NCBI RefSeq assembly: GCF_000723165.1
Contig: NZ_HG322949.1
Location: 5,527,826 to 5,579,958, forward strand
Direction of reading: 5' to 3'
Source of the DNA: Janthinobacterium agaricidamnosum NBRC 102515 = DSM 9628
GTDB lineage: Bacteria; Pseudomonadota; Gammaproteobacteria; Burkholderiales; Burkholderiaceae_D
Length of the DNA stretch: 52,133 nucleotides
The position numbers were made by a program, and so were the translations under genes. The notes beneath the pieces are model-generated. The model saw nothing but the letters and a program-made list of their open reading frames with translations, was not told where the DNA came from and made no database searches. Of the stretch, positions 1-52,133 are shown piece after piece; the stretch's first letter is position 1; each line of letters begins with the position of its first letter.

Positions 1-307
1 CAAACACGTCCACTAGCTTTACAGCAGGTGGGGCATGATAGGTGAATGGATAAGCATAAATAGGCCCTACTTGGGCCGGTACCGCTAAGGGCGCCGGTAC
101 CGGCGCCCCTTGGTTGGCATCTTGGCTATCCAAGAACGCCTGCCGACGCTGGCGAGCCCAGCGCATACTCTCATCCCAAGTGGAGAAAGTATTCGAATCC
201 TTTTGATGCGAAACAGTGACCTTGGCACGGTAAGCGCCGTTGCGCTCTTCAATGTGAATGTACTTCTCAGAACGATGTTGTCGTTTTTTTGGCACGGGTA
301 ACTCCAT
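1..307 (-). CDS. Integrase N-terminal part (probable tyrosine recombinase), runs off window
   Basis: Reading the minus strand from an ATG at 307 gives an uninterrupted frame to the window edge (102 codons) starting MELPVPKKRQHRSEKYIHIE, then a stretch with ERNGAYRAKVTV and W-D-E-S-M-R-W-A-R. A short basic N-terminus followed by a small beta-rich arm-binding-like domain is what phage and island tyrosine integrases look like before the core-binding domain. The catalytic domain lies outside the window, so the family call rests mainly on this N-terminus and the setting: the gene lies just downstream of a tRNA-Arg 3' end and points away from it. The run of Pro/Ala/Val near codons 68-80 is a probable linker. 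It could instead be another DNA-binding protein of a mobile element. Confidence 0.6.
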   Translation of the reverse strand, partial: MELPVPKKRQHRSEKYIHIEERNGAYRAKVTVSHQKDSNTFSTWDESMRWARQRRQAFLDSQDANQGAPVPAPLAVPAQVGPIYAYPFTYHAPPAVKLVDVF

Positions 308-377
308 AGTGTTGGAATTACCGTATAGGGATAAGTGCACCAATTCTGACGCTGGTCGGGACACAATTCAGAAAATA

Positions 378-444
378 TTTTTGGGAATATTTTCCCAAAA
401 ACTTTCCCAAAACTTGACCAAGCGATCTTCATATTCCCAAAACT
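378..444. repeat. Short repeats resembling integrase arm-type sites
   Basis: Three direct copies of a TTCCCAAAACT-like motif lie at about 392-403, 404-414 and 434-444. An inverted copy (TTTTGGGAA, about 380-388) makes a palindrome with the first. They sit between the tRNA-Arg 3' end and the integrase start. Clusters of short direct repeats beside an attachment site are typical binding sites for the N-terminal domain of tyrosine integrases. That role is inferred from position only. Confidence 0.45.
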
Positions 445-466
445 GCCTGATAACCTGCAGTTTTAC

Positions 467-542
467 TGGTGCGGCTGACTGGGATCGAACCAGTGACCCT
501 TGGCTTCGGAGGCCAATACTCTATCCACTGAGCTACAGCCGC
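467..542 (-). tRNA. tRNA-Arg (anticodon CCG)
   Basis: The minus strand reads as a complete 76-nt cloverleaf starting GCGGCTGTAGCTCAGTGGAT. It has an anticodon arm TTGGC-CTCCGAA-GCCAA (anticodon CCG), a T-arm with GGTTCGATCCC and an encoded CCA end. The acceptor stem GCGGCTG/CAGCCGC pairs fully. It reads CGG codons. The integrase gene just downstream suggests that the 3' end of this tRNA is the attachment site of an integrative element. Confidence 0.95.
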
Positions 543-652
543 ACGGGGGGAGATACTTGAAGTGATGCGTAGGATACCGTTTTTCTTGAATCCCGTCCAT
601 GGAAAGTGTCGTATCTGGGGGGGATTTGATTCCAAAGAGGATTTTTTGAGTC

Positions 653-658
653 TATAAT
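653..658 (+). promoter_or_regulatory. Possible -10 box for the cytochrome gene
   Basis: A perfect TATAAT lies about 97 nt upstream of the cytochrome start. No -35 box is convincingly spaced: TTGATT at 626-631 is 21 nt away. Treat this as a candidate only. Confidence 0.3.
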
Positions 659-754
659 CGCAAATTCGGCGAACGTTTACATCCTGACATGCAAAAAAGA
701 TACGCCGCACAGCCAGAAGCCTTCAGCCACCAGCTAGATAATTGTAAGGAAATC

Positions 755-1360
755 ATGAGCGACGCACACAACGAGCACGAATCCGCAATCAGAACGCCGA
801 AGCAGCTGGTTGCTGCGGTTGTAGGCTTTTTCTTAGTCACCGTGATCGGGATTATCCTGCTGGTGCAGTTTGTGACGACGCAAAAATTGACGGGCCGCGG
901 CTCCGACAGCCAGGCTCCCGAAGTCATCGCCGAACGCCTGAAACCGGTGGCCGATGTCGGTTTCACGCTGAAAGACGCCAACGCGCCCAAAGTATTCCAG
1001 ACCGGTGAAGCGATTTATAACAGTACCTGCGTCGCCTGCCATGGTGCCGGCGTTGCCGGTGCGCCGAAATTCGGCGATGCCGGCGCGTGGGCGGCGCGCA
1101 TCGCCCATGGTTACGATACCGTCCTCAAGCATGCTTTGCTGGGCTTGAACGCGATGCCGGCCAAAGGCGGCAATCCCGACCTCGACGATTTTGAAATAGC
1201 CCGCGCGGTGGTCTACATCGCCAATGCGAGCGGCGCCAAGTTCAAGGAACCGGAAGCGCCTGCGCCAGCAGCAGCGGCCGCGCCTGCCGATGGCGCCGCG
1301 CCTGCCGCCGCGCCGGATGCGGCAGCCGCTTCCGCCCCCGCTGCGGACGCCAGGAAGTAA
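755..1360 (+). CDS. Membrane-anchored c-type cytochrome, cytochrome c5 family
   Basis: This 201-residue protein starts at the ATG preceded by AAGGA; a longer frame from 689 lacks a ribosome site. Residues about 18-40 form one hydrophobic anchor. The periplasmic part has a single haem site CVACH (C92, C95, H96), followed by GAGVAGAPKFGDAGAW and a probable axial methionine in NAMPAKGG (M134), as in the cytochrome c5/CytC family. The C-terminus is a low-complexity Ala/Pro tail of about 35 residues. Its role is electron transfer at the periplasmic face of the inner membrane; the partner cannot be told from this locus. It is a single gene, followed by a terminator. Confidence 0.88.
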   Translation: MSDAHNEHESAIRTPKQLVAAVVGFFLVTVIGIILLVQFVTTQKLTGRGSDSQAPEVIAERLKPVADVGFTLKDANAPKVFQTGEAIYNSTCVACHGAGVAGAPKFGDAGAWAARIAHGYDTVLKHALLGLNAMPAKGGNPDLDDFEIARAVVYIANASGAKFKEPEAPAPAAAAAPADGAAPAAAPDAAAASAPAADARK

Positions 1361-1410
1361 TCGCCTGGCTGTTGAGAAGCCTGATGTCCGCATCAGATTT
1401 CTGAGGTTGG

Positions 1411-1439
1411 AAAACCGCTCCATGATGGGCGGTTTTTTT
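1411..1439 (+). terminator. Rho-independent terminator after the cytochrome gene
   Basis: The stem AACCGCTC/GGGCGGTT with a short loop is followed by a run of seven T, 50 nt after the cytochrome stop codon. Confidence 0.8.
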
Positions 1440-1475
1440 ACGCCTGCGTCATCTGTGATGCCGGCCGCCCCCATG

Positions 1476-1514
1476 AAAAATGCCGCCAGGCTTGCGCCGG
1501 GCGGCATCGTCTTT
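1476..1514 (-). terminator. Terminator for the M13 peptidase gene
   Basis: ATGCCGCC/GGCGGCAT inverted repeat; on the minus strand it is followed by TTTTT. It lies just downstream of the M13 peptidase stop codon, which reads toward it. Confidence 0.6.
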
Positions 1515-1534
1515 TCAACGCCAGTTGAAACTGG

Positions 1535-3610
1535 TTACCACATGATCACGCGGTCTTTTGGCGCCAGGTACATCTGGTCGCCCGGTTTCACGCCGAAGGC
1601 GTCGTAAAAGCCAGGCTGATTGCGCACGGTGCCGTTGACGCGGAATGGGGCTGGCGAATGCGGGTCCGATTTCAGATACACCAACTGCTGCGCTTCACGC
1701 ATTTTCATGCGCCAGACTTGTGCCCAGCCGCTGTAGAAACGTTGCTCGCCGGTCAGGCCATCGATCAGCGGCGCTTTTTTACCGTTCAGCGACAATTTGT
1801 ACGCTTTATACGCAATCGCCAGGCCGGAGTTGTCGGCGATGTTTTCGCCGAGCGTCAGTTCACCGTTGACGAAATACCCCTTGACCGGGCTGAAGCCATT
1901 GTATTGGGCAACCAGTTGCTTGGTCTTGGCGGTAAAGTTCTTATGGTCGGCCTTGCTCCACCAGTCGCGCAGATTGCCGTCGCCGTCATATTGCGCACCC
2001 TGGTCGTCGAAGCCATGGCTGATTTCGTGGCCGATCACCGCGCCGATGGCGCCGTAGTTGACCGCGTCGTCAGCGTTGGCGTCAAAGAACGGCGCTTGCA
2101 GTATCGAGGCCGGGAACACGATTTCATTGAGTTCCTGGCTATAGTAAGCATTCACTGTCTGCGGCGTCATGCCCCATTCATCACGGTCGATCGGCTTGCC
2201 CAGCTTGTTCAGTTCACGCTCATGCGCGACCGCGTTGGCGCGCTGCACGTTACCGAGCAAGTCGTCTTTCGACACCGTCAGCGCCGAATAATCGCGCCAT
2301 TTGTTCGGATAGCCGATCTTGGTGGTGAACTTGGCCAGTTTGATTTGCGCCTGCTTCTTGGTCGCAGGGCTCATCCAGTCGAGCTTGTCGATGCTTTGCT
2401 TGTAGGCGGTCAGCAAGTTCTTGACCAGCGCTTCCATGCGTGCTTTGCGGTCAGCCGGAAAATATTGCTCGACGTACAGTTTACCGAGCGCTTCGCCTAT
2501 CGCGCCTTCCACCGTGCCGACGCCGCGTTTCCAGCGTGGCCGCATTTCGGTGACGCCGGTCAGCGTGCTGCCGTAGAAGGCGAAGTTTTCATCGACAAAG
2601 GCTTTTGACAGGTAGGCCGCATGGGCGTGCAGCACATGCCATTGGCAATAGGCTTGCCAGCTCGACAGCGGGGTTTTGTCGAGTACCGCGCTCAAGCCCT
2701 TCAGGTAGCTCGGCTGGCTGACGATGACGTAGCTGACCTTGCCGGCGATGCCGGTTTCCGCCAGGTAGGCATTCCAGTCGTAGCCCGGGATCAATGCGGC
2801 CAGTTTGGCGATCTCGACCTTGTTATAGGTTTTGACCGGGTCGCGGTTTTCGACCTTGCTCCACTGTACCTTGGCCAGTGCGGTTTCCACTTCCAGCACG
2901 GCCTTGGCATTGGCCGCGGCATTGCCGTCGCCGGACAAGGCCAGCATTTTTTCGACATGGGCCAGGTATTTGGCGCGGATGTCGGCTTTGCTCGCTTCCA
3001 GGTAATAATCGCGGTCGGGCAAGCCGAGGCCGCGCTGGACAAAATCGACCACGTACTTGGTCGAATCCCTGGCGTCCTGGCTGACGCCGAAGTCATATGG
3101 CGCGTTGACGCCCAGCCTGCTGTAATGGCCGAACAAGGCAGGCAATTCTTTTTTGTCCTTCAATGCGGCAATCCTGGCCAGTTCCGCATTCAGCGGGGTC
3201 AGGCCGAGTTCTTCCAGCTTTTTCTCGTCCATGAAGCTATTGTAGAAATCGCCGATCTTTTGCTGGTCCGACCCGGCGACCCGGCTGGCATTGCTGGCGG
3301 CCGCTTCGATGATGCCGCGCAATTGCAGCTGGGTATCGTCGTCCAGCTTGGCGAAACTGCCCCAGCTCGATTTATCGGCCGGAATTTCGGTGCTTTGCAA
3401 CCATTTACCATTCAAGTGAGTAAAGAAATCGTCCTGGACGCGCACGGCCGGGTCGATGTACTGGATATCGATGCCGGACACCAGTCCGGCCGGCGCGGCG
3501 GCTGTAGCCGCCACTGGCGCGGTTGTTTTAGCGGCATCGGCCGCTCCAGCCGTTCCGGCGACGCCGGCCAGCAAGCTCAAGGTGAGTGCGCTTAGCAAAT
3601 ATCGTTTCAC
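1535..3610 (-). CDS. M13-family zinc metallopeptidase (PepO/neprilysin-like), copy 1
   Basis: This 691-residue secreted peptidase has a signal peptide at residues about 1-24 (MKRYLLSALTLSLLAG, cleavage near AGA-AD). The M13 N-terminal lobe follows, then the zinc site HEISH (528-532). The third ligand motif GENIADNSG supplies E589 and D593. The family motif NAYYSQ-NEIVFPASILQAPFF sits before the zinc site, and the C-terminus ends in IMW, close to the usual end of the family. Length is normal for M13 (about 660-700). The family cuts small peptides of under about 50 residues outside the cytoplasm; the substrate here is unknown. It lies 174 bp downstream of a close paralogue in the same orientation, so the pair is a tandem duplication. 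Confidence 0.95.
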   Translation of the reverse strand: MKRYLLSALTLSLLAGVAGTAGAADAAKTTAPVAATAAAPAGLVSGIDIQYIDPAVRVQDDFFTHLNGKWLQSTEIPADKSSWGSFAKLDDDTQLQLRGIIEAAASNASRVAGSDQQKIGDFYNSFMDEKKLEELGLTPLNAELARIAALKDKKELPALFGHYSRLGVNAPYDFGVSQDARDSTKYVVDFVQRGLGLPDRDYYLEASKADIRAKYLAHVEKMLALSGDGNAAANAKAVLEVETALAKVQWSKVENRDPVKTYNKVEIAKLAALIPGYDWNAYLAETGIAGKVSYVIVSQPSYLKGLSAVLDKTPLSSWQAYCQWHVLHAHAAYLSKAFVDENFAFYGSTLTGVTEMRPRWKRGVGTVEGAIGEALGKLYVEQYFPADRKARMEALVKNLLTAYKQSIDKLDWMSPATKKQAQIKLAKFTTKIGYPNKWRDYSALTVSKDDLLGNVQRANAVAHERELNKLGKPIDRDEWGMTPQTVNAYYSQELNEIVFPASILQAPFFDANADDAVNYGAIGAVIGHEISHGFDDQGAQYDGDGNLRDWWSKADHKNFTAKTKQLVAQYNGFSPVKGYFVNGELTLGENIADNSGLAIAYKAYKLSLNGKKAPLIDGLTGEQRFYSGWAQVWRMKMREAQQLVYLKSDPHSPAPFRVNGTVRNQPGFYDAFGVKPGDQMYLAPKDRVIMW

Positions 3611-3723
3611 TTGTATCCTTTATTGATGTGTTGAATAAAGGGGTCGGAACGCTCTAGGCTTCCGGCCCGGATTTTGACTGTAGCACAGCGCCGGCGCTAC
3701 CGATAGTTTTTCCATATTAATAC

Positions 3724-3752
3724 AAAAAAGGCCATGTCCAATGGCCTTCTTT
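3724..3752 (-). terminator. Terminator between the two M13 peptidase genes
   Basis: The perfect stem AAGGCCAT/ATGGCCTT with a 5-nt loop is flanked by an A-run on one side and TTCTTTT on the other. It works on the minus strand for the upstream peptidase gene (stop at 3785), so the two paralogues are probably transcribed separately. Confidence 0.75.
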
Positions 3753-3784
3753 TATTCATTATTGACAAAATACTTGCCGAGAAA

Positions 3785-5839
3785 TCACCAGATAATCACG
3801 CGCTGATCGGGCGCCAGGTACATCTTGTCGCCCTCCTTGATGCCAAACGCATCATAAAAGGCAGGCTGGTTCACCATGACGCCATTGACGCGGAACTGGG
3901 CCGGCGCATGCGGATCGCTCTTGATTTGCACGATTTGCTGTTCTTCACGCATCTTGCTGCGCCATACCTGGGCCCAGCCGGCATAAAAACGCTGGTCGCC
4001 GGTCAAGCCGTCGATCACCGGCGCAGGCTTGCCGCCCAGCGACAGCTGGTACGCCTTGTAGGCGATCGCCAGGCCGGAATTGTCGGCGATGTTTTCGCCC
4101 AGCGTCAGCGCGCCGTTGACGTGGTAGCCCGGCAGCGGGCTGTAGCCGTCGTATTGTTTGCTCAGCGCATCGGCCTTGGCGCCGAAGTTCTTGCGGTCTT
4201 CCTTGGTCCACCAGTCGCGCAAATTGCCGTCGCCGTCGGACTGGCTGCCCTTGTCGTCGAAGCCGTGACTGATTTCATGGCCGATCACGGCGCCGATCGC
4301 GCCATAGTTGACCGCATCGTCGGCATTGGCGTCGAAGAATGGCGCTTGCAAGATCGCCGCCGGGAACACGATTTCATTCTTCGTCGAGTTGTAAAAAGCG
4401 TTGACGGTTTGCGGCGTCGTGCTCCACTCTTCGCGGTCGATCGGCTTGCCCAGCTTGCTGAGCTGGCGCTTGGCCGAAAAATCGGCGGCGCGTATCATAT
4501 TGCCGACCAGGTCGCTGGCGGCGATGCTCAGCGTCGAATAATCGCGCCATTTGTTCGGGTAGGCGATTTTCGGCGTGAACTTGGCCAGCTTGGCTTGCGC
4601 TTCCTTCCTGGTTTCAGGCCCCATCCAGTCGAGCGTATCGATACTTTGCTGGTAAGCGGCCAGCAAGTTCTTGACCAGTTGTTCCATGCGGACCTTGCGT
4701 TCGGCCGGGAAGTATTGCTCAACATACAGTTTGCCGACCGCTTCGCCCAGCGCGCTTTCGACCGTGCCGACGCCGCGTTTCCAGCGCGGCTGGTTTTCCT
4801 TGACGCCGCTGATGGTGGTGCCATAGAAGTCGAAGCTGGCGTCGACGAAATCTTTCGACAAGTAATTCGCGTAACTGCGCACCAATTGCCATTCAAAATA
4901 AGCTTTCCAGGTATCCAGGCCGGTTTTTTCAACGATCTGGTCGAAGCCGGTGAAGTAGCTCGGCTGGCTGACGATGACGTAATCGACCTTGGTCGCGATG
5001 CCGGACGCGGCCAGGCCCGATTTCAAGTCGTAGCCCGGGGTCAGCTCGCCCAGCCTGGCGATCTCGGTCTTGTTGTAGCGCTTGACCGGATCGCGGTTTT
5101 CGACCTTGCTCCATTGTATCCGGGCCAGCGCGGTTTCCAGCGCCACCACGGCCCTGGCGCTGGCGGCCGGGTCCTTGGCGCCCGCCATGTTCAGCATTTT
5201 TTCAACGTGCAATTGGTACTTCGCCTTGACCGGGGCCAGCTTGGCGTCGAGGTAATAATCGCGGTCCGGCATGCCCAGTCCGCCCTGCCCGACATAGGCC
5301 GCATATTTGGTCGATTCACGCGCATCCTGGCCGACATAGGTGCCATAGGGCGTGGCGACGCCGATCTGGTTCAGGTGGCTGATCAGCGTCGGGATGGCCT
5401 TCTTGTCGCGCACCGCGCGGATGCGGCCCAGTTCGCCAGCCAGCGGCTTGATGCCCAGCGCATCGAGTTTTTTCTCGTCCATGTAGCTGGTATACAGGTC
5501 GCCGATCTTTTTCACTTCGGAACCGGCTTTTACCGCCTGGTTTTTTTGCGCCGCTTCGATGATGCCGCGCAATTGTGGCTGGGTGTCGTCACGCAATTTG
5601 GCGAACGAGCCCCAGCTCGATTTGTCGGCAGGAATGTCGGTCGTTTTCAGCCACTGGCCATTCAGATGGGTGAAAAAGTCGTCTTGCGCGCGCATGCTGT
5701 TATCGATGTATTGCACCTCGATGCCCGAAACCGGCGCTGCCGCCGGAGCGGCGTCGACGGCAGGGGCGGCAGGGGCGGCGGGCGCGGCATTCGCGAAGGC
5801 AGCCAACAGGGTCAGGCTGCTCAAAAGATATCGTTTCAC
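3785..5839 (-). CDS. M13-family zinc metallopeptidase (PepO/neprilysin-like), copy 2
   Basis: This 684-residue secreted peptidase is strongly similar along its whole length to its downstream neighbour. It has a signal peptide (MKRYLLSSLTLLAAFANA), a short Ala/Pro-rich linker, the M13 N-terminal lobe, the zinc site HEISH (521-525) and GENIADNSG with E582 and D586. The C-terminus ends VIIW. All catalytic residues are present in both copies, so neither is a decayed duplicate. Differences cluster in the linker and the N-terminal lobe, which would fit diverged substrate preference (inference). The start ATG is shared in context with copy 1 (MKRYLLS). Confidence 0.95.
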   Translation of the reverse strand: MKRYLLSSLTLLAAFANAAPAAPAAPAVDAAPAAAPVSGIEVQYIDNSMRAQDDFFTHLNGQWLKTTDIPADKSSWGSFAKLRDDTQPQLRGIIEAAQKNQAVKAGSEVKKIGDLYTSYMDEKKLDALGIKPLAGELGRIRAVRDKKAIPTLISHLNQIGVATPYGTYVGQDARESTKYAAYVGQGGLGMPDRDYYLDAKLAPVKAKYQLHVEKMLNMAGAKDPAASARAVVALETALARIQWSKVENRDPVKRYNKTEIARLGELTPGYDLKSGLAASGIATKVDYVIVSQPSYFTGFDQIVEKTGLDTWKAYFEWQLVRSYANYLSKDFVDASFDFYGTTISGVKENQPRWKRGVGTVESALGEAVGKLYVEQYFPAERKVRMEQLVKNLLAAYQQSIDTLDWMGPETRKEAQAKLAKFTPKIAYPNKWRDYSTLSIAASDLVGNMIRAADFSAKRQLSKLGKPIDREEWSTTPQTVNAFYNSTKNEIVFPAAILQAPFFDANADDAVNYGAIGAVIGHEISHGFDDKGSQSDGDGNLRDWWTKEDRKNFGAKADALSKQYDGYSPLPGYHVNGALTLGENIADNSGLAIAYKAYQLSLGGKPAPVIDGLTGDQRFYAGWAQVWRSKMREEQQIVQIKSDPHAPAQFRVNGVMVNQPAFYDAFGIKEGDKMYLAPDQRVIIW

Positions 5840-5957
5840 GTAGAGTCCTCGGGTACATGGAAAATTACTGCGGCCAGGAAACCTGGCGGCAGTAATTCAG
5901 CAATGTAGCACGAGAAGCAACACATGACCACTGCATGCTAAAGTTGGTTTTGAACAA

Positions 5958-8183
5958 TTAAAACTTGGTTTCCAGCCTGACATTCAGCACGCGATAAGTG
6001 TCGGCCATGGTCTGCGCGGTTTGCGCCAGGCCGTTGCTGTCGACCAGGCGGCCGCTGTGGTAGTCGTCGGCCAGCAGGTTGCTGGCTGAAATACGTAGCT
6101 GGGTGCGCGCATTGAATTTCCACAAACCATATACATCCAGCACGCGCTTGGCGCCGCCGCTGACGGTTTCCGTCAAACTGGTTTGCACCGTGGTGGCCGG
6201 GGTCCAGTTGAAACTGCCGCCCAGCGTCAGCGGCACATCTTTCAGGCGGTAATCCAGGCCCAGGTTGGCGGTCTGTCTGGCTTGCTGGTCGAGCCGGTTA
6301 TTCGGCCCGGGAATACCGTCGACATTCGACCAGAAGCGGCTGTAATTGCTGCGCAAATCGATCGCAGGCGCATGCTCCATCAATTCCACGAGCTGGAATT
6401 TGGCTTCCAGTTCGATGCCGCTGGTGCGCGCATTGCCGATATTGGCCGGCGCCGACACCCAGCGCGGTCCGGTGCCGGTATTTTGCAAGCTGATGTCGCG
6501 CCGCATCAGCTTGTCGATGTTGCGCGTAAACCCGCCGATGCTGATGATGCCGCTGCGGCCCAGGTAATGTTCATAGGCCAGGTCGATGCCGGTCGCCAGT
6601 TCCGGCTTCAGGTTCGGATTGCCGATGCGGTCGGGCCGGGTCGCGCTGTTCAGCCGCGACAGCGATGGCAAGGCGATCAAGTCGTTCAGCGCCGGTGCCC
6701 GGTAGCTGCGCGTCAGGCTCATGCGCACCTGGTCTTTTTCATGGCCGGGAATGCGCCATACGCCATGCAGCAAGGGACTCCAGACACTGCTCTGGTTGAC
6801 GATATCGTTACCGGCCAGCTGGCTGGTGGTGCGGATGCCTTCCCAGCGCACGCCGAAATACGCGCCCCATTGCGGCGTGATATCCCATTCATCCTGCACA
6901 AAACCGGCAAAGCGGCGCGTGTCGGCGCTCAGGTTGTCGCCCGAATCGGCGAACGACGGCGCGCCGTTGTCGAGCGACACGCGGGTTTGCCGGCGCTGGT
7001 TCCATTCGGCATCCCAGCCGGCCGCCAGCAAATGGTTCTTGCCCAGCGGCACCGTATATTTACCGCCGCTATTGGCGCTGCGGTCGCGGGTGGTGTCGCT
7101 ATCGATGAACTGGTCGAGCAAGCCGCCAGTGGCGTTGTATTGATTGCGCCGTGCATCGCTGTCGCTGCGGCCGTTGCCGAAACCGAACTTGACGTCCAGC
7201 TTGGCCGCGCCCTGCATTTTATGGAGCCAGTTGCCGAAGCCGCGCAAGAACGTGCTGCTGGCGTGCGTGGCGCCGTCGGCGCTGGCATATTCCGCAGGGG
7301 CCGATCCACTGTCCTGGTCCAGCAAGCTGCTGATGCTGCCGTCGCTGCGGCTGCTCATTAAAAACGGCTGGAAATTGAGCGTGTCGCCGCCGTCGAATTT
7401 ATACGACAGGCGCGGCGTCAAATGGATGCCGCGCGAACGGCGCGCGGCGCCATCGCGCACCAGTTGCTCTTTCTGGATCTCGCCATCGCTGTCGCTATCC
7501 AGGTTATGGGTGGTGCTGAAATCTTGCTGGCGACTTTGAAATACCGACGCCGACAACAGATACGTCAGCGCGCCCTCCTTGCCCGGCACCGTCAGCGACA
7601 GATTCGGCCCATGCCGGCCTTGCTCGATACTGTCGCTCAGTTTCAGTTGCCTGTCGCGCTGCTGGTAACCGTCGCGCAACACGATATTGATGGTGCCGGC
7701 GATCGCCCGCGTGCTGTGTTCGGCCACCGGGCCGCGCATCACTTCGATCCGTTCGACCTGGTCGGGCGACAGGGCATCCATCGAAAAGCCGGCCGGCGGA
7801 CGCTCGCCGTTCAGCAGCACCTGGGTATAACCACTGCCCAGGCCGCGCATGCGGATTTCGCCGCCGCGTCCCGGCCGGCCGCCCATCGTCACGCCCGGCA
7901 AGCGCTTCAGGATATCGCCCAGGCTGGTGTCGCCATTGCGGTCCAGTTCTTCGCGGCCATAGACTTGCTTGGCCGCCGTCGACTGGCGCCGTTCATCCAT
8001 GTCGCTGGCGCGGCTGCCGTTGACGTTAATCTGCGGCAAGCTCTTACCATCGCGCTTGCCGAGCGTGTCATCCTGGCTGGCCGGAATAGTGGCTGGATCA
8101 GGATTTTCTTGAGGCGCGGCAGACAATTGACCGGCGCCGCCGCTGAGGAAAACCAGGCACGCGGCAGGAAGCAATTTACTCAT
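5958..8183 (-). CDS. TonB-dependent outer-membrane receptor
   Basis: The 741-residue protein is annotated from the ATG at 8183, which begins a good signal peptide (MSKLLPAACLVFLSGGAG). The frame extends upstream to 8276, but that part looks like leader. A plug domain (about residues 70-190) contains QVYGREELDRNGDTSLGDIL, then GGEIRMRGLGSGYTQVLLNG and DQVERIEVMRGP, the classic TonB plug motifs. The rest is beta-barrel sequence with alternating aromatic residues, and the protein ends in Phe as outer-membrane barrels do. The barrel resembles siderophore or haem receptors more than vitamin B12 receptors, but the ligand cannot be named. There is no TonB/ExbBD and no FecIR-like regulator beside it. 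A Spy-like gene lies upstream in the same direction. Confidence 0.92.
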   Translation of the reverse strand: MSKLLPAACLVFLSGGAGQLSAAPQENPDPATIPASQDDTLGKRDGKSLPQINVNGSRASDMDERRQSTAAKQVYGREELDRNGDTSLGDILKRLPGVTMGGRPGRGGEIRMRGLGSGYTQVLLNGERPPAGFSMDALSPDQVERIEVMRGPVAEHSTRAIAGTINIVLRDGYQQRDRQLKLSDSIEQGRHGPNLSLTVPGKEGALTYLLSASVFQSRQQDFSTTHNLDSDSDGEIQKEQLVRDGAARRSRGIHLTPRLSYKFDGGDTLNFQPFLMSSRSDGSISSLLDQDSGSAPAEYASADGATHASSTFLRGFGNWLHKMQGAAKLDVKFGFGNGRSDSDARRNQYNATGGLLDQFIDSDTTRDRSANSGGKYTVPLGKNHLLAAGWDAEWNQRRQTRVSLDNGAPSFADSGDNLSADTRRFAGFVQDEWDITPQWGAYFGVRWEGIRTTSQLAGNDIVNQSSVWSPLLHGVWRIPGHEKDQVRMSLTRSYRAPALNDLIALPSLSRLNSATRPDRIGNPNLKPELATGIDLAYEHYLGRSGIISIGGFTRNIDKLMRRDISLQNTGTGPRWVSAPANIGNARTSGIELEAKFQLVELMEHAPAIDLRSNYSRFWSNVDGIPGPNNRLDQQARQTANLGLDYRLKDVPLTLGGSFNWTPATTVQTSLTETVSGGAKRVLDVYGLWKFNARTQLRISASNLLADDYHSGRLVDSNGLAQTAQTMADTYRVLNVRLETKF

Positions 8184-8357
8184 AGGATCGCACAGGGTAG
8201 GGATGGCGCTGTGGCTGGCAATACAGCGTGGCTTCAGCAAGAACTTGTCAGCTTCATATTTTATGCGCCGCGCCACGGCTGCGGATGCCTCCGCGGCCGT
8301 TTTTTACTTTACGATACACATGCGCCCGTTTCACGCAACACTGGCGCTGCCGTGGTA

Positions 8358-8954
8358 TCAGGATCCCGGTACGCCCACGCCGCCCGCGCCGCCCATACCA
8401 CCCATACCACCCATACCACCCATGCCGCCCATGCCGCCGCGGCCGCCTTTGCGCCCGCCGCCGCCATCGCTCTTCGGACGCGCCGGCGCATCATGCCGGG
8501 GCGCGCCATCCATCACGCGCGCCAATTGTCCGCTCAGGAATTGGGCGACTTGCTGGCGCTGATGTTCATCGAGCGCATCGTTGACGGTCAGCCACCATTC
8601 GCGCAACTGTTTTTCTTCGGCGGCGCTGGCCGCCGTTTCCGCGTCCAGCGCCGGCGCCATGTCGCGCAATTCCAGTGTCGGCGCCAGCAAACCTTGCTGC
8701 AGCGCGGATTGCAGATGTTCGCGGCGCGCCGCCCGTTCGCGCAGCAATTGGCGGGTCTTGCTTTCCACTTGCTGCCACAGGATTTGCTGGTTGGCGTTCA
8801 AGTTCAACTCTTGCTTGAAATCTTGCGCCATCGGCAACAAGTCCTCCAGATGCATGTCCATCACGGGCAGCGCGTACGACGCGGCGGCGCTACCGGCAAG
8901 CACCATGGCCAGGCTCACACGGCGCAGCGCAGAACGGAGAGAAAATGAAGGCAT
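8358..8954 (-). CDS. Spy/CpxP-like periplasmic protein with Gly-Gly-Met repeat tail
   Basis: This 198-residue protein has a signal peptide (about residues 1-28, ending SYA). It is followed by an alpha-helical domain rich in Gln, Arg and Glu (LNLNANQQILWQQVESKTRQLLRERAARR), which resembles Spy/CpxP or heavy-metal-sensor proteins (LTxxQ-like; here L-N-A-N-Q-Q). The C-terminus is a disordered Lys/Arg/Gly segment, then five GGM units. Methionine-rich repeats can bind copper or silver, but no metal role is shown here. It is the first gene upstream of the TonB receptor (174-bp gap). A terminator-like hairpin sits in its leader. The Spy assignment is by general character only. Confidence 0.6.
   Translation of the reverse strand: MPSFSLRSALRRVSLAMVLAGSAAASYALPVMDMHLEDLLPMAQDFKQELNLNANQQILWQQVESKTRQLLRERAARREHLQSALQQGLLAPTLELRDMAPALDAETAASAAEEKQLREWWLTVNDALDEHQRQQVAQFLSGQLARVMDGAPRHDAPARPKSDGGGGRKGGRGGMGGMGGMGGMGGMGGAGGVGVPGS
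8388..8446. repeat. 9-bp tandem repeat encoding Gly-Gly-Met
   Basis: Near-perfect 9-bp units (plus strand CCCATACCA and CCCATGCCG) are repeated about five to six times in frame within the Spy-like gene. Copy number could vary by slippage. Confidence 0.85.
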
Positions 8955-8969
8955 GTGAATGCTCCAGAC

Positions 8970-8999
8970 AAAAAAACGCCTGCGTTTTAAGGCGCAGGC
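8970..8999 (-). terminator. Intrinsic terminator in the leader of the Spy-like gene
   Basis: GCCTGCG/CGCAGGC stem (7 bp, 8-nt loop), followed on the minus strand by seven T. It lies only 16 nt upstream of the start codon at 8954. No gene upstream would need it, because the next gene (from 9278) runs the other way. It could therefore be an attenuator or the end of a small RNA. The remaining gap to 9277 shows no other clear feature. Confidence 0.6.
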
Positions 9000-9277
9000 A
9001 AAAAACCACTTCGGGTAAGAACTGAGCGGACTATAGGCCCCGGTTTTACCTTCCCACGCAACTCTTACAATTACTTACTGTCGTAAATAAAAGGGATACA
9101 CAGCATACAAACAGGCTACTTTAACGCCCCTTTTTGGGGCAGCCAAAACCGCATGGCAAGCGTAGGGCAGGCATTTAATCGATGGTTAAGACGCGCCCTG
9201 GAAAACGGGGCTATACTTTGATCGAAGCGCCGCTCCTTCCGGGCCGGTGTGTGCTTTTCAGTATCAACAGGTGAAAC

Positions 9278-10741
9278 ATGGGCAAACTTAAAAATACCGG
9301 CTTGATCGGCCTCGGCGTGGTCGCCGGCGTCGCCGTCTCGCTGCAATTTTCGGCGATGGCGCAAAAACCGGTCGAACCGGCGCTGCCGCTGGAGCAATTG
9401 CGCCAGTTGGCCGACGTATTCGGCCTGATCAAGTCGGATTATGTGGAACCGGTCGAAGACAAGAAATTGCTGACCGACGCCATCAGCGGCATGGTCGCCT
9501 CGCTCGACCCGCATTCGGCCTACCTCGACAAACAGGCCTACGCCGAATTGCGCGAAGGTTCGGAAGGCAAGTTCGTCGGCCTCGGCATTGAAATCGGCCA
9601 GAGCGAAGACGGTTATATCAAGATTGTCGCGCCGATCGAGGATTCGCCGGCCTACCGCGCCGGCATCAAGCCGGGCGACCTGATCACCCGGCTCGACGCG
9701 ACGCCGGTCAAGGGCATGAGCCTCGACGACTCGGTCAAGAAAATGCGCGGCGAACCAGGCAGCAAGGTGACGCTGACGATTGCCCGCAAGGATGCACCGC
9801 AGCCGCTGGTGTTTGTCATCACGCGCGAAGAAATCCACCAGAAAAGCGTCAAGTCGAAACTGATCGAACCGGGCTACGCCTGGGTGCGCGTATCGCAATT
9901 CCAGGAACCGACGGTCGACGACATGGCGGCCCAGATCAGCGCGCTCTATCAGCAAGACCCGCACATCAAAGGCTTGATCCTGGACTTGCGCAACGATCCG
10001 GGCGGCGTGCTGCAAGGCGCGATCGGCGTCTCGGCGGCCTTCCTGCCGAAGAATGCGGCGATCGTCTCGACCAATGGCCAGTTGCCGGACTCCAAGCAAG
10101 TGTTTTACGGCAGCCCGCAATACTATGCCTTGCGCAGCGAACCGGATGCGCTGGCAAAATTGCCGGCCGCACTGAAAACCGTGCCGATGGTGGTGCTGGT
10201 CAATACCGGCTCGGCGTCGGCATCGGAAATCGTCGCCGGCGCCTTGCAGGATTACAAGCGCGCGATCATTCTCGGCAGCCAGACCTTCGGCAAGGGCTCG
10301 GTGCAAACCATCCGCCAGCTGACCGCCGACACCGCGGTGAAACTGACCACCGCCCGTTATTACACGCCGAACGGCCGCTCGATCCAGGCCAAGGGCATCG
10401 TGCCCGATTTGATGGTCGATGAAAACGCCGATGGCGACGGCTTGAACAGCTTGCGCATGCGCGAAGCGGACTTGAGCAAGCATTTGAGCAACGACCGCGA
10501 CAAGGATACCCAGGACAAGCTGAAAGGCGGCGAGCAAGCCGGTGTCCACGATGAACTGGAAGAACAGTTGCGCGCCGTGGCGCTGGAAAAAACCCACAAG
10601 CCGCTGGAATACGGCGCCAGGGACGACTTCCAGCTGGCCCAGGCGCTGAACCATTTAAAAGGTTTGCCGGTGCAACTGGCCAAGGCGGAATCGGCGATCG
10701 TGCAAGCCGATACCGCGAAAAAAACGATGAATCAAAAATAA
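9278..10741 (+). CDS. S41 C-terminal processing peptidase (CtpA/Prc type)
   Basis: The 487-residue protein has an N-terminal hydrophobic signal or anchor (residues about 7-27), a PDZ domain (about 84-170, with GLGIEI and the GIKPGDLI binding groove), and the S41 protease core. The Ser-Lys dyad is visible: S314 in NTGSASASE and K339 in GSQTFGKGSV. YTPNGRSIQAKGIVPD follows, another CtpA signature. The tail of about 90 residues is charged and probably helical. It trims C-termini of periplasmic proteins; in relatives it processes cell-wall hydrolases. In this group it often lies near a peptidoglycan hydrolase, but none is adjacent here. A terminator follows. Confidence 0.95.
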   Translation: MGKLKNTGLIGLGVVAGVAVSLQFSAMAQKPVEPALPLEQLRQLADVFGLIKSDYVEPVEDKKLLTDAISGMVASLDPHSAYLDKQAYAELREGSEGKFVGLGIEIGQSEDGYIKIVAPIEDSPAYRAGIKPGDLITRLDATPVKGMSLDDSVKKMRGEPGSKVTLTIARKDAPQPLVFVITREEIHQKSVKSKLIEPGYAWVRVSQFQEPTVDDMAAQISALYQQDPHIKGLILDLRNDPGGVLQGAIGVSAAFLPKNAAIVSTNGQLPDSKQVFYGSPQYYALRSEPDALAKLPAALKTVPMVVLVNTGSASASEIVAGALQDYKRAIILGSQTFGKGSVQTIRQLTADTAVKLTTARYYTPNGRSIQAKGIVPDLMVDENADGDGLNSLRMREADLSKHLSNDRDKDTQDKLKGGEQAGVHDELEEQLRAVALEKTHKPLEYGARDDFQLAQALNHLKGLPVQLAKAESAIVQADTAKKTMNQK

Positions 10742-10770
10742 ATCCGCCTTACAGCAAAACACCGCGAAAC

Positions 10771-10800
10771 AACGGCGCCAATCAAGGCGCCGTTTTTTTT
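10771..10800 (+). terminator. Rho-independent terminator after the S41 peptidase
   Basis: Perfect stem AACGGCGCC/GGCGCCGTT, loop AATCAA, followed by eight T. Confidence 0.9.
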
Positions 10801-10935
10801 CGGAGCTAAACTAATAATTTTTATGACAAAAAAATATTACCAAGATAGCACCAATCTCTCTAATGTTGATTCCGTTTGTGTAGAATTTGGGAAATTATCG
10901 GCATTAAGCCGATTGCCCAATTTGAAAGCTTAATC

Positions 10936-12057
10936 ATGAGACAAGCCGTTATCAGCGGTACCGGACTGTATACGCCGCCATTTTCGATCTCCAACCAAGA
11001 GTTGGTCACGTGCTTTAACGCTTACGCCGAACAGTTCAATGCCGGGCATGCGGCGGCCATCGCCGACGGCACGGTCACCGCGCTGGAAGGATCGAGCGTC
11101 GCCTTCATCGAAAAGGCGTCCGGCATCAAGGCGCGCTACGTGATGGAAAAGGACGGTATCCTCGACCCGGCGCGGATGGTGTCGCGCATCCCCGAACGGG
11201 GCGACGATGAATTGTCGATCCAGGCCGACATGGCGGTCGCCGCCGCCCGCGCCGCGCTGCAGCAGGCCGGCCGCAGCGCCGCCGATATCGACATGGTGCT
11301 GGTGGCGTGCAGCAATATGCAGCGCGCCTACCCGGCGCTGGCGGTCGAAGTGCAGCAAGCGCTGGACATCGACGGCTATGGTTTCGACATGAACGTAGCG
11401 TGCTCGTCGGCCACCTTCGGCATCCAGACCGCCGTTGCCGCCGTGCAAAGCGGCCAGGCACGCGCGGTACTGGTGCTGAATCCGGAAATCACCAGCGGCC
11501 ATTTGAACTGGCGCGACCGCGACAGCCATTTCATCTTTGGCGACGCCTGCACCGCGATCATCGTCGAAGCGAAAGACACGGCGACGTCAAAGCACCAGTT
11601 CGAAATCCTCGAAACCCAGCTGAAAACCAGTTTTTCCAACAATATCCGCAACAATTTCGGTTTCCTGAACCGTTTTGATGAAACCGGCGAAGGCAAAGCC
11701 GACAAACTGTTTCGCCAGCAAGGCCGCAAAGTGTTCAAGGAAGTGTGCCCGATGGCCGCCGAGATGATCAAGGCGACCATCGCCAAGGCCGGCCTGGAAG
11801 TGCCGCAAGTGAGCCGCTACTGGTTGCACCAGGCTAACCTGAACATGAACTTGCTGATCACCCGCATGATCCTCGGCCGCGACGCCGAGCCGCAGGAAGC
11901 GCCGGTGATCCTCGACGAATACGCGAATACCTCGTCGGCCGGTTCCATCATCGCCTTCCATAAATACCAGGACGACATGCCGGCCGGCGCGCTGGGCGTG
12001 ATCTGCTCCTTCGGCGCCGGTTACTCGATCGGCTGCGTGGTGGTGCGCAAGCTGTAA
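10936..12057 (+). CDS. Beta-ketoacyl-ACP synthase III family (FabH-like)
   Basis: This 373-residue condensing enzyme is annotated from the ATG at 10936 (MRQAVISGTG); an upstream ATG at 10876 in the same frame adds an unlikely leader. The thiolase-fold catalytic triad is complete: C156 in NVACSSATFG, H298 in WLHQAN and N331 in YANTSSAGS. It is longer than E. coli FabH (about 317) because of extra sequence around residues 35-60 and 210-240. It therefore resembles the longer FabH2-type enzymes of Pseudomonas, which accept medium-chain acyl-CoA. It stands apart from other fatty acid genes, so it is probably an accessory rather than the housekeeping FabH; the substrate is inferred. Confidence 0.88.
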   Translation: MRQAVISGTGLYTPPFSISNQELVTCFNAYAEQFNAGHAAAIADGTVTALEGSSVAFIEKASGIKARYVMEKDGILDPARMVSRIPERGDDELSIQADMAVAAARAALQQAGRSAADIDMVLVACSNMQRAYPALAVEVQQALDIDGYGFDMNVACSSATFGIQTAVAAVQSGQARAVLVLNPEITSGHLNWRDRDSHFIFGDACTAIIVEAKDTATSKHQFEILETQLKTSFSNNIRNNFGFLNRFDETGEGKADKLFRQQGRKVFKEVCPMAAEMIKATIAKAGLEVPQVSRYWLHQANLNMNLLITRMILGRDAEPQEAPVILDEYANTSSAGSIIAFHKYQDDMPAGALGVICSFGAGYSIGCVVVRKL

Positions 12058-12107
12058 GCACGGCGCCAAACAACATGTAAAGCAGCAGCTCTGGTTCTTC
12101 TGTCAAT

Positions 12108-12132
12108 GGAGCGGCGTGCCAATCGCCGCTCC
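12108..12132 (+). terminator. Possible terminator after the FabH-like gene
   Basis: Perfect 9-bp stem GGAGCGGCG/CGCCGCTCC with a 7-nt loop, 50 nt after the stop codon. The T-tract behind it is weak (CCTTTTCCC). Apart from this and the short MITE copy, the 392-bp gap 12058-12449 holds nothing I can name. Confidence 0.5.
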
Positions 12133-12303
12133 GGCCTGTCCTTTTCCCTTGCCTGGTTTTCCATTCATTTGCCTATTTCTCGGCAATTCACAACAAAAAC
12201 GATGAAATATCGTTTAATCTACCGTTAATTCGGCAAGATTAGGGATTTTCTAACTTTCCTACGCGTAACATACCGCAACGGCGCTTCGATGCGTTTATAC
12301 TAA

Positions 12304-12364
12304 GAGCCTATCCCAGTAGATGAATACGTCCTCTTCTGGTGCTTCTCAGTAGCGGGATAGGCTC
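12304..12364. mobile_element. MITE copy A, internally deleted (61 bp)
   Basis: It starts GAGCCTATCCCAGTAGATGA and ends with an AGCGGGATAGGCTC-like terminus, the same ends as the 158-bp copies at 45047 and 51970. Only about 40 bp of the left part and 18 bp of the right part remain. The left flank is TAA, the right flank CAA. Confidence 0.8.
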
Positions 12365-12449
12365 CAAGCCGCGATACAGGCGATGCTACGCACTTCCATT
12401 TTTTACCCATTTATTGGCCGACAGCTCCCTCATAAGGAACCCATAACGC

Positions 12450-14159
12450 ATGCCCCATAACATCAGCCTGATCACCACCATCGCCGCCGCCCTAGGGTTC
12501 GGCCTCGTCTTTGGCTTTATCGCCACACGTTTGAAACTGCCGGCCCTGGTCGGTTATCTGGCCGCCGGCATCATGATAGGACCGGCCACGCCGGGTTTTG
12601 TCGCCGATGCGGAATTGGCCGGACAGTTGGCCGAGATCGGGGTGATGCTGATGATGTTCGGCGTCGGCCTGCATTTTTCCATCGAGGACTTATGGGACGT
12701 GCGGCGCATCGCACTGCCCGGTGCGATCCTGCAAATCGCCGTCGCCACGGCGATGGGCATGGGCCTGGCCCATGTGTGGGGCTGGAGCATAGGCGGCGGG
12801 CTGATCTTCGGCCTGGCGCTGTCGGTCGCCAGTACCGTGGTGCTGCTGCGCGCACTGGAAGAACGGGGCATCCTCGATTCGCTGAACGGCCGCATCGCGG
12901 TCGGCTGGCTGGTGGTCGAAGACCTGGTCACCGTGCTGGTGCTGGTGCTGCTGCCGCCGTTCGCCGGTTCGCTGGGCGGCACGGTCGCACCGGGCGCCGC
13001 CGAAGTCAGCCTGCTGCGCACGCTGGCCATCACCTTCGGCCAGGTGGCCGGGTTCATCGTCTTCATGCTGGTGGTCGGCCGCAAGCTGTTCCCGTGGATC
13101 TTGTGGCAAGTGGCGCGCACCGGTTCGCGTGAGCTGTTCACGCTGTGCACCATCGCCGCCGCGGTCGGCATCGCCTACGCATCGACCCAGTTGTTCGGCG
13201 TATCGTTCGCGCTGGGCGCCTTCTTCGCCGGCATGGTGCTGCGCGAATCGGAACTGAGCCACCGCGCCGCCGAAGAATCGCTGCCGCTGCGCGACGCGTT
13301 CGCGGTGCTGTTCTTCGTCTCGGTCGGCATGCTGTTCGAGCCGAACATCCTGGTCGACAAGCCGCTGCAAGTACTGGCCGTGTGCGCCATCATCATCTTC
13401 GGCAAATCGGCTGCCGCCTTCCTGCTGGTGATCGCGCTGCGCTACCCGCCGAAGACGGCGCTGATCGTGTCGGCCAGCCTGGCGCAGATCGGTGAATTCT
13501 CGTTCATCCTGGCCGCGCTGGGCCTGTCGCTGGGCTTGATGCCGCAAGAAGGCCAAAGCCTGATCCTGGCCGGCGCGATCCTGTCGATCGCGCTCAACCC
13601 GCTGGTCTTCACGATGGCCAAGCCGCTGGTGAACTGGATGGGCAATAGCGACTTCGCCCGCAAGTTCGAGCGTCCGGCCGATCCGCTGGCCGAACTGCCG
13701 GTCAGCGTGGCGCAGGAAAAACTGTCGGGACAAGTGGTGCTGGTCGGCTACGGCCGGGTCGGACGGCGCATCGCCGCCGCGATGACCGAGCGCGGCATCC
13801 ACTTCGTGGTGGCCGAACAAAACCGCGAAATCGTCGACCAGCTGCGCAAGCAGGGCATCCCGGCGGTGGCCGGCAACGCCGGCGAGCCGGCGGTGCTGAT
13901 CCAGGCCCACATCACCCATGCGACGATGCTGGTGATCGCCACGCCGGACACCTTCCACGTGCGCGCGATGATCGAAACGGCGCGCACGCTCAATCCGAAC
14001 ATCCTGAGCGTGGTGCGTACCCATAGCGAGGAAGAAGCCGATCTGCTGCGCGCCGAAAACGCCGGCAAGGTCTTCATCGGCGAACACGAACTGGCCAACG
14101 GCATGGCCCAGCACGTGCTCGACAGCTTCGACAAGAAGGCCGGCCACGGCGGACATTAA
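12450..14159 (+). CDS. ybaL: YbaL/Kef-type cation:proton antiporter with TrkA-N domain
   Basis: This 569-residue protein combines a CPA2 antiporter domain (residues about 1-385, 12-13 membrane segments, including GFGLVFGFIATRLKLPALVGYLAAGI and the family motif GLALSVASTVVLLRAL) with a cytoplasmic NAD-binding TrkA-N domain (about 415-535, GQVVLVGYGRVGRRIA Rossmann loop). Length and order match YbaL (RosB) of E. coli, with the TrkA domain directly behind the membrane part. The TrkA domain typically gates transport in response to nucleotides. A ribosome site (AAGGAA) precedes the ATG. The ion specificity (K+ or Na+ against H+) cannot be settled from sequence. Confidence 0.9.
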   Translation: MPHNISLITTIAAALGFGLVFGFIATRLKLPALVGYLAAGIMIGPATPGFVADAELAGQLAEIGVMLMMFGVGLHFSIEDLWDVRRIALPGAILQIAVATAMGMGLAHVWGWSIGGGLIFGLALSVASTVVLLRALEERGILDSLNGRIAVGWLVVEDLVTVLVLVLLPPFAGSLGGTVAPGAAEVSLLRTLAITFGQVAGFIVFMLVVGRKLFPWILWQVARTGSRELFTLCTIAAAVGIAYASTQLFGVSFALGAFFAGMVLRESELSHRAAEESLPLRDAFAVLFFVSVGMLFEPNILVDKPLQVLAVCAIIIFGKSAAAFLLVIALRYPPKTALIVSASLAQIGEFSFILAALGLSLGLMPQEGQSLILAGAILSIALNPLVFTMAKPLVNWMGNSDFARKFERPADPLAELPVSVAQEKLSGQVVLVGYGRVGRRIAAAMTERGIHFVVAEQNREIVDQLRKQGIPAVAGNAGEPAVLIQAHITHATMLVIATPDTFHVRAMIETARTLNPNILSVVRTHSEEEADLLRAENAGKVFIGEHELANGMAQHVLDSFDKKAGHGGH

Positions 14160-14175
14160 GCTGGACCGGCGCCGC

Positions 14176-15127
<952 letters not shown>

Positions 15128-15291
15128 TCATTGATCAGGATTGTCGGCGCATGCCGCGCCCGTGCATTAACGCGTACTTTTCTAGATAATGGATGCTAAA
15201 AACCATATTGCCGCCATGGGAAGGCGGAACAGCGCTCACGACAGCGTGCGCGGCCCTTGTGTTCTGCCATTCTTTCCCGTAGTCTGAGCGG

Positions 15292-15861
15292 ATGAAGCCA
15301 CTAATCCTTAGCCTGCTGATGCTGTGCGCTGGATCGGCCGTGGCTCAGGCGCCCAAATTGGAGATGCCCAAGCTGGAGGTCGCGGTCAAGCGCGTCGACA
15401 TCGATGCGGAACGCATGTATGAAGTCAACGCGACAGGCAGCGTGGCGGCGTCGCTGCCGACCGTCTGGCGTATCCTGACCACCTACGAGCGTATGCAGGA
15501 ATTCGTGCCCGACTTGTCGTCGTGCCGGGTGGTCTCGCGCAATGGCAACGAGGTGATCGTCGAGCAGTTCGGCACGGCGCATTTCCTGTTCATATCGAAA
15601 GCGATCCACCTGGTGGTGCGCGTCAACGAGACGCCGCTGTCGGCGATCGACATCTCGCTCATTTCCGGCGACATGAAGCACTATGAAGCGCGCTGGGAAC
15701 TGACCCCGATACCGGAAACCGGCGGCACCCGCATCAGCTACCATGGCAAGCTGCTGCCCAGCTTTTATGTGCCGGGCATGTTCGGCAACCAGATGATACG
15801 CGGCGATATCGAGCGCATGATGAGCGCGGTACTGGCCCGCATCGACAGCAAGAAAGAATAA
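15292..15861 (+). CDS. Exported SRPBCC (START-like) domain protein
   Basis: This 189-residue protein has a signal peptide (MKPLILSLLMLCAGSAVA-Q). A single SRPBCC fold of the polyketide cyclase/Coq10 type covers residues about 40-185. Typical strands are visible: ATGSVAASLPTVWRILTTYERMQEFVPDLSSCRVVSRNGNEVIVEQ, in which xVWxxLTxYExxxxFxP is the family hallmark. Such proteins bind a hydrophobic ligand in a deep pocket; an exported version may carry lipids or quinones in the periplasm (inference). It lies 49 bp upstream of the D-lactate dehydrogenase in the same direction, but a functional link is not evident. Confidence 0.75.
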   Translation: MKPLILSLLMLCAGSAVAQAPKLEMPKLEVAVKRVDIDAERMYEVNATGSVAASLPTVWRILTTYERMQEFVPDLSSCRVVSRNGNEVIVEQFGTAHFLFISKAIHLVVRVNETPLSAIDISLISGDMKHYEARWELTPIPETGGTRISYHGKLLPSFYVPGMFGNQMIRGDIERMMSAVLARIDSKKE

Positions 15862-15910
15862 ACGCCGCCGCCGTCCCAAGCTCATTCCACCATGTTTGCA
15901 GGAAGTCCGC

Positions 15911-16912
15911 ATGAAAATCGCCCTGTTCAGCAGCCAGCCGTATGACCGGCGCTTCTTCGACGAAGCGCTGCACCGGCAGCCCGACCCGACCCGCATCGAG
16001 CTGATTTATCATCAGTCGATGCTGTCGCAAGAGACCGCGCCGCTGGCGCAGGGCAGCGACGCGGTGTGCGTGTTCGTCAACGACCAGCTCGACAGCCCCG
16101 TGCTGCACGCGCTGTGGCAATCCGGCGTGCGCGCCATCCTGCTGCGCTGCGCCGGGTATAACAATGTCGATGTCGCGACCGCCGCGCGGCTGGGATTTTT
16201 CATCGCCCGGGTGCCGGCCTATTCGCCGGAAGCGGTGGCCGAACACGCGCTGGCGCTGGTGATGACGCTGAACCGCCAGACGCACCGCGCCTATGCCCGC
16301 GTCCGGGAAGGCAATTTTGCGCTGGATGGTTTACTGGGCATGACCTTGCACGGCAAGACGGTCGGCATCGTCGGCACCGGCAAGATCGGCCTGGCGACGG
16401 CGCGCATCTTCAAGGGCCTCGGTTGCCGGGTGCTGGGACATGACCCGTTTCCCTCGCCGCTATTCGGCGCCATCGGCGAGATGACCGGCCTGGATGGCTT
16501 GCTGCAGCAATCGGATATCGTGTCGCTGCACTGCCCGCTGACCGAACAGACCCATCACCTGATCGACAGCGCCACGCTGGCGCGCATGAAGCCGGGCGCG
16601 ATGCTGGTCAACACCTCGCGCGGCGCGCTGATCGACACCGGCGCCGTGATCGCCGCGCTGAAGGCGCGCCGGCTCGGCTACCTGGCGATCGACGTGTATG
16701 AACAGGAAAGCGCGCTGTTTTTCCAGGACCGCTCGTCCGACATCATCGACGACGACGTGTTCCAGCGCCTGATGACGTTCCCGAACGTGCTGGTCACCGG
16801 CCACCAGGGCTTTTTCACCATCGAGGCGCTGCGCGAAATCGCCGCGATCACCTTCGACAACCTGGCCTGCCACATGGCGGGCCGGGCGTGTCCCAACCGC
16901 GTCAGCCTGTAA
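15911..16912 (+). CDS. ldhA: D-lactate dehydrogenase (fermentative)
   Basis: The 333-residue protein starts at the ATG behind AGGAAG (frame open from 15896). It is a D-2-hydroxyacid dehydrogenase with Rossmann motif GIVGTGKIG and the catalytic set R237 (NTSRGALID), E264 (DVYEQE) and H298 (TGHQGFFT). The N-terminus MKIALFSSQPYDRRFF and segment LLRCAGYNNVD are specific to LdhA-type enzymes, which reduce pyruvate to D-lactate with NADH. In an otherwise respiratory organism it would act when oxygen is short. Confidence 0.92.
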   Translation: MKIALFSSQPYDRRFFDEALHRQPDPTRIELIYHQSMLSQETAPLAQGSDAVCVFVNDQLDSPVLHALWQSGVRAILLRCAGYNNVDVATAARLGFFIARVPAYSPEAVAEHALALVMTLNRQTHRAYARVREGNFALDGLLGMTLHGKTVGIVGTGKIGLATARIFKGLGCRVLGHDPFPSPLFGAIGEMTGLDGLLQQSDIVSLHCPLTEQTHHLIDSATLARMKPGAMLVNTSRGALIDTGAVIAALKARRLGYLAIDVYEQESALFFQDRSSDIIDDDVFQRLMTFPNVLVTGHQGFFTIEALREIAAITFDNLACHMAGRACPNRVSL

Positions 16913-16933
16913 CGCCTACGCGCATCCCGCGAA

Positions 16934-17389
16934 TCAGGCCAGGTAGGTGTCGCGGTCGCGCAATTCGGCGAAGTTTTCCAGGCTGCCGATCTTGACCGTC
17001 ACCGGGTTCAGGCTGGCCTGGCTTTGCATCGAGCGCCAGGCGAACAGCCATTCCTGTTCCGGCGCTTCCTGCGCGGTCTTGCTGAACGCCGCGCCCAGCG
17101 CGGCGCGCACGCCGTATTCGACCAGGCCGTCGATGCCGGCCCAGCTCGGCAAGGTGCGCTGCACCGCGCGGTGCAGCCGTTCGCCGAATTCTTCCGTGTT
17201 GTGGATGATCAGGCAGCTGTCGGCCGGGGTGAACAGGTCGAACAGTTTTTTATCCCACGCTTGCGAAAAGCTCAGCGTCAGGCAATTGCCGGCCGGGGTC
17301 AACCGGAACTGGCCGTGCGTCAGCGCCAGTTCAAGTTCGCTGCGCTGGCCGTAGCGGTGCAGGGTCGGAGGGCGTTGGTAGTCATGCAT
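16934..17389 (-). CDS. Conserved hypothetical protein
   Basis: 151 residues from ATG at 17389 (MHDYQRPPTLHRYG); a longer start at 17434 is possible. There is no signal peptide or membrane segment. The sequence is mixed alpha/beta with a short C-terminal motif KIGSLENFAELRDRDTYLA. I do not recognise a family. It follows the proline iminopeptidase gene by 51 bp in the same direction and may be co-transcribed. Confidence 0.65.
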   Translation of the reverse strand: MHDYQRPPTLHRYGQRSELELALTHGQFRLTPAGNCLTLSFSQAWDKKLFDLFTPADSCLIIHNTEEFGERLHRAVQRTLPSWAGIDGLVEYGVRAALGAAFSKTAQEAPEQEWLFAWRSMQSQASLNPVTVKIGSLENFAELRDRDTYLA

Positions 17390-17440
17390 GCTGTACTCGA
17401 TATAAATAAATGATGGTAGTGATGGCGGCCGCACGCAGAT

Positions 17441-18397
17441 TCAGTCGAACTGGCGGCCCCTTTTGAATTGTTCGGTGGCGGCCACCAGCGCCGTGGCAAT
17501 GCCGGTTTCCAGCGCGCCATGACCGGCGTCGGGTATCATTTTGAGGCGCGAACCGGGCCAGGCCTGGTGCAGGCGGTAGGCCGACAGCGGCGGGCAGATG
17601 GCATCGTAGCGCCCTTGCACGATGACGGCCGGCAAATGGGCGATCGCCGGCATGTCGCGGATCAGTTGGTCTTCGCTGAGAAATCCCAGGTTGGCCATGT
17701 AATGCGATTCCAGCCGGCCCAGGCCAAGGTCGAGCGCATCGTTCGGCGCGTCTTCCGCTTGCGGCATCAAATACACGCGGCGGCCTTCGAAACGGCTCCA
17801 CGCGCGCACCGCCGGCCAGTACACGGCCGGGTCGTCGCTGAGGATGCGCCTGGCGTAGGCGGCCAGCAAGTCGCCACGTTCCTGTTGCGGGATCGGCGCG
17901 GCGAATTCTTCATACAGGTCCGGATAAAACCAGCGCACGCCATTGATGAACCAGTCGATTTCGGCGCTGGTGCACAGGAAGATACCGCGCAGCACAAAGC
18001 CGAGACACGCTTGCGGATGGGCCTGGCCATATGCCAGCGCCAGCGTGGAGCCCCAGGAGCCGCCGAACACCAGCCATTGCTCTATGCCGAACTGGGCGCG
18101 CAGCTTTTCGATGTCGTCGATCAGCAACTGGGTCGTATTGTTGCGCCATTCGCCCAGCGGAGTCGACTTGCCGGCGCCGCGCTGGTCGAACAAGATCACG
18201 CGGTAATGTCGCGGGTCAAAAAAACGCCGGTGCTGCGGCGACACGCCGGCGCCGGGACCGCCATGCAGGAACAGCACCGGCACGCCATCCGGGTTGCCGC
18301 ATTCTTCCCAATAAATCGTGTGCAGCTCGTCGACGGCCAGCACGCCATGGCGATGCGGCGCCAACGAGGGGAATAACGGCGACAGTGCGTCGGGCAT
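17441..18397 (-). CDS. pip: Proline iminopeptidase
   Basis: This 318-residue alpha/beta hydrolase belongs to peptidase family S33. The oxyanion region HGGPGAG is near residue 45, the nucleophile S114 lies in GGSWGS, and D265 (GRYDAICPP) and H293 (DAGHGA) complete the triad. GRYD and the DQRGAGKS segment are typical of the cytoplasmic Pip enzymes that release N-terminal proline from peptides. Length is normal (about 315), and there is no signal peptide. Confidence 0.93.
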   Translation of the reverse strand: MPDALSPLFPSLAPHRHGVLAVDELHTIYWEECGNPDGVPVLFLHGGPGAGVSPQHRRFFDPRHYRVILFDQRGAGKSTPLGEWRNNTTQLLIDDIEKLRAQFGIEQWLVFGGSWGSTLALAYGQAHPQACLGFVLRGIFLCTSAEIDWFINGVRWFYPDLYEEFAAPIPQQERGDLLAAYARRILSDDPAVYWPAVRAWSRFEGRRVYLMPQAEDAPNDALDLGLGRLESHYMANLGFLSEDQLIRDMPAIAHLPAVIVQGRYDAICPPLSAYRLHQAWPGSRLKMIPDAGHGALETGIATALVAATEQFKRGRQFD

Positions 18398-18471
18398 GGT
18401 GCTTCCTTTCTGGGCAGTGTTACTGGACGGTGTGTGCGGGCGATAATCGATTATAGATGGCCGGCCGCGAT

Positions 18472-18948
18472 TCAGGGGATCGGCAGCTTGTTCGACGACT
18501 TGACTTCACGCAGCGACAGGCTGGAATGGATCTCGGCCACGCCCGGCAATTTGCGCAACACCTTGGCGACGAAGTTGCCGTAGGCTTCCAGGTCGCGCGC
18601 CACTACTTGCAGGAAATAATCGGATTCGCCGGTAACATTATGGCAAGACAGGATTTCCGGAATCGACGCGATCGCCAGTTCGAATTGCTCGGGCTGTTCA
18701 CCGGCATGGTTGGCAAACACGATGCGCACAAACGCGGTCAGGCCGATGCCCAGTTTCTTGCCGTCGACCAAAGCCTGGTAACCGCAGATATAGCCCTCTT
18801 CTTCCAGCCGGCGCAAGCGGCGCCAGACCGGGGTTTCGCTGAGTTTCAATTGCTCGGCCAGGCGCGCGTTCGACATGCGGCCTTCGTCTTGTAACAGGCG
18901 CAAAATGTGCAGATCTGTTTCATCCAAGCCAACATGTGAAATTTTCAT
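18472..18948 (-). CDS. Lrp/AsnC-family transcriptional regulator
   Basis: 158 residues from the ATG at 18948 (MKISHVGLDETDLHILRLLQDEGRMSN); an upstream ATG at 19017 adds an unlikely 23-residue leader. An N-terminal winged HTH (NARLAEQLKLSETPVWRRLRRLEEEG) is followed by the RAM ligand-binding domain, including GESDYFLQVVARDLEAY. It is divergent from the LysE-family exporter at 19075 with about 126 bp between them, a common arrangement where the Lrp protein controls the exporter in response to an amino acid. The ligand is unknown. Confidence 0.92.
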   Translation of the reverse strand: MKISHVGLDETDLHILRLLQDEGRMSNARLAEQLKLSETPVWRRLRRLEEEGYICGYQALVDGKKLGIGLTAFVRIVFANHAGEQPEQFELAIASIPEILSCHNVTGESDYFLQVVARDLEAYGNFVAKVLRKLPGVAEIHSSLSLREVKSSNKLPIP

Positions 18949-19074
18949 ATACTTATTCGGTTTTTGCGAGAAGAATCTGCTCGCAACTATGCCATGGCGC
19001 GAGGAAATAGCAAGCACATTTCAACGCTGGAAGACCATAATTTCATCTTCATCCAGCCACTCCGGTCACGCGCC

Positions 19075-19695
19075 ATGCTTACCTCCACCTTCATCATGTA
19101 TCTGCTTGCACTGGTCGGCGCCTTCCTGCTGCCCGGGCCCGATATGGCGCTGGTGCTGGCCACCGGCGCGTCGCGCGGCGCCACCCCGGCGATCATCACG
19201 GCGCTCGGCATCGCCACCGCGCGCAGCATGCACGTGTTGCTGTCCGGACTGGGCCTGGCGGCGCTGATGGCGGCCCACCCGCAATCGCTGATCCTCGTCA
19301 AATGGGCCGGCGCAGCCTACCTGTGCTACATGGCCTACCGCTTGCTGCGCAGCGACGGCGCGGCGGCGGCCAGCCCGGCCGGCCAGCCGGCCCGGAGTGC
19401 CGGCAATTCCTACGTGCGCGGTTTCCTGACCAATCTGCTGAATCCCAAAGCGCTGTTGTTTTGCAGCATGCTGATGCCGCAATTCGTTTCGGCGCATGCC
19501 GGCATGTCGGTCAGCGTGCAATACCTGTGGCTGGGCGTGGCGCTGGTGGTGATGGGCTTCTTGTTCGACGTGCTGTATGCGGTGCTGGCGGCGCGGCTGG
19601 CGCGGCGCATGCGCGGCAGCAAGCCGTCCAGCATGGGTAAATTCGTGCTGCCGACCGTGTTTGTCTTGCTGGCGGGACGGCTGATGACCAGTTGA
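19075..19695 (+). CDS. LysE-family amino acid exporter
   Basis: 206 residues from ATG at 19075 (MLTSTFIMYLLALVGAFLLPGPDMALVLATG). PGPDM is the LysE/RhtB signature near the first membrane helix, and five to six hydrophobic segments follow, including GFLTNLLNPKALLFC, another family motif. The upstream in-frame ATG at 18964 overlaps the regulator's promoter region and is unlikely. Together with the divergent AsnC regulator it forms an amino acid export unit; the substrate is not predictable. Confidence 0.9.
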   Translation: MLTSTFIMYLLALVGAFLLPGPDMALVLATGASRGATPAIITALGIATARSMHVLLSGLGLAALMAAHPQSLILVKWAGAAYLCYMAYRLLRSDGAAAASPAGQPARSAGNSYVRGFLTNLLNPKALLFCSMLMPQFVSAHAGMSVSVQYLWLGVALVVMGFLFDVLYAVLAARLARRMRGSKPSSMGKFVLPTVFVLLAGRLMTS

Positions 19696-19713
19696 AGCAT
19701 CCCGGCTTGTGAC

Positions 19714-19750
19714 GCATAAAAAAAGGACACATGCCATGTGTCCTTTTTTA
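19714..19750. terminator. Bidirectional terminator between lysE-like gene and phaB
   Basis: AAAAAAGGACACATG paired with CATGTGTCCTTTTTT, a long perfect stem flanked by A and T runs. It serves the two convergent genes. Confidence 0.9.
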
Positions 19751-19775
19751 TTGGTTGCGTCAAACCAGCGACGGC

Positions 19776-20516
19776 TTAGGACATATGCTGTCCGCCGTTG
19801 ATCGAGATATTGGCGCCGGTCACGAACGCGGCTTCATCGGATGCCAGGTAAGCGACCAGGCCGGCCACTTCTTCCGGCTTGCCGAGGCGCGCCATCGGGA
19901 TTTGCGGGATGATCTTGCTGTCCAGCACTTCCTGCGGGATCGCCATCACCATCTTGGTGCCGATGTAGCCTGGCGAAATGGTATTGACGGTGACATTTTT
20001 ACGCGCCACTTCCAGCGCCAGCGATTTCGTGAAACCATGCATGCCGGCCTTGGCGGCCGAATAGTTAGTTTGGCCGAAAGCGCCCTTCTGGCCGTTGACG
20101 GACGAGATGTTGATGATGCGGCCCCAGCCGCGCTCGACCATGCCGTCGCACACCGGCTTGGTCATGTTGAACACGGAATCCAGGTTGGTGCCCATGACGG
20201 CGTCCCAGTTCGGCTTGTCCATCTTCTTGAAGGTCATGTCGCGGGTGATGCCGGCGTTATTGACCAGCACGTCGACCGGGCCGATTTCCTTTTCGACCGC
20301 CGCCACGCACGCCTGCGCCGACTCGTAGTCGGCCACGTCGCAAGGGTATGCCTTGAAGTCGTAACCCATGTCGCGGGTGGTGGCCAGCCATTCATTCACT
20401 TTCGGATTGCCCGGTGAATAGGTGGTGACCACACGGTAGCCCAGCGCGGCCAGTTTGAAACAGACCGCTTCGCCAAGACCACCCATGCCGCCGGTTACCA
20501 GTGCAACTCTTGCCAT
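19776..20516 (-). CDS. phaB: Acetoacetyl-CoA reductase
   Basis: This 246-residue short-chain dehydrogenase has the cofactor loop VTGGMGGLG, NNAGITRD and the catalytic Y152-x3-K156 in NYSAAK, with Ser in INISSVNGQKGAFGQ. SVNGQKGAFGQTNYSAAKAG is diagnostic for the NADPH-dependent PhaB/PhbB enzymes that make (R)-3-hydroxybutyryl-CoA. A ribosome site (GAGGGGA) precedes the ATG. It lies 89 bp downstream of phaA in the same direction, the standard phaAB pair for polyhydroxybutyrate synthesis. Confidence 0.96.
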   Translation of the reverse strand: MARVALVTGGMGGLGEAVCFKLAALGYRVVTTYSPGNPKVNEWLATTRDMGYDFKAYPCDVADYESAQACVAAVEKEIGPVDVLVNNAGITRDMTFKKMDKPNWDAVMGTNLDSVFNMTKPVCDGMVERGWGRIINISSVNGQKGAFGQTNYSAAKAGMHGFTKSLALEVARKNVTVNTISPGYIGTKMVMAIPQEVLDSKIIPQIPMARLGKPEEVAGLVAYLASDEAAFVTGANISINGGQHMS

Positions 20517-20605
20517 TTTCGTCCCCTCAGTTTCGTTCTGCTAAAAAAATCGTTGATGTGTGTATTCGATCGATTCCCGGCGCGGGCCGGGAATCAGCAT
20601 GCGAC

Positions 20606-21784
<1,179 letters not shown>

Positions 21785-21951
21785 TTATTTCTCCGATTTA
21801 CTGGCCGACAGGCCAGGTTGGTTAGCTAATTAAATAAACCTTGGAGGATGGGAAAAACGGCCGCAAAACGACCGGAAATTACTTCCCTATCGGCTCCGCG
21901 AGACGCGTTACAGACGTCCCGTTCCAGCGGCGTATCACAGACCGCCGCAGC

Positions 21952-22425
21952 TCATTTTCCAGTACGCGTGCTTTTATCATACCCCTCATGCGCGCCGCTC
22001 GACGCGGTTTTGTAAAAATTATTTATCGGCAACATCACCGAATCCGGCGCCTGTTTCGCAACCTGAAGTAACTCGCCGATTTTTTGATGCGACGCAGCAA
22101 ACTCGCTTTTGGCCACCTCGGCAAATTTGCTGTGGCTTCCCTGCGCAATTTCATGCGCCTCGCGGCCATACGAGCGTATGCGGTCGATCGCCAGTTTCGA
22201 CTGGCCCTGGCCGAAGCTGAACAGCTCGCGCGGGTCTTTCACCGCCAGCAACTGCTTCGCCGCAACCGTCGTGGCTGCCAGCGATGTGCGGACTGCCTCG
22301 AGGTTCAATTCGAACACGCTGCTGCCGCTGTCGACGGCGGCGTGGACAAATGCGTTGACGCTCGCAAGCTGCGCTTCAATGACTGCTTTACTGGCCAGGG
22401 AAAATTGCTCGGCGATAGTAAACAT
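21952..22425 (-). CDS. phaP: Phasin family protein
   Basis: 157 residues from ATG at 22425 (MFTIAEQFSLASKAVIEAQLA), preceded by AAGGAA; a longer frame from 22470 is unlikely. It is a helical, Ala-rich protein of the phasin 2 type, with characteristic segments NLEAVRTSLAATTVAAKQLLAVKDPRELF and YGREAHEIA. Phasins coat polyhydroxyalkanoate granules. It lies upstream of phaA in the same direction (167-bp gap), which supports a PHA cluster phaP-phaA-phaB. Confidence 0.9.
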   Translation of the reverse strand: MFTIAEQFSLASKAVIEAQLASVNAFVHAAVDSGSSVFELNLEAVRTSLAATTVAAKQLLAVKDPRELFSFGQGQSKLAIDRIRSYGREAHEIAQGSHSKFAEVAKSEFAASHQKIGELLQVAKQAPDSVMLPINNFYKTASSGAHEGYDKSTRTGK

Positions 22426-22556
22426 GGGGTTTCCTTGTTTGTTGAAAAGCGGTGCCCTGCTGCGCCGCACAGTGCACCACTTTAATCGCCAGCAACATTA
22501 GAAACCTTGATTAATATCAAATCCAACTGTTGTCATGTCTTCAATTTGCCACGAAT

Positions 22557-23465
22557 TCAAGACAATAACTTGATACCGTCCAAGGTGCGTGCACATTGTT
22601 CCCGTATCACACTGACAAAATCGCGCACATACGCCTTGTCTTTCAAATTGTCCGGCACCGACACGAACAAGTCGCTCCACAAGCCCTGTTCGCCGATCGG
22701 CTTGGCGATCACATAGTCGTAATCGACGTAATTCTTGATGGCCCAGTTGGGCAAGGCGGCGATGCCGCGCCGGCTGGCCACCAGTTGCAGCACGGCCACC
22801 GTCAGCTCGGCGCTGCGGCGCTCGAAATGGATCTGCGCCGGGCGCAGCACTTCGCGGATCAGGTCGATGCGGCTTTCCGGCACCGGATAGGTGATCAGGG
22901 TTTCACCCTCGAAATCGCTGGCGGCCAGCCGGCGCTGCGCCTGCAAGCGGTGCTTTTGCGCCATCACCACCAGGATTTCAAAGCGGAATAGCGGGAACGT
23001 GGCGAAAGCGGGGCCGTACGGCGCGCCGATCACCAGGTCGGCTTCGCCGGAACGCAGCAATTCGGCCGGTTCGCCATGAAAACCGGAAACCAGGTCGATT
23101 TCCACTTCCGGCCAGCGCTGGCGGAATTCATCCATCACCGGCATCAGCCAGTCGAAGCAGGTATGGCATTCCAGCGCCACCCGCAACTGGCCCTTGTCGC
23201 CTTGCGACAGGCGCGCCACGTCGCGTTCGGCCTGTTCGATTTCAGGCAGCAGCAAGTCGGCCAGCGCCAGCAGGCGGCTGCCGGTGGCGGTAAAACCGAT
23301 CGGTATCGACTTGCGCTCGAACAGCGGCGAGTTATAGCGCTCTTCCAATAAGCGGATTTGATGCGACAGCGCGGATTGGGTCAGGTTCAGCAATTGCGCG
23401 GCGCGCACCAGGCTGCCGGCGGAACGCAGCGCACTCAAGGTGCGCAGATGACGGATTTCCAACAT
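22557..23465 (-). CDS. metR: LysR-type regulator of methionine synthesis, MetR
   Basis: This 302-residue LysR regulator has an HTH at residues about 17-36 (LVRAAQLLNLTQSALSHQI). The effector domain carries MetR-specific stretches: ALECHTCFDWLMPVMDEF, ETLITYPVPESRIDLIREVLRPA and GIAALPNWAIKNY. In relatives MetR activates metE in response to homocysteine and lies divergent from it. Here only a fragment of metE remains in that position, together with a MetR-like box, so this regulator has lost its neighbouring target and must act elsewhere or be vestigial. Confidence 0.88.
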   Translation of the reverse strand: MLEIRHLRTLSALRSAGSLVRAAQLLNLTQSALSHQIRLLEERYNSPLFERKSIPIGFTATGSRLLALADLLLPEIEQAERDVARLSQGDKGQLRVALECHTCFDWLMPVMDEFRQRWPEVEIDLVSGFHGEPAELLRSGEADLVIGAPYGPAFATFPLFRFEILVVMAQKHRLQAQRRLAASDFEGETLITYPVPESRIDLIREVLRPAQIHFERRSAELTVAVLQLVASRRGIAALPNWAIKNYVDYDYVIAKPIGEQGLWSDLFVSVPDNLKDKAYVRDFVSVIREQCARTLDGIKLLS

Positions 23466-23484
23466 GAGTTACTTAGCCCGTACG

Positions 23485-23497
23485 TGAATTATTTTCA
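23485..23497. promoter_or_regulatory. Candidate MetR operator
   Basis: TGAATTATTTTCA fits the MetR consensus TGAA-N5-TTCA exactly. It lies 20 bp upstream of metR and on the side facing the metE remnant, as in the classical metR-metE intergenic region. Confidence 0.6.
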
Positions 23498-23581
23498 TAC
23501 AAAACCATAAAATGTTTCGTTTTGATTATAAATTAAATTTCCGCACACTCTAGCCTATCCACATTAAATCTCGATGACATC

Positions 23582-23670
23582 ATGACCAACTCGATGCCCC
23601 CTATTCCAGGCTTGCCGCGCACCGGCGCGCAACGCGAGCTGAAATTCGTGCCTGAGCGCCATGAGCGCCG
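23582..23670 (+). pseudogene. metE: metE remnant (5' end only)
   Basis: From the ATG at 23582 the frame reads GLPRTGAQRELKF and a few residues more. This resembles the MetE N-terminus (G-F-P-R-I-G-x-x-R-E-L-K). It is divergent from metR by 116 bp, exactly where metE is expected. After about 25 codons the similarity stops, and 50 bp later the 3' end of the epoxide hydrolase begins. The rest of the roughly 2.3-kb gene is gone. The call depends on a short match plus position. Confidence 0.6.
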
Positions 23671-23721
23671 AGGGCCTGGCCCCGCGCAACGCGGCCGGGC
23701 CCGCGTCCGTTTTCAGTCACA

Positions 23722-25153
23722 TCACAACGCCGCCACCCATTTCCGCACATCCTGGACATACAGTTGCGGCGACTCCATCGCGGCAAAATGGCCGCCGTGT
23801 TCGACTTCGCTCCAATAAGAGCCTATCCCAGTAGATGAATACGTCCCCTGCTGGCGCCCCTCAGCAGCGGGGACTGCGTTGATCGTCGTCGCGTGGCCCG
23901 CCACGCTTCCTCCTCACGCCTGGTCCGCGCTGCTGATGCGCTGCCAGCAGAAGACGCTCACTAAGGCTCCTCGGCGGATTCGGCGAACGCGCGTCGCCGC
24001 TGTAGACCGCATAGCCGGTTGGCACTTGCACCCGTTTCCCGGCCGGTATGCGGGTAACGCCTTCTTCATGACAGCCGGTATAAAACCAGGTGGACGTTTG
24101 AAAAGCATCGTTCATGATGTAAATCATGACGTTGGTCAGCAACTGGTCTTTGGAAAAAACCTGCTCGAACGGACGCGTGCGCTTGTCCGACCACGCATAA
24201 AAACGCTCGATCAGCCAGGCCGCCTGGCCAACCGGGTGATCCACCATGCCATACGCCAGCGATTGCGGATGCGTCGCCTGTAAATGGTAATACCCGCCCA
24301 GGCGCGCTTCATGCTCGGCGCCGTCCTGGTAGAACTTCCTTTCAGCATCATTAGTTGCTGACAATTGTGTTGCGGCGATCATCAAGTTCAAATGCATCGC
24401 CCGCAACGATTGCGGATGATCGATGCCCAGCCAGCCGGTGACGCCGGCGCCCCAGTCGCCGCCCTGCGCGAAATAGCGCTGGTAGCCAAGGTTTTCCCGC
24501 ATCAGCTTGTCGAACAGGCGCGCCGTGGTGCGCGCGCCGATCGGCGCGGCCGGCTTGCTCGATGGGCCGAATCCCGGCAGCGACGGGATGATCAAGTCGA
24601 AGGCGTCTTCCGGCTTGCCGCCAAAACGCGAGGGGAAGGCCAGCGCTTCGATCGCTTGCCAGAATTCGAAAGTCGAGCCGGGCCAGCCATGCGTCAACAA
24701 TAAGGGCCGGCGCGGTTTGGCGCCGCGATCCTCGCCGATGACGCGCACAACATGCAGCGTGAAATCTTCCACTTCAGTGGTAAATTGCGGAAAGCGGTTC
24801 AAGTTATCCACGGCGGCGGCCATATCAAAGCCATCGACCCAGTAATCGCACAGCTCGCGCAAGAAGCGCGTATCACAGCCATATTTCCAGCCGGCGCCCA
24901 GCGCTTCCTGGGGGAAACGGTAGGCGGTGATTTTCTTTTTCAGGCTGGCAATCTGTTCGGCCGGCCACACCACCTGATAGGGGCGCAGTAGCGGATTGGC
25001 CGCTTGCGCCGCGGCGTATGCGGCAGGCAAGACGCCGAGGGCGTAGCCGACCGCCGCCGCCGCCCCCGTTTTCATTAACAGGCGGCGCTGGCCGCTGTCA
25101 GGATGATATGCCGGCATGCCCGGCGCTGAATCGATGGAACAATGGTGTGACAT
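23722..25153 (-). pseudogene. Epoxide hydrolase (Tat-exported), disrupted near the 3' end by a MITE
   Basis: The gene starts with a probable Tat signal (QRRLLMKTGAAAAVGYALG) and an EHN domain. The alpha/beta-hydrolase core has HGWPGS and the nucleophile D233 in GGDWGAG. The frame runs to VYSGDARSPNPPR at about 23972. There a 151-bp element (23819-23969) shifts it into a tail of nonsense ending at 23861. The true C-terminus, YWSEVEHGGHFAAMESPQLYVQDVRKWV, lies on the far side (23722-23817) in another frame. The catalytic His is the H of GGHFA (codon 23788-23790), so the truncated protein lacks its triad His. Relatives have roughly ten more residues between PPR and YWSE, so a small deletion probably accompanied the insertion. 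Confidence 0.88.
23819..23969. mobile_element. MITE copy B (151 bp) inside the epoxide hydrolase gene
   Basis: Same sequence and orientation as the copy at 51970, with a 7-bp deletion in the right terminal repeat (CTA-AGGCTC instead of CTACTGGGATAGGCTC). Left flank TAA, right flank CTC, so no target duplication remains. The loss of the right terminal repeat should make it immobile. Confidence 0.88.
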
Positions 25154-25491
25154 GGCTATTTCCTGTATGGATGGCTCGGTGAGCCAGTAATGCCGGCATC
25201 ATCGGTTCGCGATTCTTGTTTGATAATCCATGTCAATTCAAATTCATCTTTTGATTTTTCTTAATAATGCAGGCCGCAGCAAAATTAGTCATCCAGTGTG
25301 TGGCGCCTTTTTGCACATGCGGCCCTTATCCTGTTCGACAGGCACACTTTTTCCAATTTTTTTCAAGTAAAATGCAGGAAATTCGCTGCTTTCAGGGGTT
25401 TGACAGCAGGCAAGATACATAGCTGGCAACAGGCGGTGCAGCACCGGCTGGTCCAGGCACTCTTTTAGCAGGCCCTCTTTTATAATCGTTT
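25154..25491. other. Intergenic region upstream of minC (338 bp)
   Basis: Divergent gap between the broken epoxide hydrolase and minC. It is AT-richer than its surroundings in its middle part (25200-25380). A perfect TATAAT at 25481-25486 lies only 5 nt from the minC ATG with no matching -35 box; it is probably fortuitous. I see no gene, repeat or clear hairpin. Confidence 0.5.
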
Positions 25492-26244
25492 ATGTCCAAA
25501 AGCCCGTCGCACAAGCCCGTCGAAATCAAGATTTCCACTGTTGTCGCTGTCTCCGCCATCTTGCGCAGCCCGGATATCCGGGCGCTGGATGCGGCCCTGA
25601 AACAAATGACCGGCGGCGTCGCGGACTTTTTCGAGGATGACCTGGCGGTGATCGACATGGCCGATATCCAGGCCGGCTGCGCGCCGGTCGACTGGACCGG
25701 CCTGACCTCGCTACTGAAGAAGTACCGTCTGAATCCGGTCGCCGTGCGCAATGCGCCGCAAGAATTGCACCCGGCGATACTGGCCCACGGCCTGAGCCTG
25801 GACAGCGGCAAGACCCATGAAGAAGCCCAGCCGGCCGCTAGCAATGCGGCGGCGATCCCGGCCGCGATGCAGCAGGCGCAGGCCGCGCCGGTGCAGGCCG
25901 GCGTGATGATCATCGATACGCCGGTGCGCGCCGGCCAGCGCATTTACGCGCGCGGCTGCGACCTGATCATCACTGCGGTGGTCAACAATGGCGCGGAAAT
26001 CATCGCCGACGGCAGCATCCACGTTTACAACACCTTGAACGGACGCGCGCTGGCTGGCGCATCCGGCAATCCCGAAGCACGCATCTTTGCCCTGTCGATG
26101 GAACCGGAGCTGGTATCCATTGCCGGGGTGTACCGTACGTTTGAAGACGGTTTTCCCGCTGAACTGGCACGCAAGCCGGCGCAAATCCGCTTGGCCGGTG
26201 ACAGAATCGATATACTAGCTGTCAATCCCGCAACCCGCTCTTAA
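25492..26244 (+). CDS. minC: Septum site-determining protein MinC
   Basis: 250 residues. The N-terminal FtsZ-inhibiting domain (about 10-110, IKISTVVAVSAILRSPDI) is joined by a Gln/Ala-rich linker (about 115-140) to the C-terminal beta-helix. That beta-helix (about 142-245) has VRAGQRIYARGCDLIITAVVNNGAEIIADGSIHVYNTLNGRALAGASGN, the typical MinC repeat with the RALAGAxG motif that contacts MinD. First gene of minCDE; 26 bp before minD. It blocks Z-ring assembly away from mid-cell. Confidence 0.96.
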   Translation: MSKSPSHKPVEIKISTVVAVSAILRSPDIRALDAALKQMTGGVADFFEDDLAVIDMADIQAGCAPVDWTGLTSLLKKYRLNPVAVRNAPQELHPAILAHGLSLDSGKTHEEAQPAASNAAAIPAAMQQAQAAPVQAGVMIIDTPVRAGQRIYARGCDLIITAVVNNGAEIIADGSIHVYNTLNGRALAGASGNPEARIFALSMEPELVSIAGVYRTFEDGFPAELARKPAQIRLAGDRIDILAVNPATRS

Positions 26245-26270
26245 GCTTAGACATCAAAAAAGGATCTTTT

Positions 26271-27086
26271 GTGGCAAGAATTATTGTTGTGACGTCCGGC
26301 AAGGGCGGTGTCGGTAAAACGACTTCCAGCGCCAGTTTTTCAACCGGCCTGGCGATGCGCGGTCACAAGACCGCCGTGCTCGACTTCGACGTGGGCCTGC
26401 GCAATCTCGACCTGATCATGGGTTGCGAACGCCGCGTGGTCTACGATCTGATCAACGTCATCAATGGCGAAGCGTCGCTGAACCAGGCCCTGATCAAGGA
26501 TAAGCACTGCGACAACCTGTTCATCCTGCCCGCCTCGCAAACCCGCGACAAGGATGCGCTGACCGAAGACGGCGTCGAGCGCGTGTTGAACGACCTGATC
26601 AACATGGGCTTCGAATTCATCATCTGCGATTCGCCGGCCGGCATCGAGCATGGCGCGCTGATGGCGCTGACCTTCGCCGACGAAGCGATCATCGTGACCA
26701 ATCCGGAAGTGTCGTCGGTGCGCGATTCGGACCGCATCCTCGGCATCCTGCAAGCCAAGTCGCGCCGCGCGCAGACGGGCGGCGAGCCGGTCAAGGAACA
26801 TTTATTGATCACCCGCTATTCGCCGAAACGGGTCGAGTCCGATGAAATGCTGTCCTACCAGGACGTGCAGGAAATCCTGCGCATCCCGCTGGTCGGCATC
26901 ATTCCGGAATCGGAACAAGTGCTGGCGGCGTCGAACCAGGGTAACCCGGCGATCCATTTCAAGGGCAGCGACGTGGCCGAAGCGTATGAGGACGTGGTCT
27001 CGCGCTTCCTCGGCGAAGAGGTGCCACTGCGCTTTACCAACTACGAAAAGCCAGGTCTGTTGCAGCGCATCTTTGGGGCGAAGTGA
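26271..27086 (+). CDS. minD: Septum site-determining ATPase MinD
   Basis: 271 residues. Deviant Walker A at residues 10-18 (GKGGVGKTT) with the signature lysine K11, and switch regions [14 protein letters not shown] and DSPAGIE. The C-terminal amphipathic membrane-targeting helix ends the protein ([11 protein letters not shown]). It carries MinC to the membrane and oscillates with MinE. The minE ATG follows its stop by 1 bp. Confidence 0.98.
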
Positions 27087-27087
27087 T

Positions 27088-27339
27088 ATGGCATTACTCT
27101 CTTTCCTGTTTCCATCCAAGCCCAAGACCGCCACCGCGGCCAAGGAACGCCTGCAAATCATCATCGCGCGCGAACGCAGTGGTCGCGGCGGCCCGGATTT
27201 CTTGCCTGCGTTGCATAAAGAGTTGATCGAAGTCATTTCGAAGTACACCAAGGTCAACCCCGACGACATCAAGATCTCGCTCGACCGCCAGGGCAACCTG
27301 GAAGTGCTCGACGTGAACGTGGTGCTGCCGGATTCCTGA
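27088..27339 (+). CDS. minE: Cell division topological specificity factor MinE
   Basis: 83 residues from ATG at 27088, one base after the minD stop (the frame is open from 26842 inside minD). The N-terminal MinD-activating region [31 protein letters not shown] and the C-terminal dimerisation domain with [27 protein letters not shown] are complete. Last gene of minCDE. Confidence 0.97.
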
Positions 27340-27364
27340 TCCTCAGCAAGCACCCGATAGTCCC

Positions 27365-27389
27365 AAGGGCCGGCCGCAAGCCGGCCCTT
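27365..27389. terminator. Hairpin after minCDE
   Basis: Perfect 10-bp stem AAGGGCCGGC/GCCGGCCCTT with a 5-nt loop between two convergent genes. T-tracts are poor on both strands, so termination strength is uncertain. Confidence 0.55.
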
Positions 27390-27390
27390 G

Positions 27391-27894
27391 TCATTGCGGC
27401 CGCACCGGCAATAATTCCTGCGCCACCACCGCGCACGCGTCCACATGATGGTAGCCAATCTGGCGGAACACCGCATAACCGATGGCCGCCGCCGCCACTT
27501 GCCCGGCCAGCGGCACGAAGCGCGTGGCCTGCTTGGCCAATATCTTCACGCCGCTGCGCTTGAGCAGGCTCAAAATCAATTCGCGCGTCACCAGCTTGCC
27601 AACCAGCACGCCGCCCATGCCGACCGCCGCCTTGTACGCCATCAGCTTGAATTGGGGATTCAACCGCTCGATCTGTTCCGGCGTCAGGCCGAATTCCTGG
27701 TTGATCTCATCGATCAGCACGGTGAACAGGCCGACATCGGACACCACGTCGATGCCCGGCAGCGGCATCGCCGACACGCCGGCCGACATGGTGGCGCGGC
27801 GGCGCACCATGCGGCGGCAGCGCTCACGCACTTGCTCGATTTCATGCTTGCTGCCGGGGATCAGGGTCCAGTCGGTAGTTTTACTTGTACTCAT
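27391..27894 (-). CDS. Small YcjF/DUF697-like protein
   Basis: 167 residues from ATG at 27894 (MSTSKTTDWTLIPGSKHEIEQ). A basic helix (VRERCRRMVRRRATMSAG) is followed by SAMPLPGIDVVSDVGLFTVLIDEINQEFGLT and hydrophobic, Gly/Ala-rich helices (VGMGGVLVGKLV; FVPLAGQVAAAAIGYAVFRQIGY). This resembles the membrane-associated DUF697 domain found in YcjF and behind some Era-like GTPases. No GTPase part is present. Function unknown; it is convergent with minE. Confidence 0.6.
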   Translation of the reverse strand: MSTSKTTDWTLIPGSKHEIEQVRERCRRMVRRRATMSAGVSAMPLPGIDVVSDVGLFTVLIDEINQEFGLTPEQIERLNPQFKLMAYKAAVGMGGVLVGKLVTRELILSLLKRSGVKILAKQATRFVPLAGQVAAAAIGYAVFRQIGYHHVDACAVVAQELLPVRPQ

Positions 27895-28174
27895 CTTTTG
27901 CCTCGCTTGCATCACAGCCGGGCATGACGCCCCTATATGACGTCCATACATGCACCCCATATGGCGTCGCCAGCCGGTTTATCCAGTTCCAGTGTAGCGT
28001 GATCCTGGCCAGGATGCCGCACCGCTCCGGCCACGGGGCCGGCCCGGATCGTATTCGTATTTATACTCATGGACGTATAAATGCAGGTTATCTCTGTTAT
28101 ATTTCATCCAAGCATTCCTTTACATTACGATAATCGGCAATCGTCATTACCCATCGCTTCCAACACTCCACATC

Positions 28175-28867
28175 ATGAGAATTGTCGTACTTGATAGCGA
28201 CCGTAGCCAGGCAGAGCTGATCTGCCAGGTACTTACCTCTGCAGGCCACGCCTGCCACCATTACCAGAGCGGCAAAGAGTTACTGTCCCACGTGCGCAAG
28301 GACAGCGCCGACATGCTGGTCCTGGAATGGCAGGTCAGCGACCTGGACGCCGCAGAAGTGGTGCGCCGGGTGCGCGAAAAGCTCCCGCCCAAGGCGCCCG
28401 TGTTGTTTCTAACCAACAATTCTGGCGAGGATGACATTATTTCCGGCATCACCGCCGGCGCCGACGATTACATGATCAAGCCGCTGCGCCGCAACGAACT
28501 GGTATTGCGCGTGCAAGCGCTGCTGCGGCTCGCTTACCCGGCCCAGAATGGCGCCGAACAGCTGCAGTTTGGCCAGTACATCTTTGAAACCCGGCCCGGC
28601 CGCCTGCTGCGCGATGGCGACTTGCTGGATGTAACCCACAAGGAGTTCTCGCTGGCCTTGCTGTTCTTCCGTAATATCGGCCGGCCGTTGTCGCGCGCCT
28701 ACATCCATGAAGCCGTGTGGCTGCGCGAAACGGTGGTGCCGTCGCGCACCATGGATACCCATGTCTCGCGGGTGCGCAATAAATTGCAATTGAAGCCGGA
28801 AAACGGTTACCGGCTGGTGCCGGTGTATAGCTATGGTTACCGGTTGGAAAAATTAGGCAACCATTAA
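28175..28867 (+). CDS. Orphan OmpR-type response regulator with Glu at the phospho-site
   Basis: 230 residues: a receiver domain (1-120) and a winged-helix OmpR/PhoB DNA-binding domain (about 130-226, with VSRVRNKLQL and YSYGYRLE). In the receiver the normal phospho-acceptor Asp is Glu: LVLEWQ, E51 aligned with the Asp of VLDLMLP in OmpR. The acid pair is D7 and D9, and the conserved Lys is present (MIKPLRRNEL). A Glu here often mimics phosphorylation, so the protein may be constitutively active or regulated otherwise. No histidine kinase is adjacent; hemA follows after 100 bp. The 280-bp gap before it shows no feature I can name. Confidence 0.88.
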   Translation: MRIVVLDSDRSQAELICQVLTSAGHACHHYQSGKELLSHVRKDSADMLVLEWQVSDLDAAEVVRRVREKLPPKAPVLFLTNNSGEDDIISGITAGADDYMIKPLRRNELVLRVQALLRLAYPAQNGAEQLQFGQYIFETRPGRLLRDGDLLDVTHKEFSLALLFFRNIGRPLSRAYIHEAVWLRETVVPSRTMDTHVSRVRNKLQLKPENGYRLVPVYSYGYRLEKLGNH

Positions 28868-28932
28868 GCTGATTTTATTGATCAATCTGGCATGCCAAAC
28901 TGGCGCCGCCTGAGCAGAAATGCATGGCGCGG

Positions 28933-28938
28933 TATAAT
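28933..28938 (+). promoter_or_regulatory. Possible -10 box for hemA
   Basis: TATAAT 29 nt before the hemA start codon. The -35 position (about 28910-28915) is a poor match, so this is a candidate only. Confidence 0.4.
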
Positions 28939-28967
28939 GTCCGCATACGATGTCATCCTAGCCCGAA

Positions 28968-30242
28968 ATGCAACTGCTCGCCGTCGGCCTCAACCACAAT
29001 ACCGCACCAGTGTCGCTGCGCGAACAACTGGCGTTTGCTCCTGAGCAATTAAGCCAGGCGGTGGTGGCTGCGCGCGCGTGGTTCGAGCGCATCGATCCGC
29101 GCGGCAACGATGAAGCGGCGATCTTGTCGACCTGTAACCGTACCGAGCTGTACGCGGCCAGCCATGTGCCGAATCCGCTCGACGCCGGCGCGCATTTCCT
29201 GGCCGACTTTCATAAACTGAATTACGCCGAACTGCGTCCGCACCTGTATATGTTGCCGCAGCACGAGGCGGTGCGCCACACCTTCCGGGTCGCGTCCGGC
29301 CTCGATTCGATGGTGCTGGGCGAAACCCAGATCCTCGGCCAGATCAAGGATGCGATCCGCACCGCCGACGAAGCTGGCGGCCTCGGCACCTATCTGCACC
29401 AGTTATTCCAGCGCAGCTTTTCAGTCGCCAAGGAAGTGCGCAGCACCACCGAGATCGGCGCCCACAGCGTGTCGATGGCGGCGGCGGCCGTGCGGCTGTC
29501 GCAACGCATCTTCGACAAGATTTCCGAGCAAAACGTGCTATTCATCGGCGCCGGCGAAATGATCGAGCTGTGCGCCACCCATTTTGCGGCGCAAAACCCG
29601 CACAGCATCACCATCGCCAACCGCACCATGGAGCGCGGCGAATTGCTGGCGCACCGCTTTAACGGCAACGCGGTGCGGCTGGCCGACCTGCCTGAAAAAC
29701 TGGCGCAATTCGATATCGTGATTTCCTGCACCGCCTCGTCGCTGCCGCTGATCGGCCTCGGCCTGGTCGAGCGCGCCATCAAGGCGCGCCGCCACAAGCC
29801 GATGTTCATGGTCGACCTGGCCGTGCCGCGCGATATCGAGCCGGAAGTCGCCCGCCTGAACGACGTGTTCCTGTACACGGTGGACGACCTCGGCAAAGTG
29901 GTGCAGAGCGGCCTCGAAAGCCGCCAGGCGGCGGTGGCGCAAGCCGAATCGATCATCGAAACCCGGGTCCAGTCGTACATGAGCTGGGTCGACGACCGTG
30001 CCATGGTGCCGGTGATCCAGGACATGCATGAAACCAGCGAATCGATGCGCCTGATGGAAGTCGAACGGGCCCGCAAGATGCTGGCCAAGGGCGCCGACAT
30101 CGACGCCGTGCTGGAAGCGCTGTCGAAGGGCTTGACCGCCAAATTCCTGCACGGCCCGCAACAAGCCTTGCACCGCGCACAGGGCGACGAACGCGCGCAC
30201 CTGGCCACGCTGCTGCCGAAACTGTTCCGCGGCCGCCGTTAG
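28968..30242 (+). CDS. hemA: Glutamyl-tRNA reductase
   Basis: 424 residues. N-terminal catalytic domain with C56 in STCNRTELY and the motif [17 protein letters not shown], the NADPH-binding domain ([10 protein letters not shown], residues about 185-195) and a C-terminal dimerisation domain. It reduces glutamyl-tRNA to glutamate semialdehyde, the first step of haem and tetrapyrrole synthesis. It is followed by prfA, the usual bacterial order. Haem supply is relevant to the cytochrome and DyP peroxidase in the window, though not specifically linked. Confidence 0.97.
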
Positions 30243-30320
30243 CTGCGGCGCCGCGGCGCCCCTCTGCATGCCGGTCGCGGACCGGCGCTCTCTTTCACCC
30301 TTTGTTTGCACCGAATGCCC

Positions 30321-31397
30321 ATGAAACCATCAATGCTGGCCAAGCTGGATCAACTGGCGAACCGCCTGGTCGAACTCGACGAATTGCTGATGCACCAGGA
30401 AGCGACGTCGAATATGGACAATTACCGCAAGATGACCCGCGAGCATGCCGAACTCGGCCCGCTGGTCGCCTTGTACCATTCCTTCCAGGAAGCCGGCAAC
30501 GACATCGCCACCGCGCAAGACATGCTGGCCGACCCGGACATGAAGGATTTCGCGCAAGAAGAAATCGAGGCGGCGAAAGTCACCATGGCCCGGCTGGAGC
30601 GCGAATTGCAAACCATGCTGCTGCCGAAGGATGCGAATGACGAGCGCAACATCTTCCTCGAAATCCGCGCCGGCACCGGCGGCGACGAATCGGCGCTGTT
30701 CGCCGGCGACTTGCTGCGCATGTACACCCGTTTTGCCGAGCGCAACCGCTGGCAGGTGGAACTGGTGTCGGCTTCCGAATCCGACCTGGGTGGCTACCGG
30801 GAAGTGATCGTGCGGCTGGTCGGCAATGGCGCCTATTCCAAGCTGAAATTCGAATCCGGCGGCCACCGCGTGCAGCGCGTGCCGGCCACCGAAACCCAGG
30901 GCCGCATCCACACGTCGGCCTGCACCGTGGCGGTGATGCCGGAAGCGGACGAAGTCGAAGACGTCAACATCAACCCGGCCGACTTGCGCATCGACACCTA
31001 CCGCGCGTCCGGCGCCGGCGGCCAGCACATCAACAAGACCGACTCGGCGGTGCGCATCACCCATTTGCCGACTGGTATCGTGGTCGAATGCCAGGACGAC
31101 CGCAGCCAGCACAAGAACAAGGCATCGGCAATGAAAGTATTGGCGGCGCGCATCAAGGACGTGCAATTGCGCGAACAGCAATCGCAGGAAGCGGCGACCC
31201 GCAAGAGCCTGATCGGTTCCGGCGACCGCAGCGAGCGCATCCGCACCTACAACTTCCCGCAAGGCCGCATGACCGACCACCGCATCAACCTGACCCTGTA
31301 CAAGCTGGACTTCATCATGGACGGCGACCTGAGCGAGCTGACCAATGCGCTGGCGGCGGAACACCAGGCGGAACTGCTGGCCGCGCTGGGCGATTAA
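30321..31397 (+). CDS. prfA: Peptide chain release factor 1
   Basis: 358 residues from the ATG at 30321 ([12 protein letters not shown], matching known RF1 N-termini; an in-frame ATG at 30306 is less likely). It has the GGQ motif at 233-235 (GAGGQHIN) that releases the peptide, and the RF1 stop-codon recognition region before it. RF1 reads UAA and UAG. Its Gln is methylated by PrmC, encoded two genes downstream. Confidence 0.97.
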
Positions 31398-31512
31398 GAG
31401 CGAGCGCCTGGCGTTTTTTTAAGTGGCACCTAAGCAATAATTTTCTGGCTTTATGCGAAAATGATCCGCTTGCGGCATCGCCGCCGCCTATCCTAACCTT
31501 ACCGGATATTTC

Positions 31513-31980
31513 ATGAAAAGTTCGCGCAACCTGCTGTTATTGATCGCCGCCGCCTGTATCGGCTTGCTCGGCGTGGCCATGTATTTGCAGCATGTGGTCG
31601 ATATGCTGCCCTGCCCGCTATGCGTGATCCAGCGTTATATTTTCCTCGGCATCGCCATCGTGTGCCTGATCGGCGCCGCCAGGCAGCCTCAAGTCGGCGC
31701 CGGCCTCGGCTTCCTCGGCGCGCTCGGCGGGCTCGGCGTTTCTGGCAAGCATTTATACATCCTGGCCCATCCAGGTTTGTCGTGCGGTATCGATCCGCTG
31801 GAAACCTCGCTCAACAAGATTTTCACCGCCCAGTACCTGCCCTTCATCTTCAAGGCCGACGGCCTGTGCGAAGACGCCACCGCGCCATTCTTCGGCCTGT
31901 CGATCCCGCAATGGGCCTTCGTCTGGTTCGCGATTTTCGCCATCGGCACGCTGTGGCTGCTGTTGCGCCGCAAGAAATAA
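31513..31980 (+). CDS. dsbB: Disulfide bond formation protein B
   Basis: 155 residues, four hydrophobic segments. The quinone-linked cysteine pair C34-P-L-C37 and the second periplasmic pair C91 and C119 are all present. It re-oxidises DsbA and passes electrons to quinones. It lies between prfA and prmC, genes that are usually adjacent; its stop codon overlaps the prmC start (TAATG). Confidence 0.95.
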   Translation: MKSSRNLLLLIAAACIGLLGVAMYLQHVVDMLPCPLCVIQRYIFLGIAIVCLIGAARQPQVGAGLGFLGALGGLGVSGKHLYILAHPGLSCGIDPLETSLNKIFTAQYLPFIFKADGLCEDATAPFFGLSIPQWAFVWFAIFAIGTLWLLLRRKK

Positions 31981-32819
31981 TGCAGGCATCGGGTATCGTC
32001 CAGGCCGGTACGTCGGTCGCCGCGCTGCAAATCCGTCCGGCGCTCGATGCGGTGGATAACCGCATCTTGCTGTGCCACGCGCTGGGCCTGTCGCGGGTCG
32101 GCCTGATCACGCAGTCCGAACGGCTGCTGACGGAACCGGAAGCCAGCCACTTGTCGGCACTGATCCAACGCCGCCTGGCCGGCGAACCGGTCGCGTACAT
32201 CGTCGGCCAGCGCGAATTCTTCGGCTTGCCGTTTGAAGTCAGCGACGCGGTGCTGATTCCCCGCCCGGACACCGAATTGCTGGTCGAGCTGGCGCTGGAG
32301 CGCCTGCCGCGGCAAGCCCGCTTGCTCGACATGGGCACCGGCAGCGGCGCGATCGCCGTGGCGCTGGCGCACAGCCGTCCGGACGCGTCGGTCAGCGCGC
32401 TCGACGTCAGCAGCGCGGCGCTGGCGGTGGCGCGCCGCAACGCCAGCGCCAACGGCGTCAACATCACCTTCATGCACAGCGACTGGTATGCCGCGCTGGG
32501 CACCGAGCGCTTCGATGTGATCGTCTCCAATCCGCCGTATATCGCCAGCGGCGACCGCCATCTGTCGCAAGGCGACTTGCGCTTCGAGCCGGCCGGCGCG
32601 CTGACCGACCACGCCGACGGCCTGTCGGCGCTGCGCATCATCGTGGCCGGCGCGGCGCGCCACCTGGCGCCGCAAGGCTGGCTGCTGATGGAACATGGCT
32701 ACGACCAGTCCGGCGCCGTGCGCGCGCTGCTGGACGCCGCCGGCTACCGCGACGTGCAAAGCTGGTGCGACCTGGCCGGCATCGAGCGGGTCAGCGGCGG
32801 CCGCCTTTTCCCTTCCTGA
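31980..32819 (+). CDS. prmC: Release factor glutamine methyltransferase
   Basis: 279 residues from the ATG overlapping the dsbB stop. N-terminal helical domain with GQREFFGLPFEV; SAM-binding loop LLDMGTGSGAIAVALA (near residue 115-130) and the catalytic NPPY at 184-187. It methylates the GGQ glutamine of release factors, consistent with prfA upstream. RPDTELLVE is typical of PrmC/HemK. Confidence 0.96.
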   Translation: MQASGIVQAGTSVAALQIRPALDAVDNRILLCHALGLSRVGLITQSERLLTEPEASHLSALIQRRLAGEPVAYIVGQREFFGLPFEVSDAVLIPRPDTELLVELALERLPRQARLLDMGTGSGAIAVALAHSRPDASVSALDVSSAALAVARRNASANGVNITFMHSDWYAALGTERFDVIVSNPPYIASGDRHLSQGDLRFEPAGALTDHADGLSALRIIVAGAARHLAPQGWLLMEHGYDQSGAVRALLDAAGYRDVQSWCDLAGIERVSGGRLFPS

Positions 32820-33013
32820 GCGGCGCCCTGGCGCGCCGCGATTTGCTAAAATAGCAAGCGCGCTTTTGATCACTCTCGGCACGCGCTGCGCCTTGCCGGC
32901 CCCGTCTTTCCCGGGCGTCCAGGGGCTTTTTGGCGGGTCGGCAACGCGTCTGTCGATTTTCGGTTAATCTCAGCACCAATTATTTATTTGCTGCACAAGA
33001 AAGGAAGCTCAAA

Positions 33014-34618
33014 TTGCCCAACCTATTGACTCGCCGCCTGGCCTTGCTGACTGACGATGCCAACCGCGCGCTGCTGGGCGGCTTGCGCGGCATCGAAAGA
33101 GAAACCTTGCGTGTCGACGGCGCCGGCAGCCTGGCGCGCACGCCGCATCCGGCCGCCATGGGCTCGGCATTGACGCATCCGCAAGTGACCACCGACTACG
33201 CCGAGGCGCTGCTGGAATTCATCACGCCGGCCGAAGCCGATATCGGCACGACACTCGACCAGCTCGACCTGATCCACCGCTATGCCTATACCCAATTGGG
33301 AAGCGAGCTGTTGTGGAGCCAGTCGATGCCTAGCACCTTGCCGCCGGAACCCGACATCGAGATCGCCAACTACGGCACGTCGAATCTCGGCACCTTGAAG
33401 CACGTCTACCGGCGCGGCTTGGCTTTGCGCTATGGCAAGGCGATGCAATGCATCGCCGGCATCCATTACAACTATTCGCTCGACGATGGGCTGTGGGCCC
33501 TGCTGGCCGCCGACAGCGCCACCGCAAGCGGGGGCGCAAGCGGGGGCGCCGGCACGGCCAGGGATATCCAGTCGGCCGCCTACCTGGCGCAAATCCGCAA
33601 CTTCCGCCGCTACAGCTGGCTGCTGATGTATCTGTTCGGCGCATCGCCGGCCGTGTCGCGCTGCTTCCTGCACGGCCGCGACCACAAGCTCGAGAGCCTG
33701 TCCGGCGACACGCTGTTCCTGCCGTATGCGACCAGCCTGCGCATGAGCGACCTGGGTTACCAGAACGATGCGCAATCGGGCTTGCGTCCGCATGAAAACA
33801 GCCTCGACGATTACGTCGACGCGCTGACCAGGGCGGTCAACCAGCCGTATCCGCCGTACGCCGAACTGGGCACCAAGAAGGATGGCGCATGGATACAGCT
33901 GAGCACCAACGTGCTGCAAATCGAAAATGAATATTATTCGACGATACGCCCGAAGCGCGTGATCCGCACCGGCGAGCGGCCGATCCAGGCGCTGTGCCTG
34001 CGCGGCGTGCAATACATCGAAGTGCGCTGCATGGATGTCGACCCGTTCGAACCGGTCGGCATCAGCCTCGAAACCGGCCGCTTCCTCGACGCCTTCCTGC
34101 TGTTTTGCGCGCTCGACGACAGCCCAGCCATCGATGCCCGGCACAGCGCGGCCTACACGGAAAACTTTGCCCGCACCGTCAAGGAAGGACGCCGTCCCGG
34201 CCTGACGCTGCATAACGGCGACCAGGAAGTCACGCTGCAGGCCTGGGGCCAGGAATTGCTGCAAAAGATAGCCCCGGTGGCGGCCTTGCTGGACGCCCGC
34301 AACGGCGGCAGCGCGCATGCCGACAGCCTGGCGGCGCAAGCGGCCAAGCTGCTCGACCCGGACCGCACGCCATCGGCCAGGGTACTGGCCGAGCTGCGGG
34401 CCAACGGCGGCTCGTTCGCCGCGTTCGGCCTGCGCCAAAGCGAGCGCCACGCGGCCTACTTCCGCGCCCATCCGCCGACCGGCGCGGAACAGGCGGCGTT
34501 CGCCGAACTGGCCGCCACTTCACTGGAGGAACAGCGCGCCATCGAGCAAACGCCGGCCGGCACCTTCGACGATTATGTCGCCGCCTACCGCGCCAGCACC
34601 TTGTGCTCGCAAAACTGA
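33014..34618 (+). CDS. gshA: Glutamate-cysteine ligase (E. coli GshA type)
   Basis: About 534 residues from a TTG start at 33014. AAGGAAG lies 7 nt upstream, and the N-terminus then matches the family ([33 protein letters not shown]). The frame is open from an ATG at 32930, but the extra 28 residues do not look like the family. Class I motifs: [47 protein letters not shown] and GIHYNYSL. A short ASGG-ASGG insertion, coded by a 12-bp tandem repeat (33524-33547), sits in a probable loop. It makes gamma-glutamylcysteine, the first step of glutathione synthesis. Confidence 0.93.
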
Positions 34619-34666
34619 AGCTGACAACGTAGCCTTCACCATCTCGCCACCATCGCGGAGCGCCCC

Positions 34667-35710
34667 TTGCTGACCTTCTACAATGAATTGCACGGCCAGC
34701 ACCGGGGCCGCTACGAAATCTTTCGCGGCGAAATGGTGCCGTGCTTCGAAAAACCGGAACGGGCCGACATCGTCGTCGCCGAACTGGGGCGACGCAACCT
34801 GGGCCGCATCGTCACGCCGCACGGCGTGCCGTTGACTTCGCTGGAACGTATCCACACGCCGCGCTACCTGCATTTCTTGCGCCACGCATGGGCCGACTGG
34901 CTGGCGCTCGACCCGGCCAATGCCGAAAAAGATGCGTTCCCGGCCGTGTGGCCGGTACGCACGCTGCGCGACGATATCGAGCCGGAAAATTTTTGCGCCC
35001 GGCTCGGCCTGTATTCGATGGACAGCGGCACGCCGCTGACGTCGGGCACCTGGATCGCCGCCAAGACCGGCGCCGATTGCGCGGTCAACGCGGCGCATGC
35101 GCTGCGCCTCGGCGAACGCTCCGCCTTTGCGCTGACGCGGCCGCCCGGCCACCATGCCGGCGCCGATTTTTTCGGCGGCTACTGCTTCCTCAACAATGCC
35201 GCGCTGGCGGCCCAGCATTTGCTGGACGACGGCGCGCGCAAGGTCGCCATCCTCGACCTCGACTACCATCACGGCAACGGCACCCAAAGCATTTTCTACC
35301 AGCGCAGCGACGTGCTGTTCCTGTCGCTGCACGCCGACCCGCGCCATGAATATCCGTTTTACCTGGGCCACGCCGATGAAACGGGCGCCGGTCCCGGCGC
35401 CGGCTTCAACATGAACCTGCCGCTGCCGGCCGGCACCGGCAGCGCCAGCTGGTTCGCGGCGCTGGAAACGGCCTGCCTCCGCATCGCCGGCTATGCACCG
35501 GACGCGCTGGTGGTGTCGCTCGGCGTCGACACCTTCGCCGGCGATCCGCTGTCGCAATTCAAGCTGCAAAGCGCCGACTTCCTGCGCATCGGCGAACGGC
35601 TCGCCTTCCTCGGCTTGCCGACCGCCTTCATGCTCGAAGGCGGTTATGCGGTCAAGGAAATCGGCATCAACGTGGTCAATGTACTGGAAGGTTTCGAGAC
35701 CGCCGAGTAG
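34667..35710 (+). CDS. Histone deacetylase-family amidohydrolase (acetylpolyamine-type)
   Basis: 347 residues from a TTG start (MLTFYNELHGQHRGRYEIF) behind GCGGAG; 48 bp after gshA. The arginase/deacetylase fold has the catalytic pair H162-H163 (RPPGHHAG) and zinc ligands D199, H201 (DLDYHHGNG) and D288 (LGVDTFAGD). N-terminus FYNELHGQHxG and GTWIAAKTGADCAV fit the bacterial acetylpolyamine amidohydrolases rather than acetoin-utilisation AcuC. It probably removes acetyl groups from polyamines; the exact substrate is inferred. Its stop codon is only 6 bp from that of the convergent DyP-GRE gene. Confidence 0.9.
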   Translation: MLTFYNELHGQHRGRYEIFRGEMVPCFEKPERADIVVAELGRRNLGRIVTPHGVPLTSLERIHTPRYLHFLRHAWADWLALDPANAEKDAFPAVWPVRTLRDDIEPENFCARLGLYSMDSGTPLTSGTWIAAKTGADCAVNAAHALRLGERSAFALTRPPGHHAGADFFGGYCFLNNAALAAQHLLDDGARKVAILDLDYHHGNGTQSIFYQRSDVLFLSLHADPRHEYPFYLGHADETGAGPGAGFNMNLPLPAGTGSASWFAALETACLRIAGYAPDALVVSLGVDTFAGDPLSQFKLQSADFLRIGERLAFLGLPTAFMLEGGYAVKEIGINVVNVLEGFETAE

Positions 35711-35716
35711 CCGGCT

Positions 35717-38700
35717 TCATAACCTCCCTTCCTCTCCAGGCGTAAAATATTGCCGGCGCTGGTGCTGGCCCTGGTGCACCGGGAACATGGTCGCGTAAAA
35801 CTCGGTCCAGCCGCCCATCCGCACCCGCACCAGGTTGTAGCGCTCCGGATCGTTGACCGCCGCCTGGTACGTGGCCAGGTCGGCGCAGGTCAGCGTGATC
35901 AGGTTGGAGCCGGTTTCGCCGCGCGCATACGCCTTGACGAAGGCCTGCAATTGCTCAAGAGGGAACGCTTCGGCGATATTCATGTCGACCGGCGACGCGT
36001 TCGACAAGCCATACTCGACCGCATCGCCGCGCCAGCTTTGCAGCGCCTGATAGATGTTGCGGAACGCCGGCGCGGGCGGCAAGTCCTGCGGCGCCGGCGC
36101 CGGCGACAGGTCGGACGCGATCGGCATGCCGTTGCGCCGTCCATCGGCCGACGCGCCGCAGCCGAGGCCATCGCCGACATACCCTTCGAAGGTGCCGATG
36201 CCCGGCGTGACGACGAAATCGGCGACATTGAAGTTCTTGGCGACGCCGTCCAGCACCGGCTGGAACGCCGGCGCCGGCTGGCGTATCGTATCGACGCAGA
36301 TGCGCACCAGATTCTCAAGCAGCCAATTGCCCAGCGCATCGACGTCGGCATGGCCGCTGCCCCACTTCGGCAAGGCCAGCGCGATGGCCCGCAATTCGCG
36401 GTAGCGCCGGCCGCGCTCACCGGCGTCGGCCGGCCCCAGCAACTCGCTCTGGTACGGTTCGATCATGTCGTGGCCCCAGTCGTTGATCAGGCAATCGACC
36501 AGTTCCGGCAAGGTGGTCACGGCGCTGGCCGGATCGAATACCAGCGCCCGTATCGCATACAGCGCATCGATGGTGTTCGAGACGCCGACGCACAGCGGCG
36601 CGATCATGTTAAAGCGCGCGCCGCCGTCGGTCAGGTCGCGCCCCGCGTCGAGGCAGCCGTCGATGACGGCCGACAGCAAGGGACTCGGACAGACCCCGGC
36701 CAGCTTGCCGAGCCCGCTCAATATGGTGCTGTAGCTTTGCGCCGTCAGCCACTCCAGCTGCCGCAGGAAGATGTCCTGCAACTGCCCGAAGCTGGTAATC
36801 GCGCCGGCCGGCGGCGAGCGGAAGGTTTGTTTCAGGCCGCGCAGATAGACCGGGCCGGCCTGGCCGTAGCAGGCGCCCTGGTTCAGGGTCTGTTCCAGCG
36901 CCGTCATCGGCGTCACATTATTGAAGGCAAACGCCGTGGCGCCGGCCAGCATCGGTTCATAACAGCCGTCGGCCGCGTAGTTGCGCGACCATGCCGGCGT
37001 CACGGTCGGACCGGAATCCTGCAGCGCCTGGCACAGCCGGTCGTCCTGGTACAGGATCGGATGGGCGCCGCCGGCCAGCAGGCAGCGCGCGGCCTCGTCC
37101 ATGATGTCGTCGGGGATGCCGTCGTACACGCGCAGCGACAGCGTCGGCGCATTGACGGGAATCCGCCGCGCCGCCTTCAGGCACAGCATCGTCACCGCAT
37201 TGGCGCCGCCGGTCGGCGCCGCGTCGCCATTGGCGACATAACCGCCGACGGTGATTTGCTGGACCCACTGATTGATGCCGCCGCCCTGCGGAAAATTGCC
37301 GCCGTAGCCACACACCGCGGTGGTGCCGTAGGTTACGTAATCGGTCACCGCGCCGCGGTTGACGAAGGCGTTCTCGCCGATCTTGAGCCACAGGCAATCG
37401 ATGATTTCCTGGGCCCGCCCGGTATCGATCTGGTCTTGCTCCAGCAGCGGCCACAGGATCTGGTCGAGCCGGCCGAACGAGGTCAGTTCGCCGACCAGGT
37501 GCAGGCAGCAGTGGAAGGAAAACACCAGTTGCACGCCATCCTGGAAGCTGGCCGGCGCTGCGCTGGACAAACGCCGCAAGCGCGCCGCCACATCCTGCAT
37601 ATTGGCCGCGTCGTCCGGATCCGCGGCACTGGCGGCGGCCGTATCGGACAACAGCGCCCAGTTTTCCAGGTAGCCCTGCACGCCCTGCAGCGACCATAGC
37701 GCGGCGGTATAAAAATCGGCCTGCGCGCCCGCCGCATCCGGTCCCAGCGCATCCAGTTTCGCTTGCACCCGGGCGATCAGGCCGCCCAGCCCCAGCGTGA
37801 CCAGGGTCTGGTAATCCGGCACCACATGGCCCATCGCCGACCATTCGTTCAACTGGCCGTTCAGCCAGGCGCTCATGGTTTCATCCTCGCTCAGATAGGG
37901 CACCACTTCCTTGCCGCGTCCCAGCGTGAAATCGGGGATGATGCCAACAATCAATTCTTCGGGATAAATCCGCAGCAAGCCGTTGTGGCGCGCGATCTCC
38001 GACTCCGGATGCGACAGCAGGCCGGCCAGCGTCTTTTGGTTGGCCAGCCCCTTGCGCAGCGCGACCGGCTGGGCCAGTTCGGCCGCACTGGCCAGCGTCG
38101 ACAAATGCGGCAGGCGCGGAAATGGCGAGCGGCTCAGCCAGCCATCGCTCCAGTGCGAAAACGCCCGTCCCAGCAAGGACAGCAGGCGCGCGCCGGGCGG
38201 GTCGCCGGCGCTATATTTGCCTTCGCTCATCTGGTGCAGATAGTCTTGCGAGTTGTAGAACATATAGCCGTTCCTGCTGCGCACATCCCAGTGCGCATCT
38301 TCCGTCACGTCGTCGACGGTGGCGGCCGGCACGCCCAATTCGCTGGCGCTCGGCACATACCAGTAACTGCCCGCCACGCCCTGCACCACGCCCATCAGGC
38401 GGTCGGCGGGACGGTCGGGACGCTCGCCCATCATGTGCTGGATGACGCTTTCAAAACGCGGCTGGCGGTTGCAGAAGGCGACGAACATCAAGCCTTTTTC
38501 GCGCGCCGCGCTGCCGGCGTGCTCGCCGAACGGCAGCGCCTGGCGCAGGAATTTCAAGTTGTCGCCATTGGCGTCCTTGACATGCACCCGGTGGATATGG
38601 GCGTTGCGGTCATGCTGCGGCAAGATGGCGCCGTCGGGATTGCGGCCCAGCATGGCGTCCTGCGCATCGGGCAGCATGGCGCCGATGGTGCTCCATTCGA

Positions 38701-39235
38701 ACAGGAATTTTTGCGTGAACGCATAACACGCGCCGGGGAACTCGCCATCGACCAGGATGTCGCTGGCCATGCTGACCGGGTCGTTGGGATTGGTAATGCC
38801 GTCGAGATAACGGCCGCCCATCACCTTGCCGTCGCTGCGCTTGCCGGCGGCGACGATGTCGATCTGCGCGGCCAGCGCATACAGCCGCTCGCGCACCGAC
38901 TGCATCAGCGCCTCGGCGGTGGCGGCGCTGGCCGCCTTCACGTACAGCAGCACGTCGCCACCGGTGTCGCGCAACTTCGGCGAGTTGTTCAGCACCGTGC
39001 GTTCGACCGGGATGTCGCGCTGGCGCCACCGTCCCCACAGCGCCGGATCGAAGGCCGCCACCAGGCCGGCGGCGTCCTGCGACGCCTTGGCGGCGTTGGC
39101 CAGCTCGGCGATCACATCGAGCAGCGCCTGTTCCGTAGCGGCGCTCTGGTCGCGCAAGGTCAGCGTGGCGATCTGGCCGAACACGGCATGGGTCAGCAAT
39201 CCTTGCTGGGCATATTGGATAACATCGAGCGGCAT
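35717..39235 (-). CDS. DyP-type peroxidase fused to a glycyl radical enzyme (pyruvate formate-lyase-like)
   Basis: A single frame of 1172 residues starts at the ATG behind a strong AAAGGAGA. Residues about 1-300 are a dye-decolourising (DyP) peroxidase: the GxxDG motif GRYLDGITNP (D145), proximal haem His H213 in AHIHRV and distal Arg R231 in LRQALPFGE. From about residue 350 a full glycyl radical enzyme follows: GHVVPDYQTLVTLGLGG, GRLDQILWPLLEQD, CLWLKIGENAF, TVGGY, PTLSLRVYDGIPDD, the active-site GCYEP (C758, E760) and DGRRNGMPIASDLSPAPA. The C-terminal radical loop is RVRMGGWTEFY (radical Gly expected at G1142, next to W where most have Y). GCxEP is typical of the diol dehydratase/choline lyase side of the family. 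Active sites look intact in both halves. Glycyl radicals are destroyed by oxygen; no activating radical-SAM enzyme is nearby. Substrate unknown. Confidence 0.9.
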   Translation of the reverse strand: MPLDVIQYAQQGLLTHAVFGQIATLTLRDQSAATEQALLDVIAELANAAKASQDAAGLVAAFDPALWGRWRQRDIPVERTVLNNSPKLRDTGGDVLLYVKAASAATAEALMQSVRERLYALAAQIDIVAAGKRSDGKVMGGRYLDGITNPNDPVSMASDILVDGEFPGACYAFTQKFLFEWSTIGAMLPDAQDAMLGRNPDGAILPQHDRNAHIHRVHVKDANGDNLKFLRQALPFGEHAGSAAREKGLMFVAFCNRQPRFESVIQHMMGERPDRPADRLMGVVQGVAGSYWYVPSASELGVPAATVDDVTEDAHWDVRSRNGYMFYNSQDYLHQMSEGKYSAGDPPGARLLSLLGRAFSHWSDGWLSRSPFPRLPHLSTLASAAELAQPVALRKGLANQKTLAGLLSHPESEIARHNGLLRIYPEELIVGIIPDFTLGRGKEVVPYLSEDETMSAWLNGQLNEWSAMGHVVPDYQTLVTLGLGGLIARVQAKLDALGPDAAGAQADFYTAALWSLQGVQGYLENWALLSDTAAASAADPDDAANMQDVAARLRRLSSAAPASFQDGVQLVFSFHCCLHLVGELTSFGRLDQILWPLLEQDQIDTGRAQEIIDCLWLKIGENAFVNRGAVTDYVTYGTTAVCGYGGNFPQGGGINQWVQQITVGGYVANGDAAPTGGANAVTMLCLKAARRIPVNAPTLSLRVYDGIPDDIMDEAARCLLAGGAHPILYQDDRLCQALQDSGPTVTPAWSRNYAADGCYEPMLAGATAFAFNNVTPMTALEQTLNQGACYGQAGPVYLRGLKQTFRSPPAGAITSFGQLQDIFLRQLEWLTAQSYSTILSGLGKLAGVCPSPLLSAVIDGCLDAGRDLTDGGARFNMIAPLCVGVSNTIDALYAIRALVFDPASAVTTLPELVDCLINDWGHDMIEPYQSELLGPADAGERGRRYRELRAIALALPKWGSGHADVDALGNWLLENLVRICVDTIRQPAPAFQPVLDGVAKNFNVADFVVTPGIGTFEGYVGDGLGCGASADGRRNGMPIASDLSPAPAPQDLPPAPAFRNIYQALQSWRGDAVEYGLSNASPVDMNIAEAFPLEQLQAFVKAYARGETGSNLITLTCADLATYQAAVNDPERYNLVRVRMGGWTEFYATMFPVHQGQHQRRQYFTPGEEGRL

Positions 39236-39401
39236 AGCATCTCCTTTGGTATAGTTTTCAGGCCAACCGTGCACCTGCGGGGAGACCACGCATGACGCCA
39301 TCCTCATTGCAGGTTCGGCAATACTATAGGATAGGATTTGCGGCAATCTCTCGTATTCTCACCGCTTGATATGTAGCAACTATCTGCGCTCGTAAAACAA
39401 T

Positions 39402-39443
39402 ACAATTAAATAGCTTGCTATTTAATTGTGAGTTATGTATAGT
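39402..39443 (+). promoter_or_regulatory. ohr promoter with overlapping perfect palindrome (OhrR-like operator)
   Basis: ACAATTAAATAGC at 39402-39414 and its exact reverse complement at 39417-39429 form a 13+13 bp palindrome with a 2-bp centre. Inside it lies TTGCTA (39415-39420), and 17 bp later TATAGT (39438-39443), a near-consensus sigma-70 promoter toward ohr. The AATT-rich palindrome resembles operators of OhrR, the MarR-type repressor of ohr genes (consensus TACAATT-AATTGTA). No ohrR gene is in the window. The same 350-bp gap is upstream of the DyP-GRE gene on the other strand. Confidence 0.7.
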
Positions 39444-39533
39444 GTGGACATGGGCGCTGCAGCGGCAAGTCAGGCAGGTGGAACCGCTGGCAGCCAGCCC
39501 ATGCAATAGAATACCAGTCATCTTTATAGTGCA

Positions 39534-39544
39534 CTATTTAATAG
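39534..39544. promoter_or_regulatory. Second CTATTTAAT palindrome, upstream of ohr
   Basis: CTATTTAATAG is an 11-bp palindrome sharing CTATTTAAT with the right arm of the operator at 39402. It lies 42 bp before the ohr start and downstream of the predicted promoter, where a repressor could add a roadblock. Inferred from similarity only. Confidence 0.4.
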
Positions 39545-39585
39545 CATTCGATGCATTGCATCCCACTCACTGAAAAGGAAACATC

Positions 39586-40011
39586 ATGTCGATCGAAAAA
39601 GTCTTGTACCGCGCTCAAGCAACCGCAACCGGTGGCCGCGAAGGCCGCGCCATCTCGTCCGATAATGTGCTGGACGTGCAACTGACGACGCCGAAAGAAC
39701 TGGGCGGCAACGGTGCAGCCGGCACCAATCCTGAGCAATTGTTTGCCGCCGGCTACTCGGCTTGCTTCCTGGGCGCGATGAAATTCGTCGCCGGCCGCGA
39801 CAAGATCGCGCTGCCGGCAGGCTTGCAAATCGAAGGCCATGTCGGCATCGGTGCGATTCCTACCGGTTTCGGCATCGAAGTCGAATTGAAAATCTCGCTG
39901 CCGGGCATGGAGCGGGCCGCCGCCGAAGCGCTGGTCGCCGCCGCCCACATCGTGTGCCCCTACTCGAACGCGACCCGCGGCAATATCGACGTCACGCTGA
40001 CCATCGTGTAA
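39586..40011 (+). CDS. ohr: Organic hydroperoxide resistance protein (OsmC/Ohr family)
   Basis: 141 residues with the two redox cysteines C60 ([10 protein letters not shown]) and C124 ([13 protein letters not shown]). The N-terminus [17 protein letters not shown] and the [14 protein letters not shown] stretch are characteristic of Ohr rather than OsmC. It reduces organic hydroperoxides using lipoylated proteins. A strong terminator follows. It is divergent from the DyP-GRE gene. Confidence 0.95.
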
Positions 40012-40030
40012 TTACGCCGTCGCCGCACCG

Positions 40031-40072
40031 AACCGCCAGCGCATCCTGCAAGGGATGCGCTGGCGGTTTTTT
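40031..40072 (+). terminator. Rho-independent terminator after ohr
   Basis: Sixteen-bp stem AACCGCCAGCGCATCC/GGATGCGCTGGCGGTT followed by TTTT-TT. Confidence 0.92.
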
Positions 40073-40119
40073 GTATGCGCCCCTAGAATAGGGATTACTC
40101 GACAATACAGGGAACACCG

Positions 40120-40572
40120 ATGACCGATTGGGCGTGGCTATCATTTGAGCAACTCAGTACAGCCGAGCTGTACCAAATCCTTGCTCTTCGGCAAGATGTT
40201 TTTATCCTGGAACAGCAATGCCTGTACCCGGATATCGACGGCTGCGACCAGGCCGCCTGGCATTTGCTGGGCTGGCAAACGGTTGACGGCCAGCGCCGGC
40301 TGGCCGCCTATCTGCGCTGCCTGGCGCCGGGCGCCAAATTCCCGGAAATGGCGCTGGGCCGGGTACTGACCGCACCGGCCGCGCGCGGCGGCGGACTCGG
40401 CAAGCAATTGTTACAACAGGGCATAGCCTGCGCCGAACAGCAGTTTCCCGGCCACCCGATCCGCATCGGCGCCCAGCACCACCTGGAGCGTTTTTACCAA
40501 GGTTTCGGTTTTAACACCATCAGCGCGCCCTACGATGAAGACGGGATTATGCATATCGATATGCGGCGTTGA
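40120..40572 (+). CDS. elaA: ElaA-family GNAT N-acetyltransferase
   Basis: 150 residues, single GNAT domain. N-terminal LSTAELYQILALRQDVFILEQQCLYPDIDGCD is the ElaA signature (LRxxVFVVEQxCxYxExDGxD). The acetyl-CoA loop is GRVLTAPAARGGGLGKQLL, and the end FYQGFGFNTISAPYDEDGIMHIDM fits the family. The natural substrate is unknown. Confidence 0.92.
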   Translation: MTDWAWLSFEQLSTAELYQILALRQDVFILEQQCLYPDIDGCDQAAWHLLGWQTVDGQRRLAAYLRCLAPGAKFPEMALGRVLTAPAARGGGLGKQLLQQGIACAEQQFPGHPIRIGAQHHLERFYQGFGFNTISAPYDEDGIMHIDMRR

Positions 40573-40720
40573 ACCATCCTGACAAGCTGCAGCAATTTTC
40601 TGTTGTCGGCTGCGCAAAATGTATTGGTTTTAAGAATCGTGGCTGATATGCTATCCAAGTTGCAAAGCAAGCACGTCCATTCCTTAACGCCCCCTCTTCC
40701 TTGGTATAAAGCAGCGAGAT

Positions 40721-42964
40721 ATGGAGAACGTCACGGAGCACGCTCCGCACCCAGCCCCCAGATCCAGCCGCGCCGAGGTGCTGTCGGGCCAGTACCAGAT
40801 CCGCCGCCGTCTCGGCGAAGGCGGTTTTGGCGAGGTGTTCGAAGCGTGGGACACCCAGTTGCGCCGCAACGTCGCGCTGAAGCAGTTAAAACCGATGACG
40901 GCCGCGTCCGGCGCCGACCTGCTGCTGGCGGAAGCGCGGCTGGCCGCTTCGCTCAAGCATAGCGCCTTCGTCAAGATTTTCGCGATCGACGATGTCGGCG
41001 ACGATGGCGCCCAGTCGATCATCATGGAACTGGTCGAAGGCGACACGCTGGGCCAGTTCGGCGCGATCCGCGCGGTGAGCCACGCACAGGCGCTGGACAT
41101 CGCCGCCCAGGTGGCCGAGGCGATGTACCAAGCGCACCAGGCCAAGCTGGTGCACGGCGATATCAAACCCTCCAATTTGATGCTGGAAGCGTCCGGCAAG
41201 GTGCGCATCCTCGACTTTGGGCTGGCCCGCCAGATCGACCGCCAATCCGCCGAAACCGTGCTGCTGGGCGGCGCCGATACCCATGGCACGGTGGCGTACC
41301 TGGCGCCGGAACGCTTGCTGGGCAAGCCCAGCAGCCCGCTCAGCGATATTTATTCGCTCGGCGCGGTGCTGTATGAATTGCTGGCCGGGGAACGGCCGTT
41401 TGCCGAATTGAACGGCCTGGCGCTGGCCGCCGCGCACTTGAATTCCTCCTCCGCATCCTGGCCGGTGCCGGATGGCGGCGATGCCGCCGTCATCGCGCTG
41501 GTGCGCAGCATGACCGCCAAGGACCCCGACCTGCGCCCGCCGTCGATGCAGGCGGTCGGCAAGGCGATCCGCGCCATCACGCATCCGGACGCCAGCGTGC
41601 GGATCGAACTGGCGCCGGACAGCATCGCCGCTGCCGCCGCCCTCCCTGCCGCACGCCGCTTTGGCCTGCGCACCGTCTGGCTCGGCCTGGCGCTGGTCGT
41701 GCCGCTGCTGACGCTGGGCGCATGGCAGGCCGGCTTGCCGGCGCAGATCGGCCAACCGGCGCAGCCGCCGTACTCGGAAGCGGCGGCCATGCGCGACGGC
41801 CTGGAAGCGCTGCGGGTATCCGACCGCGACGGCAGCCTGGACCAGGCCATCGCCGCCTTCGACAGCATCCTGGCGCGGCAGCCGGCGCACGCGGCGGCGG
41901 CGGCCGGCCTGTCGCTGGCCTACAGCCTGCGTTATTACGGCGACCGGCTCGATGAAACCTGGCTGCAGCGCGCCGACGCCAGCGCCCAGCAGGCGCTGTT
42001 GTACGACGACCAGCTGGCGCTGGCCTATGTGGCGCAAGCGTGGGTGCGCGAATCCCAGGGCAGCTACGACGAAGCGCTGGCGATCACCGAGAAAGCGCTG
42101 GCGCTCGATCCGCTGAACTTGTTCGCGCTGTTCGGCAAGGTCGATTTGCTGACCCGCATGCGCCGCTACGACGCGGCCGAACAATCGATCGCGCAAGCGA
42201 TGCGCGCCTATCCGAAGGAGCGCCAATTCTCGGATTCGCTGGGCAAGCTGCGCTACCTGCAAAACAATTATGCCGCCGCCGAGCAGGCATTTCGCCGCAG
42301 CATCGCGCTGGAACCGGATGCGGTGTACGCCTACGCCAATTTGAACCAGGCCCTGCTGCGCCAGGACCGCAGCGACGAAGCGCTGCAAGTACTGCAGCAA
42401 GGTTTGCAAATCCGCCCCAACAGCCGTTTGTACGGCAACCTGGGCACCGCGTTGTTTGCGCGCGGCAATTACCACGGCGCGGCGGAAGCGTTCGAACACG
42501 CGGTATCGGCCAGCCAGGGCAATCCGAACCTGTACCTGAACTGGGCCAACCTGGCCGACACGCTGCGCTGGATACCGGGCCGCGAAGCGGCGTCGCGCCA
42601 CGCCTACCAGCAAGCCGCCGATTTGCTGGAGCCCAGGCTGCGGCGCGCGCCGTCCGACATCACCTTCAAGTCGCGCATGGGGCTGTACCGCGCCAAACTG
42701 GGCCAGCGCAAGGCCGCGCTGGCGTGGACCCTGGATGCGCTGCACAGCGATGCGGCCAGCGCCGACGTGCGTTTCCGCGCCGCGGTCGCCTACGCGGTCT
42801 CGAACGAGCTTGAAAAAGCGGTGACGCAACTGATACAGGCGCGCAAGCTCGGCTATCCGGCCAACCTGATCGACAGCGAGCCGGACTTGATGACGGTCCG
42901 GCGCGACGCCCGCTACCACCTCCCCCCTCCACCACCAAAGAAAGCGCAAGATGAGCAAACCTAA
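40721..42964 (+). CDS. Serine/threonine protein kinase with membrane segment and TPR-like repeats
   Basis: 747 residues. Kinase domain about 25-285: glycine loop LGEGGFGEVFEAWD, K54 (VALKQL), catalytic D147 in HGDIKPSNL (HGD in place of HRD, common in bacterial kinases) and D165 of DFG. One membrane helix at about 315-337 (VWLGLALVVPLLTLGAWQAG) puts the C-terminal part outside the cytoplasm if it is a true anchor. Residues about 365-700 are tandem helical repeats of TPR type (ALALDPLNLFALFGKVDLLTRMRRYDAAEQSIAQAM; AFRRSIALEPDAVYAYANLNQALL). The last 14 bp overlap the next gene. The signal and targets are unknown. Confidence 0.9.
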   Translation: MENVTEHAPHPAPRSSRAEVLSGQYQIRRRLGEGGFGEVFEAWDTQLRRNVALKQLKPMTAASGADLLLAEARLAASLKHSAFVKIFAIDDVGDDGAQSIIMELVEGDTLGQFGAIRAVSHAQALDIAAQVAEAMYQAHQAKLVHGDIKPSNLMLEASGKVRILDFGLARQIDRQSAETVLLGGADTHGTVAYLAPERLLGKPSSPLSDIYSLGAVLYELLAGERPFAELNGLALAAAHLNSSSASWPVPDGGDAAVIALVRSMTAKDPDLRPPSMQAVGKAIRAITHPDASVRIELAPDSIAAAAALPAARRFGLRTVWLGLALVVPLLTLGAWQAGLPAQIGQPAQPPYSEAAAMRDGLEALRVSDRDGSLDQAIAAFDSILARQPAHAAAAAGLSLAYSLRYYGDRLDETWLQRADASAQQALLYDDQLALAYVAQAWVRESQGSYDEALAITEKALALDPLNLFALFGKVDLLTRMRRYDAAEQSIAQAMRAYPKERQFSDSLGKLRYLQNNYAAAEQAFRRSIALEPDAVYAYANLNQALLRQDRSDEALQVLQQGLQIRPNSRLYGNLGTALFARGNYHGAAEAFEHAVSASQGNPNLYLNWANLADTLRWIPGREAASRHAYQQAADLLEPRLRRAPSDITFKSRMGLYRAKLGQRKAALAWTLDALHSDAASADVRFRAAVAYAVSNELEKAVTQLIQARKLGYPANLIDSEPDLMTVRRDARYHLPPPPPKKAQDEQT

Positions 42965-43502
42965 GGATGTCACCCTGATCGTCGGCTTCGATGCGGACCA
43001 GGTCAGCGACCAGTTGGCGTATCAATTCATTTCGGCCGACGGCGGCCAGCCGGTGCATCCGACCGGCTTGTTCAAGGGTGAAATCTTCTTCAACGAAGGC
43101 GAAATCTTCCACCTGCAAGTACGCGGCGGCGGCAAGCGCAGCACCTTCACGTCGTTCCAGGTCATCGATTGCGCCATCGTGACCTTGCCGAAGATCGTCT
43201 CGGCCGGCGAGCAGCGGCCGACCCGCTACGCGGCGCCGTCGCCGTTCCTGCAAGCGACCGGCGCGTGTTATCCGCTGGCCCTCGATTTCGCATCGGACAC
43301 GGTGCTCGACGAACTGCGCGGCTACCGCTTGATCAAGCAGGACTGGAAACATACGCTGGACGTCAGCAATACCCCGGGCCGCTGGGAAATCTCGGTGGTG
43401 ATCACGGTGCGGATTTTCCGCAATGTCGACCAGCAGCCGGAAATCCGTGTGTTTTCCTTCGATCCGGAAGGCCAGGTCGGCCCCGGGCGCGGCTCGGACT
43501 GA
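42951..43502 (+). CDS. Conserved hypothetical protein coupled to the Ser/Thr kinase gene
   Basis: 183 residues (MSKPKDVTLIVGFDADQVSDQLAYQFISADGG). The start overlaps the kinase stop by 14 bp, so translation is likely coupled and the two products probably work together. The sequence looks mostly beta-strand, with no signal peptide, membrane helix or catalytic motif I recognise. Segments such as GEIFFNEGEIFHLQVRGGG and GRWEISVVITVRIFR suggest a beta-sandwich. It could be a substrate or partner of the kinase; unproven. Confidence 0.75.
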   Translation: MSKPKDVTLIVGFDADQVSDQLAYQFISADGGQPVHPTGLFKGEIFFNEGEIFHLQVRGGGKRSTFTSFQVIDCAIVTLPKIVSAGEQRPTRYAAPSPFLQATGACYPLALDFASDTVLDELRGYRLIKQDWKHTLDVSNTPGRWEISVVITVRIFRNVDQQPEIRVFSFDPEGQVGPGRGSD

Positions 43503-43509
43503 TCGCCGG

Positions 43510-44817
43510 CTATTTGGTGGCGCCGCCTGAGATTTGTCGTGCCAGGAAAAGTGCGGCGCGCGTGGTGGCCACCTCCAGGGAGTCGAGGTCCAGCGTCTCT
43601 TGTTCGCCATGCGCGCCCGCGCCCCACGGTCCCAGGCCATCCAGGCTGGCGGCAACATACTGGGCAATATAAGAAATGTCCGCCCCGCCCCGCGTTTCCG
43701 GCGCGATCGCCCGCAAGGGCGGCCCGCCCAGATTCTCGCTGACCGCACTATATTCAGCCAGCAATTGCTGGTTTGCCGACGTTGCCGCCATCACCGGCAT
43801 AATGCGCCGAAACTCCACGCTGCTCGCCGTGCCAGGCAAGGCATGGCTGCTGATGGCAAGCATTGCCTGTTCCGCGCTATCGCGCTGGTCATCGCTGGAA
43901 AAACGCAGGTCCCCACGCACCAGCGCCTGGCCGGCGACGATGGTCTTTTTGCCGCTGGCGACGCCGCGCTCTCCGCCCTCCTCTTCGCGCACCTTTTGCC
44001 CGCCCAGCAACAGGCCGGGATTGATCGTCAGGCCAGGCGTTCGGGATAGCTCGCCACGCAGCTCGTTCAACACGCGGGAGACTTCAAACGCGGCGCCAAA
44101 TCCCACCGCCGGCTGAAAAATGGTCGACGAGTGCTGCGCTGCGCCAGTCGACCTCAACAGCCATTCGCTCAAGCCACGGCGGCCGACGACCAGTTCATCC
44201 GGCGACAGGCCAAACTCGAAACCGAGCGCCATATCGCTGTTCTTTGCGGCGTCGGCCAAGGCCTTGCGCGATACCTCGGTCGGTTGTGCCGCCAGCTCTT
44301 CATCCCCCACCAGCACCACCGTGAGGTTGGCGTTTTTCAATCCTCCGGTTTGGTGCAAGGCTTGCAGTGCAAAAAGAATCGTGACCAGGCCGCCTTTGTC
44401 GTCGATGACGCCCGGTCCACTTGCCTTCCTGCCATCCTCGGAAACGGTAAAACGCTGAAACGGGCTGTCACGCGAAAATACCGTGTCCAGGTGGCCAATC
44501 AGCAGCATGCGCTTGCCGGGATGAGCACCCAGCGTGGCGACCAGGCTGCCGGCATGCCGCATGTTTTCAGGCAAGTCATGCCACTGAACATCAAAGCCCA
44601 GCGCTTCAAACTGCGGTTTCAGCCGCTCGCCCACCTGCCGGACGCCGTCGGCATTGCTGGTGCCGCTATTCAGGTTGACCAGTTGCTCCAGCAACTGAAT
44701 TTGTTGCCCGCGATGGTCGTGCACAAATTGCACCATGGCGGATTGAGCCGCACTGAGCTGTGCCGCGGCGCAAAGCGGGAGCAGCATCCCGCACAGCATG
44801 GGTATCAAGAAACGCAC
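43510..44817 (-). CDS. M20-family exported metallopeptidase (carboxypeptidase G2-like)
   Basis: About 435 residues from a GTG at 44817 that gives a plausible signal peptide (RFLIPMLCGMLLPLCAAAQ). An ATG at 44799 or a longer frame from 44925 is also possible. The M20 zinc site is complete: H109 and D111 in GHLDTVF, VIDDKGG bridging Asp, the catalytic Glu pair GDEE, and the lid-domain dimerisation part. The order and ETRGGADISYI near the end resemble glutamate carboxypeptidase (CPG2). It cleaves C-terminal amino acids from peptides or folates in the periplasm; the substrate is inferred. Convergent with the preceding gene. Confidence 0.88.
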   Translation of the reverse strand: MRFLIPMLCGMLLPLCAAAQLSAAQSAMVQFVHDHRGQQIQLLEQLVNLNSGTSNADGVRQVGERLKPQFEALGFDVQWHDLPENMRHAGSLVATLGAHPGKRMLLIGHLDTVFSRDSPFQRFTVSEDGRKASGPGVIDDKGGLVTILFALQALHQTGGLKNANLTVVLVGDEELAAQPTEVSRKALADAAKNSDMALGFEFGLSPDELVVGRRGLSEWLLRSTGAAQHSSTIFQPAVGFGAAFEVSRVLNELRGELSRTPGLTINPGLLLGGQKVREEEGGERGVASGKKTIVAGQALVRGDLRFSSDDQRDSAEQAMLAISSHALPGTASSVEFRRIMPVMAATSANQQLLAEYSAVSENLGGPPLRAIAPETRGGADISYIAQYVAASLDGLGPWGAGAHGEQETLDLDSLEVATTRAALFLARQISGGATK

Positions 44818-45046
44818 ACGGCGGTGTGTGCGGCCAGCAATGTTCGGGGGGCTCAAGCAGGTCGGTCCTTTGGTCGGCAATGGCAGGAATGTCGCTGGAA
44901 TTATGCCGCAAGAATGCCGCGCCATCAGCGAACATCGAGCTTTCCCACGATGTTCAGAGAGTGTATCGGAGCTGCCAATAGATGATTTTCAATCCTGCTA
45001 GCAAGGGAACAAGCGATGATAGCTGGCGGCCATGAAATGGGACTTA

Positions 45047-45204
45047 GAGCCTATCCCAGTAGTGAGCGTCGTCTGCTGGCCGCGCATCAGCAGCGCGGAC
45101 CAGGCGTGAGGAGCAAGCGTGGCGGGCCACGCGACGACGATCAACGCAGTCCCCGCTGCTGAGGGGCGCCAGAACAGGGCGTATTCATCTACTGGGATAG
45201 GCTC
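45047..45204. mobile_element. MITE copy C (158 bp), full length
   Basis: Perfect 16-bp terminal inverted repeats GAGCCTATCCCAGTAG, flanked by TTA on both sides (45044-45046 and 45205-45207) as target duplication. It is the reverse complement of the copy at 51970. No coding capacity. GAG-starting ends and TNA duplications fit the IS1031 group of IS5-family elements, the likely source of its transposase. Internal hairpin GCGTGG/CCACGC. Confidence 0.9.
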
Positions 45205-45651
45205 TTAATCCAGGCCAGAAAGCCATTGAATGTCGCTGTCTTGCAAGACTCGTCCATCTGATGCTTTCATTTCAATCGGTTTTAGCGGGCGCTTATTTTT
45301 CTTATCGACGAATGTGGATGCAGCGTCTCCAGGCTCGAATGCATAGGATGCGCCCCATTGCGCCAAGCCGATGAGCGCGGGAGCCAGCGCACGCCCTTTC
45401 ATCGTCAGGGCATATTCCTGATACGCCGTTCCATCTGATGCGGGACGCACCTCGAGGATTTCTTGGTCCACCAGAGCCTTGATTCTTGTGCTGAGGCTGC
45501 TCTTTGCCGCACCAAGGCTGCGTCCAAAGTCATTGAATCTGGTTACGCCGGCCAAAGCATCGCGAATGATTAAAAGCGTCCACCAGTCACCGATGATGTC
45601 AAGGCTGCGGGCAACTGGGCATCTATCCTGGCTCAAACTTTTGCGCTTCAC
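45205..45651 (-). CDS. HxlR-family transcriptional regulator
   Basis: 148 residues. Conserved Cys near the start in DRCPVARSLDIIGDWWTLLIIRDALAG, then the winged HTH FNDFGRSLGAAKSSLSTRIKALVDQEILE, typical of HxlR/YodB-type redox or aldehyde sensors. Its stop codon TAA (45205-45207) is the target duplication of MITE copy C, so the last codons may be altered from the original gene. Divergent from the SDR gene at 45941, its probable target. Confidence 0.9.
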   Translation of the reverse strand: MKRKSLSQDRCPVARSLDIIGDWWTLLIIRDALAGVTRFNDFGRSLGAAKSSLSTRIKALVDQEILEVRPASDGTAYQEYALTMKGRALAPALIGLAQWGASYAFEPGDAASTFVDKKNKRPLKPIEMKASDGRVLQDSDIQWLSGLD

Positions 45652-45860
45652 TTGGTCGTCTCCTTAACGGCTCAGTGGTACGAATTTTTGTTGCACTATG
45701 CGCAATCCTCAATTTGCAATTTTTTTCGGCACAAAATCAGTCCATTCATTATACCACTAATTCGCATCCGGCCGGATCGATCTTCCGCCCCCTGGCTGAA
45801 GTACGGCGCGCGATAAACCGGTTGCATAATCAGACTGGATGACCTAGAATTGGTTCGATA

Positions 45861-45879
45861 ATTGGACTGGACGTCCAAT
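45861..45879. promoter_or_regulatory. Candidate operator between HxlR and SDR genes
   Basis: ATTGGAC-TGGAC-GTCCAAT: 7-bp perfect arms with a 5-bp spacer, in the divergent region 62 bp before the SDR start. It is a likely binding site for the HxlR protein (inference). Confidence 0.5.
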
Positions 45880-45940
45880 GATCTCTAGAGCTATCGAGTT
45901 CTAGAAAACCATGTGCTCAGATAACGAGCTGGAGGAAGAA

Positions 45941-46690
45941 ATGGCAAAACTTGACGGGAAGATCGCAGTCATCACGGGCGGAAGCTCTGGGATCGGTTTG
46001 GCTACAGCCAAAGTCTTTGTGGACGCCGGCGCGCGCGTCTACATAACCGGCCGCAGAAAAGCTGAACTCGATGCAGCAGTGGCCTTTCTTGGGCCAAATG
46101 CAACGCCCGTTCAGGGCGATGTCGCCAAAGCGGCCGATGTTGATCGGCTCTATGAGCAAATTCGAAATGAAGTAGGACGCCTTGACATCGTTTTTGCCAA
46201 TGCTGGCGGTGTCATCCCGTCTCCGTTGGGGAGCTTGACGGACGAACACATCGACTATCACCTGGACACGCTCGTGAAGGGTGTGATCTGGACTGTGCAA
46301 AAGGCATTGCCTCTGATGGGGCCTGGTGGCTCAATTATCCTCAGCGCATCGATTGTCGCCTCTAAAGGGTGGGCTAACTGGAGTGTCTACAGCGCCGCCA
46401 AGGCGGCGGTCCGCAGCTTCGCCCGGACTTGGTCATCCGATTTGCGGGACCGTGGAATCCGGGTCAACGCGGTCAGTCCTGGCGTGATTCCGACACCGGC
46501 ACATACAAACGCCGCCGAAAGCCCTGAGGCGATGAACACCTTCATGGATTATATGGCAAGCATAACGCCCCTTGCCCGAACCGGAACAGTTGAGGAAGTG
46601 GCGCGGGCAGTCGCCTTCCTGGCCTCCGACGACAGCAGCTTCATCGCAGCCAGCGAGATCTTTGTCGATGGCGGCATAGCCCAAATCTGA
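45941..46690 (+). CDS. Short-chain dehydrogenase/reductase (SDR)
   Basis: 249 residues from the ATG at 45941, which follows GAGGAAG; an upstream ATG at 45911 is weaker. It has a TGGSSGIG cofactor loop, NAGG, and the active-site Y150-x3-K154 in YSAAK with Ser in ILSASIV. It ends with the usual ASEIFVDGGIAQI. Classical SDR with NAD(P); substrate unknown. Codon use is less GC-rich at third positions than most genes in the window. It pairs divergently with the HxlR regulator. Confidence 0.93.
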   Translation: MAKLDGKIAVITGGSSGIGLATAKVFVDAGARVYITGRRKAELDAAVAFLGPNATPVQGDVAKAADVDRLYEQIRNEVGRLDIVFANAGGVIPSPLGSLTDEHIDYHLDTLVKGVIWTVQKALPLMGPGGSIILSASIVASKGWANWSVYSAAKAAVRSFARTWSSDLRDRGIRVNAVSPGVIPTPAHTNAAESPEAMNTFMDYMASITPLARTGTVEEVARAVAFLASDDSSFIAASEIFVDGGIAQI

Positions 46691-46805
46691 CGAAGCCCTG
46701 CCCGCTCTCGCCCCTATCGGCGGCGCCGATGCCTCGAGATTGTCTGGGCTGCCGGGGCCGCCTCAGGGGCGCCCGGCGGGCATGGCGCCAACTTAGGAAT
46801 ACATC

Positions 46806-47948
46806 ATGACTACTGTATCTTCGGCCCGTGTATCGATCGGGCTGCTACGCGAAAAGCTCCTTGGAGAACGCCGCGTTGCTTTAACGCCCGCTGATGTGAA
46901 GCGGCTTTCCGCAAAGGCGATTGTGACTGTTGAGATTGGCGCGGGGCTGGCGGCCGGTTTCCCCGATGACGCGTACGCGAATGCTGGAGCTCGCCTAGCA
47001 GAATTGCAACAAGTCCTCGATGGCTCAGCGATCATCGTCAAAGTCCGGGCTCCGAACGCGAACCAAGCGCCGCGCGCCGGCGGCGTTCTTGTTTCTCTCG
47101 GGACCCGCGATGCTACGTTAGCGAAACGGCTTCAAGAGCGGCAAGTTTCGCATCTCGCTCTTGAACGTGTTCCGCGTATCAGCAGGGCACAAGCGATGGA
47201 CGTGCTTTCCTCGCAAGCGTCCGTCGCTGGCTACGCCTCCGTGCTTGAGGGAGCCCGCCTGCTCGACATCCTGCTGCCGATGCTGACGACGGCTGCCGGC
47301 ATCATCAAACCGGCCAAGATGATCGCGATCGGTGCAGGGGTCGCGGGTTTGCAGGCAATTGCAACCGCGCGCCGGCTGGGCGCGGTCACGCACGGGTTCG
47401 ACGTGCGGGAGGCGGCCCGAGAGCAGGTCGAAAGCCTAGGCGCGAAATTTGTGCCGGTGGATCTGGCAATGCTGGCAGCGGAAGCCGCCGGCGGCTACGC
47501 CGGACAGCAATCCGCAGAACAGCAGGAGCGGCTCCGCCGGGCGCTTGCGCCGCATCTGGCCTCAATGAACCTCGTCATCACCACGGCCCAGATTCCCGGC
47601 CGACCGGCACCGTTATTGATCGACGAGGCGGCCATTGCGCAGATGCCGCCGGGCTCCGTGATCGTTGACCTCGCGGCTGAGACCGGCGGCAATTGCGCGC
47701 TCACGCGACCGGATGAGTTGGTCACCGTTGGCGGCGTCCGGATTCTCGGTCCGACAAACCTTGCCAGCACCGCGGCGACAACCGCAAGCCAGCTCTTCAG
47801 TGGAAACATCCGATCGCTGCTCGATCACCTCATCGACGATACCGGCCACCTCAGACTGGACCCTGCCGATCCCATTACCGGTCCGCTGCTTGGCGGCGAA
47901 CCGCCCGTCCCAGTTCATCAGCGACAGCTTAAGGAGGCCAACGCATGA
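46806..47948 (+). CDS. pntAA: NAD(P) transhydrogenase alpha subunit, part 1 (NAD-binding)
   Basis: 380 residues, soluble domain I. The alanine dehydrogenase/PNT N-terminal domain begins SIGLLREKLLGERRVALTPADVKRL, and the NAD-binding fold has AIGAGVAGLQAIATARRLGAVTHGFDVR. The RQD loop region is seen in FDVREAAREQVESLGAKFV. It is the separate alpha-1 chain as in Rhodospirillum rubrum, not the fused E. coli PntA. It overlaps pntAB by 4 bp. Confidence 0.95.
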   Translation: MTTVSSARVSIGLLREKLLGERRVALTPADVKRLSAKAIVTVEIGAGLAAGFPDDAYANAGARLAELQQVLDGSAIIVKVRAPNANQAPRAGGVLVSLGTRDATLAKRLQERQVSHLALERVPRISRAQAMDVLSSQASVAGYASVLEGARLLDILLPMLTTAAGIIKPAKMIAIGAGVAGLQAIATARRLGAVTHGFDVREAAREQVESLGAKFVPVDLAMLAAEAAGGYAGQQSAEQQERLRRALAPHLASMNLVITTAQIPGRPAPLLIDEAAIAQMPPGSVIVDLAAETGGNCALTRPDELVTVGGVRILGPTNLASTAATTASQLFSGNIRSLLDHLIDDTGHLRLDPADPITGPLLGGEPPVPVHQRQLKEANA

Positions 47949-48283
47949 GTGCGACCACCACCATTCAGTTTTTTGTCTTTCTACTCGCCGGCTTTGTCGG
48001 GATGCAGACGATCACCCGCATCCCTCCCTTGCTGCACACGCCCCTCATGGCCGCCACCAACGCGATTTCCGGCATTTCGCTGGTCGCATCGTTGGTCTTG
48101 GCCGGAAGCGCTGAGGGAGTTCTTGCGACAACACTGGGAACCATCGCAGTGGCTTGCGCCGTCGCCAATATTGTCGGCGGCTTCCTGATTACGGACCGCA
48201 TGCTCGCGATGTTCAAGCGCGCGCCAACCGCCACGGAAAAGCAACCAGCAAAGGAGGGCGCGTCGAGCGTCACGACATCATGA
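47945..48283 (+). CDS. pntAB: NAD(P) transhydrogenase alpha subunit, part 2 (membrane)
   Basis: 112 residues with three hydrophobic segments: FFVFLLAGFVGMQTITRIPPLLHTPLMAATNAISG (typical of the PntA membrane domain), SLVASLVLAGSAEGVL and IAVACAVANIVGGFLITDRML. It forms part of the proton channel. Start overlaps pntAA (ATGA) and its stop overlaps pntB (ATGA), so the three are translationally coupled. Confidence 0.95.
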   Translation: MSATTTIQFFVFLLAGFVGMQTITRIPPLLHTPLMAATNAISGISLVASLVLAGSAEGVLATTLGTIAVACAVANIVGGFLITDRMLAMFKRAPTATEKQPAKEGASSVTTS

Positions 48284-49665
48284 ACGACACATTGATCCAA
48301 CTCGCCTACCTCCTCGCGGCGTTTCTCTTCATCATGGCGCTGCGCGCTCTGGGACGCCCGGACACCGCCCGCCGCGGCATGCAGTTCGCCGCCTTCGGGA
48401 TGGCGGCCGCCGTATTGGCCACGCTGCTTCATGCCCGCATCGTCAACTATGAGTGGCTCGCCGTCGGCGCCATCATCGGCGCGGTGGCGGGCTACCCGCT
48501 CGGCATGTGGGTGCCGATGACCGCGATGCCGCAGCGGATCGCTCTCAGCCACGCGTTCGGTGCGTTGGCCGCCACCTTGGTGGGCGTTGGCGAATACACC
48601 CACAGTGTGGCGACCGGGTCGCTTTCTCATGGGCAGGTTCTGGCACTGGGACTGGAGGTCTTGTTCGGCGGGCTGACTGTCGCTGGAAGCCTCATGGCAT
48701 TCGGCAAGCTGCAGGAAATTCTGCCCGGCCGCCCCCTGACTTTCCGCGGGCAAAATGCCTTGAACCTGATGTTGCTCGCCGCCGCCGTCATCGGCTTGGC
48801 TTGGCTGACCGTGTCGCCCAATGAAGCGTGGGTTTTCGCCGCGATGCTCGTGATCGCTGTGCTCGTCGGAATCCTCTTTGTCCTGCCGATCGGCGGCGCA
48901 GACATGCCGGTGGTTGTATCGCTGCTGAATTCCTATGCCGGCCTCGCTGCCGTCGCCACGGGATTTGCAATCGACAACAATATTCTGATCATCGTTGGCG
49001 CGCTCGATGGCCTTAGCGGCTTGATCCTCTCGCTTGCGATGAGCAAGGCCATGAATCGCTCCTTCGCCAATGTGCTCTTTGGCGCCTTCGGCTCGGCTGC
49101 CCCGGGGGGAGTCGAGTCAGCCGTCACCGGAAACGAGATGTCCGCCACCAATGCGGAAGACGCCGCGCTGCGTCTGGCATATGCCGATCGCGTAATCATG
49201 GTACCCGGGTATGGCTTGGCCGTATCACAGGCTCAGCACCAGATTCGGGAGCTTGGCGACCTCATCGAGAAGCACGGAGCAGACCTCCGCTATGCCATCC
49301 ATCCGGTCGCAGGCCGTATGCCTGGCCATATGAATGTACTTCTCGCCGAGGCCGGGATTCCTTATGACAAGCTAATCGATATGGACGAAATCAATGATCG
49401 TTTCCCGGAAACGGACGTCGCGATTGTCGTGGGCGCCAATGATGTCGTCAACCCGGCCGCCCGCACCAACCCAGCCTCGCCGATCTTCGGTATGCCGATC
49501 CTCAAGGTGTCCGAGGCCAAGAGTGTTCTTGTCCTCAAACGCGGCAAAGGCAAGGGTTTTTCCGGTGTCGAAAACGATCTCTTCGTCGATCCGAAAACAT
49601 CGATGCTATTTGGAGATGCACGTCAGTCGCTGCTGGACCTTGGACTGCAGGTCAAGCAGGCCTGA
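48280..49665 (+). CDS. pntB: NAD(P) transhydrogenase beta subunit
   Basis: 461 residues from the ATG overlapping the pntAB stop. An N-terminal membrane domain of about eight or nine segments (FNGALTVAGSLMAFGKL-like; LNSYAGLAAVATGFAIDNNILIIVGALDGLSGLILS is conserved) is followed by the C-terminal NADP-binding domain III (VIMVPGYGLAVSQAQH; HPVAGRMPGHMNVLLAEAGIPYD; VVGANDVVNPAA). With pntAA and pntAB it uses the proton gradient to reduce NADP with NADH. Confidence 0.97.
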   Translation: MNDTLIQLAYLLAAFLFIMALRALGRPDTARRGMQFAAFGMAAAVLATLLHARIVNYEWLAVGAIIGAVAGYPLGMWVPMTAMPQRIALSHAFGALAATLVGVGEYTHSVATGSLSHGQVLALGLEVLFGGLTVAGSLMAFGKLQEILPGRPLTFRGQNALNLMLLAAAVIGLAWLTVSPNEAWVFAAMLVIAVLVGILFVLPIGGADMPVVVSLLNSYAGLAAVATGFAIDNNILIIVGALDGLSGLILSLAMSKAMNRSFANVLFGAFGSAAPGGVESAVTGNEMSATNAEDAALRLAYADRVIMVPGYGLAVSQAQHQIRELGDLIEKHGADLRYAIHPVAGRMPGHMNVLLAEAGIPYDKLIDMDEINDRFPETDVAIVVGANDVVNPAARTNPASPIFGMPILKVSEAKSVLVLKRGKGKGFSGVENDLFVDPKTSMLFGDARQSLLDLGLQVKQA

Positions 49666-49709
49666 GGCATCGCGCATCCGGCGTTTTTTATAACGCCCAT
49701 CGAAATCAC

Positions 49710-49744
49710 GGTCACTCCGGGTCCGCTGACCGCCCGGAGTGACC
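49710..49744. terminator. Inverted repeat after pntB
   Basis: GGTCACTCCGGG/CCCGGAGTGACC, 12-bp perfect stem with an 11-nt loop, between the pntB stop and the convergent LysR gene. No T-run follows directly, so it may be a weak terminator or a transcript-end stabiliser. Confidence 0.5.
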
Positions 49745-49781
49745 GCGAGCCGCAGCCCGTCTCTCTGGAAATGCGCGGGCA

Positions 49782-50714
49782 CTATGCTTTGACAGCACCG
49801 GAAACTGGCGCAGACAGATGAAGTTGACAACGCCCTTTCAGGAAACGAATGAGCGCATAGACTGCTGGCGTCAGCAAAGAGCGATGGACGACGCACATGG
49901 AAAGCGGAGCCGGTTCTCCCAGAATGTCCGGCAGCACATGAATTAGTCTCCCTGCTTGCAAATCTTCGGCGACATCGAGCCGGGATTTGTATGCGATCCC
50001 CAATCCTGCGACCGCCCAGCGCCGAACCAACTCCGCATCATCCGTCACGCGGTTGCCCTCCACCACCATGGGGATACTCTCTGGTCCAGATCCGAAATTC
50101 CATCGGCTGTGCACCACGCCATCCAGTTTAAATCTTAAACAATTATGCTGGACGAGTTGCTCCAGCCGGGTAATCGAACCGTTGCTGTTGAGATACGCTG
50201 GAGATGCGCACAGTATCCGCCGATTTTCGGACGCGATCGGCAAGACTATCAAGCTGCTGTCTTTCGCCACGCCATAACGGATGGTCAAATCCACCGGCCT
50301 GGAATGTAGATCGAACAAGGTGTCGCCGATGGAGATGTTCATTTCAAGTCGGCCAATATCTTCCAGATGTTCTTCGATCCAGCCGAGCAGATGATTCCGG
50401 CCAAAATCGGACGGCAACGCCAATCGCAAACTGCCACCGAACGATTTTTTTGACGCGGACATCGCCGCTGTGCCGTCCTTCATTGAACGAAGTGCCGCCT
50501 GCGCATAGACAGCGTATTGAATGCCATGCTCGGTGACGCGCAGACTTCTTGTGGTTCGCTCGAACAGGCGTGTGCCCAACGACTCTTCCAGACGTTTTAC
50601 CGCATTGCTTGCAACCACCGGAGAGATGTCCAGTATGCGGGCAGCACCGGAAAAGCTGCGTGAATTCAAGGCGTGGACAAAAATTTCCAGGTCTTCAAAT
50701 CTGATGGGTTTCAT
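49782..50714 (-). CDS. LysR-family transcriptional regulator
   Basis: 310 residues. N-terminal HTH SFSGAARILDISPVVASNAVKRLEESLGTRLFERTTRSL and a LysR effector domain of the CrgA/AaeR type (VDLTIRYGV, followed by LRFKLDGVVHSRWNF). Divergent from the DJ-1/PfpI gene at 50821, which it probably regulates. Confidence 0.93.
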   Translation of the reverse strand: MKPIRFEDLEIFVHALNSRSFSGAARILDISPVVASNAVKRLEESLGTRLFERTTRSLRVTEHGIQYAVYAQAALRSMKDGTAAMSASKKSFGGSLRLALPSDFGRNHLLGWIEEHLEDIGRLEMNISIGDTLFDLHSRPVDLTIRYGVAKDSSLIVLPIASENRRILCASPAYLNSNGSITRLEQLVQHNCLRFKLDGVVHSRWNFGSGPESIPMVVEGNRVTDDAELVRRWAVAGLGIAYKSRLDVAEDLQAGRLIHVLPDILGEPAPLSMCVVHRSLLTPAVYALIRFLKGRCQLHLSAPVSGAVKA

Positions 50715-50725
50715 ATCGTAACCAC

Positions 50726-50744
50726 TTTTAATTGAAAATTAAAA
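50726..50744. promoter_or_regulatory. Candidate LysR operator (T-N11-A palindrome)
   Basis: TTTTAATT-GAA-AATTAAAA is a perfect 8+8 bp palindrome containing the LysR-type T-N11-A pattern (TAATTGAAAATTA). It lies 12 bp upstream of the lysR start in the divergent region. Confidence 0.6.
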
Positions 50745-50820
50745 CTGCATATACCGCCGCCTACTGTTTCTCACCCATGGAAAGTCTCATCCTGTGGAAG
50801 TTACTTTTTAGGAGAAAACC

Positions 50821-51543
50821 ATGAACAATATTTCCATTGGCCTTAACGCGTTACTGGGTACCGAAACTTCAGCGGCCATTCCACGCATTTCCGCCGCTGA
50901 AATGTTCAATGCGCCAGAGAATCGTCCGCTGTATGATCTATGGACGCAAGCGCCCACGGATCCGAAGATTTACAACAACCGTCGCGTTGCGGTGATCGCG
51001 ACTGATGGGGTGGAAGAAATTGAACTGACGACAGTTCTGCATTTTTTCCGCTCACGCGGAGCCACCGTCGATCTGATCGCGCCGAAAAAGCCCTCTTATC
51101 CGCCGATGTTTGGGTTGCAGATTCCCGCGATTCGTGAAACCCACATCCTGACCATTCACTATATCGAGACGGCTGGCTGGATCGCGTTTGACAAAGTGCT
51201 GGATGACGCCGAGCCGGAAATCTACGACGCCGTCGTCATTCCAGGCGGAGCATGGAATCCTGATACATTGCGAGCCGATCCCAAGGTACTGGCCTTCGTC
51301 CGTGCCGTCGCGCAGAACGAGAAAATCGTCGCATCCATTTGTCACGGCCCTTGGATACTGGCGGACGCCGGCTTACTGGTGGGGCGGCGCGCCACAGCCT
51401 GGTGGGCCATGAAAAACGACCTGACAAATGCGGGAGCGATCTTTGTCGATGAACCGGTTGTGGTCGACGGAAAAATAATAAGCTCGCGTGCCCCCACTGA
51501 TCTCGTTGCGTTTGTGAATGCGATCGGCGTGCAGCTGGCCTGA
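50821..51543 (+). CDS. DJ-1/PfpI-family protein
   Basis: 240 residues with a leader of about 50 residues before the DJ-1 core. Nucleophile C174 in SICHGPW and the supporting E65 in DGVEEIEL mark the PfpI branch, with VVIPGGAWNPD between. Members act as glyoxalase/deglycase-like or peptidase-like enzymes; the activity here is unknown. The N-terminal extension (MNNISIGLNALLGTETSAAIPRI) has no clear signal peptide. A ribosome site (AGGAGAAAACC) precedes the ATG. Divergent from a LysR gene. Confidence 0.9.
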   Translation: MNNISIGLNALLGTETSAAIPRISAAEMFNAPENRPLYDLWTQAPTDPKIYNNRRVAVIATDGVEEIELTTVLHFFRSRGATVDLIAPKKPSYPPMFGLQIPAIRETHILTIHYIETAGWIAFDKVLDDAEPEIYDAVVIPGGAWNPDTLRADPKVLAFVRAVAQNEKIVASICHGPWILADAGLLVGRRATAWWAMKNDLTNAGAIFVDEPVVVDGKIISSRAPTDLVAFVNAIGVQLA

Positions 51544-51772
51544 ATGGCACCCGGCATTTCATGCCGTAGCCTGTTGATTCATGAATCTGGTTTTGGCATG
51601 GCGGCAATCTGAGCGGTCAATTAAGCCGTCAATTGTTGGGGGAATTCCTCTCTAGTGACAATGTAATTTTTCTGATTGCACGTTCAGATTTATTCACTTT
51701 ACCGTATCGCCGCGCATCCTTATTCTTTGGCCGCGTGGTTCTTACCGAAACACCTATTAAAAGGAGAACTGC

Positions 51773-51970
51773 ATGCCGTTTATTCGCATAACGGCTTTTG
51801 GCGTAGACCTAAGTAACCCTCGGAAAAAGTGTGAAGTTATGAAAAACAGAACCGGATGCGCTGCAAGGCGCCCGTTGCGACGCAGTGCGAGCACTGCTAG
51901 CAGCGGGCAACACCGCAGAGCGCCGCTTATGAAAGTCAGAAATCACCATAATTTATTGGGGGTTACTTAG
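51773..51970 (+). CDS. Small ORF, possibly a truncated tautomerase
   Basis: A strong ribosome site (AAAAGGAGAACTGC) precedes ATG at 51773. The first ten residues MPFIRITAFG resemble the start of 4-oxalocrotonate tautomerases, where Pro-1 after Met removal is the catalytic base. After about residue 24 the sequence becomes Arg/Ser-rich and loses that character. The frame ends at a TAG whose last base is the first base of MITE copy D, so it is probably a gene remnant. The gap 51544-51772 before it has nothing I can identify. Confidence 0.4.
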   Translation: MPFIRITAFGVDLSNPRKKCEVMKNRTGCAARRPLRRSASTASSGQHRRAPLMKVRNHHNLLGVT

Positions 51971-52127
51971 AGCCTATCCCAGTAGATGAATACGCCCTCT
52001 TCTGGCGCTCCTCAGGAACGGGGACTGCGTTGATCGTCGTCGCGTGGCCCGCCACGCGTCCTCCTCACGCCTGGTCCGCGCTCCCGATGCGCGGCCAGCA
52101 GAAGACGCTCACTACTGGGATAGGCTC
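51970..52127. mobile_element. MITE copy D (158 bp), full length
   Basis: Perfect 16-bp terminal inverted repeats GAGCCTATCCCAGTAG and a TTA target duplication (51967-51969 and 52128-52130). Same orientation as copy B, opposite to copy C. Non-coding. Internally nearly identical to copies B and C. Confidence 0.9.
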
Positions 52128-52133
52128 TTAGCA

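Follow-up and report, generated by a model that had tools for sequence, protein, structure and literature searches.

A DyP peroxidase fused to a divergent glycyl radical enzyme in Janthinobacterium agaricidamnosum, and a tentative case for haem-initiated radical formation

Glycyl radical enzymes (GREs) are generally associated with an anaerobic way of life: a radical-SAM activase that is itself sensitive to oxygen switches them on, and O2 destroys them. The classical motif of DyP peroxidases is GxxDG. The closest described relative of the gene analysed here, in which the two enzymes are joined, is the DyP-PFL fusion “dyprx” of Chaetomium cochliodes, described in 2016 with function unknown (PMC5041501). 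That paper states that the fusion occurs in further prokaryotic and eukaryotic genomes, refers to an encyclopaedia chapter of 2014 for additional fusions, finds the Chaetomium gene induced 3-fold under H2O2 and 18.5-fold under peroxyacetic acid, and names a putative PFL activase of the same fungus. Across the literature searched (titles, abstracts and full text, with subscription papers mostly outside) the fusion is described in this paper only, and the view in an earlier note on this DNA, stated to the best of its author's knowledge, that no system with this pairing had been described does not hold.

The window, the whole stretch of DNA that was analysed, comprises 52,133 nucleotides of the J. 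agaricidamnosum genome, and the product of its positions 35717-39235 is a genuine DyP-GRE fusion. On the minus strand a single frame runs from an ATG at 39235 to a stop at 35717, with zero internal stops over 1172 aa, and joins a B-like DyP peroxidase to a complete PFL-like GRE; an N-terminal DyP and a C-terminal PFL domain thus lie in one chain, as in the DyP-PFL family (PMC5041501). The features of the gene are as follows.

35717..39235, minus strand: DyP peroxidase-GRE fusion gene, 1172 aa (frame, Pfam, NCBIfam)
38327..39235, minus strand: DyP peroxidase domain, residues ~1-303 (Pfam, NCBIfam; best solved structure 5de0, E 1e-21)
38801..38803, minus strand: D145, matching the 5de0 distal Asp in the alignment; Asp in 152/159 fusions
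38597..38599, minus strand: H213, matching the 5de0 proximal haem His in the alignment; His in 158/159 fusions
38543..38545, minus strand: R231, matching the 5de0 distal Arg in the alignment; Arg in 156/159 fusions
35720..38263, minus strand: GRE half, residues ~325-1172 (Pfam and alignments; unfused relatives start at the equivalent of residue 325)
36956..36964, minus strand: C758-Y759-E760, thiyl cysteine and base (C-x-E); C and E in 159/159 fusions and 20/20 GRE-only rows
35807..35821, minus strand: radical loop RMGGW, residues 1139-1143, including G1142 (alignments, profile alignment)

The motifs quoted in the earlier note are all present in the translation: GRYLDGITN (D145), AHIHRV (H213) and LRQALPFGE (R231) in the peroxidase half, and GCYEP (C758, E760), DGRRNGMPIA and RMGGW (G1142) in the GRE half. 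Its central claim, that one continuous frame joins a haem peroxidase to a full GRE, is upheld by the uninterrupted frame and by matches to both Pfam domains. Among the homologues listed, 117 of 120 (query included) carry both domains in a single chain, which excludes a chance or frameshift fusion and is the opposite of what the note had named as fatal to its claim, namely homologues confined to one half and never spanning the joint. A decayed gene is likewise excluded, as the note had argued from the visible catalytic residues, since the active sites of both halves are kept across 159 full-length fusions.

The peroxidase half is matched by Dyp_perox_C (PF20628) at residues 143-297 with 79.3 bits (cut-off 20; Pfam) and by TIGR01413 Dyp_perox_fam with 117.2 bits (cut-off 100.5; NCBIfam). 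In the alignment to 5de0, D145, H213 and R231 fall on the residues that we take to be its distal Asp, proximal haem His and distal Arg. The GxxDG motif is not intact, reading R142-Y-L-D145-G, such that the Asp and last Gly are kept and the first Gly is replaced by R142. The Asp/His/Arg triad is altered in 8 of the 159 fusions, and P0116, P0175 and P0177 have His in place of Asp and Gly or Pro in place of Arg; peroxidase chemistry is therefore not universal in the family.

On sequence grounds the C-terminal half is a true PFL-like barrel, although a deeply divergent one. PFL-like (PF02901) matches residues 460-986 with 334.7 bits (cut-off 24.3; Pfam), and both the C-x-E cysteine (C758) and a C-terminal radical-loop glycine (G1142) are in place. 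The Gly_radical model (PF01228) has no match in the fusion protein at E<=1 (Pfam), and in the homologue P0176 it reaches 16.8 bits, below its cut-off of 22.2. G1142 nevertheless aligns with the glycine of the RVAGY loop in glycerol dehydratase 1r8w in our alignments, and the profile alignment shows the loops to be homologous. The radical loop of the family reads RxRxGGW, in which G1141, G1142 and the directly following Trp (W1143) are each invariant in 159/159 fusions, like Cys758 and Glu760, and in 20/20 GRE-only rows, as against Tyr or Phe in 11 and Cys in one of the 12 ordinary GREs compared at the position of the Trp. A match on a Novosphingobium plasmid, with the loop RIGGC, was set aside as a different kind of GRE. 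NCBIfam GRE subfamily models do match the fusion, all far under their own cut-offs, and for this reason no subfamily is assigned. Conservation is higher in the GRE half, with a mean majority-residue fraction of 0.67, than in the DyP half, with 0.55.

The fusion recurs in many bacteria, in fungi, whose homologues share ~55-65% identity with the Janthinobacterium protein, and in one sea star; no viral copies were found in viral_contigs (query P0207). Unfused sister GREs, of a clade that includes Flavobacterium, Hymenobacter and Acidobacteriota, have their N-terminus where the two halves of the fusion meet, corresponding to residue 325; none was found in Pseudomonadota among 385 genomes or among 369 in a second survey. 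At the one locus of this sister clade that was inspected, in Hymenobacter, a separate DyP gene, apparently of another class, begins 11 bp past the GRE gene. This operon is a single case in which both genes are frameshifted in the record, and no activase is annotated in the 26-kb stretch that holds the sister GRE.

A canonical GRE has a cognate radical-SAM activase, and none is recognisable in the Janthinobacterium genome, which is assembled as one contig and is 99.99% complete, although an activase of an unusual kind may be present. The activase model TIGR02494 has no match there at E<=1e-3, and none of the genome's 13 Radical_SAM matches is activase-like; a QhpD-like radical-SAM protein, under its model's cut-off, counts against an activase-free reading. 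The fusion is the sole PF02901 match in the genome, which holds no other PFL-like gene. Across ten carrier genomes, TIGR02494 exceeds its cut-off in 0/10 and PflA occurs in two, both Andreprevotia; NrdG2 occurs in three carrier genomes (G100, G101, G103). Fer4_12 matches in carriers were classified in 10 of 28 cases. Proteins of the AmmeMemoRadiSam type give weak matches to activase models, G352 being an example. The conserved R-x-GG loop could equally serve as an activase docking site.

An operon with an activase is ruled out at the Janthinobacterium locus, where the neighbours are convergent and divergent. The divergent side holds two features:

39586..40011, plus strand: ohr, organic hydroperoxide peroxiredoxin (TIGR03561, 182.7 bits, cut-off 88.85); a divergent neighbour and not part of the enzyme
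39402..39429, no strand: 28-bp palindrome in the intergenic region shared by the fusion gene and ohr

The palindrome is probably an ohr operator, and partial versions of it lie upstream of ohr in relatives whose hdac-ohr site is without the fusion. It was rejected as a family-wide operator, because a check of 8 other orthologues did not find it in their upstream regions; two of these orthologues carry different palindromes. We conclude that the fusion gene was inserted singly next to ohr. A comparison of 9 loci (flanks <=10 kb, with one locus limited to 1.5 kb on one side) yielded one shared neighbour only, in three loci (two Andreprevotia, Paracidovorax), and that neighbour has no Pfam or NCBIfam match. 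PADLOC gave no match to a defence system.

Class I ribonucleotide reductase uses a metal cofactor to supply the oxidant for its active-site cysteine. The reading that we prefer, tentatively, extends this logic by analogy: the DyP half would use peroxide to generate the glycyl or thiyl radical of the GRE half without a radical-SAM activase. H2O2 or an organic peroxide would yield a ferryl haem in the DyP half, as the conserved Asp, His and Arg suggest; the oxidising equivalent would pass to the GRE half, perhaps via conserved Trp/Tyr such as W1143 beside the glycine, with W316, W362, W366, W657 and W920 as further candidates; a glycyl or thiyl radical would form there without the activase that other GREs use; and Gly1142 and Cys758 of the barrel, whose conservation is observed directly, would carry out thiyl-radical chemistry on a substrate. 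The outcome would be a radical enzyme contained in one protein and fit for aerobic cells, and the fusion-carrying organisms are generally held to be aerobic, which we assume here. A haem-made radical would explain both why a peroxidase travels with the GRE and why a GRE is found in aerobes.

Several observations support haem initiation: the two active sites are retained together in the fusions; no activase is recognised in the complete genome, with PflA in just two of ten carriers; the Hymenobacter sister GRE adjoins a separate DyP gene; the Trp after the radical glycine is invariant where ordinary GREs mostly have Tyr or Phe; and the fungal gene is peroxide-induced, according to PMC5041501. 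It is weakened by the departures from the triad in 8/159 fusions, by the single and frameshifted state of the Hymenobacter operon, and by the putative PFL activase reported in that paper for Chaetomium, the PflA of Andreprevotia and the NrdG2 of three carriers. Of the roles that the earlier note had offered for the peroxidase (protecting the radical, supplying an oxidant or acting on the same substrate), oxidant supply, in the sense of radical-making, is favoured because the Janthinobacterium genome has no recognisable GRE activase; all three are hypotheses. The broader claim, of a new class of GRE activation that is peroxide-driven, haem-initiated and S-adenosylmethionine-independent, allowing thiyl-radical chemistry of the barrel in bacteria with an aerobic lifestyle, in filamentous fungi and in an animal, is one that we would advance with somewhat more reserve. 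A large, conserved GRE family that is fused to a peroxidase, occurs in presumed aerobes and, in the complete Janthinobacterium genome, has no recognisable activase would mean a further route to radical loading of the barrel.

The same activase records also bear on an alternative that we consider unlikely, in which an unrecognised or promiscuous radical-SAM enzyme activates the GRE and the DyP half clears peroxide harmful to the glycyl radical or to activase chemistry. PflA in two of ten carriers, NrdG2 in three and the putative Chaetomium activase all fit it, as do the alignment of the RxRxGGW loop with an ordinary radical loop, the peroxide induction of the fungal gene (both Chaetomium points from PMC5041501) and the adjoining peroxide-defence gene ohr. 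The complete Janthinobacterium genome, without a recognisable activase, argues against it, and clearing peroxide would leave O2, the destroyer of glycyl radicals. Were this alternative true, the protein would be an oxygen-tolerant GRE and still of interest. We hold it doubtful that the fusion is a two-step enzyme, with the DyP half oxidising a substrate or intermediate and the GRE half taking the product, or the reverse, joined for channelling: the conservation of both sites agrees with it, and a sister-clade GRE adjoining a DyP that apparently belongs to a different class is what one pathway would predict, but the 9 loci hold no conserved neighbour indicating a pathway, and activation of the GRE is left unexplained. 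It is improbable that the GRE half lacks radical chemistry and serves the peroxidase as a scaffold, sensor or non-radical thiol enzyme, as the missing activase and the PF01228 results (no match in the fusion, sub-threshold in P0176) would allow, given the invariance of C758, E760, G1141 and G1142 and the higher conservation of this half.

Relative to the known systems, Chaetomium dyprx has the matching domain order, N-terminal DyP B and C-terminal PFL, and belongs to the same family as the Janthinobacterium fusion; PMC5041501 proposes no mechanism and takes a PFL activase for granted, whereas the complete Janthinobacterium genome has no recognisable one. What is new beyond that paper is this complete bacterial genome without a recognisable activase or second PFL-like gene, together with the clade of unfused sisters, the operon seen in one of them, the Trp of the radical loop, the wider distribution and the lone insertion beside ohr. 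The B-type DyP peroxidases (5de0, YfeX, DypB) share common fold homology with the N-terminal half, their Asp, His and Arg aligning with those of the fusion, but here the domain is fused to a GRE, the GxxDG glycine is replaced, and the substrate could be a radical site within a protein. Glycerol dehydratase 1r8w, diol dehydratase 5i2a and choline lyase CutC share the PF02901 barrel, the C-x-E motif and the radical-loop glycine; the fusion differs from them in its GGW loop in place of xGY/F, in reaching the cut-off of no curated subfamily model and in the lack of a recognisable activase in the Janthinobacterium genome. The dehydratase-site Asp is not kept in the fusion, and neither alignment places a His on dehydratase H281. 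Class I ribonucleotide reductase (see also PMC8463856) would be alike if haem initiation holds, a metal-site oxidant giving an active-site thiyl radical in aerobes, with haem instead of a di-metal site and a substrate that is probably non-nucleotide; the likeness is one of mechanism by analogy and not of family membership.

The fusion of a DyP peroxidase with a PFL-like glycyl radical enzyme (GRE) is a real, widespread, previously noticed and uncharacterised enzyme family. The continuous frame described in the earlier note was borne out (1172 codons from an ATG start, minus strand, 39235-35717 of the window), and Pfam returns a DyP domain, a PFL-like domain and no other match at E≤1. Among NCBIfam models, the DyP superfamily model scores above its cut-off and the GRE models fall below theirs. 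Among solved structures, DyPs are the matches to the first 300 residues, led by 5de0 (E 1e-21); from residue 465 on, the matches are glycyl radical enzymes, led by the glycerol dehydratase 1r8w (E 1.3e-39). The earlier note's suggestion that no system with this pairing had been described does not hold: PMC5041501 describes a Chaetomium cochliodes DyP-PFL fusion whose significance it terms elusive. The paper infers that the gene passed between proteobacteria and ascomycetes, reports induction of the fungal fusion by H2O2 (3-fold) and peroxyacetic acid (18.5-fold), and names a putative PFL activase. The terms "pyruvate formate", "PFL" and "glycyl" do not occur in PMC4420034, and no published mechanism for the fusion was found in the open-licence literature.

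Catalytic residues are recognisable in both halves. In the DyP half, D145 aligns with the distal Asp of 5de0, R231 with its distal Arg and H213 with its proximal haem His; C758-x-E760 aligns with C433-x-E435 of 1r8w, and the loop RMGGW with RVAGY, placing G1142 opposite G763. Of the 177 proteins listed by the two homologue searches, the 159 that reach 1100 aa were taken as full-length fusions and the 18 shorter ones dropped. In all 159, C758, E760, H470, G1141, G1142 and W1143 are invariant. Asp is retained at D145 in 152, His at H213 in 158 and Arg at R231 in 156, and the triad is altered in eight proteins:

P0043, P0051 and P0052: Glu for Asp
P0103: Asn at the Asp position
P0072: gap at the His position, possibly a gene-model fault
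P0116, P0175 and P0177: His for distal Asp, Gly or Pro for distal Arg, GRE half intact

Judged by these substitutions, the DyP half of the last three may not be a peroxidase, and perhaps has another haem function, which is evidence against a universal peroxide mechanism.

Distribution of the fusion gene is sporadic. Within the genus, 2 of 40 genomes have a whole fusion; the figure is 2 of 398 for a draw from the phylum and, with P0207 as query, 2 of 369 for one from the class, each count including the genome under study. Both homologue searches scored the 8000 candidates sharing most words, and names are those of the source records. In the first (E≤1e-10; 124 matches), 117 of the 120 matches listed, query counted, carry both domains, and these matches include Janthinobacterium, Massilia, Collimonas, Andreprevotia, Chromobacterium and many ascomycetes (Fusarium, Xylaria, Chaetomium, lichen fungi). 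The second, with a Bacteroidota member as query (647 matches), gave both domains in 116 of the 120 listed, query counted, among them Lewinella, Chloroflexota, Longimicrobium, Archangium, Thermoanaerobaculia, Rhodobacter and Patiria miniata. The last name belongs to P0176, a complete fusion that its record assigns to a sea star (contig of 8.3 Mb); if not contamination, it is a GRE gene in an animal. Eight fusion loci came from species genomes (e.g. Paracidovorax anthurii, Azohydromonas australica, Pseudomonas cichorii). The named carriers are generally regarded as aerobes.

Unfused relatives were sought with a query cut so that the length range excluded fusions. Among the 90 proteins returned is a group of GREs of about 850 aa, 38-42% identical (Flavobacterium noncentrifugens, an Acidobacteriota bacterium, metagenomes), which start at the equivalent of fusion residue 325. 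A quick tree combined 44 fused sequences with 20 GRE-only ones (840-910 aa) and five ordinary GREs; all 64 fused and GRE-only sequences share one long branch in it. Seventeen GRE-only proteins group together (SH-aLRT 93), adjoining the fusions (SH-aLRT 99), and three lie within the fusions, two of them from contigs of about 3 kb and possibly fragments, the third (P0183) from a 21-kb contig and grouped with lichen fungi. Taken at face value, the labels require four changes on this tree, whose outgroup branches are long; the simplest reading is a single fusion event, with DyP parts then truncated or lost. The sole unfused-clade locus inspected lies on a plasmid of Hymenobacter cellulosilyticus. 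Its GRE carries an annotation of two frames and is hence frameshifted in that record; 11 bp beyond it comes a DyP gene. Its product exceeds the Pfam cut-offs for Dyp_perox_N and Dyp_perox_C; the best NCBIfam match of this frame, shortened by a shift, is the EfeB-type model TIGR01412, below cut-off. It thus appears to belong to a different DyP class from the fused one, and so a pairing with a DyP may, on this one record, have arisen twice in this GRE clade.

The surroundings of the gene in the window are as follows:

34667-35710: hdac, neighbour of the fusion gene, named by eye, without NCBIfam match
35717-39235, minus strand: fusion gene
39402-39429: perfect 28-bp palindrome, between the fusion gene and the divergent ohr

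Three relatives (G022, G001, G027) have hdac and ohr 177-219 bp apart without the fusion, G027 having its own copy at another site; other congeners separate hdac and ohr by a few kilobases, so it is these three that support an empty site. The gene (65.3% GC, against 61.0% for the window) appears to have arrived here by single-gene insertion. The palindrome, a likely OhrR/MarR-type operator, matches nowhere else in the genome at ≤3 mismatches; similar TAGCTTGCTA elements stand ahead of ohr in two of the relatives, so ohr is probably the gene it serves. For the fusion gene, peroxide control is a lead only, one consistent with the fungal expression data. Nearby, a large frame (40721-42964) resembles, by eye, a serine/threonine protein kinase with TPR repeats. 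Elsewhere, two Andreprevotia and Paracidovorax share a gene immediately downstream of the fusion (L013 13634-14893; also L012, L014; ~70-76% identical) with a signal-peptide-like start and no Pfam or NCBIfam match. A plasmid-borne fusion in Asticcacaulis sp. AND118 (L093, 36% identical) adjoins genes for a SUMF1/EgtB-type nonhaem iron enzyme, a DUF2278 protein and a LamG protein, all on the same strand.

Ordinary GREs require a radical-SAM activase. The genome under study is one contig, 99.99% complete, with the fusion as its only PF02901 match; the activase model TIGR02494 has no match there at E≤1e-3 (at E≤10, the best is a short stretch at E 0.001). For none of its 13 Radical_SAM matches was the best model an activase. 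Twelve were scanned with NCBIfam, and two of these fall short of their best model's cut-off, a QhpD-like SPASM protein (319.8, cut-off 453) and a KamA-like protein (121.2, cut-off 199.2); the thirteenth, read by eye, is a broken, PA0069-like frame (L077, contig 1, 3688729-3689244), with another similar partial radical-SAM stretch upstream. Across ten carriers (G000, G100-G107, G352; G1009 left out) TIGR02494 never exceeded its cut-off, which it did in 3 of 14 control genomes, so the method is able to detect activases. PflA (TIGR02493, cut-off 231.75 bits) is present in both Andreprevotia carriers, at 282.8 and 285.9 bits. G100, G101 and G103 score above the cut-off for NrdG2, which activates class III ribonucleotide reductase, and the G352 match is AmmeMemoRadiSam. 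A Fer4_12 search gave 28 matches across nine genomes, ten of them classified by NCBIfam.

We tentatively favour peroxide-driven radical loading of the GRE, which explains most of the facts (architecture, residue conservation, distribution, no recognisable activase in the genome under study, one sister operon) with the fewest extra parts. The DyP half would bind haem and use peroxide, oxidising equivalents would be transferred, a radical would form and substrate would be turned over. Trp directly follows the radical glycine in all 159 fusions and all 20 GRE-only rows, and could act as an electron relay; in 12 ordinary GREs that residue is Tyr or Phe in 11 (four being solved structures) and Cys in one, an unannotated 831-aa GRE with loop RIGGC (L102 3389-5884, Novosphingobium sp. 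PP1Y plasmid, whose record has no gene table). Ordinary activation, with the DyP half removing peroxide, is rather unlikely: it would suit the PflA-bearing Andreprevotia, and would call for an activase that the genome under study does not recognisably encode. That the two halves act in sequence on a substrate and its product, as the Hymenobacter gene pair would also allow, seems less probable again and leaves activation to be supplied. With its activase missing and a DyP gene paired with a sister GRE, this little-studied fusion becomes directly testable. As for its chemistry, the fusion departs from the glycerol dehydratase 1r8w in lacking the dehydratase-site Asp, and two alignments that differ around 1r8w H281 both place no His there; the substrate, by this comparison, is therefore probably not a simple diol.
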